This document shows positions 1 to 32,454 of a DNA stretch of 32,454 nucleotides, piece by piece (positions within the stretch are counted from its first letter, which is position 1; every line of letters begins with the position of its first letter). The position numbers were made by a program, and so were the translations under genes. The stretch is from an uncultured Bacteroidia bacterium (lineage in GTDB: Bacteria; Bacteroidota; Bacteroidia; Bacteroidales; UBA932): positions 1-32,454 of the forward strand of contig CACYWN010000029.1 in assembly GCA_902778105.1 (NCBI GenBank). Reading direction: 5' to 3'. The notes under the pieces were generated by a model. It was not told the DNA's origin, did no database searches, and worked only from the letters and a program-made list of their open reading frames with translations.

Positions 1-52
1 CGGAACGGAGTCCTCCGGGAGGGTACTCCCTTCCTCCCTCACTCCATCATAC

Positions 53-101
53 AAAAAAAGAGGATGACCTTAAGTCAATCTGACTTTTTGGTCACCCTCT
101 T
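53..101 (-). terminator. Rho-independent terminator of the lipoprotein gene
   Basis: Arms at 58-69 and 90-101 pair over 12 bp. The single A/C mismatch on the plus strand becomes a U-G wobble in minus-strand RNA, which fixes the direction. A second stem (72-77 with 81-86, 3-nt loop) stacks inside. Minus-strand RNA then runs into seven U (A7 at 53-59). It lies 47 bp past the lipoprotein stop. Positions 1-52 hold no gene I can support. Confidence 0.85.
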
Positions 102-147
102 GATGAAAAGCTATAAACAAAGGCGAAATAGAGTTCGCAAATCAGTT

Positions 148-2937
148 TTACTTACCCGTAAACTCCGCCCTTGCAAACTGAACGTATTGATTTGAACTTC
201 CGGCAGTAACGTTATAAACAATTTTATAATAACAATTAGCCCAACGAACACCAGCAGGGCGTTCTGCTACGACATCCTGATTGGCCGCAAAGGTCAGAGG
301 AACGGTAGATACAACATTGTTAAAGCTAGCGTCGGACGCAACAATAACCGTCATTGAATTAACCGTAATTGTCGCCGAGCCATTTGTGATAACAATCTTG
401 CTTATATCATACGAAATCGGAGACTTGCTGAAAATCTCTCGATTAACTTTTGTGAGGTTCTTTCCGCCAAGTCTCCACGGTATCATTGTCGAATTACCCG
501 TCACATTCCATACAATATTGTCAATTGTGATATCCTCAGAAGTAGCATATCCATTATCGGATCCGACTTTTGGCGTAAGGGTATAAACAACCGTCTCTTC
601 ATCGGCGGAAACAACACTAATCGAAATCTGTTTTGTGAACGTCGTTCCATCAATAGTAGCAGATACCGTAAGAGGATAGGTTCCTGCTGTGGTAAGATCC
701 ACCGTTCCAGAAACAGTATATTCGTTCGAAGCAAGTTTAATCTTGTTTTCGTCAGAGTATACCGCGTAAACATTGCCATCAAAGGAATAAGTACCCGATT
801 CAGATATTGTAAATGATTCGGTATAGTCCTCAACAGAAATACCCGTTACCGTTGCAGCCGCAGGATTAATATCAATCTCCTTAATCTGATAACCGCTGGA
901 AGGGTTCGTGAATTCAATAGAAATCTGTCCAGAAATAGGCGTTGCACTTGTAAACGTATAGTCTGTAAGAGTAGTAACATTTGTCAATGCTTCAGTGCCC
1001 AGGACGGTATCACCCACTTTAACGGTCAAAGTGACGCTGCAATTGTTATTCGTCTTAGCATTCACGACAACTTTTGAAACATTCGAAATTATATTATTCG
1101 ATGTAATAGTCGCATCCGCTTTGTTGTTTCCAGTACTGAGAGCCAATAAACCGTTATTGTATGCCGCATATCCTGCTGCAAGAGACCAGTTTATTGTCGT
1201 CTCACCACAAGCGAGATCCACATCACCAGAAGTTCCATTCCAAGGATTGTTAGTAAATGTGTAACTCCAATTATCGACGGAGATGGCACCCGCCGCACCC
1301 TTGGCCTGATTCACAGTAACCTCAACATCCTCAGCGTCGGTGTATGATAGGACAATAACTGCACTCCGTGCAGGTGCTCCTGCTTCCTGAGCGGCAATGT
1401 CAAAAGTAACCTTTCCTGATGTGCTATAATCAATATTTGAAATCCAAGTAACCGAGTTATCCTTCTTGGCTGCGGTCAGCGTGGCCTCCGTAGGATTCGA
1501 AATAGTGTACTCGATAGTTCCAGAACTAGCAGTGTTGGCAAAAGATATAGGATTAGCAGAAGTAACATTAATAACAGGAGGGAGAGCTAAAGCTCCTGCA
1601 TTGATTGCAAAATCCTTAATATAGCCGCGCTTCCCCGCAATTTTAACAGTAACCTTTGACTCTTTCGTTGCGGCGGGAGCATTGAAGGAATATGTCTGAT
1701 ATTCGTCAGATAGATTTCCACTCGTATAGACAGATACACCATCTACCAAAAACTCTACCTGCGACACATCTAATGTATTACTCGAATTCAACCACGCTTT
1801 TGCGCTTACTGAAATATAATACTTAGAGGACAAATCCAATTCAGAAGTCGTTAAAGTACCCCTATTACTACTGGACCCCATCTTCAAACCATCAATACCC
1901 AAATAAACATTGGCGGCATCTGAGTAGACCTTTTTCCCATTCTTGGTCACGGGGATATCTGCAACATTGAGTGCGGTAGTGCCATCTTTGCCGTCTTCAC
2001 TTACAGCCCAAGCCATAGGATCTTCAATAGGCAGAGAAAGGGCCGTATTCGCCACACCCGCAGGCAAAGCAAGATTGAACTTCGTGAACTGACCAAGATT
2101 GAAATCCACGGATTTGCCTTCAGCAAAGCTCTTGGTATAGACAAACTGGTCAGTAGTAACCTCCACGGTTAAACTATTGCCAGTGCTAGGAATCGTAGTG
2201 AAATAAACAGGGAATTGTCCTCCTTCGGGAACAGTGACCGCCTTGTCGTAATTAAGAGTGATGATTTTCTTGTCACCAGAGGCGTTCCTTGAGTCAGTAT
2301 AGAAGAAGCCCGCTAACTCCTTATCTGAGGTAATGACAACCTTATCGATAGCCTCGCCGGCTGTCAAATTCTTAAGGGTCATCTTATTGACAACAACCGG
2401 ACGGCGGAAAACCATTTCAAGCGCGTCCGTTGCAACGGTTTCACCCTCACCATCACCAACGGTAATATCCATATCATCAGAGATGAGAACATCGGCTGTC
2501 GGATCAAAATTCGCCACGCTAGGGCTCTGTTCCTCACTGAGGCGAGGTTTCTTACCATCGTTAGTCCATTTGCCAGACAATGCCGCCCTAAAAGTGTAGG
2601 TAGCGTTAGGAGCGACCCTGGCCGTGATGGTCAATTTAGTATCAGATACTTTAGTAATTGTCGGATTCGCCACTACAGTGAGTGTCTCCTTACCTTCCGC
2701 ATCCTCACCAACAGAAAAGAGCTTGATGTTAGTAACATCTTCATCCGTCCATTTAAATGAAACTTCATTGTCTCCTTCCACGGCCGCAGTCTTGGTATCA
2801 AGACCGGCCTTTTCGGCGGTAAAGGTAATCGTGACGAGTTCGCTTGAAGGCTGGTCAATGGACTTTTCCTTCTGGCAAGAAGAGAATGTAAATGCCGCTG
2901 CGGCAATGATTCCCAAAGTGTAAATTAACTTCTTCAT
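148..2937 (-). CDS. Surface lipoprotein, fimbrillin-like N-terminus with BACON-type and Ig-like domains
   Basis: The start chosen is the second Met (2937), giving 929 aa. It is preceded by TGGAGG and sits 13 bp after the stop of a small upstream ORF; an earlier in-frame start at 2973 would overlap that ORF. A type II signal peptide ends in the lipobox FSSC (Cys21), followed by QKEK. Rough order: residues 36-290 resemble fimbrillin/Mfa-like proteins; 305-450 a beta-rich module (IEDPMAWAVSEDG onward); 455-545 a BACON-like domain (SANPISFANTASSGTIEYT, ending VNQAKG); 555-690 a beta-sandwich-like module; 695-775 an Ig-like repeat (ITISESG/ISISVV region); 780-929 a final beta-rich domain ending AEFTGK. 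Such proteins in Bacteroidota sit on the outer surface and bind glycans or other proteins; no catalytic motif is visible. Base composition is visibly more AT-rich than every neighbour, which suggests transfer or a fast-evolving surface gene. The ligand is unknown. Confidence 0.8.
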   Translation of the reverse strand: MKKLIYTLGIIAAAAFTFSSCQKEKSIDQPSSELVTITFTAEKAGLDTKTAAVEGDNEVSFKWTDEDVTNIKLFSVGEDAEGKETLTVVANPTITKVSDTKLTITARVAPNATYTFRAALSGKWTNDGKKPRLSEEQSPSVANFDPTADVLISDDMDITVGDGEGETVATDALEMVFRRPVVVNKMTLKNLTAGEAIDKVVITSDKELAGFFYTDSRNASGDKKIITLNYDKAVTVPEGGQFPVYFTTIPSTGNSLTVEVTTDQFVYTKSFAEGKSVDFNLGQFTKFNLALPAGVANTALSLPIEDPMAWAVSEDGKDGTTALNVADIPVTKNGKKVYSDAANVYLGIDGLKMGSSSNRGTLTTSELDLSSKYYISVSAKAWLNSSNTLDVSQVEFLVDGVSVYTSGNLSDEYQTYSFNAPAATKESKVTVKIAGKRGYIKDFAINAGALALPPVINVTSANPISFANTASSGTIEYTISNPTEATLTAAKKDNSVTWISNIDYSTSGKVTFDIAAQEAGAPARSAVIVLSYTDAEDVEVTVNQAKGAAGAISVDNWSYTFTNNPWNGTSGDVDLACGETTINWSLAAGYAAYNNGLLALSTGNNKADATITSNNIISNVSKVVVNAKTNNNCSVTLTVKVGDTVLGTEALTNVTTLTDYTFTSATPISGQISIEFTNPSSGYQIKEIDINPAAATVTGISVEDYTESFTISESGTYSFDGNVYAVYSDENKIKLASNEYTVSGTVDLTTAGTYPLTVSATIDGTTFTKQISISVVSADEETVVYTLTPKVGSDNGYATSEDITIDNIVWNVTGNSTMIPWRLGGKNLTKVNREIFSKSPISYDISKIVITNGSATITVNSMTVIVASDASFNNVVSTVPLTFAANQDVVAERPAGVRWANCYYKIVYNVTAGSSNQYVQFARAEFTGK

Positions 2938-2950
2938 AGGACAACCTCCA

Positions 2951-3088
2951 TTAAAAGTCTTCCTCATACTCATTGTAAGTGTTCTTCTCTCCAGCCTCCC
3001 CGGGAACAGGACTCTGGCAGAAATTCCCCTCGAATTTTACCACAAGGAGTTCGGCCTCGGGGGCCGAATAGAGTTGTTTTTTGTTCAT
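2951..3088 (-). CDS. Small 45-residue protein upstream of the surface lipoprotein
   Basis: An ATG at 3088 opens a 45-codon frame ending TAA at 2951. The peptide starts MNKKQLYSAPEAELLVVKF and ends in an acidic tail (NEYEEDF). Only 13 bp, containing TGGAGG, separate its stop from the lipoprotein ATG, so the two look co-transcribed and perhaps translationally coupled. The APEAE-hydrophobic-acidic layout resembles tiny proteins I recall upstream of surface lipoprotein genes in Bacteroidales, but I know no assigned function. It has no signal peptide or membrane segment. It could instead be a leader peptide. Confidence 0.6.
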   Translation of the reverse strand: MNKKQLYSAPEAELLVVKFEGNFCQSPVPGEAGEKNTYNEYEEDF

Positions 3089-3151
3089 AACGTTATGATT
3101 TATTAGTATTTACTATCGTGTTATGTCTTAAAATTGCTATAATCCGAACTG

Positions 3152-3159
3152 CAAAGTTA
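3152..3159 (-). promoter_or_regulatory. Bacteroidota -7 box (TAACTTTG) for the small ORF / lipoprotein operon
   Basis: Minus-strand TAACTTTG matches the TAnnTTTG consensus, 63 bp upstream of the small ORF ATG. No clear TTTG -33 element lies 19-21 bp further upstream. Downstream of it the leader is AT-rich. Confidence 0.5.
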
Positions 3160-3190
3160 CGAATAAAAACCGAATAAGCTGCTTTTTTTC

Positions 3191-3221
3191 AAAGAAAAAC
3201 GGGCAAGGATACCCTGCCCGT
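3191..3221 (-). terminator. Rho-independent terminator of the cdaA-mutS2-yraN operon
   Basis: A 10-bp stem (3199-3208 with 3212-3221, one G-U pair, 3-nt loop) is followed in minus-strand RNA by UUUUUCUUU. It lies 23 bp past the stop of the guanylyltransferase homologue and ends that operon. Confidence 0.85.
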
Positions 3222-3244
3222 CGCTGTAAAACTCAAGTTTAAAA

Positions 3245-4015
3245 CTATAAGCGGTCCACGTCGGCCCAGCCGAACTTGGCGGGGTACAGCCAGGCGCGTT
3301 CGGTGCGCTCCATGATGCCGTAGTCGATAGAGACCTTCGGGCATTCGGCGTAGGCGCGCTCCACGAAGGCGGGATCGCCGATGCGGGTTTCCCAGCCGGT
3401 AAACAGCTCCGTGACATCGGGGATGTAGCGCTCCATCTCCTCCCGGATGACGGAGGCCTTCCACAGGAAGATACCGGAGTTCCAGAAGAACTCGCCGGTC
3501 CGGAAGAAGACTTCGGCCAGTTCCTGCGGCGGTTTCTCGGTGAAAGTCTTCACCTTCAGCGGCTGCTCCAGCTGCCAGGCGTTCTTCCCTTCCTTGACCT
3601 GGATGTAACCGAAATTCACGTCCGGATTCTTCGGGACGATGCCGAGGGTCATCAGCACGTCATGCTGTTCCACATATTCGAACATCTTCTCGACCGTCCG
3701 GGCGAACAGGCCTTCGTCCCGGATCACCAGGTCGCAGGGGGAGACGACCAGGACGGCCTCGGGGTCGCGCGCGAGGATGGTATAGGTAGAGAAAGCCATA
3801 CAGGGAGCGGTCTTGCGTCCCAGCGGTTCCCGCAGGAGATTCTCTTCCGGCAGTTCGGGGAGCAGGATGCGCGCCGTCCCGGCATATTTTTCCAGGGTGA
3901 CCACCAGGATGTTCTCCCGGGGCAGGAACCCGGCGAAGCGGTCGTATGTCATCCGGAGATAGGCCGCGGGCGAAGAGCCTCCGGCCATGATGACGCAATA
4001 GCGGTGTGTATCCAT
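3245..4015 (-). CDS. Degenerate, short mannose-1-phosphate guanylyltransferase homologue
   Basis: This 256-aa protein is clearly related to GDP-mannose pyrophosphorylases (ManC/GMP, nucleotidyltransferase fold). Recognisable blocks are CVIMAGG at the N-terminus, RKTAPCMAFSTYTI, VNFGYIQV, VKTFTEKP, FFWNSGIFLWKAS, SIDYGIMERT and FGWADVD. Two expected parts are missing. The signature loop after MAGG (usually GxGxRxWPxSR...PKQF) is replaced by SSPAAYLRM and shortened. The usual SDH metal motif is CDL (VVSPCDLVI). The protein also stops right after GWADVDRL, whereas family members usually run on about 80-100 residues; a terminator follows at once. It starts 11 bp after yraN, so it is the last gene of the operon. 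It may be an inactive remnant, a regulatory pseudoenzyme, or an enzyme with altered substrate; catalysis by the canonical route looks unlikely. Confidence 0.75.
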   Translation of the reverse strand: MDTHRYCVIMAGGSSPAAYLRMTYDRFAGFLPRENILVVTLEKYAGTARILLPELPEENLLREPLGRKTAPCMAFSTYTILARDPEAVLVVSPCDLVIRDEGLFARTVEKMFEYVEQHDVLMTLGIVPKNPDVNFGYIQVKEGKNAWQLEQPLKVKTFTEKPPQELAEVFFRTGEFFWNSGIFLWKASVIREEMERYIPDVTELFTGWETRIGDPAFVERAYAECPKVSIDYGIMERTERAWLYPAKFGWADVDRL

Positions 4016-4026
4016 AAACTATGTGG

Positions 4027-4395
4027 TTAGGTGTACATGGGGATCCAGGCCTGCGGGAAATATTTCACGCTGGTACGCGGCCCGTCGAAGGTGACGGAAA
4101 CCACGTCGAAGAACACTTCCCGGTCGGAGCCGGACCCGTTCAAATATTTCAAGGCGGCCGCGCTGATCCGCTGCTGCTTCCGGGAATCCACTTTTTCCTC
4201 GGGCGCCGCGTCGGCGCAGAGCCGCGTCTTAACTTCTACAAAATGCACACCATCCGGAGCCTCGGAAATGATATCCACCTCCAAATGGCTTCCGCGCCAG
4301 TTCCGCTGGAGGATCCGGTGGCCGCGCGACTGCAGGAAATCGCAGGCCATCTCCTCTCCCAGCACGCCGAGTGCGCGTTTTCCCTTCGTCTCCAT
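4027..4395 (-). CDS. yraN: YraN family (UPF0102) putative nuclease
   Basis: This 122-aa protein starts METKGKRALGVLGEEMACDFL. The PD-(D/E)xK-like core is visible as LEVDII followed by VHFVEVKTR, the hallmark of the UPF0102 family, and the C-terminus KYLN...DREVFFDVVSV also fits. The family belongs to the restriction-endonuclease-like fold; its cellular substrate is not settled. The ATG at 4395 is 4 bp past the mutS2 stop, consistent with translational coupling; upstream in-frame codons lie inside mutS2 and were rejected as the start. Both partners are nucleic-acid enzymes, and the pairing may be functional or simply operonic. Confidence 0.85.
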   Translation of the reverse strand: METKGKRALGVLGEEMACDFLQSRGHRILQRNWRGSHLEVDIISEAPDGVHFVEVKTRLCADAAPEEKVDSRKQQRISAAALKYLNGSGSDREVFFDVVSVTFDGPRTSVKYFPQAWIPMYT

Positions 4396-4399
4396 CGTC

Positions 4400-6931
4400 C
4401 TACCCGAATTTGATGACCGTGACACCCGATCCGCCGAACTGGATATGCTCGTCGGCGGCCGACACGACGCCCGGAACGGTGCGGGCGTATTTCTGGATTT
4501 CCTCGCGGAGGGCGCCCGTCCCCTTGCCGTGCAGGATACGTACCGAATTGACATCCAACATGATGGCGTCGTCGATATAGCGCATCACGTTCTCGATCGC
4601 TTCGCCGACCCGCTGTCCCCGGACATCCAGTTCCAGCTGGAAGCGGGCCTTCCGCTCCGCGATGCCGGCGTCATATACCTGCCGCGGCTTGGGCGTTTCC
4701 CGGACCGCCGCACGGTATTCGTTGGAGGTCACGCGCTCCACCCGGTCCAGCGGTAGCTTCGTGGACAGGTTCCCCACGATCACGGTCACGGCCTTGGTGG
4801 AAACCTTGGACACTTCGCCCACCATGCCGCTGTCCTTGATCCGGACCTTCTCGCCTACCTTGAGCGGCGCGCTGCGGAAGGCGGCCATCTTTTCGGCCTC
4901 GTCCTCCCCGGCGGCCATCCGCTCCCGTTCCTCGGGCGAGGCGCGGCGCGCCTTGCGGGCCCTGTCGCGTTCCTTCCGGTCCTGGAGCGACTTGAGCTTG
5001 CGGTCCAGGTATTCCTCCCGGTTCCGCCTGTCGTCCATCTTTTTCTCTGCCAAAGCCCCCAGGAATCCCTGCAGCTGCTCCCGGGCATCCTTCGTGGCTT
5101 CCTTCTCAGCCTGCGTCTCCTTGATGGTGCGGATGGTGTTCTCCACCTCTCGGTTGGCCCGGCGGACAATCTCTTCCGCCTCTTTCCGGGCCTCTTCCAG
5201 GATGTTCTTCCGGAGCTGCTTGATGTCCTGAAGCTCCTTCTGGTAGCGGTCGGTCACCGCTTCCAGCGTCTTGTCGGTCGCCCGGATCTTGGTGAGTTTC
5301 TCGTCCAGGGCACGCCGGTTGCGGGCGATCCGCCGCAGATTCCGCTCGATGCCAACGAACTCTTCACCGGCCCGGTCCTCGGCATCCTTGACGATCGGCT
5401 CCGGCAGGCCCATCTTGCGGGCCAGTTCGAAGGCGAAGGAATTGCCGGGCAGTCCGATCTCCAGCTGGAACAGCGGAGCGATATTCTTGGCATCGAACTG
5501 CATCGCGCCGTTGACCACGCCCGTTTCGGCGCCGGACGCGTACAGTTTCAGGTTCGTATAGTGCGTCGTGATGACCCCGTACACGCCCCGGCGGTCCAGT
5601 TCCGCGAGGATAGCCTCAGCGATCGCCCCGCCAGCGGCCGGTTCCGTTCCGGACCCGAATTCATCAATCAGCACGAGTGTGCGGCCGTCGGCGACGGAAA
5701 GCATCGTCTTCATGTCGGACAGGAATGAACTGTAGGTGGAAAGGTCGTTATCGATGGACTGGTCATCGCCGATGGACACCAGGATGCGGTCGAAGACCGG
5801 CAGTTCCGACGTCTCGGAGGTCGGGATGAGCATACCCCATTGGAACATGTACTGGAGCAGGCCTACAGTCTTGAGACACACGGACTTGCCACCAGCGTTG
5901 GGGCCGGAGATCAGCAGGATGTGCTTCGTGGGGGTGAGGGTGACGGTAAGCGGGACGATGGACCTCCGCTCTTTCCGGAGCGCCCGTTCCAGGAGCGGAT
6001 GGCGCGCCTTCCGGAGCGACAGCTCGCCGCTTTCCGACAGGACCGGCATGCCGGCGATGTAGTCCAGCGCCACGTTCGCCTTCGCCATCAGGAAATCGAT
6101 TTCGCCGAGGAAGACCGCGGCGTCCATCAGGTCCGGCACATAAGGGCGCAGGAACTCGGAGAACTCGTGCAGGATCCGGGCGATCTCGCGGGTCTCGGCA
6201 AAGCGGAGTTCGGAGACTTCGTTGGTGAGGGCGACGATTTCGGCCGGCTCGATGAACGTGGTCTTGCCGGTGGCGGATTCGTCGTAGACAAAGCCCTGGA
6301 ACTGGCGTTTCTTCGCCGAGGCGACCGGGATGAGCATCTTCCCGTCCCGGATGGAAACGCTGGCCCCTTCCTCCACGAGCCCGTCCTGCTGCGCCTTCCG
6401 GAGGATGGCGTTCATCCGCTTGGAGACATTGATTTCCCGTTCGCGGATGGAGGTCCGGATCTCATAGAGCTTGTCCGAGGCCGTATCCTTGATTTCTCCG
6501 TATTTGTCCAGGATACCGTCGATGCGGTGCTGCACCTCGGGGAATCCCGTCACGCCGGCGGCCATCCGCTTGAGGGCAGGGTAGATGCCATCCTTGATGC
6601 CGCGGAAGAACCCCGTCACTTTCCGGAGGGTCTCCAGCATCGTCCGGAGCCGTCCCAGGGACAGCTGGTCGATGGAGGCGTTTTTGCCGATGGGTTCCAG
6701 GAAATGCAGGCAGTCGATGTAGCCGCTGGTGGGGAAACTCTCCTCGAACATGAGGATGAGGCGCATCTCGTCGGTGAGCTGGAGCCGTTTCCGGATCTCC
6801 GCCGGGTCGGTGGAAAAGGCTTCGCCTTCCACCCGCGCGGCGGCATAGTCCGTCGAACAGCGGTCGGAGATGGCCGCCCGCACCCGGTCGAATCCCAGTT
6901 TCTGTTCCAGTCTGCCCAAGGTTTCTTCCAT
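4400..6931 (-). CDS. mutS2: MutS2 ATPase/endonuclease with Smr domain
   Basis: This 843-aa protein has the MutS2 layout and lacks the mismatch-recognition domain of MutS. Residues 1-300 are the core/clamp. Walker A (GPNAGGKS) is near 340-350, STYSSFLSDM follows, and Walker B (LVLIDEFGSGTEP) is near 418-430. A long charged, probably coiled-coil segment spans about 510-680 (KELQDIKQLRKNILEEARKEAEE). The C-terminal Smr nuclease domain is at about 765-843 (LDVRGQR, then RILHGKGTGALR). MutS2 proteins limit recombination in some bacteria and act on stalled or collided ribosomes in Bacillus subtilis; which role applies here cannot be seen. It starts 3 bp after the cdaA stop. Confidence 0.95.
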   Translation of the reverse strand: MEETLGRLEQKLGFDRVRAAISDRCSTDYAAARVEGEAFSTDPAEIRKRLQLTDEMRLILMFEESFPTSGYIDCLHFLEPIGKNASIDQLSLGRLRTMLETLRKVTGFFRGIKDGIYPALKRMAAGVTGFPEVQHRIDGILDKYGEIKDTASDKLYEIRTSIREREINVSKRMNAILRKAQQDGLVEEGASVSIRDGKMLIPVASAKKRQFQGFVYDESATGKTTFIEPAEIVALTNEVSELRFAETREIARILHEFSEFLRPYVPDLMDAAVFLGEIDFLMAKANVALDYIAGMPVLSESGELSLRKARHPLLERALRKERRSIVPLTVTLTPTKHILLISGPNAGGKSVCLKTVGLLQYMFQWGMLIPTSETSELPVFDRILVSIGDDQSIDNDLSTYSSFLSDMKTMLSVADGRTLVLIDEFGSGTEPAAGGAIAEAILAELDRRGVYGVITTHYTNLKLYASGAETGVVNGAMQFDAKNIAPLFQLEIGLPGNSFAFELARKMGLPEPIVKDAEDRAGEEFVGIERNLRRIARNRRALDEKLTKIRATDKTLEAVTDRYQKELQDIKQLRKNILEEARKEAEEIVRRANREVENTIRTIKETQAEKEATKDAREQLQGFLGALAEKKMDDRRNREEYLDRKLKSLQDRKERDRARKARRASPEERERMAAGEDEAEKMAAFRSAPLKVGEKVRIKDSGMVGEVSKVSTKAVTVIVGNLSTKLPLDRVERVTSNEYRAAVRETPKPRQVYDAGIAERKARFQLELDVRGQRVGEAIENVMRYIDDAIMLDVNSVRILHGKGTGALREEIQKYARTVPGVVSAADEHIQFGGSGVTVIKFG

Positions 6932-6934
6932 CCT

Positions 6935-7786
6935 TTACGCCTCCTCCTTTCCTTCCTTCGGGGTCTCCGACGCATCCTTCGGCGAATCCATCGCACGGCC
7001 CAGCAGCTGCCGGAGCTCCTGCATCGACGACACTTCCACCGCATCCCCGCTGCGGACGAAGCGGACGGCGCCGCTCTCTTCCGAAACCACGATGATGTCG
7101 GCGTCGGTGTCCTCGGACAGGCCGATGGCCGCGCGGTGCCGCATCCCGAAGTGAGCCGGAATGTCCGTGCGGTTGGTCATCGGAAGCTGGCAGCGGGCCG
7201 CTGCGATATGGTTGCCGATGATGATCATCGCCCCGTCGTGCAGGGGGGAATTCTTGAAAAAAATGTTCATGATGAGCCGGCGGTTGATCTCGGCGTCGAA
7301 GCGGTCGCCCGTCTCGATGAACTCCTCCATCGAACTCTTGTGCTGGATGACGATGAGGGCGCCGGTCTTCTCGGCCGACATCGCCCGTACCGCCTCGGCT
7401 AACTCTTCCACGCTGTGGCTGCCGAGCCGTTCCTCCTTGATGCCCAGGATCTTGTTGAACAGGTCACCCGTGCGGCGGGAAATGCCCGTCTGCATCGCAA
7501 AGCGGTTCAGCAGGTGGCGGATTTCCGGCTGGAAGATGATGATGATGGCGAGCACACCCACGTCCAGGATGGCGTTCAGGAGGACCGTCATCATCCGCAT
7601 GTTGAGGGCGGAAGCGATGGCCTGCGCCGCCACGAGCAGCGCGAGGACCAGCACGATGTTCACCACGGTGGACTCGCCCCGGATGCTCCGCAGCAGGAAA
7701 AAAATGAGCAGGGCGACCATCCCGATATCCAGGACGTCCGCCAGGCCGAACTGCAGGAAACCGAATATGCCAAGCACTTTCGCCAT
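6935..7786 (-). CDS. cdaA: Membrane diadenylate cyclase CdaA
   Basis: This 283-aa protein makes the second messenger c-di-AMP from two ATP. Three hydrophobic segments lie at about 8-33, 42-61 and 65-85, followed by a cytoplasmic DAC (DisA_N) domain. The two catalytic signatures are visible: DGAMII near residue 183 and RHRAAIGLSEDTDA near 215. A short charged tail (PKDASETPKEGKEEA) extends past the domain. It is the first gene of a four-gene minus-strand operon (mutS2 begins 3 bp after its stop) and is divergent from thrA. A TAACTTTG box ends 7 bp before the ATG, so its mRNA should have little or no leader. Linkage to wall-precursor genes is noteworthy because c-di-AMP affects osmotic and envelope balance in other bacteria. 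Confidence 0.93.
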   Translation of the reverse strand: MAKVLGIFGFLQFGLADVLDIGMVALLIFFLLRSIRGESTVVNIVLVLALLVAAQAIASALNMRMMTVLLNAILDVGVLAIIIIFQPEIRHLLNRFAMQTGISRRTGDLFNKILGIKEERLGSHSVEELAEAVRAMSAEKTGALIVIQHKSSMEEFIETGDRFDAEINRRLIMNIFFKNSPLHDGAMIIIGNHIAAARCQLPMTNRTDIPAHFGMRHRAAIGLSEDTDADIIVVSEESGAVRFVRSGDAVEVSSMQELRQLLGRAMDSPKDASETPKEGKEEA

Positions 7787-7793
7787 GACAGGA

Positions 7794-7801
7794 CAAAGTT
7801 A
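7794..7801 (-). promoter_or_regulatory. -7 box (TAACTTTG) for cdaA operon
   Basis: A perfect TAnnTTTG match on the minus strand, 7 bp from the cdaA ATG at 7786. A T-rich stretch lies about 20 bp upstream but is not a clean TTTG. Implies a leaderless or very short-leader mRNA. Confidence 0.6.
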
Positions 7802-7831
7802 CGAAAAGTCCGGACAATTGCGAAAAATAGT

Positions 7832-7839
7832 TACCTTTG
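7832..7839 (+). promoter_or_regulatory. -7 box (TACCTTTG) for thrA
   Basis: A perfect TAnnTTTG match, 4 bp before the thrA ATG, in the short space shared with the divergent cdaA promoter. No obvious -33 TTTG. No room for a ribosome binding site or attenuator leader. Confidence 0.6.
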
Positions 7840-7843
7840 TGCC

Positions 7844-9922
7844 ATGTTCCGAGTCTTGAAATTCGGCGGGTCGTCGGTGGCGGATGCCACGGCCATGTCC
7901 CGCGTGCTGGATATCGTTGGCGGTGAGCTCAATAAAGGTCGTGTCGTGCTCGTGAGCTCGGCCATCAGCGGCTGTACGGACGGTCTCCTCTCCTGTGCTG
8001 CCGGGGACACGTCGAGCCTGGATGCCCTGCGTGAACGGCATCTCGCCATCGTGCGGCGGCTGTTCACGGGCGGGGAGCGGGATTCTGCCGCGAAGGAGGT
8101 CCTGCGGCTGTTTGCCGCGATGGAGGCCGCACCGGCCGATGAAAAAGTCACGTACGGCGAACTTCTCTCCACCCGCATCCTCGCCCGGAAGCTCGAATGC
8201 GACGGACTGGCGGTCCATTGGGCTGATTCCCGGAATCTCATCGTCAAGGACCAGCTTCCGGAAACGTACCGGAGAATCCGGACGGCGCTGAACGCGACGG
8301 AAGCCGCCGTCATCGTGGCGCCGGGCTTCATCTGCTCCGACACCACCGGCAAGGTCTGCACCCTCGGCCGCGGCGGATCCGACTACAGCGCCGCCCTGTA
8401 TGCGGCGGCCCTGCAGGCCGAATCCCTCCAGATCTGGACCGACGTCCCCGGCATCATGACGGCGAACCCGAAAGAGGTCCCCGCCGCCCGGACCGTCCCC
8501 GAGATGTCCTACCGCGCCGCCCTGGAAATGGCAGAGCACGGGGCCAAGGTCCTCTACGCCCCCACCGTCGCCCCGGCGATGGAAGCGGGCATCGACATTG
8601 AAATCCGGAACACCTTCGCCCCCGCGGGCCGATATACCCGCATCGCGGCGGTGGCCGATGCCGCGCCGTGGGTGGGCGTCACCTCTTCGAAAGAAGAAAT
8701 CTGCCTTGTAGGATCGCAGGAGGCCGACCTGGACGCAGCGGCCAGCCAGATACGCGAGGCACTCCGTACCGCCGGCATCGCCGCCCTGGACGTCCGTCCC
8801 GAAGGGCGGAACCTCCTCGTCCGTGTCCGCGAGGCCGTGGTGCAACCGGCCCTGCGGGCGCTCCACCGGGCCTTCTTCGAGACCCGGCCGGTCCGGGAAG
8901 TGTGCCTGTTCATCGCCGGAGCCGGGGCCGTGGGCCGCGCCCTCGTGACCATGGTCGGCAACACGGCGGCAACCGTGTCCGAACGCACCGGGAAGGCGCT
9001 CCGCGTGGCGGGGCTGGCCGACAGCCGGCATTACCGCATCGACCTGGGCGGCGGCGTGACCTCCCTGGAAAGAGGCGTCTCCGGCGACTTCGTGGACGCA
9101 GTCATCGACCTTGCGCCCCAGGGAGCCGTCTTCGTGGACTGCACCGACAGCGAAACCCTGTACCGGCGCTATCCGGATCTGTTCCGGGCAGGCCTGAACA
9201 TCGTCTCCTCCAACCGGCGCTCCCTCGCCGTCCCTTACGTGGAATATGCCGCCCTGCAGGCCGCAGCCCGCGAAAACGGCCGCTTCTTCCGCTATGAAAC
9301 CACCGTGGGCGCGGCGCTCCCGATGCTGGAATCCCTGGCCATCGGCGCCAACAGCTCCGACGAAGTGGAACGCATCGACGCCGTCGTCTCCTGCACCCTG
9401 AACCAGATCCTCAGCGCCTACGGAGAAGGGCCCACCTTCGCCTCGCTCGTTCGCGCGGCGCAGGAAGCCGGACTCACCGAACCCGACCCGCGCCTGGACC
9501 TCGGCGGACGGGACGCCCTGCGGAAACTCCTCATCCTGGCCCGCGAGGCCGGCGTCCAGCTGGAGGAGCAGGATGTGGACATCCGGCCCATCATCCCTGC
9601 CGCCCTCTTCGGCGTGCCCCTGGAGGATTTCTACCGCGGACTCGAAGAGATGGAGCCCGTCTTTGCCGAGGCGCACCGCCAGGCGCTCCGCGCCGGCTGT
9701 CACCGCCGCTTCGTCGCATTCCTGGAAAAGACGTCCGCCGGTTACCGGGCCGGCATCCGCGTCCAGCAGGTGCCCGAGGACCATCCTGCCTACTACCTGA
9801 AAGGCACCGAGAACGCGATCCTGATCCGCAGCGCCTTCCACCCCACGCCCATCGTCATCCAGGGCCCCGGCGAAGGCGCCCGCCAGGCCGCCGCCAGTTT
9901 GCTGAACGATATCCTGCGGTAG
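7844..9922 (+). CDS. thrA: Bifunctional aspartokinase / homoserine dehydrogenase
   Basis: This 692-aa protein catalyses the first step of the aspartate family (Asp to aspartyl phosphate) and, in its second half, aspartate semialdehyde to homoserine. The kinase domain (1-275) shows KFGGSSV (6-12) and GRGGSDYSAAL near 175. The homoserine dehydrogenase part (about 350-692) shows the Rossmann motif GAGAVGRAL near 358, ETTVGAALPML near 485 and DLGGRDALRKLLILARE near 552. Between them is only about 70-75 residues of ACT-like sequence (APWVGVTSSKEEICLVGSQ...), whereas E. coli ThrA (about 820 aa) has a larger two-ACT region; feedback control may be reduced or different. The ATG at 7844 was chosen because KFGGSS proteins start just before this motif and the promoter box lies immediately upstream. 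It feeds the dap genes that follow. Confidence 0.95.
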   Translation: MFRVLKFGGSSVADATAMSRVLDIVGGELNKGRVVLVSSAISGCTDGLLSCAAGDTSSLDALRERHLAIVRRLFTGGERDSAAKEVLRLFAAMEAAPADEKVTYGELLSTRILARKLECDGLAVHWADSRNLIVKDQLPETYRRIRTALNATEAAVIVAPGFICSDTTGKVCTLGRGGSDYSAALYAAALQAESLQIWTDVPGIMTANPKEVPAARTVPEMSYRAALEMAEHGAKVLYAPTVAPAMEAGIDIEIRNTFAPAGRYTRIAAVADAAPWVGVTSSKEEICLVGSQEADLDAAASQIREALRTAGIAALDVRPEGRNLLVRVREAVVQPALRALHRAFFETRPVREVCLFIAGAGAVGRALVTMVGNTAATVSERTGKALRVAGLADSRHYRIDLGGGVTSLERGVSGDFVDAVIDLAPQGAVFVDCTDSETLYRRYPDLFRAGLNIVSSNRRSLAVPYVEYAALQAAARENGRFFRYETTVGAALPMLESLAIGANSSDEVERIDAVVSCTLNQILSAYGEGPTFASLVRAAQEAGLTEPDPRLDLGGRDALRKLLILAREAGVQLEEQDVDIRPIIPAALFGVPLEDFYRGLEEMEPVFAEAHRQALRAGCHRRFVAFLEKTSAGYRAGIRVQQVPEDHPAYYLKGTENAILIRSAFHPTPIVIQGPGEGARQAAASLLNDILR

Positions 9923-9947
9923 ACTCCGTTTTTGCAAACATATTTCG

Positions 9948-9955
9948 TATCTTTG
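9948..9955 (+). promoter_or_regulatory. -7 box (TATCTTTG) for asd
   Basis: TAnnTTTG match 26 bp upstream of the asd ATG and 25 bp past the thrA stop. A TTTG is present at 9931-9934 but only 13 bp away, shorter than the usual 19-21 bp spacing. Suggests asd has its own promoter besides any read-through from thrA. Confidence 0.5.
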
Positions 9956-9981
9956 CTGCGGTTAATTGTAAAACGAATCGT

Positions 9982-10974
9982 ATGAAAGTCGCAGTCGTCG
10001 GAGCCACCGGCCTGGTGGGCTCCAAAATGTTGAGGGTTCTGGAGGAGCGTCATTTCCCCGTGACCGAGCTCCTTCCCGTCGCGTCCTCCCGTTCCTGGGG
10101 GAAGAAGGTCGTGTTCCAAGGCCGTGAATGGACGGTCATCAGTGCCGAAGAGGCCATTTCCCGGAAACCCGCCGTCGCCATCTTCAGCGCCGGTGGCGCC
10201 GCTTCAGGCGAACTAGCCCCGAAGTTTGCGGCCGCCGGCTGCCGGGTCGTGGACAATTCATCCTACTGGCGCATGGACCCGACCAAGAAGCTCGTCGTCC
10301 CCGAAATCAACGGCGACGTCCTGGGCCCGGACGACTATATCATCGCCAATCCGAACTGTTCCACCATCCAGATGGTGATGGCCCTGGCCCCGCTCCACAA
10401 GGCCTACGGAATCAAGCGCATCGTCGTTTCCACCTACCAGAGCGTGTCCGGCAGCGGCCAGAAGGGCGTGAACCAGCTCAAGACCGAGCGTGCCGGCGGC
10501 AAGGGCGACTTCTACCCGCACCCGATCGACCTGAACACCCTGCCGCACATCGACGTCTTCCTGGACAACGGTTACACCAAGGAGGAGATGAAGATGGTCA
10601 ACGAAACCCGGAAAATCCTCCGGGACGACACGATCGCCGTCACCGCCACCACCGTCCGCGTACCGGTCTGGAGCGGCCATTCGGAGAGCGTCAACGTGGA
10701 GTTCTGCAAGCCCTTTGAGGTTTCCGAAGCGCGCGCCCTGATGGCCGCGATGCCCGGCGTCGTCATCCAGGACGATCCCGAGAACAAGGTCTACCCGATG
10801 CCCCTCTATGCCGAGGGCAGGGACGAAGTCTTCGTCGGCCGCATCCGCCGCGACTTCTCCGTCGAGAACGGCCTCAACTTCTGGTGCGTCGCCGACAACC
10901 TCCGGAAAGGCGCCGCGACCAACGCCGTCCAGATCGCCCAGCTCCTGCTGGAGAAGGGACTGCTGGCCGAGTAG
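9982..10974 (+). CDS. asd: Aspartate-semialdehyde dehydrogenase
   Basis: This 330-aa protein reduces aspartyl phosphate to aspartate semialdehyde with NADPH, the branch point to homoserine and diaminopimelate. It shows the N-terminal nucleotide motif GATGLVGSKML (8-18), the catalytic Cys near residue 126 in NPNCSTIQ, STYQSVSGSG, and the active-site His near 233 in VPVWSGHSESVN. Length is normal for the family and no repeat is inserted. It follows thrA by 59 bp with its own promoter box. A 193-bp intergenic stretch containing three palindromes separates it from the DapE-like gene. Confidence 0.96.
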   Translation: MKVAVVGATGLVGSKMLRVLEERHFPVTELLPVASSRSWGKKVVFQGREWTVISAEEAISRKPAVAIFSAGGAASGELAPKFAAAGCRVVDNSSYWRMDPTKKLVVPEINGDVLGPDDYIIANPNCSTIQMVMALAPLHKAYGIKRIVVSTYQSVSGSGQKGVNQLKTERAGGKGDFYPHPIDLNTLPHIDVFLDNGYTKEEMKMVNETRKILRDDTIAVTATTVRVPVWSGHSESVNVEFCKPFEVSEARALMAAMPGVVIQDDPENKVYPMPLYAEGRDEVFVGRIRRDFSVENGLNFWCVADNLRKGAATNAVQIAQLLLEKGLLAE

Positions 10975-11022
10975 CGCCTTCCCGTGAGCGAACAGGAGGC
11001 TCTTCTCTCGCGAAGGTTCGGA

Positions 11023-11153
11023 AAATATGTGCAGAAACAGTCGATTTGCACATATTTGGTTAACTTTGAATGAAAAATGTGTAGAAAGGGCCTTTTTACA
11101 CACATTTTGACAGAAAACGACGAAATCTGTGTGGAATCGGCCATTCTGCACAT
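11023..11153. repeat. Three related palindromes at about 50-bp spacing upstream of the DapE-like gene
   Basis: Three similar inverted repeats lie at 11023-11057, 11074-11108 and 11123-11153. Unit 1 has perfect 11-bp arms (AAATATGTGCA with TGCACATATTT). Unit 2 centres on AATGTGTAGAAAGG with CCTTTTTACACACATT. Unit 3 centres on GTGTGGAAT with ATTCTGCACA. Common pattern: TGTGyrGAAw, short GC-rich centre, wTTyTrCACA. TAACTTTG at 11061-11068 resembles a -7 box between units 1 and 2. They fill the space between asd and the next operon, so they could be operator sites, RNA hairpins, or a small palindromic repeat array. Confidence 0.7.
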
Positions 11154-11167
11154 TAATTGGGGGCCAT

Positions 11168-12286
11168 ATGGATTTTCTATTCTTCCATGAACTGTTGAGC
11201 ATCGATTCCACTTCAGGCAAGGAGCGGAAGGTGGCCGAATGGCTGGCGGAGCGCCTGCCGGGGATGTTCCCCGAGGCGAACCGGCCCGTCCTCCGGGTCG
11301 ACGAGGTCGGCGACGGCACTCTGAACCTCCTCCTCACCTGGGGCTCTCCCCGCATTGTTTTCTGCAGCCACCTCGACACCGTTCCGCCGTATATCAAGCC
11401 GGAGTTCCCGGAGGGGGTATTCCTCTCCGAACCGTCGCTCCGCGACCCCTCCCATCAGAGATGGGCCCCTCCCTCTTATGCGGCCGAGGGTGGCCACAGG
11501 TTCGGAGCGGAACACCCCCTCCGCGACACCCTCATCAAGGGCCGGGGAAGCTGCGACGCGAAGGGGCAGGTGTTTGCGCTGGTGACAGCGTGCCAGCGGC
11601 TGGCGGAGGAAGGAAAGACGGACTTCGGGCTGCTGCTGCTCGCGGGCGAGGAAACCGGATCGTGGGGCGCCAAGGCGTTCGCGAAGACGGACTTCCGGGC
11701 CCCGTACCTGGTCGTGGGCGAGCCGACGGAGAACCGGATGGTGAGCGCATCCAAGGGGACCAAGTCGTTCGACCTCAAGTTCACCGGCGAGGCCTTCCAT
11801 TCGGGCTATCCGCAATACGGCGTAAGCGCCGTGGATCTGTTTGTCGATTTCGTGAACAAGCTGAAAGCGAAGGACTTCGGCCTGGATCCCGTGCTGGGTG
11901 AAACGACCTGGAACATCGGCCTGGTGCACAGCGACAACCCGCAGAACATCCTGTCGCCGGAGCTCACCTGCCGGATCTATTTCCGGACGACCTTCGTCTC
12001 GGACGAGGCCGTGTGCAAGTGGATGGCGAGCCTGGGGCCGGAAGCACGGATTACCGTCACCCCCCGCGGCGGCGATACGCCGGCGACGTACTGGACCGTC
12101 GAAGGGCTGCCGGCGGGGCCCGTGGCCTTCGGCAGCGACGCGCCGCACCTCAAGAACTTCACGCACAAGGCCATCTGCGGGCCGGGCAGCATCACCGTCG
12201 CGCACCGAGACGACGAGCATGTGCTTGTCGCCGAGCTGGAGAAGGCCGTGGAGCAGTATTTGGAGATTTACCAATCCGTACAATAG
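11168..12286 (+). CDS. M20 family metallopeptidase, DapE/ArgE-like, with in-frame repeat insertion
   Basis: This 372-aa dinuclear-zinc amidohydrolase shows all expected ligands: His68 and Asp70 in SHLDTVPP, Asp130 in GRGSCDAKGQ, the GluGlu pair near 161-162 in LLAGEETGS, VVGEPTE, and a late His in VAHRDDEHV. The likely substrate is N-succinyl-LL-diaminopimelate (DapE), because dapD, dapB and dapA are nearby; an acetylornithine or succinylornithine deacetylase (ArgE) is the main alternative and sequence alone does not decide. Residues about 81-119 come from a 113-bp palindromic repeat. The His-to-Asp ligand distance is 62 residues here against about 33 in Haemophilus DapE, as expected for an inserted loop. 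The ATG at 11168 starts MDFLFFHELLSIDS. It leads an operon with DUF6440, dapB and a phosphatase gene (10-bp and 9-bp gaps). Confidence 0.85.
   Translation: MDFLFFHELLSIDSTSGKERKVAEWLAERLPGMFPEANRPVLRVDEVGDGTLNLLLTWGSPRIVFCSHLDTVPPYIKPEFPEGVFLSEPSLRDPSHQRWAPPSYAAEGGHRFGAEHPLRDTLIKGRGSCDAKGQVFALVTACQRLAEEGKTDFGLLLLAGEETGSWGAKAFAKTDFRAPYLVVGEPTENRMVSASKGTKSFDLKFTGEAFHSGYPQYGVSAVDLFVDFVNKLKAKDFGLDPVLGETTWNIGLVHSDNPQNILSPELTCRIYFRTTFVSDEAVCKWMASLGPEARITVTPRGGDTPATYWTVEGLPAGPVAFGSDAPHLKNFTHKAICGPGSITVAHRDDEHVLVAELEKAVEQYLEIYQSVQ
11410..11522 (+). repeat. Nested palindromic element, copy 1, in frame in the DapE-like gene
   Basis: Arms 11410-11432 and 11500-11522 pair at 21 of 23 positions. The core between them contains hairpins GTCGC/GCGAC (loop TCC), CCCATC/GATGGG, and CCTCCCTC/GAGGGTGG around TTATGCGGCC. 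The core is shared with copies at 20835-20968, 23407-23524 and 31857-31970, while the arms are not. It has no stop in the host frame and is in the same orientation as the gene. Confidence 0.9.
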
Positions 12287-12296
12287 AATCATCATT

Positions 12297-12485
12297 ATGG
12301 GAAAAGACCGATTTGACATCAAAGAACGGGAGAACCTGAGCATGCTGACGGATGCACGCGTCATCATCGACAAGGAGACCGGCGTCAACTACCTGTATGT
12401 TTGCCACGGCTATGGCGGCGGCCTGACGCCGCTCCTGGATGCCGAAGGAAAACCCATCGTCACCAAAGACGGATACCAGAAATAG
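12297..12485 (+). CDS. Small DUF6440-like protein
   Basis: This 62-aa protein reads MGKDRFDIKEREN, then VIIDKETGVNYLYV and GYGGGLTPLLDAEGKPIV. The TGVxYLY...GYGGGLTPLLD..GKP pattern matches my memory of the DUF6440 family, whose function is unknown. It starts 10 bp after the M20 peptidase stop and ends 9 bp before dapB, so it is co-transcribed with lysine pathway genes. No membrane segment or signal peptide is present. Confidence 0.75.
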   Translation: MGKDRFDIKERENLSMLTDARVIIDKETGVNYLYVCHGYGGGLTPLLDAEGKPIVTKDGYQK

Positions 12486-12494
12486 GAAAAGGCC

Positions 12495-13154
12495 ATGAAA
12501 GTCATCATCAGCGGATACGGCCGGATGGGCCATATGGTGGAAAAGGAGCTGGCGAAGCGGGGGATCGAACTCGCAGCGGCCAGCGAGGACATTTGCAGCG
12601 TGGACCCGGAGGTCGCGAAGGAGTGCGTGGTCATCGACTTTACCTGGCCGGACGCCTTCAAGGCCAATTACGGATTCATCGCCCGGCATTTCAAGGCCGC
12701 CGTCGTGGGGACGACCGGATGGAACGACATCGAGGCCGATGTGTTCCGCGCCTTCGAGGAGGCCGGGACGCCGCTGATCTATGCGTCCAACTTCTCCCTC
12801 GGGGTGAACGCCCTCTTCGCCGCCGTGGAGCGGGTCAGCGCCATGCTGAAGGGGAACGGCTACACTCCCGCCGTGGAGGAAACGCATCACATCCATAAGC
12901 TGGACGCTCCCTCGGGCACGGCCAAGAGCCTGGGGAAACTGGTGGAGGCGAACCTCGGCACCGAGCCGGAAATCACGGCCCATCGCATCGGCGAAGTCCC
13001 TGGTATCCACACGGTTACCTTTACATCCGATGTCGATAAGCTCACCCTTACCCACGAAGCGTTCGGCCGCGAAGGCCTCGCCGCAGGCGCCGTCGCCGCC
13101 GCGCTCATGACCGAAGGGCTGAAGGGCGTGCACGAATTCCGCGACCTGCTATGA
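12495..13154 (+). CDS. dapB: 4-hydroxy-tetrahydrodipicolinate reductase
   Basis: This 219-aa protein reduces the DapA product to tetrahydrodipicolinate with NAD(P)H. Visible are the short Rossmann start VIISGYGRMGHMVEK, VVGTTGW, the catalytic block EETHHIHKLDAPSGTAKS (about 128-145; His-His and Lys), and IGEVPGIHTVTF near the C-terminus. At 219 residues it is shorter than E. coli DapB (273), mainly in the cofactor-binding half; similar short forms occur in Bacteroidota. Its TGA overlaps the ATG of the next gene. Confidence 0.93.
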   Translation: MKVIISGYGRMGHMVEKELAKRGIELAAASEDICSVDPEVAKECVVIDFTWPDAFKANYGFIARHFKAAVVGTTGWNDIEADVFRAFEEAGTPLIYASNFSLGVNALFAAVERVSAMLKGNGYTPAVEETHHIHKLDAPSGTAKSLGKLVEANLGTEPEITAHRIGEVPGIHTVTFTSDVDKLTLTHEAFGREGLAAGAVAAALMTEGLKGVHEFRDLL

Positions 13155-13594
13155 TGAAGGTCCTCTTCGTGTGCCACGGGAACATCTGCCGTTCCCCGAT
13201 GGCGGAGTTCATTTTCAAGGCATTGGCCCAGGCGAAAGGCGTGGCGGTGTATGCCGAGTCGGCGGCCGTCTCGACCGAGGAAACCGGCAATCCCATCTAT
13301 CCCCCGGCCCAGCGGAACCTGCGTCAGCACGGGATTCCCTTCGACCCGGGCAAACGCGCCCGGCAGGTCACGCGGCGGGACTACGACCGCTTCGACCGCA
13401 TCATCTGCATGGACGCCTCCAACCTCCGGCTCATCCGGCGCATCATTCCGGACGATCCGGAAGGCAAGATCCATCTCATGATGTCCTACACCGGCATCGG
13501 CCGGGATGTGGCCGACCCTTGGTACACCGGCGACTTCGAAACCACGTTCCAGGACCTCCTGGAGGCGTGCGAGGCGATGCTAGCGCTTCTTTGA
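13151..13594 (+). CDS. Low-molecular-weight protein tyrosine phosphatase
   Basis: This 147-aa protein carries the P-loop CHGNICRS at residues 8-15 (CX5R, nucleophile Cys8) and a late Asp in VADPWYTGDFETTF that should act as general acid. Substrates may be phosphotyrosine proteins, often linked to polysaccharide export kinases, or phosphoarginine; the sequence does not say. It overlaps the dapB stop by 4 nt (ATGA), so it is the last gene of that operon; a start 3 nt later is equally possible. Its 3' end overlaps the convergent FMN-binding gene by 15 bp. Confidence 0.93.
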   Translation: MMKVLFVCHGNICRSPMAEFIFKALAQAKGVAVYAESAAVSTEETGNPIYPPAQRNLRQHGIPFDPGKRARQVTRRDYDRFDRIICMDASNLRLIRRIIPDDPEGKIHLMMSYTGIGRDVADPWYTGDFETTFQDLLEACEAMLALL

Positions 13595-13966
13595 TTCCAA
13601 ATAACAGGAGATTCCCGCCCGGACGTTGGAGATGATGGCGTCCGAGGAAAAGGTCGCGCCCGAGACGGCATCGACCTCCAGTTTGACGGCCTCGGCGGCC
13701 GGGACCCCGTCCCATGCTTTGGACAATCCTTCCATCGCCAGACGCCAGTACGCAGGCGTTTCCTCATTGGGCAGCGCCTCGATACGGCTCACCAGCCCCT
13801 GCGCATCCACATGGATGACCAGCGGCGTGGGGCCCATATAACCCTCGACCGCTTTAAGCGTTCTGGTATCGATCGTAACGCTGCCGTCGGCATGCTTTTT
13901 CACCGGGGATGTCGTTGCCGCGGTCGCCGCGATGAGCGTCAGGACGAGAAGGATTCGTTTTACCAT
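13580..13966 (-). CDS. Secreted FMN-binding domain protein (RnfG/NosR-like)
   Basis: This 128-aa protein starts MVKRILLVLTLIAATAATT, a probable signal peptide. The C-terminal half carries LEVDAVSGATFSSDAI, the FMN-bind motif where the Thr/Ser of SGAT(x)S can be flavinylated through phosphodiester linkage. The rest (MGPTPLVIHVDAQGLVSRIEAL) fits the same fold. It probably acts outside the cytoplasmic membrane in electron transfer, or as a flavin-carrying partner of one. It stands alone, convergent with the phosphatase gene and divergent from dapA, with its own promoter. The start at 13966 was preferred to an upstream Met because the signal peptide begins there and the promoter lies between. Confidence 0.82.
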   Translation of the reverse strand: MVKRILLVLTLIAATAATTSPVKKHADGSVTIDTRTLKAVEGYMGPTPLVIHVDAQGLVSRIEALPNEETPAYWRLAMEGLSKAWDGVPAAEAVKLEVDAVSGATFSSDAIISNVRAGISCYLESKKR

Positions 13967-13986
13967 AGTCTTTCGTTTATCGGCCG

Positions 13987-14017
13987 CAAAGTTACGATTA
14001 TTCTTCCGCGGGTGCAA
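13987..14017 (-). promoter_or_regulatory. Promoter of the FMN-binding protein gene
   Basis: On the minus strand TTG (14015-14017), a 20-bp spacer and TAACTTTG (13987-13994) match the Bacteroidota -33/-7 pattern. The -7 box ends 20 bp before the ATG. Confidence 0.65.
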
Positions 14018-14060
14018 TCCCGATTTGTGGGGATTCGTCCCGCTCCCGGCTGGTGTTTTG

Positions 14061-14091
14061 TTTGCCATTCGGCAAATAATTCGTAACTTGC
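14061..14091 (+). promoter_or_regulatory. Promoter of dapA-dapD
   Basis: TTTG (14061-14064), 19-bp spacer, TAACTTGC (14084-14091), one mismatch from TAnnTTTG. It lies 23 bp before the dapA ATG. The inverted pair TTTGCC/GGCAAA (14061-14076) overlaps the -33 region and could be a small operator. Confidence 0.6.
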
Positions 14092-14114
14092 GGAGTTAAT
14101 TGACAATCAAAGAC

Positions 14115-14990
14115 ATGAAACCATTGATACTCAAGGGATGCGGAACGGCGCTGTTCACGCCGTTCAAAGATGGGAAGGTGGATGAGGCGGCGATGGCCGC
14201 GACCGTCAGAAGACAGGTGGAGGCCGGAATCCATTTCCTGGTTCCGCTTGGGACGACAGGGGAGACGCCGTGCCTGTCCGTGGCCGAAAGGCAGCGGGTG
14301 CTGGAGATCACCCGGGAGAATGCGCCCGGCAAGACGCTCCTCGTGGGCGGCGGAACCAATTCGCTCACAGCCACGTTGGAGAGCATGGCCCAGCTTCCCG
14401 GTGCCGATGCCTACCTCATCGTCGTCCCCTACTACAACAAGCCCAACCAGACCGGCCTGTACGAATACTACAAGGCCGTGGCCGGCAGTACCGACAAGCC
14501 CATCGTCATCTACAACGTCCCCAGCCGTACGGGCGACAACATCACCGCGGAAACGACGCTCCGCCTCGCGGAGGAGATCCCGAACATCGTCGCCATCAAG
14601 GAAGCTTCCGGCAACTACAAGCAGATCAGCGAAATTATCCGCTGCAAACCCGAAGGGTTCAGCGTGCTGTCCGGCAACGACGACGAGACGCTTTCACTGA
14701 TGGCCACCGGGGCCGACGGCGTCGTCTCCGTCGCCTCCAACGTGGCGCCGAAGGAAATGGTGGCGCTGGTGGAAGCCCTGCAGCGGGACGATATGGTTCA
14801 GGCCCGGGAACTCCACTACCGCCTGATGCCGCTGTTCAAGCACCTCTTCATCGAACCGAATCCCATCCCCGGCAAGGCCGCCATGGCCCGCCTGGGCCTC
14901 ATGGAGAACGAACTCCGCCTGCCGCTCGTCCCGGCGAGTCAGAAAACCGAAGAACTCATTGCCAAGACACTTGACGAATTATGGAAATAA
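14115..14990 (+). CDS. dapA: 4-hydroxy-tetrahydrodipicolinate synthase
   Basis: This 291-aa aldolase condenses pyruvate with aspartate semialdehyde, committing carbon to diaminopimelate and lysine. Key residues fall at near-canonical positions: LGTTGETP, VPYYNKPNQ, Tyr133 in VIYNVPSRTG and the Schiff-base Lys162 in VAIKEASGNY (E. coli Tyr133 and Lys161). The ATG at 14115 (MKPLILKGCGTALFTPF) is preferred to a TTG five codons upstream. The 3' end overlaps dapD by 10 nt, so the two are translated together. No repeat insertion. Confidence 0.96.
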   Translation: MKPLILKGCGTALFTPFKDGKVDEAAMAATVRRQVEAGIHFLVPLGTTGETPCLSVAERQRVLEITRENAPGKTLLVGGGTNSLTATLESMAQLPGADAYLIVVPYYNKPNQTGLYEYYKAVAGSTDKPIVIYNVPSRTGDNITAETTLRLAEEIPNIVAIKEASGNYKQISEIIRCKPEGFSVLSGNDDETLSLMATGADGVVSVASNVAPKEMVALVEALQRDDMVQARELHYRLMPLFKHLFIEPNPIPGKAAMARLGLMENELRLPLVPASQKTEELIAKTLDELWK

Positions 14991-15757
14991 CCCTCGAACG
15001 ATTCAACGAAGTCATCGCCGGACTGGAAAAAGGCGAGATCCGCGTAGCGGAAAAGATTGACGGCCAGTGGGTTGTCAACAAATGGGTGAAGGAAGTAATC
15101 CTCGCCGGATTCAAGCTCGGCGCCATCACCGACATGTCCGAAGGACAGTTCTCCTTCTACGACAAGGCCACTTTCCCGGTGCGGAAGTTCACCGCCGAAG
15201 ACGGCGTCCGGATCGTCCCGGGCGGGTCCAGCATCCGCCGCGGCGCCTACCTCGCACCCGGCTCCATCGTCATGCCTCCGGCTTATGTCAATGTGGGCGC
15301 GTACGTGGGCGAAGGCACGATGGTCGATTCCCACGTGACCATCGGCTCCTGCGCGCAGGTGGGGAAGCACATCCACATCAGCGCATCGACCCAGATCGGC
15401 GGCGTCCTGGAACCCGCCGGGGCCATGCCCACCATCATCGAGGACGGCGCCTTCATCGGCGGCAACTGCGGCATCTATGAGGGCACCATCGTGGAAGAGG
15501 GTGCGGTCGTCGCCTCCGGCGTGATCATCACCTCCTCCACCGCCATCTTCGACGCCACCACCGGCGAGTTCATCCGCCGCAACACCGACGGACGCATCGT
15601 CGTCCCCCGCGACGCCGTGGTCGTCTCCGGCTCCAAGCCCATCATCCGCGACGGCAAGCCCCTCGAGAGCGGCGTGCACCTCTACTGCCCCGTCATCGTC
15701 AAGTACCGCGACGAAAAGACCTCCGGCAGCGTGCAGCTCGAGGACCTGCTTCGCTAA
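14981..15757 (+). CDS. dapD: Tetrahydrodipicolinate N-succinyltransferase
   Basis: This 258-aa left-handed beta-helix acyltransferase transfers succinyl from succinyl-CoA to tetrahydrodipicolinate. The hexapeptide region includes MPPAYVNVGAYVGEGTMVDS, then VTIGSCAQVGKHIHIS, GGVLEPAGAMPTIIEDGAFI and GGNCGIYEGTIVEEGAVV, all typical of DapD. Its presence indicates the succinylase branch rather than the one-step DapL aminotransferase branch known from some Bacteroidota; the pathway then needs DapC and DapE, for which this window has candidates. Overlaps dapA by 10 nt and ends 24 bp before a terminator-like hairpin. Confidence 0.95.
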   Translation: MEITLERFNEVIAGLEKGEIRVAEKIDGQWVVNKWVKEVILAGFKLGAITDMSEGQFSFYDKATFPVRKFTAEDGVRIVPGGSSIRRGAYLAPGSIVMPPAYVNVGAYVGEGTMVDSHVTIGSCAQVGKHIHISASTQIGGVLEPAGAMPTIIEDGAFIGGNCGIYEGTIVEEGAVVASGVIITSSTAIFDATTGEFIRRNTDGRIVVPRDAVVVSGSKPIIRDGKPLESGVHLYCPVIVKYRDEKTSGSVQLEDLLR

Positions 15758-15781
15758 AATCTGAAAATCCTTTTAACTTTT

Positions 15782-15826
15782 CTCAGCCCGCTGCGTCTTA
15801 TGAGTGCAGTCGGCTGAGTTTTGTTT
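15782..15826 (+). terminator. Terminator-like hairpin after dapD, touching the next start codon
   Basis: CTCAGCC (15782-15788) pairs with GGCTGAG (15812-15818), with a further CTGC/GCAG inside, followed by TTTTGTTT. It should end dapA-dapD transcripts. The ATG of the DUF4252 gene follows at 15827 with no spacer, so it could also act as an attenuator or translation-blocking hairpin for that operon. Confidence 0.75.
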
Positions 15827-16321
15827 ATGAAAAGAATACTGATCACACTTTGCATGGCCCTTTGCCTCGTAGGCGAGGCATGGGCCGGAAACCCGGGCGG
15901 GAAGCTCCGTTCGCTGGTCTCGTCCTTCAAAGGGACGGAAGGATTCGACGTCGTGGACCTGGGCGGTCCGGCGATGCTCCTCGTGAAGGCCGCGGCCCGC
16001 GCCGAGGTCGATGACCCCGAAGACCGCGCCGCCATGGACCTGTTCAAGGGCCTTAAGCGCCTCACCGTCGTGGATTTCTCCGAGGCCGCTCCGGAAAAAC
16101 GGGAAAAGTTCCTGCGCAAGGCCCTTCGGATCCTGGAAGGGGAAGAAATCCTCATGGAAGTCAAGGATGCCGGCGAGAAACTGAGCATCTACGGAACTTC
16201 CTCCAAGGATGGCAGCCAGTACCATGATATCATCCTCCTGGCCGAAGACGCCCTCATCAGCATCAAGGGTTCCATCCGGGCAGAGCAGGTGGGCGAACTC
16301 ATGAAACAGGCCTCGAAATGA
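15827..16321 (+). CDS. Secreted DUF4252 protein (first copy)
   Basis: This 164-aa protein has a signal peptide (MKRILITLCMALCLVGEAWA) and a body FKGTEGFDVVDLGGPAMLLV...LKRLTVVDFSEAAPEKREKF...IYGTSSKDGSQYHDIILLAEDALISIKGSI, the DUF4252 layout. In Bacteroidota, DUF4252 genes commonly flank an ECF sigma factor, as here. Function is unknown; a role in envelope stress output or sensing is an inference from context only. The stop overlaps the sigma factor ATG by 4 nt (ATGA). A second family member, 17188-17673, closes the operon. Confidence 0.8.
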   Translation: MKRILITLCMALCLVGEAWAGNPGGKLRSLVSSFKGTEGFDVVDLGGPAMLLVKAAARAEVDDPEDRAAMDLFKGLKRLTVVDFSEAAPEKREKFLRKALRILEGEEILMEVKDAGEKLSIYGTSSKDGSQYHDIILLAEDALISIKGSIRAEQVGELMKQASK

Positions 16322-16797
16322 CCGACGCCCGGTTCCATACCGTCTGGATCCCGCTGCAGGAACGTTTCTACCGCGTCGCCTTCTATCTGCTGGAGGACCG
16401 GGCCGATGCCCTGGACGCCGTACAGGACCTGTACGTCAAGCTCTGGAAAATGCGTGATTCGCTGGACCTGGTGGCCAATCCGGGGGCTTATGGGGCGCTT
16501 CTCGTGCGGAACCTCTGCATCGACCGGATCCGGCGGGCGCGGCCTTCCGAACCGCTCGAGGAAGACCTCCCCGGAAAACCGCCGCCCGACGAGGCGCTGA
16601 TGCTCCGGGAAACCCTCGGGACCCTGTTCCAAGCCATGGAAAAGCTCCCCGAAAGCCAACGGAAAATCCTGAAAATGCACCTGTTGCAGGGCATGACCTA
16701 CGACGAGATCGCGGCCGCGACCGGCCTTACCCCCCTTAACCTCCGTGTCCAGGTGAGCCTGGCCCGCAAAAAGTTGAAACGATATGAGAAAGCTTGA
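16318..16797 (+). CDS. ECF-type RNA polymerase sigma factor
   Basis: This 159-aa protein has sigma region 2 at about 10-75 (LLEDRADALDAVQDLYVKLWKMRD, then GALLVRNLCIDRIRRARP) and region 4 at about 100-155 (MEKLPESQRKILKMHLLQGMTYDEIAAATGL, ending LARKKLKRYEKA). It has no region 1 or 3, as in extracytoplasmic-function sigma factors. It probably drives transcription of envelope or stress genes, including its own operon; targets cannot be seen. It overlaps DUF4252 upstream by 4 nt and the putative anti-sigma gene downstream by 14 nt. Confidence 0.92.
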   Translation: MTDARFHTVWIPLQERFYRVAFYLLEDRADALDAVQDLYVKLWKMRDSLDLVANPGAYGALLVRNLCIDRIRRARPSEPLEEDLPGKPPPDEALMLRETLGTLFQAMEKLPESQRKILKMHLLQGMTYDEIAAATGLTPLNLRVQVSLARKKLKRYEKA

Positions 16798-17191
16798 TGA
16801 AATATCCCGACTGAGTGCCTCCGACCTGGAGCGTATTTCGTTGGACGAGAAGATTCCCGTTCCGGAGGAACTCTCCGGGAGGGTGCAGAATGCCCTGCAT
16901 GGCCTTTCCGCATCGGAGGAAGCCGGTGCCGGAAGCGTCCGGCCCGGATCTGCCGGAAACCGTTTCATCCGCCGGGTTCTCCCCGCCGTCGGCATTGCCG
17001 CCGCACTTGCCGTCGTCGCCGCCATCGGCCTGACCCGGGACCCGGAACCGGCCGACACGTTCGACGATCCGTACCTGGCTTACGCGCAGGTGGAAGCCGT
17101 GTTTGCCAAAATCTCCGGCACCGTCGCCTATGGGGCCGGGAAAATCGAAGATACCGAATCCCGAATTGACAAAATAAGTTATTGGAAATGA
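16784..17191 (+). CDS. Putative membrane anti-sigma factor
   Basis: This 135-aa protein has a cytoplasmic N-terminus of about 60 residues (MRKLDEISRLSASDLERISLD), one hydrophobic segment at about 65-83 (VLPAVGIAAALAVVAAIGL) and a roughly 50-residue outer part. Size, topology and a 14-nt overlap with the ECF sigma gene make an anti-sigma factor the best reading. No zinc-binding HxxxCxxC motif is present, so it would be a non-ZAS type. The family is not recognised by sequence. Confidence 0.65.
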   Translation: MRKLDEISRLSASDLERISLDEKIPVPEELSGRVQNALHGLSASEEAGAGSVRPGSAGNRFIRRVLPAVGIAAALAVVAAIGLTRDPEPADTFDDPYLAYAQVEAVFAKISGTVAYGAGKIEDTESRIDKISYWK

Positions 17192-17673
17192 AAAAGTTCT
17201 ATATCCTTGCGCTGATGCTCCTCGTGAGCGTCTCCGCCCTCGCCCAGAACGGGCGCTCCCTGTACAACAAGTACTCCGACCTCCCGGACGTCGAGGCCGT
17301 GTACATCTCCCCCGCCATGTTCCGCCTCATCGGCAAGATTCCCGACGTGGAAATGCAGGACGGTTCCGTAAACTTCGGCCCCATCATCAAAAGCCTCAGC
17401 GGCCTCTATATCCTGAACATTCCGGAATCTGACGCGGCCGCCCAGCTGGCCGACGAAGTGAACCATTTCGTCACGAAAGGCCACTACGAGCTCCTGATGG
17501 AGGCCAAGGACAACGGCGAAGTGATGCGGATGTACACCGTAGGCGACGACAAAGTCGTGAACAGCCTCGTCATGCTCTCCCGAGACGGTTCCGAGACCAG
17601 CTTCATCTGCCTGGACGGCACCATGCCCCGCGAACAGCTGGAGGCGATTATCGCCGAGGCGACGAAGGATTGA
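17188..17673 (+). CDS. Secreted DUF4252 protein (second copy)
   Basis: This 161-aa protein has a signal peptide (MKKFYILALMLLVSVSALAQ) and the same plan as the first copy: YSDLPDVEAVYISPAMFRLIGK, LSGLYILNI, YELLMEAKDNGEVMRMYTVGDDKVVNSLVMLSRDGSETSFICLDGTM. The first copy has diverged most at its N-terminus. Its ATG overlaps the anti-sigma stop (ATGA). It ends 5 bp from the convergent serpin stop. Confidence 0.82.
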   Translation: MKKFYILALMLLVSVSALAQNGRSLYNKYSDLPDVEAVYISPAMFRLIGKIPDVEMQDGSVNFGPIIKSLSGLYILNIPESDAAAQLADEVNHFVTKGHYELLMEAKDNGEVMRMYTVGDDKVVNSLVMLSRDGSETSFICLDGTMPREQLEAIIAEATKD

Positions 17674-17678
17674 GCCGC

Positions 17679-18989
17679 CTACCCGTTGTAGGCCCCGGCA
17701 AAGAGGATAGTGCCCGAGGTGGCTTCGCCCACAAGGAAGACAAACGGGTGGTCGGCGTTGAAAAACAGGCGCTTCGGTTCCTCGCCCGGACCGGGAGATG
17801 TCGGCCCAACCATGTCGACGACCGTGACGGAGGCCGCCTCGGTTCCCCACTCGGCAACGGAAATCCGGGCGCTCTGGTACACCTCGTTGATCCAGAACCA
17901 GGCGCCCGAACCATTCGGGGCGAACATCCGGTCGAACTGAGCCGACCCGTCATCCACGAATGCGCGGCGGATACCCAGTTCCTGCAAGGTTTCTTTCAGG
18001 GAATACCGGTTCTCAAGGTCGAACTTCGGCAGGCTCACATACACTTCGGCATCCTGCTTGAAACTTCCCAGGACGTCATTCCAGGAAACGCTCCGGAGTT
18101 CCCGGGTAAAGGCTTTCAGGTCATTTCCGTCCGGAAGAAGGAAGTACATGTAATATTTCCAGTCGCCGAAGGGAAGCGCCAGGACGGTATACCCATCCAT
18201 TTCGGCATAGCGGTAATAATTCCCGTCCACATGGTGCATCATGGACACTTGCCGGACAGAGCCGTCAGCCGTCGTGAACTTTCCTTCTTTGGTAAACTTT
18301 TCCTGAAACATGGGAGAATCCTCGGAACCCGCCCATTTGGCTTTGAAATACAGCGCATTCATCAGGTATGCGGCCGTATTGGGAGCCACGTCGGAAGGCT
18401 GGAGGATATTCTGCAGGAAACCGTCCGTGTTCCGGCTGGCCCACTCATTGACCCGGGCTGTCGTTTTTTCGGGATTGTCGAAAGGATCGTTTTCCACGGC
18501 GGCATAATAGTGGTCCTGGACGGTCTCCTGAAAACCGGGCAGCAGCGGGAACAGGTCATTCACGAGGAGGGCGTCGGTCAACTTGAGCGTCACCTTCAGA
18601 TCTACAGCCGGAAGCTGTTCCAGCAGGGTTTTATGATAGGCGTTCATCGCGTCGACCCCCTCGGTCCCGTAGCCCAGGACATCCAGGATTTCCTGAAGTG
18701 TCTCCCCGGATGCTCCGTTAGCCGTCATGCCCAGGGCACATTGCAGGCTGAGGGGCGAACAAAGGAAACTCTTCCCGTCATACAGCTGGTCCAGGAGGCG
18801 GAAAGCCAGCTCGTTTCCGGCTTTGACCCCTTCTTTCTGGGCCGCAGTCAGCGCCACGGAAGCAATGCTTTCGGTGGGCGTCGGAAAAGTGACCGAGATG
18901 GGCTTCCCGATCGGAACCCCGTCCCAGGTTTTCTGAAGCGTACAGGCGGTAAGCCCTGCCGCCAGCAACAAGATGAGTGTCTTTTTCAT
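17679..18989 (-). CDS. Serpin-family lipoprotein (serine protease inhibitor)
   Basis: This 436-aa protein has a lipoprotein signal peptide (MKKTLILLLAAGLTAC; Cys16) followed by a full serpin fold: SFLCSPLSLQCALGMTANGA, DPFDNPEKTTARVNEWAS, YLMNALYFKAKWAG, VSMMHHVDGNYYRY, VLALPFGDWKYYMYFLLPDG, VSLPKFDLENRYSLKETLQELG, and the C-terminal block RLFFNADHPFVFLV. The hinge of the reactive loop reads EWGTEAASVTV (about 378-390), with the small residues expected of an inhibitory serpin. The exposed loop continues VDMVGPTSPGPGEEPK, so P1 is uncertain. Surface serpins in gut bacteria may block host or competitor proteases. It is alone on the minus strand, convergent with the sigma operon. Confidence 0.93.
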   Translation of the reverse strand: MKKTLILLLAAGLTACTLQKTWDGVPIGKPISVTFPTPTESIASVALTAAQKEGVKAGNELAFRLLDQLYDGKSFLCSPLSLQCALGMTANGASGETLQEILDVLGYGTEGVDAMNAYHKTLLEQLPAVDLKVTLKLTDALLVNDLFPLLPGFQETVQDHYYAAVENDPFDNPEKTTARVNEWASRNTDGFLQNILQPSDVAPNTAAYLMNALYFKAKWAGSEDSPMFQEKFTKEGKFTTADGSVRQVSMMHHVDGNYYRYAEMDGYTVLALPFGDWKYYMYFLLPDGNDLKAFTRELRSVSWNDVLGSFKQDAEVYVSLPKFDLENRYSLKETLQELGIRRAFVDDGSAQFDRMFAPNGSGAWFWINEVYQSARISVAEWGTEAASVTVVDMVGPTSPGPGEEPKRLFFNADHPFVFLVGEATSGTILFAGAYNG

Positions 18990-19035
18990 AACAAGTATCC
19001 TTTTACTTGAAATCCGCAGCAGCCCGATCCTTGCA

Positions 19036-19980
19036 TCAAAGGTCGCGGAAACTTGCGCAACAGGTGCTTACAAGCCGGGCGGGCCCGGTCAGATACACGT
19101 CGGTGAACGTCTGATCCGCCCCGGCCGTAAAATCCACCGAGAGCCAGTCCTGCCGGGCACGGAGGCGGACAGATTCCTTCGCTTCGCTCGGAATGACAGC
19201 GGCGGCGTAAGCCGCTATGGCACTCGCAGTCAAGCCCGTGCCGCAGGCGAGGGTTTCGCCTTCGACTCCCTTCTCGAAGGTGCGGACATGGAGGCCGTCC
19301 GGAGCCACATGGACAAAGTTCACGTTCGTGCCGACAGGCGCGAAGGCCGGGTTCCAGCGGAGGGCTTTGCCTTCCTGGTCGACGTCCACCTTCTCCACGT
19401 CATCCACGAACTTCACGAAATGGCGTGTCCCGGTGTTCAGGAAGTACCCGCCCAGCATGGGCGTAATGCCATGGACGTCAATCATTTTGATGCGGACTTC
19501 CCAAAGGTCGGCTGGTGAGCCTGTCGAACCACCGGACCGCTGCAGGATTTCGCCCGTGTGGAGGCCGTCGGGGGCACGGAACAGATACTCCGCAGGTCCT
19601 TCGACAAGTTCAGGAACCTGCTCCGTGCCCGGTCCCTGAGCCTGTCGAAGGGTCGGGCGATAAGTGGGCTTGATGCCCAGGTAATCGGCAAAGGCCACGA
19701 TGCAGCGCCCGCCGTTCCCGCACATCATTCCGCCGGAGCCGTCAGGGTTATAGAACTCCATGGTGAAATCCACATCCGGTCCCTGTGGTTCGACAAGTTC
19801 ACTAACCGGTCCCTGAGCCTGTCGAAGGGCCGGTCCCAGGATCATCAGCCCGTCGGTCTTGAATTCCTTGCACAGCGCTTCGATGCGCGCCACCTCCCGG
19901 TATTCCGACACATCCCCTTCGCGGCCGTCGATGACCACGAAATCGTTTCCGGCACCGGAGAACTTATACAATTTTTCCAC
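19036..19980 (-). CDS. dapF: Diaminopimelate epimerase with several in-frame repeat insertions
   Basis: About 314 aa from the proposed GTG at 19980 (VEKLYKFSGAGNDFVVIDG). It converts LL- to meso-diaminopimelate. The two catalytic cysteines are in MMCGNGGRC (near 88) and ETLACGTGLTASA (near 247), and NTGTRHFVKF fits the usual His block. No ATG lies near the natural N-terminus; the only ATG, 123 bp upstream, would add an unrelated basic stretch, so the start is uncertain. The protein is some 40-50 residues longer than usual, accounted for by repeat-derived segments: LRQAQGPVSELVEPQGP (about 48-67), LRQAQGPGTEQVPELVEGP (about 108-128), GGSTGSP (about 148-155) and VIPSEAKES (about 261-270). All keep the frame and avoid catalytic motifs. 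It lies 23 bp or more after the aminotransferase stop. Confidence 0.88.
   Translation of the reverse strand: MEKLYKFSGAGNDFVVIDGREGDVSEYREVARIEALCKEFKTDGLMILGPALRQAQGPVSELVEPQGPDVDFTMEFYNPDGSGGMMCGNGGRCIVAFADYLGIKPTYRPTLRQAQGPGTEQVPELVEGPAEYLFRAPDGLHTGEILQRSGGSTGSPADLWEVRIKMIDVHGITPMLGGYFLNTGTRHFVKFVDDVEKVDVDQEGKALRWNPAFAPVGTNVNFVHVAPDGLHVRTFEKGVEGETLACGTGLTASAIAAYAAAVIPSEAKESVRLRARQDWLSVDFTAGADQTFTDVYLTGPARLVSTCCASFRDL
19171..19197 (-). repeat. 27-bp palindromic repeat (VIPSEAKES type) in dapF
   Basis: ATTCC/GGAAT arms around TTCGCTTCGCTC. On the coding strand it is read VIPSEAKES. Same 27-bp unit at 23905, 26215, 26447 and 28710. Confidence 0.9.
19514..19656. repeat. TCGACAGGCTCAGGG-type repeats in dapF: inverted pair plus half copy
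   Basis: At 19595-19656 an inverted pair (CCTTCGACAAGTTCAGG ... CCTGAGCCTGTCGAAGG) encloses about 20 bp. A half copy (GAGCCTGTCGAACC) lies at 19514-19537. Both are in frame in dapF. Confidence 0.85.
19778..19837. repeat. TCGACAGGCTCAGGG-type inverted pair in dapF, second site
   Basis: TTCGACAAGTTCA (19789-19801) faces TGAGCCTGTCGAA (19814-19826), flanked by GGTCCC. Encodes LRQAQGPVSELVEPQGP on the minus strand. Confidence 0.85.
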
Positions 19981-20125
19981 GTTTGCAATCAATTGCCCTT
20001 CCACACGTTTCCCGTTGCCGACGCGGTCGTGTTTTCGGCGTTTTTCGTTATTTTCAGTGCCGCGTCGGCATACAGGCGGCACCGTAGCCCCGATTTGCCG
20101 CAAATGCGGCTGATGAGCGATGGGG

Positions 20126-21388
20126 TTACGCCCGAATGCGGTTCCCGATAATCTCCCCCAGCAGTTTCAGCCCCGGTTCCATCTTCTCCTCCGCGATGAA
20201 GGAGAAATTGAGCCGCATCGTATTGCGGTGGCTGCCGTCCAGGAAGAAGAAGGAGCCGGCGACGTAAGCGACGCCCTTCGAGAGGGCCTCGTCGTACATG
20301 TCGATGGTATCGACCCCTTCCGGGAGCGTCAGGAAGAGAAACAGTCCACCTTCGGGGTAGGTCCAGGTCACCCCTTCCGGCATGTACTTTTCCAACAGGC
20401 TCACCATCAGGTCCCGACGGCGGCGGTACTCGGCCTTCGTCTTCACGAGATTCGCATCCAGGGCGCCGCTCGTCAGGAACTCCGTGGCCAAATACTGGTC
20501 GAACACCGGCGGGCACAGGTCCAGCGCCTGCTTGCAGATGTAGATCTGCTCCAACAACACCTCCGGACCGATGATCCAGCCCAGCCGGAATCCCGGCGCG
20601 AAAATCTTCGAGAAACTCCCCAGGTGCAGCGTCCGCTCCGGCGCCAGCGAATAGAGGGTCGGCACCTCCTCCCCACTGTACCGCAGCTCCCTGTACGGAC
20701 TGTCCTCCACGATGACCACGTCCAGTTCCCGTGCCAACGCCACGATCTCCTTCCGCTGCTCCAGCGTCATCGTCTCCCCGGAAGGATTGTTGAAATCGGG
20801 AATCACGTAGATAAACTTGATGGGACTCGAATCAGGCCGGGAGGGTGTTGTTCCGGAAACCTGTTGCCACCCTCGGCCACATAAGAGGGAGGGGCCCGAA
20901 GACGGCGCAGGCCGGCTTTGAGAGGGGTCGTCGGAGACGACGGTTTCCGGAGCAATACCCTTCCGGCCCCATATCGGCCTTACATCGGCCCTGTACGCCT
21001 TGAACGACTGCAGCGCACCGAGATACGTAGGTTCGGTGGTCAGGATGACATCACCCGGGTCGCAGAGGATGCGGGTACAGACATCGATGCCCTGCTGCGA
21101 GGAGGTCGTGATCTGGACACGGGAGACCGGCACGCCATAGCGGGCGGCGATGGCTTCCCGAAGCTCCGGAACACCCTGGGTAGCACCATATTGCAACGCC
21201 TTGGTGCCATACTTGTCCAGCACCAGCCCCGGAAGCCGTCGCAGGTCCTCCACGGGGAAGGTCACGGCCGCCGGATACCCGCCCGCGAACGAGCAGATGG
21301 CACTGAGGTCCACCTTCCGGAAGATTTCCCGGACGGGGCTCCGCATGAAGGAGGGGACGTCTGCTGAAAAAAGTCTGTTGAACTCCAT
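20126..21388 (-). CDS. PLP aminotransferase (ARO8/LysN-like), candidate DapC, with repeat insertion
   Basis: This 420-aa fold-type I aminotransferase shows FAGGYPAAVTFP, LQYGATQGVPELREAIA, TEPTYLGALQSFKA, VIPDFNNPSGE, VEDSPYRELRY, and the PLP lysine near 260 in GSFSKIFAPGFRLGWI. This is the 2-aminoadipate / aromatic aminotransferase type, not the DapL type. It sits directly upstream of dapF, and the genome has dapD, so N-succinyl-LL-2-amino-6-oxopimelate transamination (DapC role) is a reasonable inference; a general amino-acid transaminase is the alternative. Residues about 140-184 (GRKGIAPETVVSDDPSQSRP...SGTTPSRPD) come from a 134-bp palindromic element placed in a loop before VIPDFNNPSG. 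Confidence 0.85.
   Translation of the reverse strand: MEFNRLFSADVPSFMRSPVREIFRKVDLSAICSFAGGYPAAVTFPVEDLRRLPGLVLDKYGTKALQYGATQGVPELREAIAARYGVPVSRVQITTSSQQGIDVCTRILCDPGDVILTTEPTYLGALQSFKAYRADVRPIWGRKGIAPETVVSDDPSQSRPAPSSGPSLLCGRGWQQVSGTTPSRPDSSPIKFIYVIPDFNNPSGETMTLEQRKEIVALARELDVVIVEDSPYRELRYSGEEVPTLYSLAPERTLHLGSFSKIFAPGFRLGWIIGPEVLLEQIYICKQALDLCPPVFDQYLATEFLTSGALDANLVKTKAEYRRRRDLMVSLLEKYMPEGVTWTYPEGGLFLFLTLPEGVDTIDMYDEALSKGVAYVAGSFFFLDGSHRNTMRLNFSFIAEEKMEPGLKLLGEIIGNRIRA
20835..20968 (-). repeat. Nested palindromic element, copy 2, in frame in the aminotransferase gene
   Basis: Arms 20835-20861 and 20942-20968 pair at 24 of 27 positions. On the minus strand the core has GTCGTC/GACGAC (loop TCC), an AAGCCGGC/GCCGTCTT stem and the CCCCTCCCTCTTATG...GAGGGTGG hairpin. 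Core matches copies 1 and 4; arms are private. Same orientation as the host gene. Confidence 0.9.
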
Positions 21389-21399
21389 CCTGTCAATGA

Positions 21400-21552
21400 G
21401 GCCTGCAGGCAGGCACTTTATAACAAATTAATTATCAATCACTTGTATCAAACCCTTCTGCAGGCCTGCCGCAAAAGAAAGGGGTCTGCAGGTCTTCGTT
21501 TTCTAACTTATTGACACAAAGCCTCTTACAACACGCGCGCCCGCAGGCCTCA
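21400..21552. repeat. Two intergenic GCAGGCCT palindromes between murA and the aminotransferase gene
   Basis: Unit 1: GGCCTGCAG (21400-21408) faces CTGCAGGCC (21458-21466) around an AT-rich centre. Unit 2: GGTCTGCAGG (21483-21492) faces CCGCAGGCCT (21541-21550). The 186-bp gap contains no other gene. Same family at 24240-24392 and 31171-31239. Confidence 0.75.
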
Positions 21553-21574
21553 CCAAGACCGCGGGGCAAAGCCG

Positions 21575-22882
21575 CTACTCCCGCGTAATCTTCGCCCCCA
21601 GCGCATTCAGGCGGCCTTCGATGTCCTCGTAACCGCGGTCGATCTGCTCGATGTTGTCGATGGTGGAGGTGCCCTTGGCGCTCATCGCGGCAAGGAGCAT
21701 CGCGATACCGGCACGGATGTCCGGGGAAACCAGGCGGGCGGCCCTCAGCCGCAGCCGGTGGTCATGGCCGATAACCACGGCCCGGTGCGGGTCGCAGAGG
21801 ATGATCTGGGCGCCCATGTCGATGAGCTTGTCCACGAAGAACAACCTGGATTCGAACATCTTCTGGTGGATGAGGACGCTGCCCTTGCACTGGGTGGCGA
21901 CCACCAGCATCACTGACAGGAGGTCCGGGGTCAGGCCGGGCCAGGGGGCGTCGGCCAGGGTCATGATGGACCCGTCCAGGAAGGAGTCGATCTCATAGCT
22001 CTCCTGCGCGGGCACGTAGATGTCGTCGCCCCGCTGCTCCAGGTTCACGCCCAGGCGGCGGAAAGCGTCCGGAATAATGCCCAGGTCGTACCAGGACACG
22101 TCCTTGATGGTGATCTCGCTCTGGCAGATGGCGGCCATGCCGATGAAGGAACCCACCTCGATCATGTCCGGCAGAATCCGGTGGTTCGTGCCGTAAAGCT
22201 TCTCCACACCGTGGATGCGAAGCAGGTTGGAGCCTACGCCGTCGATGAAAGCGCCCATCCGGTTGAGCATCTTGCACAGCTGCTGCAGATAGGGCTCGCA
22301 GGCGGCGTTATAGATGGTGGTCGTTCCCCGCGCGAGGACCGCTGCCATGACGATGTTGGCCGTGCCGGTCACGGACGCCTCATCCAGCAGCATATAGCGG
22401 CCGGTCAGCCGGTCCTTCGTGGTCAGATGGAAGGCACGCCGCGCGGCATCGTATTCCATCTCCGCCCCCAGGGTGACCATGCCCGCGAGGTGCGTATCCA
22501 CCCTCCGGCGGCCGATCTTGTCACCGCCCGGCTTCGCAAACCACGCATGGCCGAACCGGCTCAGCAGCGGACCCACGACCATCACCGACCCGCGGAGCGC
22601 CGCACACTTGCGGACGAACTCCTCGGTCTCGATGTAGGCGGTGTCCACTTCGTCGGCCTGAAAACGGTAGGTCCCCTTTTCCAGCCGCTGGACCTTCACC
22701 CCCATCCCCTGGAGCAGGCCGATGAGGTTCTTCACGTCCAGGATCTCCGGCACATTGGAAATGACAACCGGATCGGCGGTCAGCAGCACTGCACTGATGA
22801 CCTCCAGGGCCTCGTTCTTCGCGCCCTGCGGGGTGATTTCGCCGGACAGTCTGTGTCCGCCTTCGATGATGAATCTTCCCAT
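21575..22882 (-). CDS. murA: UDP-N-acetylglucosamine 1-carboxyvinyltransferase, Asp at the fosfomycin site
   Basis: This 435-aa enzyme catalyses the first committed step of peptidoglycan synthesis, moving enolpyruvate from PEP to UDP-GlcNAc. Typical blocks: SGEITPQGAKNEALEVISA (Lys near 22, Asn-Glu), GSVMVVGPLLSRFGHAW, RRRVDTHLAGM, ASVTGTANIVMAA, APWPGLTPDLLSVM (catalytic Asp region), ESRLFFVDKLIDMGA. The mobile loop reads KPGGDKIGRRR: residue 121 is Asp where most bacteria have Cys, the residue alkylated by fosfomycin. Asp forms occur in mycobacteria and chlamydiae and are active but intrinsically insensitive; I recall the same loop in other Bacteroidota. It lies 77 bp downstream of murB, same strand. 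Confidence 0.95.
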   Translation of the reverse strand: MGRFIIEGGHRLSGEITPQGAKNEALEVISAVLLTADPVVISNVPEILDVKNLIGLLQGMGVKVQRLEKGTYRFQADEVDTAYIETEEFVRKCAALRGSVMVVGPLLSRFGHAWFAKPGGDKIGRRRVDTHLAGMVTLGAEMEYDAARRAFHLTTKDRLTGRYMLLDEASVTGTANIVMAAVLARGTTTIYNAACEPYLQQLCKMLNRMGAFIDGVGSNLLRIHGVEKLYGTNHRILPDMIEVGSFIGMAAICQSEITIKDVSWYDLGIIPDAFRRLGVNLEQRGDDIYVPAQESYEIDSFLDGSIMTLADAPWPGLTPDLLSVMLVVATQCKGSVLIHQKMFESRLFFVDKLIDMGAQIILCDPHRAVVIGHDHRLRLRAARLVSPDIRAGIAMLLAAMSAKGTSTIDNIEQIDRGYEDIEGRLNALGAKITRE

Positions 22883-22931
22883 ACCATTACATGGCGGATA
22901 AACCGCTCACTATCAATTACTTCCTTTTCAA

Positions 22932-22955
22932 GCCCTGTGATTCCCGGCACAGGGC
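22932..22955. other. Hairpin between murB and murA
   Basis: GCCCTGTG (22932-22939) and CACAGGGC (22948-22955) pair perfectly with an 8-nt loop, 4 bp past the murB stop. No U-run follows on either strand, so it is not a clear terminator; it may stabilise an mRNA end or belong to a repeat. Confidence 0.4.
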
Positions 22956-22959
22956 ACAC

Positions 22960-24231
22960 CTATTTAATTCGCTGATTATCAGCCAATTGGGCGCCAACAT
23001 GCTCAACCTCTGGATGGAGTTCAATGCCGTATTTTTTCCGGATGGTGTCAATGACGCGCTGCTCCAGGGCGATGATTTCCTGCGGCGTGGCGTCGCCGGT
23101 GGCGTTCACAATCACGAGGGGTTGGTTGGGGTACACCTGCGCGCCGCCCAGCCGCATCCCCTTGAATCCGCACTGGTCGATCATCCACGCGGCGGGGACC
23201 TTCACCCGGTCACCGACCTCATAATGAGGAACTTCGCAGTCCGGTCCGTTCTCTTCCCGCGCTGTGGCGACAATCCGCTCGAAATGCTCCCGGCTGATTA
23301 CCGGATTGCAGAAGAAACTCCCTGCGCTCCCGACCTTTGCCGGATCCGGCAGCTTCTTTTCCCGGATGGCGATGATCGTTTCCCGGATGATTTGCGGGGT
23401 CAGGGAGGAAGGTATGGGGCCTGAAACCCTCCGGAGCTGCGCCCCTCCGTCCCTCCCAACCTGCGGTTGGGCCCCTCCCTCTAATATGCCGAGGGTGGCA
23501 TAGGTTTCAGGGCCCATACCTTCCCCCTCAAGAATAACGCCTCTATTTTCCAACGCCTTACGAACACCGCCATAGTCCAGGACGGGCGTGGGGGCAAGGG
23601 AAAGGCGGAAGGTGACGGCCATGATGATGTAGCGGCCTTTCCAGACAGTCTTGAAGTTCGAGGTGCGGTAGCCGTAGCCGCAGTCGGCGGCGGGGATGTC
23701 CACGAAGCGGCGCTCCCGCAGGTCGAAAGCGTGGACCGTCTCGATGATGTCCTTCGCCTCCACGCCATAGGCACCGATATTCTGCACGGCGCTGGCTCCC
23801 ACCTCGCCGGGAATCAGCGACAGGTTCTCCGGGCCCCAGAGGCCCTCCTGCGCCGCCCAGGCGCAGAAATCGTCGAAGACGATTCCGGCGGGGATGCGGA
23901 CGAGAGATTCCTTCGCTTCGCTCGGAATGACAAAAGCGCCGTCATTCCGCCCCCCGTACTCCTTGTCATTCCGAACCCCGGACTCCCTGTCATCCCGAAC
24001 CCCGGAGGGGTGAAGGAATCTGTTCCCCATATGCAACACCGTTCCAGGGAAATCCCTGGTGAAGAGCAGGTTCGAACCGCCGCCCATCACGAAGAGGGGC
24101 TGCGGAAGGGCGTCGAAGTCCAGCGTGAGCAGGTCCTCCGGCTCCGTAACCTCCACATACAGACGACAGGACACCTTCATGCCGAAGGTGTTCCGCCGCG
24201 AAAGGTCATAGGCTTCGTGACGCGTTATCAT
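22960..24231 (-). CDS. murB: UDP-N-acetylenolpyruvoylglucosamine reductase with two in-frame insertions
   Basis: This 423-aa FAD enzyme reduces the MurA product to UDP-MurNAc. Family motifs are intact: VMGGGSNLLFTRDF, LIPGEVGASAVQNIGAYG, CGYGYRTSNFK, the proton-donor Ser block GSAGSFFCNPV near 300, and HPEVEHVG near the C-terminus (type I MurB). E. coli MurB has about 342 residues; the excess of about 80 is explained by two repeat-derived segments. One, about 71-109, encodes three 8-residue units (GVRDDRES, GVRNDKEY, GGRNDGAF) and then VIPSEAKES. The other, about 236-275, comes from a nested palindromic element. Both fall between conserved motifs. Confidence 0.94.
   Translation of the reverse strand: MITRHEAYDLSRRNTFGMKVSCRLYVEVTEPEDLLTLDFDALPQPLFVMGGGSNLLFTRDFPGTVLHMGNRFLHPSGVRDDRESGVRNDKEYGGRNDGAFVIPSEAKESLVRIPAGIVFDDFCAWAAQEGLWGPENLSLIPGEVGASAVQNIGAYGVEAKDIIETVHAFDLRERRFVDIPAADCGYGYRTSNFKTVWKGRYIIMAVTFRLSLAPTPVLDYGGVRKALENRGVILEGEGMGPETYATLGILEGGAQPQVGRDGGAQLRRVSGPIPSSLTPQIIRETIIAIREKKLPDPAKVGSAGSFFCNPVISREHFERIVATAREENGPDCEVPHYEVGDRVKVPAAWMIDQCGFKGMRLGGAQVYPNQPLVIVNATGDATPQEIIALEQRVIDTIRKKYGIELHPEVEHVGAQLADNQRIK
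23407..23524 (+). repeat. Nested palindromic element, copy 3, in murB, opposite orientation to the gene
   Basis: Arms 23407-23428 and 23503-23524 pair at 21 of 22 positions (GGTTTCAGGGCCCATACC on the right arm). The core contains CCCAACC/GGTTGGG and CCTCCCTCTAATATGCCGAG, then GGTGGC. The core reads on the plus strand while murB is on the minus strand, yet murB stays open. Confidence 0.9.
23905..24021 (-). repeat. 27-bp VIPSEAKES repeat plus 24-bp tandem units in murB
   Basis: The 27-bp unit is at 23905-23931. At 23941-24012 three units of about 24 bp each begin GTCATTCCG or GTCATCCCG. AGATTCCTTC at the left end and GAAGGAATCT at the right end form outer arms. The 117-bp block is exactly 39 codons. 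Confidence 0.85.
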
Positions 24232-24239
24232 ACCTCAAC

Positions 24240-24392
24240 GGGTCTGCGGGACCGGGTTTTATAAGTTATTACTATTCAATCGTTTCTGTCAAAGGCCCCT
24301 GCAGGCCCCCGGGAAAAACGGGAGGCCTGCGGATTGTTGTTTTGTAAAGCACGTTCAATCAGTCAGTTACAAAACGCCTGTCCGCAGACCCC
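24240..24392. repeat. Two intergenic GCAGGCCT palindromes between aspS and murB
   Basis: Unit 1 spans 24240-24309 (GGGTCTGCGG ... CTGCAGGCCCC). Unit 2 spans 24321-24392: outer arms GGCCTGCGGA/TCCGCAGACC and perfect inner arms GTTTTGTAA (24339-24348 region) with TTACAAAAC (24367-24375). No gene in this 166-bp gap. Confidence 0.75.
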
Positions 24393-24397
24393 GAAAA

Positions 24398-26173
24398 CTA
24401 CTCCGCCGCCTTCACGTTCAGGGCGATCTGGAGTTCGTCCAGCTGTTCCTGGTCGATCTCCGAAGGGGAGTCGATCATCACGTCACGTCCCTGGTTGTTC
24501 TTCGGGAAGGCGATGTAGTCGCGGATGGAGTCGGAGCCGCCCATGAGGGCGCACACGCGGTCAAAGCCGAAGGCGAGGCCGCCGTGCGGCGGGGCGCCGT
24601 ACTGGAAGGCGTGGATGATGAAGCCGAACTTGAGTTCCGCCTCTTCCGGGCCGATGCCCAGCACTTCGAACATGCGCTTCTGCATGTCGGCGTTGTGGAT
24701 CCGGATGGAGCCGCCTCCGAGCTCGGTGCCGTTCAGGACGAAGTCGTAGGCATTGGCACAGACGCGCTCGAGATCCTCTTTCTTATTGCTGTAGAACCAC
24801 TTCTCGTGCTCCGGCTTCGGGGCCGTGAAGGGGTGGTGCATCGCGTAGAAGCGCTGGGTCTCGTCATCCCACTCCAGAAGCGGGAAGTCCACGATCCACA
24901 GCGGGGCGAAGACCTTCGGGTCACGGAAGCCCAGGCGGTTCCCCATCTCCAGACGGAGGACGCCCAGCATGGTCTGGACCTTGCGCTTGGCATCGCCGGA
25001 CATCACCAGGAGGAGGTCACCGGGCTTCGCCTCGGCCGCCGCGGCGATCTTCGCGAGATCCTCGGCACCATAGAACTTGTCGATGGAGGACTTGAAGGTA
25101 CCGTCGGCATTGACCCGGATGTAGATGAGGCCCTTGGCGCCCACCTGCGGACGCTTGACCCACTCGGTGAGTTCATCGACCTGCTTGCGGGTGTACTCGG
25201 CCGCGCCGGGAACGGCGATGGCGCCGATGTAGGCAGCCCCGTCCAGCACGCCGAAGCCCTTGCCCTTGGCGACGTCCGTGAGTTCGTGGATCTCCATCCC
25301 GAAACGGACGTCCGGCTTGTCGGAACCGTACTTGTCCATGGCATCATACCAGCTCATCCGCGGCAGCGGGTTCGGGATCTCCACGTCCAGGACGTTCTTG
25401 AACAGGGTGCGCATCATGCCTTCGAAGGTGTTCAGGACATCCTCCTGCTCCACGAAGGACATTTCGCAGTCGATCTGGGTGAATTCGGGCTGACGGTCGG
25501 CACGGAGGTCCTCGTCACGGAAGCAGCGGACAATCTGGAAGTAGCGGTCGTAGCCGGCCACCATCAGGAGCTGCTTGAAGGTCTGCGGGCTCTGCGGCAG
25601 GGCGTAGAACTGGCCCGGATTCATGCGGGAGGGGACCACGAAGTCGCGGGCGCCTTCCGGAGTGGACTTGATCAGGTACGGCGTCTCGATCTCCATGAAG
25701 CCCTTGGAATCCAGGTAATTGCGCACTTCGTGGGCCACGCGGTGGCGCAGGGTCAGCGCCCGGCGGAGCGGACCGCGGCGGAGGTCCAGGTAGCGGTATT
25801 TCATCCGGAGGTCATCGCCGCCGTCGGACTCGTCCTCGATGGTGAAGGGCGGGGTGACGGACTTGTTCAGGACGGTAATGGCGGAGAGTTTGATCTCGAT
25901 GTCACCGGTAGGCATCTTGGCGTTCTTGGCCTGGCGCTCGACGACCTCGCCGGTGGCCTGGATCACGAATTCACGGCCCAGGGAAGTGGCGGTCTCCACC
26001 AGTTCCGCAGGCGCATCGGCCTCCACCACCAGCTGGGTGATGCCATAACGGTCCCTGAGGTCGATGAAGGTCATGCCGCCCAGCTTGCGGGCTTTCTGGA
26101 CCCATCCGGCGAGCGTCACGCGCTCCCCCTTGTTCGCGATGCGGAGTTCTCCGCAGGTGTGTGTACGGTACAT
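24398..26173 (-). CDS. aspS: Aspartyl-tRNA synthetase
   Basis: This 591-aa class II synthetase charges tRNA-Asp. It has the N-terminal OB-fold ([25 protein letters not shown]), motif 1 ([11 protein letters not shown]), [24 protein letters not shown], motif 2 ([25 protein letters not shown]), the bacterial GAD insertion domain at about 290-420 and motif 3 ([15 protein letters not shown]). Length is normal for the bacterial type. The start at 26173 was chosen over 26254 because the upstream codons lie in a repeat (HSERSEGIS) and the OB-fold begins here. Divergent from rsmA. Confidence 0.97.
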
Positions 26174-26213
26174 ATCAAAAGCTGTTTTTCGTTTCGTCCG
26201 GTCCAGGGGGGCA

Positions 26214-26287
26214 GAGATTCCTTCGCTTCGCTCGGAATGACATTCCGCTGTCATCCCGAGGAGGTCAGAGACCGACGAAGGGATCTC
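26214..26287 (-). repeat. 27-bp repeat within a larger palindrome in the aspS leader
   Basis: The 27-bp unit is at 26215-26241. GAGATTCCTTCG (26214-26225) and CGAAGGGATCTC (26276-26287) form outer arms with one mismatch, enclosing TGTCATCCCGAG. It lies in the untranslated leader of aspS, the only non-coding copy in the window. Confidence 0.85.
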
Positions 26288-26315
26288 AGGGCTCAGCCTC
26301 CTGGTTTGTAACTTG

Positions 26316-26332
26316 CAAAATTAGCAAAAATA
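26316..26332 (-). promoter_or_regulatory. Two overlapping -7 boxes for aspS
   Basis: Minus-strand TAATTTTG (26316-26323) and TATTTTTG (26325-26332) both match TAnnTTTG. Use of either gives a leader of about 135-150 nt that contains the palindrome at 26214-26287. Confidence 0.5.
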
Positions 26333-26338
26333 AATGAG

Positions 26339-26346
26339 TATCTTTG
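26339..26346 (+). promoter_or_regulatory. -7 box (TATCTTTG) for rsmA
   Basis: Perfect TAnnTTTG match, 19 bp before the rsmA ATG, back to back with the aspS boxes. A TTG lies 23 bp upstream, slightly further than usual. Confidence 0.55.
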
Positions 26347-26365
26347 CAGGGTTAACCGAATTGAT

Positions 26366-27325
26366 ATGGAAGTACGCGCGAAGAAGGCCCTAGGCCAGCA
26401 TTTCCTCACCGACCAGCGCATCGCGCAGGCCATCGTCGATGCCCTTGTCATTCCGAGCGGAGCGAAGGAATCTGTATTGGAAGTCGGTCCCGGCATGGGG
26501 GTATTGACTCAATATCTCCTCCCCCGCGAGGACATCGACCTGAAGCTCGTGGAAATCGACGGGGAATCGGTGGACTACCTCCTCACCCACTTTCCGGGCA
26601 TGCAGGGACGGCTTCTGCAGGCCGATTTCCTGAACCTCCGGCTGGAGAAAATCTTCCCGGGAAAGTTCGCCGTCATCGGCAATTTCCCGTACAACATCTC
26701 TTCGCAGATCTTCTTCAAGATCCTCGATTACCGGGAGCAGATTCCCGAGGTCGTGTGCATGATCCAGAAGGAAGTGGCCGAGCGCATCGCCGAGAAGCCC
26801 GGGTCCAAGACCTACGGCATCCTCTCCGTGCTGCTGCAGGCCTGGTACGACATCGAGTACCTCTTCGGCGTGGGCCCCGGCTGCTTCGCCCCGCCGCCCA
26901 AGGTCGATTCCGCCGTCATCCGGCTCACCCGGAACAGCCGCACGTCGCTCGGCTGCGATGAAAGCCTGTTCAAGGCCGTCGTGAAAACCGCCTTCGGCCA
27001 GCGTCGCAAGACGCTCCGCAACTCACTGAAACCCATCATCTTGGAAAAGGCCGACCGGCTCGGCTGGGATATGGCCGAGTTCATGGGCAATGCCTCCGAC
27101 GAGGCTTCTGAGGCCCCCGAATTGGAACTCATGCTCCAGGAGGACGACGGGCGCATCGACCGGAAAAAAGGGAAGAAGCGCAAAGGTGCCGACAGTCCCG
27201 CGCCCGCCATCTGCACAGTGCAAGCAACATCTCTGGCCGCCTTCCTCGCCGACCCAGTCTTCGAGCGCCGTCCCGAAACCCTCTCCGTGGAGGATTTTGT
27301 CGCCCTGACGAATTTTCTCGCCTAA
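26366..27325 (+). CDS. rsmA: 16S rRNA dimethyladenosine transferase with two unusual segments
   Basis: This 319-aa SAM-dependent enzyme dimethylates the two adjacent adenines near the 3' end of 16S rRNA (KsgA). Motifs: KKALGQHFL, VLEVGPGMGVLTQYL, LVEIDGESV, the catalytic NFPYNISSQIFF, PGCFAPPPKVDSAVIRL and FGQRRKTLRNSL. A 27-bp repeat encodes VIPSGAKES just before the SAM-binding VLEVGPG. Near the C-terminus, about 45-50 extra residues, rich in charge (EDDGRIDRKKGKKRKGA), separate NASDEAS from the expected RPETLSVEDFVALTN block; this piece does not match the repeat families seen here. E. coli KsgA is 273 aa. Confidence 0.93.
   Translation: MEVRAKKALGQHFLTDQRIAQAIVDALVIPSGAKESVLEVGPGMGVLTQYLLPREDIDLKLVEIDGESVDYLLTHFPGMQGRLLQADFLNLRLEKIFPGKFAVIGNFPYNISSQIFFKILDYREQIPEVVCMIQKEVAERIAEKPGSKTYGILSVLLQAWYDIEYLFGVGPGCFAPPPKVDSAVIRLTRNSRTSLGCDESLFKAVVKTAFGQRRKTLRNSLKPIILEKADRLGWDMAEFMGNASDEASEAPELELMLQEDDGRIDRKKGKKRKGADSPAPAICTVQATSLAAFLADPVFERRPETLSVEDFVALTNFLA
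26447..26473 (+). repeat. 27-bp palindromic repeat (VIPSGAKES) in rsmA
   Basis: Same unit as in dapF and murB with one base difference giving Gly for Glu. Nine codons in frame, immediately before motif I of the methyltransferase. Confidence 0.9.
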
Positions 27326-27770
27326 GAGCGTCGAATGCATTTCCTTGGCCATCAGCGCTTTACGCAAAAGTGTCTGGGAGAAATTCCCCGGGCACTTTTT
27401 GCCAAACACCTCAAAGTCAGGCGTTTCCATTCAACGGCCGGAATCAGCCCAGCGTGACAATCAGATCATCCAGCGTGACAAAGAGGGCCGGAACGGCCTC
27501 GCCTTTGGCCTCACCGCCGAGGTCGAGGTTCTGTCCACCCACTCCATTATTTTATATTGTAAGCGATACTTCCGTTTTTTGCAAAACGTTTCTTACAGGC
27601 CCCGAAAAAACGTATCTTCGCATGAAATCTGTATCGGCAACCGCAACATGTTTGACGTGGCGCCTAAACGACTGATAATCAGCAAAAACAAGGATGGTGC
27701 CTTGTGTCGAAACGCACAGGGCACCACCATTTAAGCACCTGCAGTTCAGCAGGTTAGCCGCAACAAGCTA
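27326..27770. other. 445-bp stretch without a supported gene
   Basis: I find no convincing coding region. Visible items: a palindrome with TGTAAG/CTTACA ends and CGTTTT/AAAACG inner pairs at 27558-27597; a partial direct repeat CAGCGTGACAA at 27450-27475; a hairpin GGTGCCTTGTG/CGCACAGGGCACC at 27696-27725, followed on the minus strand after a few bases by a U-rich tract, which could be the old terminator of the mrp remnant; and a small CCTGC/GCAGG hairpin at 27738-27753. A 129-codon open frame on the plus strand (27345-27734) has no recognisable family and looks accidental. Confidence 0.5.
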
Positions 27771-27960
27771 CTATTTATTCACCGCATCCACCAGCTTCTG
27801 CGCGAGTTCCAGGAACGCGAGGATGTCAGGCCTTGTGCCCAGGGCGACGGGTTCGCCGTTGTCGCCGGCTTCGCGGATGGACTGCACGAGGGGAATCTGC
27901 CCGAGCAGGCTGATGCCCAGGCGCTCCGCCATCGCGGCGCAGCCCTGCCGGAAGAGCATC
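27771..27960 (-). pseudogene. mrp: 3' remnant of mrp (Fe-S carrier P-loop ATPase)
   Basis: Minus-strand translation ends GCAAMAERLGISLLGQIPLV, then QSIREAGDNGEPVAL and FLELAQKLVDAVNK before the stop at 27771. LLGQIPLVQSI.E.GD.G.PVAL is the C-terminal signature of Mrp/ApbC proteins, which carry Fe-S clusters. Only about 65 residues are present; the nucleotide-binding P-loop and the CxxC are gone. Upstream, homology ends near 27960, where the opposite strand begins to read as nitroreductase. A 95-codon ORF continues across the junction, but the added N-terminal part is the antisense of the nitroreductase remnant. Confidence 0.75.
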
Positions 27961-27964
27961 TTCC

Positions 27965-28291
27965 CAAGCCGGGCACCGAGCCCCTCGCCTTCCTCGTCAT
28001 CTGCAGCAGCGTTCCGGAAGACAAGGTGGTCGACATCGACCTGGGTTTCGCCGGACAAAGCCTCCTCCTGAAGGCCGTGGAGATGGGCCTCGGCGGCATT
28101 TTTTCCGGAAGCAGGCCATCCGGGAAAGCCTGGCGCTCCCGCTGGATCCCATCGCCGTCATCGCCATCGGCAAACCAGCCGAGAGCATCTACCTCCTCCC
28201 GGCGGGAGGAGAAAATCCCGACCTTCGGTACTACCGAAAGGACGGGGTTCACTTCGTACCCAAGCTGAGGCCGGATACGCTTCTTATTTAA
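27965..28291 (+). pseudogene. 3' remnant of a nitroreductase-family gene, frameshifted
   Basis: From about 27969 the plus strand reads PGTEPLAFLVICSSVPEDK, then VVDIDLGFAGQSLLLKAVEM and GLGGIFSGS. Near 28110 the frame shifts, and the adjoining frame continues QAIRESLALPLDPIAVIAIG, KPAESIYL and YYRKDGVHFVPKLRPDTLLI, stopping at 28289-28291. GLGG...AIRESL.LP...V.AIGKPAE...YYRD..VH.VPKR is the second half of an FMN nitroreductase family of Bacteroidales. The N-terminal FMN-binding half is absent. The 3' end overlaps the stop of the transglutaminase gene by 3 bp or more, convergently. Confidence 0.75.
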
Positions 28292-31121
28292 GCTTCGCGA
28301 CCGTTCCCGCGAGCTGTTCGCCCAGGCCGATGGTATAGCCTTCGGAGAAGAAGAAGACGCGGCCAAAGGAATCCGCCAGGATGACCAGCGGTAAGCGGGA
28401 AGGCTGGCCTGCAGCACTCTCCGGGCCCGCTTTCATGCCTTTCTCGATCCCCTTCTGAACGGCGCCGTCCTTGTCCAAGCCCAGGACGATGGTGCCGGGC
28501 AGGGTACCGTAGCGGCCCTCGGACATCTCTACCTGAAGACGGTGCAGGGCCGATTCCGCAGAGCAAACCAGGACAATCGGACGGCCCCAGGCCTCGAGCT
28601 GCGTCCGGGCGGCCGCGAGGTCGCGGAGGACGTGGTTCGTGGGTTCCTTGCCGGGCTCGAGGAGGGCGAGGGCGTAGTAGCCGCGGCCGCAGACGGAAAG
28701 GAGGCTCGCAGATTCCTCCGTTTCGCTCGGAATGACAGAATTGTCACTTCGACCAAGACCCGAAGGGGCGCGCGGAGAAGTCTCCAACACGTCCCCGTCC
28801 TCGGTCAGGGTCGTGGCGACGGGGCGGATCCGGGTTTCCGCATCAAAGGAGCCGATCACCGGGACACCCTCCCCGCCGGAGCGGAGGACCAGGTCGACGA
28901 CGGTCTCCCTTCCGGCCGTGACGTCAAAGAAAACGACCGAAACGGGAACGGCACCATTGGAGAGGCGGTTGCCAGAGACGAGCATGTAACGCCCCTCCTC
29001 CATCGGGAAACCCTCGCGGAACACATGGGCCCAGTCCACACCGCCGCCCATGTCCACGTCGCCTTCGTCGAACTCCAGCAGGTGGGGACGGCCGTTCTCG
29101 ATCCTGGAAAGGGAGAAATGGCTGTAATACTTGGGGTTGTCCACGATTCTGTTCGGGGTGTAGGTGAGCTTGAGCGTGCCCTTCGGGGCGGCCGCGGCCG
29201 GGCCGGCGCCGTCAAAGTCCACGTCCAGCCAGTCGCCGCCGTCCTGGCGGTACTGGATCTTGCCGTTCACGGGGTTCTTCCGCGCATCGATGCCCAGCGT
29301 CCGGGCCAGGGCCACAAAGGCGATGCCCCGGGAACGCGGGGTGGCCAGCCGGCTCTTCGCGACACCGATCGGAGACATCGGAATGTCCCAGGCCTTGGGA
29401 TCGTCGATCACGATCAGGTACTGGCGGACGACCTGCACCAGCTTCTGGGGATCGGACACATACTGCCGCTGGTCCGGTGTGAGATACCCCTTGAAAAAGG
29501 CCTTGTACGGGCTCAGGAACTCGTTTTCCACCCGGGGGCCGATGACCGCATCCCGGTCGTCGTAACTGTCCATGAGGTTTTCCAGGGTGATGTCGTGGAA
29601 GTCCTTCCGGCTCAGGGACAGGAACAGGGTCTCCACGAGCTCATGGTCCTCGGCCTGGGCCATGAAGGCCTCGATGGTGCGCCAATTGCCGCGGGACCAC
29701 TCGATGGGCGTCGCCATGTGATGGCCGTAGCCATGCTCTTTCACGAAGGCCAGGGCCTCGTCGTGTGTCGGGAACGTGGCCTCATAGGCACGCCGGAGGG
29801 AGTCCTCGTAGGCGAACCGGCGGTCGTTCTCCGCCCGCTGCTCCGGCGTCACGGCCGGCATCTTCACGTTTTCAGGCGGCGGAACGATGTCGAGGGAATC
29901 CGTATCGGACCTGCCCTTCGACAGGCTCAGGGACCCCTCCGACAAGCTTAGGGACCCCTCCGACAGGCTCAGGGACCCCTCCGACAGGCTCAGGGACCGG
30001 TCCAGGACGACCGTCACTTCCGTATCCTTTCCGAAAGAGCATTTTGCGTAGCCATAGGCCCCGTCCTTGGAGGCCCAGATGAGAAGGTCCCCGAGACCGG
30101 AGGAGAGGAAGGTGCGGCCGTCGGCGTCCGTATACTTGGACACGGCCGGGTAGAATTCCGCGTAATTGTAGATGCAGAAGTCCACGCGGGCGCCCTCCAC
30201 GGGCTTCCCTTCGCCATCGACCACCCGGAAATCCGCCCGGGCGGTGGTGGCATAATGGTCGATGAGGTTCACCTCCGTGTAATTCGGGCTCTCCAGCACG
30301 ACCTCCTCCGGACCGTCGTAGCGGCCGAAGACCTTGGTATGCATGAGCATCGCGCGGGAGGCGGGGGCATTGAACCAGCCCAGGTCCAGCACCGGCTCGG
30401 GCTCGCAGGCGCCGATGAAATGCCACTGTCCGTCGGCCCAGGCTTCCACCCAGGCATGATTGTCGTCGGTATGCGCCCAGCGCGGGGTATACACCTGCCG
30501 GGCGGGAATGCCCACGGACCGCAGTGCGGCTACGCAGAAGGTCGATTCCTCCCCGCATCGCCCCAGCGCATTCCGCACCGAGGCGAGCGGTGAACTCGTC
30601 CGCGCGTCGGAGGGCTGGTAGGTCATCTTCTCGTGACACCAGTGGTTCACTTCCAGGATGGCTTCCGCCATCGACAGGCCCTGCACACGGGGCTTCAGCT
30701 CCCGGTAGAACACCACGCGGGAGGTGTCCAGATTCTCATTGTTGACACGGACAGGCAGCACGAAGTGCCTGAATTCCCGCTCCGGCACCTTCCACCCCAT
30801 CTCTTCCCGGATGCGGAACGACGCCCGCACCTGGTCCAGATAATACTGCGCGGGGTAGTCCACCACGTCCGCAAGGGGCATGTAGGCATACAGGAACCTC
30901 AGCGCCTCCTGCTCGGCAAGGGTGGCATCGCCATCATCCATGAACGGCGCAAGCGCCCCGCCGTTCGCCGCTTTCCGGGCGTCGTAATCCCGTTGTACCT
31001 GTTCGCGGTACGCTCTATTCGTGAGAAAATGCACTTCCCGGACGCCGGTGCAGCCCGCCAGCATCGCGAGAATCAGTCCCGCCACGGAGGCCTGGAGAAT
31101 CGCCTTTTGTAAACACCTCAT
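28284..31121 (-). CDS. Large transglutaminase-like lipoprotein with redoxin-like C-terminus
   Basis: About 945 aa from the ATG at 31121; a TTG two codons upstream is unlikely. A lipoprotein signal ends LAMLAGC. Transglutaminase-like core (about 80-260): Cys near 188 in LGRCGEESTFCVAALRSVGI, His near 221 in DDNHAWVEAW, followed by WHFIGACEPEP for the acidic partner. Next comes a transthyretin/CarboxypepD-like module (about 305-372: RVVDGEGKPVEGARVDFCIY). After a repeat-encoded linker (373-402), an alpha-rich region and beta modules follow; the end (SRLPLVILADSFGRVFFFSEGYTIGLGEQL) looks redoxin/thioredoxin-like but lacks a CxxC. It is probably a periplasmic or surface peptidase or cross-link enzyme; substrate unknown. 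Two further repeats (VIPSETEES and SPRAPSGLGRS) occur near residues 776-803. Confidence 0.85.
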   Translation of the reverse strand: MRCLQKAILQASVAGLILAMLAGCTGVREVHFLTNRAYREQVQRDYDARKAANGGALAPFMDDGDATLAEQEALRFLYAYMPLADVVDYPAQYYLDQVRASFRIREEMGWKVPEREFRHFVLPVRVNNENLDTSRVVFYRELKPRVQGLSMAEAILEVNHWCHEKMTYQPSDARTSSPLASVRNALGRCGEESTFCVAALRSVGIPARQVYTPRWAHTDDNHAWVEAWADGQWHFIGACEPEPVLDLGWFNAPASRAMLMHTKVFGRYDGPEEVVLESPNYTEVNLIDHYATTARADFRVVDGEGKPVEGARVDFCIYNYAEFYPAVSKYTDADGRTFLSSGLGDLLIWASKDGAYGYAKCSFGKDTEVTVVLDRSLSLSEGSLSLSEGSLSLSEGSLSLSKGRSDTDSLDIVPPPENVKMPAVTPEQRAENDRRFAYEDSLRRAYEATFPTHDEALAFVKEHGYGHHMATPIEWSRGNWRTIEAFMAQAEDHELVETLFLSLSRKDFHDITLENLMDSYDDRDAVIGPRVENEFLSPYKAFFKGYLTPDQRQYVSDPQKLVQVVRQYLIVIDDPKAWDIPMSPIGVAKSRLATPRSRGIAFVALARTLGIDARKNPVNGKIQYRQDGGDWLDVDFDGAGPAAAAPKGTLKLTYTPNRIVDNPKYYSHFSLSRIENGRPHLLEFDEGDVDMGGGVDWAHVFREGFPMEEGRYMLVSGNRLSNGAVPVSVVFFDVTAGRETVVDLVLRSGGEGVPVIGSFDAETRIRPVATTLTEDGDVLETSPRAPSGLGRSDNSVIPSETEESASLLSVCGRGYYALALLEPGKEPTNHVLRDLAAARTQLEAWGRPIVLVCSAESALHRLQVEMSEGRYGTLPGTIVLGLDKDGAVQKGIEKGMKAGPESAAGQPSRLPLVILADSFGRVFFFSEGYTIGLGEQLAGTVAKLK
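28710..28790 (-). repeat. 27-bp VIPSETEES repeat next to a GTCACTTCGACC-type repeat
   Basis: The 27-bp unit is at 28710-28736 with three base changes. Directly after it, 28742-28790 has GTCACTTCGACC ... GGAGAAGTCTCC, a different short palindrome-like unit translated as SPRAPSGLGRSDN. Both are in frame in the transglutaminase gene. Confidence 0.75.
29914..30002 (-). repeat. Four tandem 21-bp repeats encoding SLSLSEG
   Basis: Four near-identical 21-bp units (CCGACAGGCTCAGGGACC type; the first has CCTTCGAC, the second CAAGCTTAGGG). Each is 7 codons, giving SLSLSEG three times and then SLSLSKG. It is the same unit family as the inverted pairs in dapF, here in head-to-tail array and in the opposite coding sense. 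Confidence 0.92.
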
Positions 31122-31170
31122 AATCAACGATATCCATCAAGTCAATCCGCAGGCCACGTAAATAAAGAAG

Positions 31171-31239
31171 AGGTTTGCGGAACGATGATTTGTAACAGAC
31201 TTACTTTCAGTCATTTGCAAAAACGGCATCCGCAGGCCT
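31171..31239. repeat. Intergenic GCAGGCCT palindrome between two divergent genes
   Basis: Outer arms AGGTTTGCGGA (31171-31181) and TCCGCAGGCCT (31229-31239), 2 mismatches, with inner ATTTGTAAC...TTTGCAAA. A further half (CCGCAGGCC) lies at 31147-31155. Same family as 21400-21552 and 24240-24392. Confidence 0.72.
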
Positions 31240-31289
31240 GCACCAGGTGACATCCGGGAACCGCTTCGCTCACGAAGATACGAATCTTT

Positions 31290-31320
31290 TTTGCAAAATC
31301 CGGCAGATGGCCTATCTTTG
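31290..31320 (+). promoter_or_regulatory. Consensus promoter of the outer-membrane barrel gene
   Basis: TTTG (31290-31293), 19-bp spacer and TATCTTTG (31313-31320) match both Bacteroidota promoter elements exactly. The ATG follows 5 bp later, so the transcript should be leaderless or nearly so. Confidence 0.8.
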
Positions 31321-31325
31321 CGAAT

Positions 31326-31847
31326 ATGAAAAAGTGGCTTCTCCTCGCAGTGGCACTCCTCGGCACCCTTACGGCCGGCGCCCAGAGCAAGTATTACGTC
31401 GGCGGCGACATCTCGCTTGGCGCCAGTTCCTCCGGCGCCAGCGTCGTCGTATATCCGGAAGTGGGAACGCGGATCGCGAACAACCTCTATCTGGGCCTCG
31501 CAGCCGGATTCGACTGGAACAACTACGCCAGCCCCTCCGACTTTACGATGGGTCTCATCCCGCACCTGAGAGGCTATCTTCCCATTTATCAAGGCTTCGG
31601 CCTGTCCGCCGACACCTTCTTCTCCGCCCGCTTCACCCGCCGGCGGAACTATGACCCGCTCATCAAATCCTTCCAGCTGGGCCTGAGACCGGGTGTCTAT
31701 ATCCCGATCGGCAACGTCACCCTCTCCACCCGGATCGGTTTCTTCGGCTGGACCCGCACGGACTATGGCAACGGCAATCCCACTTCCCGCTGGGCCGCCC
31801 GCCTCGAAGCCCGCGACATCCTTATCGGTGTCCTGTTCAACCTGTAG
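31326..31847 (+). CDS. Small outer-membrane beta-barrel protein
   Basis: This 173-aa protein has a signal peptide (MKKWLLLAVALLGTLTAGAQ) and then alternating hydrophobic/polar strands with aromatic ends: YYVGGDISLGASSSG, NNLYLGLAAGFDWNNYA, GLIPHLRGYLPIYQGFGLSA, SFQLGLRPGVYIPIGNVTLS, ending DILIGVLFNL. The C-terminal strand finishing in an aromatic-x pattern and the overall length fit an eight-stranded OmpX/OmpW-type or PorT-like barrel. No ligand is evident. It is transcribed from its own consensus promoter, divergent from the transglutaminase gene, and followed 9 bp later by a nested palindromic element. Confidence 0.82.
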   Translation: MKKWLLLAVALLGTLTAGAQSKYYVGGDISLGASSSGASVVVYPEVGTRIANNLYLGLAAGFDWNNYASPSDFTMGLIPHLRGYLPIYQGFGLSADTFFSARFTRRRNYDPLIKSFQLGLRPGVYIPIGNVTLSTRIGFFGWTRTDYGNGNPTSRWAARLEARDILIGVLFNL

Positions 31848-31856
31848 GCAGGGAAA

Positions 31857-31970
31857 GGGGGACATCCCCAAACCGTCGCTCCGCGACCCTTCCCAAAGCC
31901 GGCTTCCGCCGTCTTCGGGCCCCTCCCTCTTATGCAGCCGAGGGTGGCCACAGGTTTGGGGATGTCCCCC
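31857..31970 (+). repeat. Nested palindromic element, copy 4, intergenic
   Basis: Arms 31857-31874 and 31953-31970 pair perfectly over 18 bp (GTTTGGGGATGTCCCCC on the right). The core has GTCGC/GCGAC (loop TCC), a CCC-AAG-CGGC stem with matching GCCG-CTT-GGG, and the CCTCCCTC...GAGGGTGG hairpin. It starts 9 bp past the barrel gene stop and may end its transcript. Confidence 0.92.
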
Positions 31971-31988
31971 TGCCCGGACCTCAGTACC

Positions 31989-32027
31989 AAAAAAAATGGA
32001 GCCAACCCGGCTGCGGGCTGGCTCCAT
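31989..32027 (-). terminator. Rho-independent terminator of fusA
   Basis: Perfect arms ATGGAGCCA/TGGCTCCAT (31996-32004 with 32019-32027), inner CCCG/CGGG, and eight A at 31989-31996, which become U8 in minus-strand RNA. It lies 21 bp past the fusA stop. Confidence 0.9.
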
Positions 32028-32048
32028 CTTTCATGGCGGAAAAAGGGA

Positions 32049-32454
32049 TTAGTCCTCTTCCTGCTCCTGGGCAGCGTACTCGGCGATGAGCTTCGTCTGG
32101 ACGTCGGCAGGGACCTGGACGTACTCGGCGAACTTCATCTGGAAGGTCGCGGAACCACCGGTGAGGGAGCTCAGGACGGTGGAGTAGCGGTACAGCTCAG
32201 CGAGCGGAACGCGGGCGTGAAGGATGGTCATGCCCTTGTCCATGTCCTGGTTCATGATCATGCCGCGACGGGTGTTGAGGTCGCTCATGCAAGGACCCAC
32301 ATACTCGCTCGGGGTGATGATGTCCACGTTGTAGATAGGCTCGAGGATCTTCGGGCCGGCGTTCTTGAAGGCCTCCTTGAAGGCGTTGCGGCCGGCGATG
32401 ATGAAGGCGATTTCCTTGGAGTCCACCGGGTGCATCTTACCGTCGTACACATAC
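32049..32454 (-). CDS. fusA: Elongation factor G, C-terminal part (gene runs off the window)
   Basis: About 134 C-terminal residues of EF-G, the GTPase that moves tRNA and mRNA through the ribosome. Domain IV/V blocks are visible: DGKMHPVDSKEIAFIIAGRNAFKEAF, AGPKILEPIYNVDIITPSEYVG, LNTRRGMIMNQ, ARVPLAELYRYSTVLSSLTGGSATFQMKF. The tail is acidic (AAQEQEED). The frame is open to the window edge, so the 5' part lies outside. The sequence resembles the Bacteroidota FusA type; whether this is the housekeeping copy or a second EF-G cannot be decided from the C-terminus. Confidence 0.95.
   Translation of the reverse strand, partial: YVYDGKMHPVDSKEIAFIIAGRNAFKEAFKNAGPKILEPIYNVDIITPSEYVGPCMSDLNTRRGMIMNQDMDKGMTILHARVPLAELYRYSTVLSSLTGGSATFQMKFAEYVQVPADVQTKLIAEYAAQEQEED

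Follow-up and report, generated by a model that had tools for sequence, protein, structure and literature searches.

The window analysed here, a contig of 32,454 nucleotides from an uncultured Bacteroidia bacterium, carries four copies of a palindromic element that belongs to a large and hitherto apparently undescribed repeat family in gut and rumen Bacteroidales. The element is ~110-175 bp in size and consists of a core of ~60-110 nt, with three hairpins and crossing pairs, within a ~27-bp stem. At orthologous loci of related genomes, the core is found in both orientations between the inverted arms. We propose, at roughly even odds, that the element is a mobile palindromic repeat with a folding core, that its arms are partly copies of host sequence, and that template switching maintains the arms and flips the core. 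We file the element among the small palindromic mobile repeats, as one with flipping cores and locus-specific arms.

Results

Four copies in the window and insertion within genes

The initial annotation had described four copies with self-complementary arms around a shared core, three of which lie in frame in enzymes as Rickettsia palindromic elements (RPEs) do. All four were found where it had placed them and share the core, and copies 1-3 reside in M20 peptidase, aminotransferase and MurB ORFs. Copy 1 (11406..11526; covariance-model match E 1.2e-25) has its G-rich strand on the minus strand, and its arms (11406-11433 and 11499-11526; 28 nt, 89% paired according to the repeat finder) enclose a core at 11434-11498. 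It lies in frame within a Peptidase_M20 ORF (11129-12286, plus strand, 385 aa; Pfam). Copy 2 (20835..20968; E 5.9e-20), the G-rich strand of which is the plus strand, has arms of 27 nt at 20835-20861/20942-20968 (89% paired, repeat finder) and is located in frame within an aminotransferase class I/II ORF (20126-21388, minus strand, 420 aa; Pfam). Copy 3 (23404..23527; E 6.9e-13), with arms of 25 nt at 23404-23428/23503-23527 (92% paired, repeat finder), occupies an in-frame position within a MurB ORF (22960-24231, minus strand, 423 aa; Pfam), and its G-rich strand, the minus strand, is the sense strand of MurB. Copy 4 (31856..31971; G-rich strand minus; E 4.2e-20) has arms at 31856-31874 and 31953-31971 that form 19 of 19 pairs (100%), and is positioned in a spacer, outside long ORFs. 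The core orientation is plus for copies 1, 3 and 4 and minus for copy 2.

Among 172 copies of the family, 90 lie within open frames of at least 200 codons, some of which may be shadow ORFs. Across species, the variable loops of the aminotransferase, MurB and the peptidase contain copies either way round, other repeats or nothing, and these loops of the three genes are hotspots of tolerated insertion. The M20 peptidase loop that harbors copy 1 holds apparently unrelated short in-frame repeats in other species (L146 and L150). The cores are stop-free in 4.26 of six frames compared with 3.61 for shuffles; for whole copies located outside ORFs, the values are 2.22 and 1.69, respectively, with an approximate dinucleotide shuffle in both cases. 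Because both the cores and the whole copies outside ORFs exceed the shuffles, the openness of the frames does not merely result from location in genes.

Distribution of the family

A BLAST search with one core yielded further copies throughout the genome, and a degenerate core pattern matched at least 114 stretches in GTDB genomes. Among the matches listed, the records with the core pattern belong to Bacteroidales, Bacteroidia and one Prevotellaceae, many of them from ruminants, and include Candidatus Cryptobacteroides caccocaballi. The covariance-model search of the genome, which the initial annotation had suggested as a check, returned many further copies, with 32 matches in the window's own genome at E<=0.01. 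Counting the own genome, the model matched 102 of 121 sampled genomes of the genus (E<=0.001; no more than 30 candidates scored in each) and 5 of the 247 examined across the order (14 candidates scored in each). In a sample of the phylum, for which the filters were strict and 12 candidates were scored in each genome, one genome among 296 gave a match, namely the own genome. These searches demonstrate a dispersed repeat family. The element has apparently been amplified recently in G593 (L378-L387), a genome from a different family of the order, where its copies share their arms and partly their outer context. No exact match to the core pattern was detected in viral contigs, and plasmid and phage collections displayed no similarity to one 79-nt query. 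A search that covered mostly non-subscription literature found no published description of the repeat family.

Anatomy and covariation of the fold

On the G-rich strand, the element is arranged in the order of 5' arm (~27 nt), P4, UAA, GAGGG, AGGGG, P3, AGGG, P2 and 3' arm. The P4 hairpin is made of UGUGGCC A CCCUC GGCCGCA, the loop of which, CCCUC, can pair with the GAGGG located downstream. P3 is a variable hairpin. In copy 1, all helices of the core are read on the minus strand. P4 (TGCGGCC/GGCCACA; 11479..11498) is helix 3 of the counted structure, and the crossing pair of CCCTC at 11471-11475 with GAGGG at 11486-11490 (11471..11490), a possible pseudoknot, is helix 4. P3 (CCCATC/GATGGG; 11451..11465), the length and sequence of which vary across copies, and P2 (GTCGC/GCGAC; 11434..11446) are helices 5 and 6, respectively. 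The crossing pairs may form a pseudoknot with P4, or the two may be alternative hairpins.

The covariance model was built from an alignment of 60 copies out of 118 extracted. The counted structure comprises 49 pairs (26 in the arms and 23 in the core) and was drawn from copy 1, which favors the structure of copy 1 somewhat. Standard pairs are formed in 92.6% of the cells of the 60 copies, compared with 69.2% for shuffles; 35 pairs show changes in both partners, compared with 28.8; and 725 cells exhibit a two-sided change, compared with 218. None of 500 shuffles reached any of these three values. Further pair types amount to 120 versus 113 in shuffles, and 15 of the 500 shuffles reached 120. 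When the partners were slid by 1-3 columns, at most 50.5% of the cells were paired and at most 231 cells were changed on two sides. Two-sided change was observed in 26 of 26 arm pairs and in 9 of 23 core pairs. All cells of the crossing helix are paired, and one of its five pairs varies, with U-A replaced by A-U or C-G in 3 of 60 sequences; diverged copies contain the variants CCCCC/GGGGG, CCCGT/ACGGG and CCCGC/GCGGG. These counts demonstrate covariation of the fold. Further copies and covariation were both found, whereas the initial annotation had named the lack of either as an outcome that would speak against it.

At gathering scores, no Rfam family was detected in the whole window, and only a tRNA and a SAM-II riboswitch, both away from the copies, were detected at six loci. 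This result agrees with the initial annotation, which had known of no matching named family. The best sub-threshold Rfam match of copy 1, mir-642, scored 25 bits against a cut-off of 90 and was dismissed as implausible for the identity of this copy.

Strand bias of the wobble pairs

Which strand adopts the fold? Among the arm mismatches of 172 distinct copies, 143 are G·U as read on the G-rich strand and only 78 as read on the opposite one, with 114 others, a bias with a p value of 1.5e-5 calculated over phylogenetically non-independent copies. An earlier count with 133 copies gave 78:28, with 64 others. The ratio is 40:22 where the G-rich strand is antisense (the C-rich strand being sense), 29:18 where the G-rich strand is the sense strand, 63:33 outside ORFs and 11:5 in short ORFs, and it reaches 39:9 in P3. 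Because this bias is independent of gene orientation, the molecule that folds seems to be the G-rich strand, either as RNA or as ssDNA; folding of the host mRNA was rejected, given that the bias takes no account of the orientation of the gene.

The fold of the G-rich strand appears to be selected, as judged from patterns in the compared copies. The better evidence for such selection is core covariation and the strand bias of wobble pairs rather than arm complementarity, which on its own is no proof of a selected fold because template switching likewise keeps inverted arms matched. The initial annotation had interpreted the compensatory changes of the arms and inner hairpins as pointing to a selected fold or to an insertion process; for a selected fold there is evidence in the core and the wobble bias, whereas the arm pairing is insufficient alone.

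Flipped and differing cores at orthologous loci

Orthology was called on both flanks, which gave 137 pairs in 30 locus clusters. The core lies in the same orientation in 74 pairs and in the opposite orientation in 63, and both orientations are present in 18 of the 30 clusters. By flank identity, the flipped share is 1/6 at 93-99%, 9/17 at 88-93%, 16/26 at 83-88%, 14/40 at 78-83% and 23/48 below 78%. Some flips among the 63 may instead reflect independent insertions into one hotspot. In a safer set of 44 pairs, the arms of which are alike at 16/20 or better, 20 pairs are flipped, nine with a core identity of at least 0.9 and 11 with a core identity below 0.85. The cleanest flip, L018/L289, combines near-identical arms with a core that is inverted with one difference, between flanks that are ~92% alike. 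In MurB, L207 and L209 have opposite cores within near-identical arms, and the frame is open in both. Opposite core orientations at orthologous loci are demonstrated by these pairs; they were missed by the initial annotation because it had no relatives for comparison.

The pairs with near-identical arms also demonstrate different cores within such arms. The core identity is below 0.85 in 17 of these 44 pairs, and the hairpin type can differ, as it does in L005/L290 and L088/L281. Near-identical cores are found at separate loci of one genome (core identity of 1.0 for L282/L281). When genomes were assigned by record names and the best of several paralogues was taken, the paralogue core was closer than the orthologue core in 77 of 116 tests, and in 10 of 25 at flank identities of at least 88%; because the choice of the best of several favors this outcome, we treat it as suggestive. 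New cores seem to come from copies at other places in the genome.

Could the inversions be artefacts of assembly, given that a core flanked by perfect inverted arms cannot be oriented with short k-mers? The named records are mostly metagenome assemblies, and the arms are perfect or nearly so. However, k-mers longer than arms of ~27-30 nt should, by reasoning, resolve the orientation. Moreover, the flipped MurB orthologues each retain their open frame, and the core is also a different one in 11 of the 20 flips with near-identical arms. We consider an artefact highly unlikely.

Origin, change and loss of the arms

Comparison of filled with empty sites was clearest at two loci. At L237, the empty site GAAGAAATAAT|ATGAAAGT is common to four relatives, and a segment beyond the right arm of the filled site repeats the left host flank in inverted, diverged form. 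At L243, the empty site is again present in four relatives, as CTGGGAAGA|TTAAAG in three and CTGGAAGGA|TTAAAG in one; the filled site retains the host flank as the outer left arm, and its outer right arm is the inverted copy of this flank. Inverted host copies are demonstrated by these two loci and are clear only there, the pattern being less clear at copy 1, L235 and L246 and weak at L240. Over 172 copies, the inverted similarity beyond the arms has a mean of 6.94, compared with 6.25 (sd 0.11) in 40 permutations. Nine copies score at least 11 beyond their arms, compared with 2.7 expected, and two of the nine (L085 and L283) look like arms that were called too short. No direct target duplication is evident between filled and empty sites at L237 and L243; L284 contains a possible 5-nt direct repeat. 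The initial annotation had offered an insertion process that builds the arms as its alternative, and part of the arms indeed looks copied, as at L237 and L243.

The inner arms are not derived from the host at these two sites, since they are missing from the empty sites, and simple copying of the target was rejected as the origin of the arms for this reason. The inner arms keep a weak common pattern, GGAGGGTRTnnTCCnGAAACC (read by eye), and are common to the apparently recent copies in G593. Slow drift alone is doubtful as the mode of change of the arms, given two-sided block changes at low divergence, although two of the pairs concerned may be separate insertions. L275/L280 display 10 two-sided changes and 1 one-sided change in the arms, and L016/L051 display 9 and 1; in both pairs, the flanks diverge by 9-12% and can be aligned up to a point 20 nt or less from the element. 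L079/L282 and L079/L277, the flank alignment of which ends up to 78 nt short, may be separate insertions. Such block changes suit replacement of the whole element as well as template switching. The close pairs L034/L054/L071 and L013/L104 carry one-sided arm changes only, which argues that the arms are not instantly homogenised. Given these one-sided changes and the two-sided blocks, both gradual compensation and block replacement seem to occur.

Some relatives have apparently lost the element. Compared with L281, L333 lacks the sequence between GAGGGTG of the arm and GAGGGTG of the core, and L339 exhibits a similar loss at AGGGT relative to L279; a short palindrome remains in L338, L327, L222 and L341. 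From these alignments, the scars in several relatives seem to be products of deletion. L222, L327 and L338 were set aside as empty sites, deletion scars being more likely, and L323/L324 and L328 were left out of the junction reading due to poor alignment across the junction. Two core alignments, of L016/L051 and L046/L051, were excluded because they had picked up the wrong L051 copy of the two.

The behavior of the arms bears on an alternative reading, in which a functional RNA or cis-regulatory structure is selected at each locus and the arms co-evolve by ordinary compensatory mutation. Such a reading would accommodate the strong covariation, crossing pairs included, the wobble bias toward one strand and the one-sided intermediates in close pairs. 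However, the bias is independent of the gene strand, the orientation of the core is about random at orthologous loci, and some close relatives are without copies or apparently have scars. Furthermore, arms that change in two-sided blocks leave few intermediates. Selection for a function at each locus is therefore improbable in our estimate.

Transposases and neighboring repeats

A Y1 transposase (Y1_Tnp) is present in 7 of the 121 genus genomes and absent from the own genome, and an IS1182 transposase is present in 15 of the 121. Because the element occurs in 102 of these genomes, neither transposase tracks it, and RAYT/Y1 and IS1182 were rejected as drivers on the basis of this distribution, although structures flank many IS1182 genes. 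The two families thus provide no candidate for a more active scheme, in which a recombinase or transposase would recognize the folded core and the inner stem (GAAACC/GGTTTC), insert cores into existing stems either way round and thereby flip and replace them. Several observations would follow naturally from this scheme, including the cores of different hairpin type within near-identical arms, the near-identical cores that one genome carries at separate loci and an orientation that looks random by ~10% flank divergence, and the selected fold hints at a partner. Nonetheless, a passive process suffices for pure inversion, and we regard an active cassette as possible but unlikely. Similarly unlikely, in our estimate, is the related idea that the core cassette moves between resident palindromic stems, either way round, with the hairpin tip as its target, and that the first insertion copies the host flank inverted. 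To our knowledge, mobility by core exchange into existing hairpin tips has not been described for any system.

The association with IS1182 genes could also indicate that the element is a miniature offshoot of the IS1182 family, mobilised by its DDE transposase. At least one related structure was found at 9 of 12 IS1182 loci examined, and at 6 of the 12 the transposase gene is flanked on both sides by oppositely oriented structures. All eight loci with a transposase like that of the own genome carry at least one structure, and the two copies of the own genome were confirmed as IS1182 by NCBIfam. However, the own IS copies share outer ends (GAGGsTGACyCAAAAGT-like) that lie outside the structures and are not apparent at copy 1, and the transposase was found in only 15 of the 121 genomes, though draft genomes can lack IS. 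We find this derivation quite unlikely.

Further repeats occur in the window and at related loci. The first 107 nucleotides of the window (1-107) start within a diverged version of the element's structure and continue into an IS1182-like outer end as on contig C32 (L265), which suggests that contigs C32 and C29 join at this overlap. A GAGGsTGAC-type hairpin recurs near the structure at L266 (1310-1353), L265 (1940-1977), L391 and L392, both at the ends of IS1182 and, in G542, next to solo copies. A second short palindromic repeat (AGATTCCTTCGCTTCGCTCGGAATGACA) is present in five copies, at 19169-19203, 23905-23933, 26215-26242, 26445-26473 and 28709-28737, one of which is apparently in frame near the start of ORF 26366-27325, presumably an rRNA adenine dimethyltransferase gene. 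A third repeat (CCCTTCGACAGGCTCAGGGACC) is located at 19515-19836, within a DAP epimerase ORF, and at 29907-30007, where it forms a 21-bp tandem array in a transglutaminase-like ORF (28284-31127).

Discussion

We propose that the element is a non-autonomous mobile palindromic repeat, the core of which would fold on the G-rich strand as ssDNA or RNA. The fold would probably be needed for spreading. The inner arm would arrive with the element and later change with compensation on both sides, and the outer arm, at some loci at least, would be host flank copied inverted to the other side. Polymerase template switching between the arms would maintain their match, lengthen them into the host sequence and invert the core, and the cores of copies elsewhere in the genome would serve as donors. 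Since the core is free of stops in most frames, copies within genes would survive in tolerant loops.

Template switching economically explains the matched arms, the inverted host copies and the flips without a special enzyme. According to excerpts of the published studies, it homogenises arms and inverts spacers in yeast genes (PMC8604942) and creates and maintains RNA stems (PMC8794818). Two of its features are found in our data: inversion of the spacer between conserved arms in 9 pairs (arms alike at 16/20 or better and core identity of at least 0.9) and extension of an arm by an inverted copy of adjacent sequence at L237 and L243. Template switching does not account for the spread to new loci or for the covarying crossing pairs, and it does not easily explain core replacement. 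In the excerpts of both studies, it is a mutation process that acts on ordinary short repeats, also in coding DNA (PMC8604942, PMC8794818), whereas here it would operate on dispersed family members that share a conserved, folded core. The inverted yeast spacers in the excerpted text are only a few bp (PMC8604942), in contrast to ~60 nt or more here. Any individual event, whether template switch or transposition, would be a reconstruction from compared sequences.

Known repeat systems resemble the element in part. RPEs, as described in excerpts of two papers, are ~150-bp palindromic elements with many in-frame copies in unrelated metabolic genes (PMC10969869, PMC3733652). The present element is similar to them, as far as these excerpts go, in size, palindromy and in-frame insertion in protein genes, the last of which is found in copies 1-3. 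It differs, in a comparison by description only, in its phylum, locus-specific arms, two core orientations and crossing pairs. On the same description-only basis, the element is RPE-like rather than an established RPE. MITEs, in the excerpted account, are small, non-autonomous and dispersed, and are intragenic too (PMC10969869), all of which applies to the present element. Unlike MITEs, it has locus-specific arms rather than a fixed terminal inverted repeat, and the common outer ends of IS1182 lie outside the structures. As to direct target duplication, none is evident at the two clean loci, and L284 has a possible 5-nt repeat. REP/BIME sequences associated with RAYT (Y1) are palindromic and have a strand-biased fold and possibly an ssDNA intermediate. 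The present element is larger than these and branched, and Y1 is found in only 7 of the 121 genomes. Invertons of gut bacteria, again in excerpts, are DNA between inverted repeats that is found in both orientations (PMC11892184), as is the core described here. In contrast to invertons, the present element is a dispersed repeat family, the arms of which differ by locus, and no invertase was identified.

Two-sided compensation of arms is the usual evidence of a functional RNA fold, and in this family much of it may stem from the replication of palindromes. The copies in G593 would suit the study of fresh insertions. With up to ~30 natural replicates per genome, the family is suited to separating the effects of selection from those of replication. 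It further provides naturally occurring in-frame insertions in core enzymes, present both ways round at one and the same site, and an opening for identifying the agent that spreads a structured repeat whose distribution follows neither transposase family tested.
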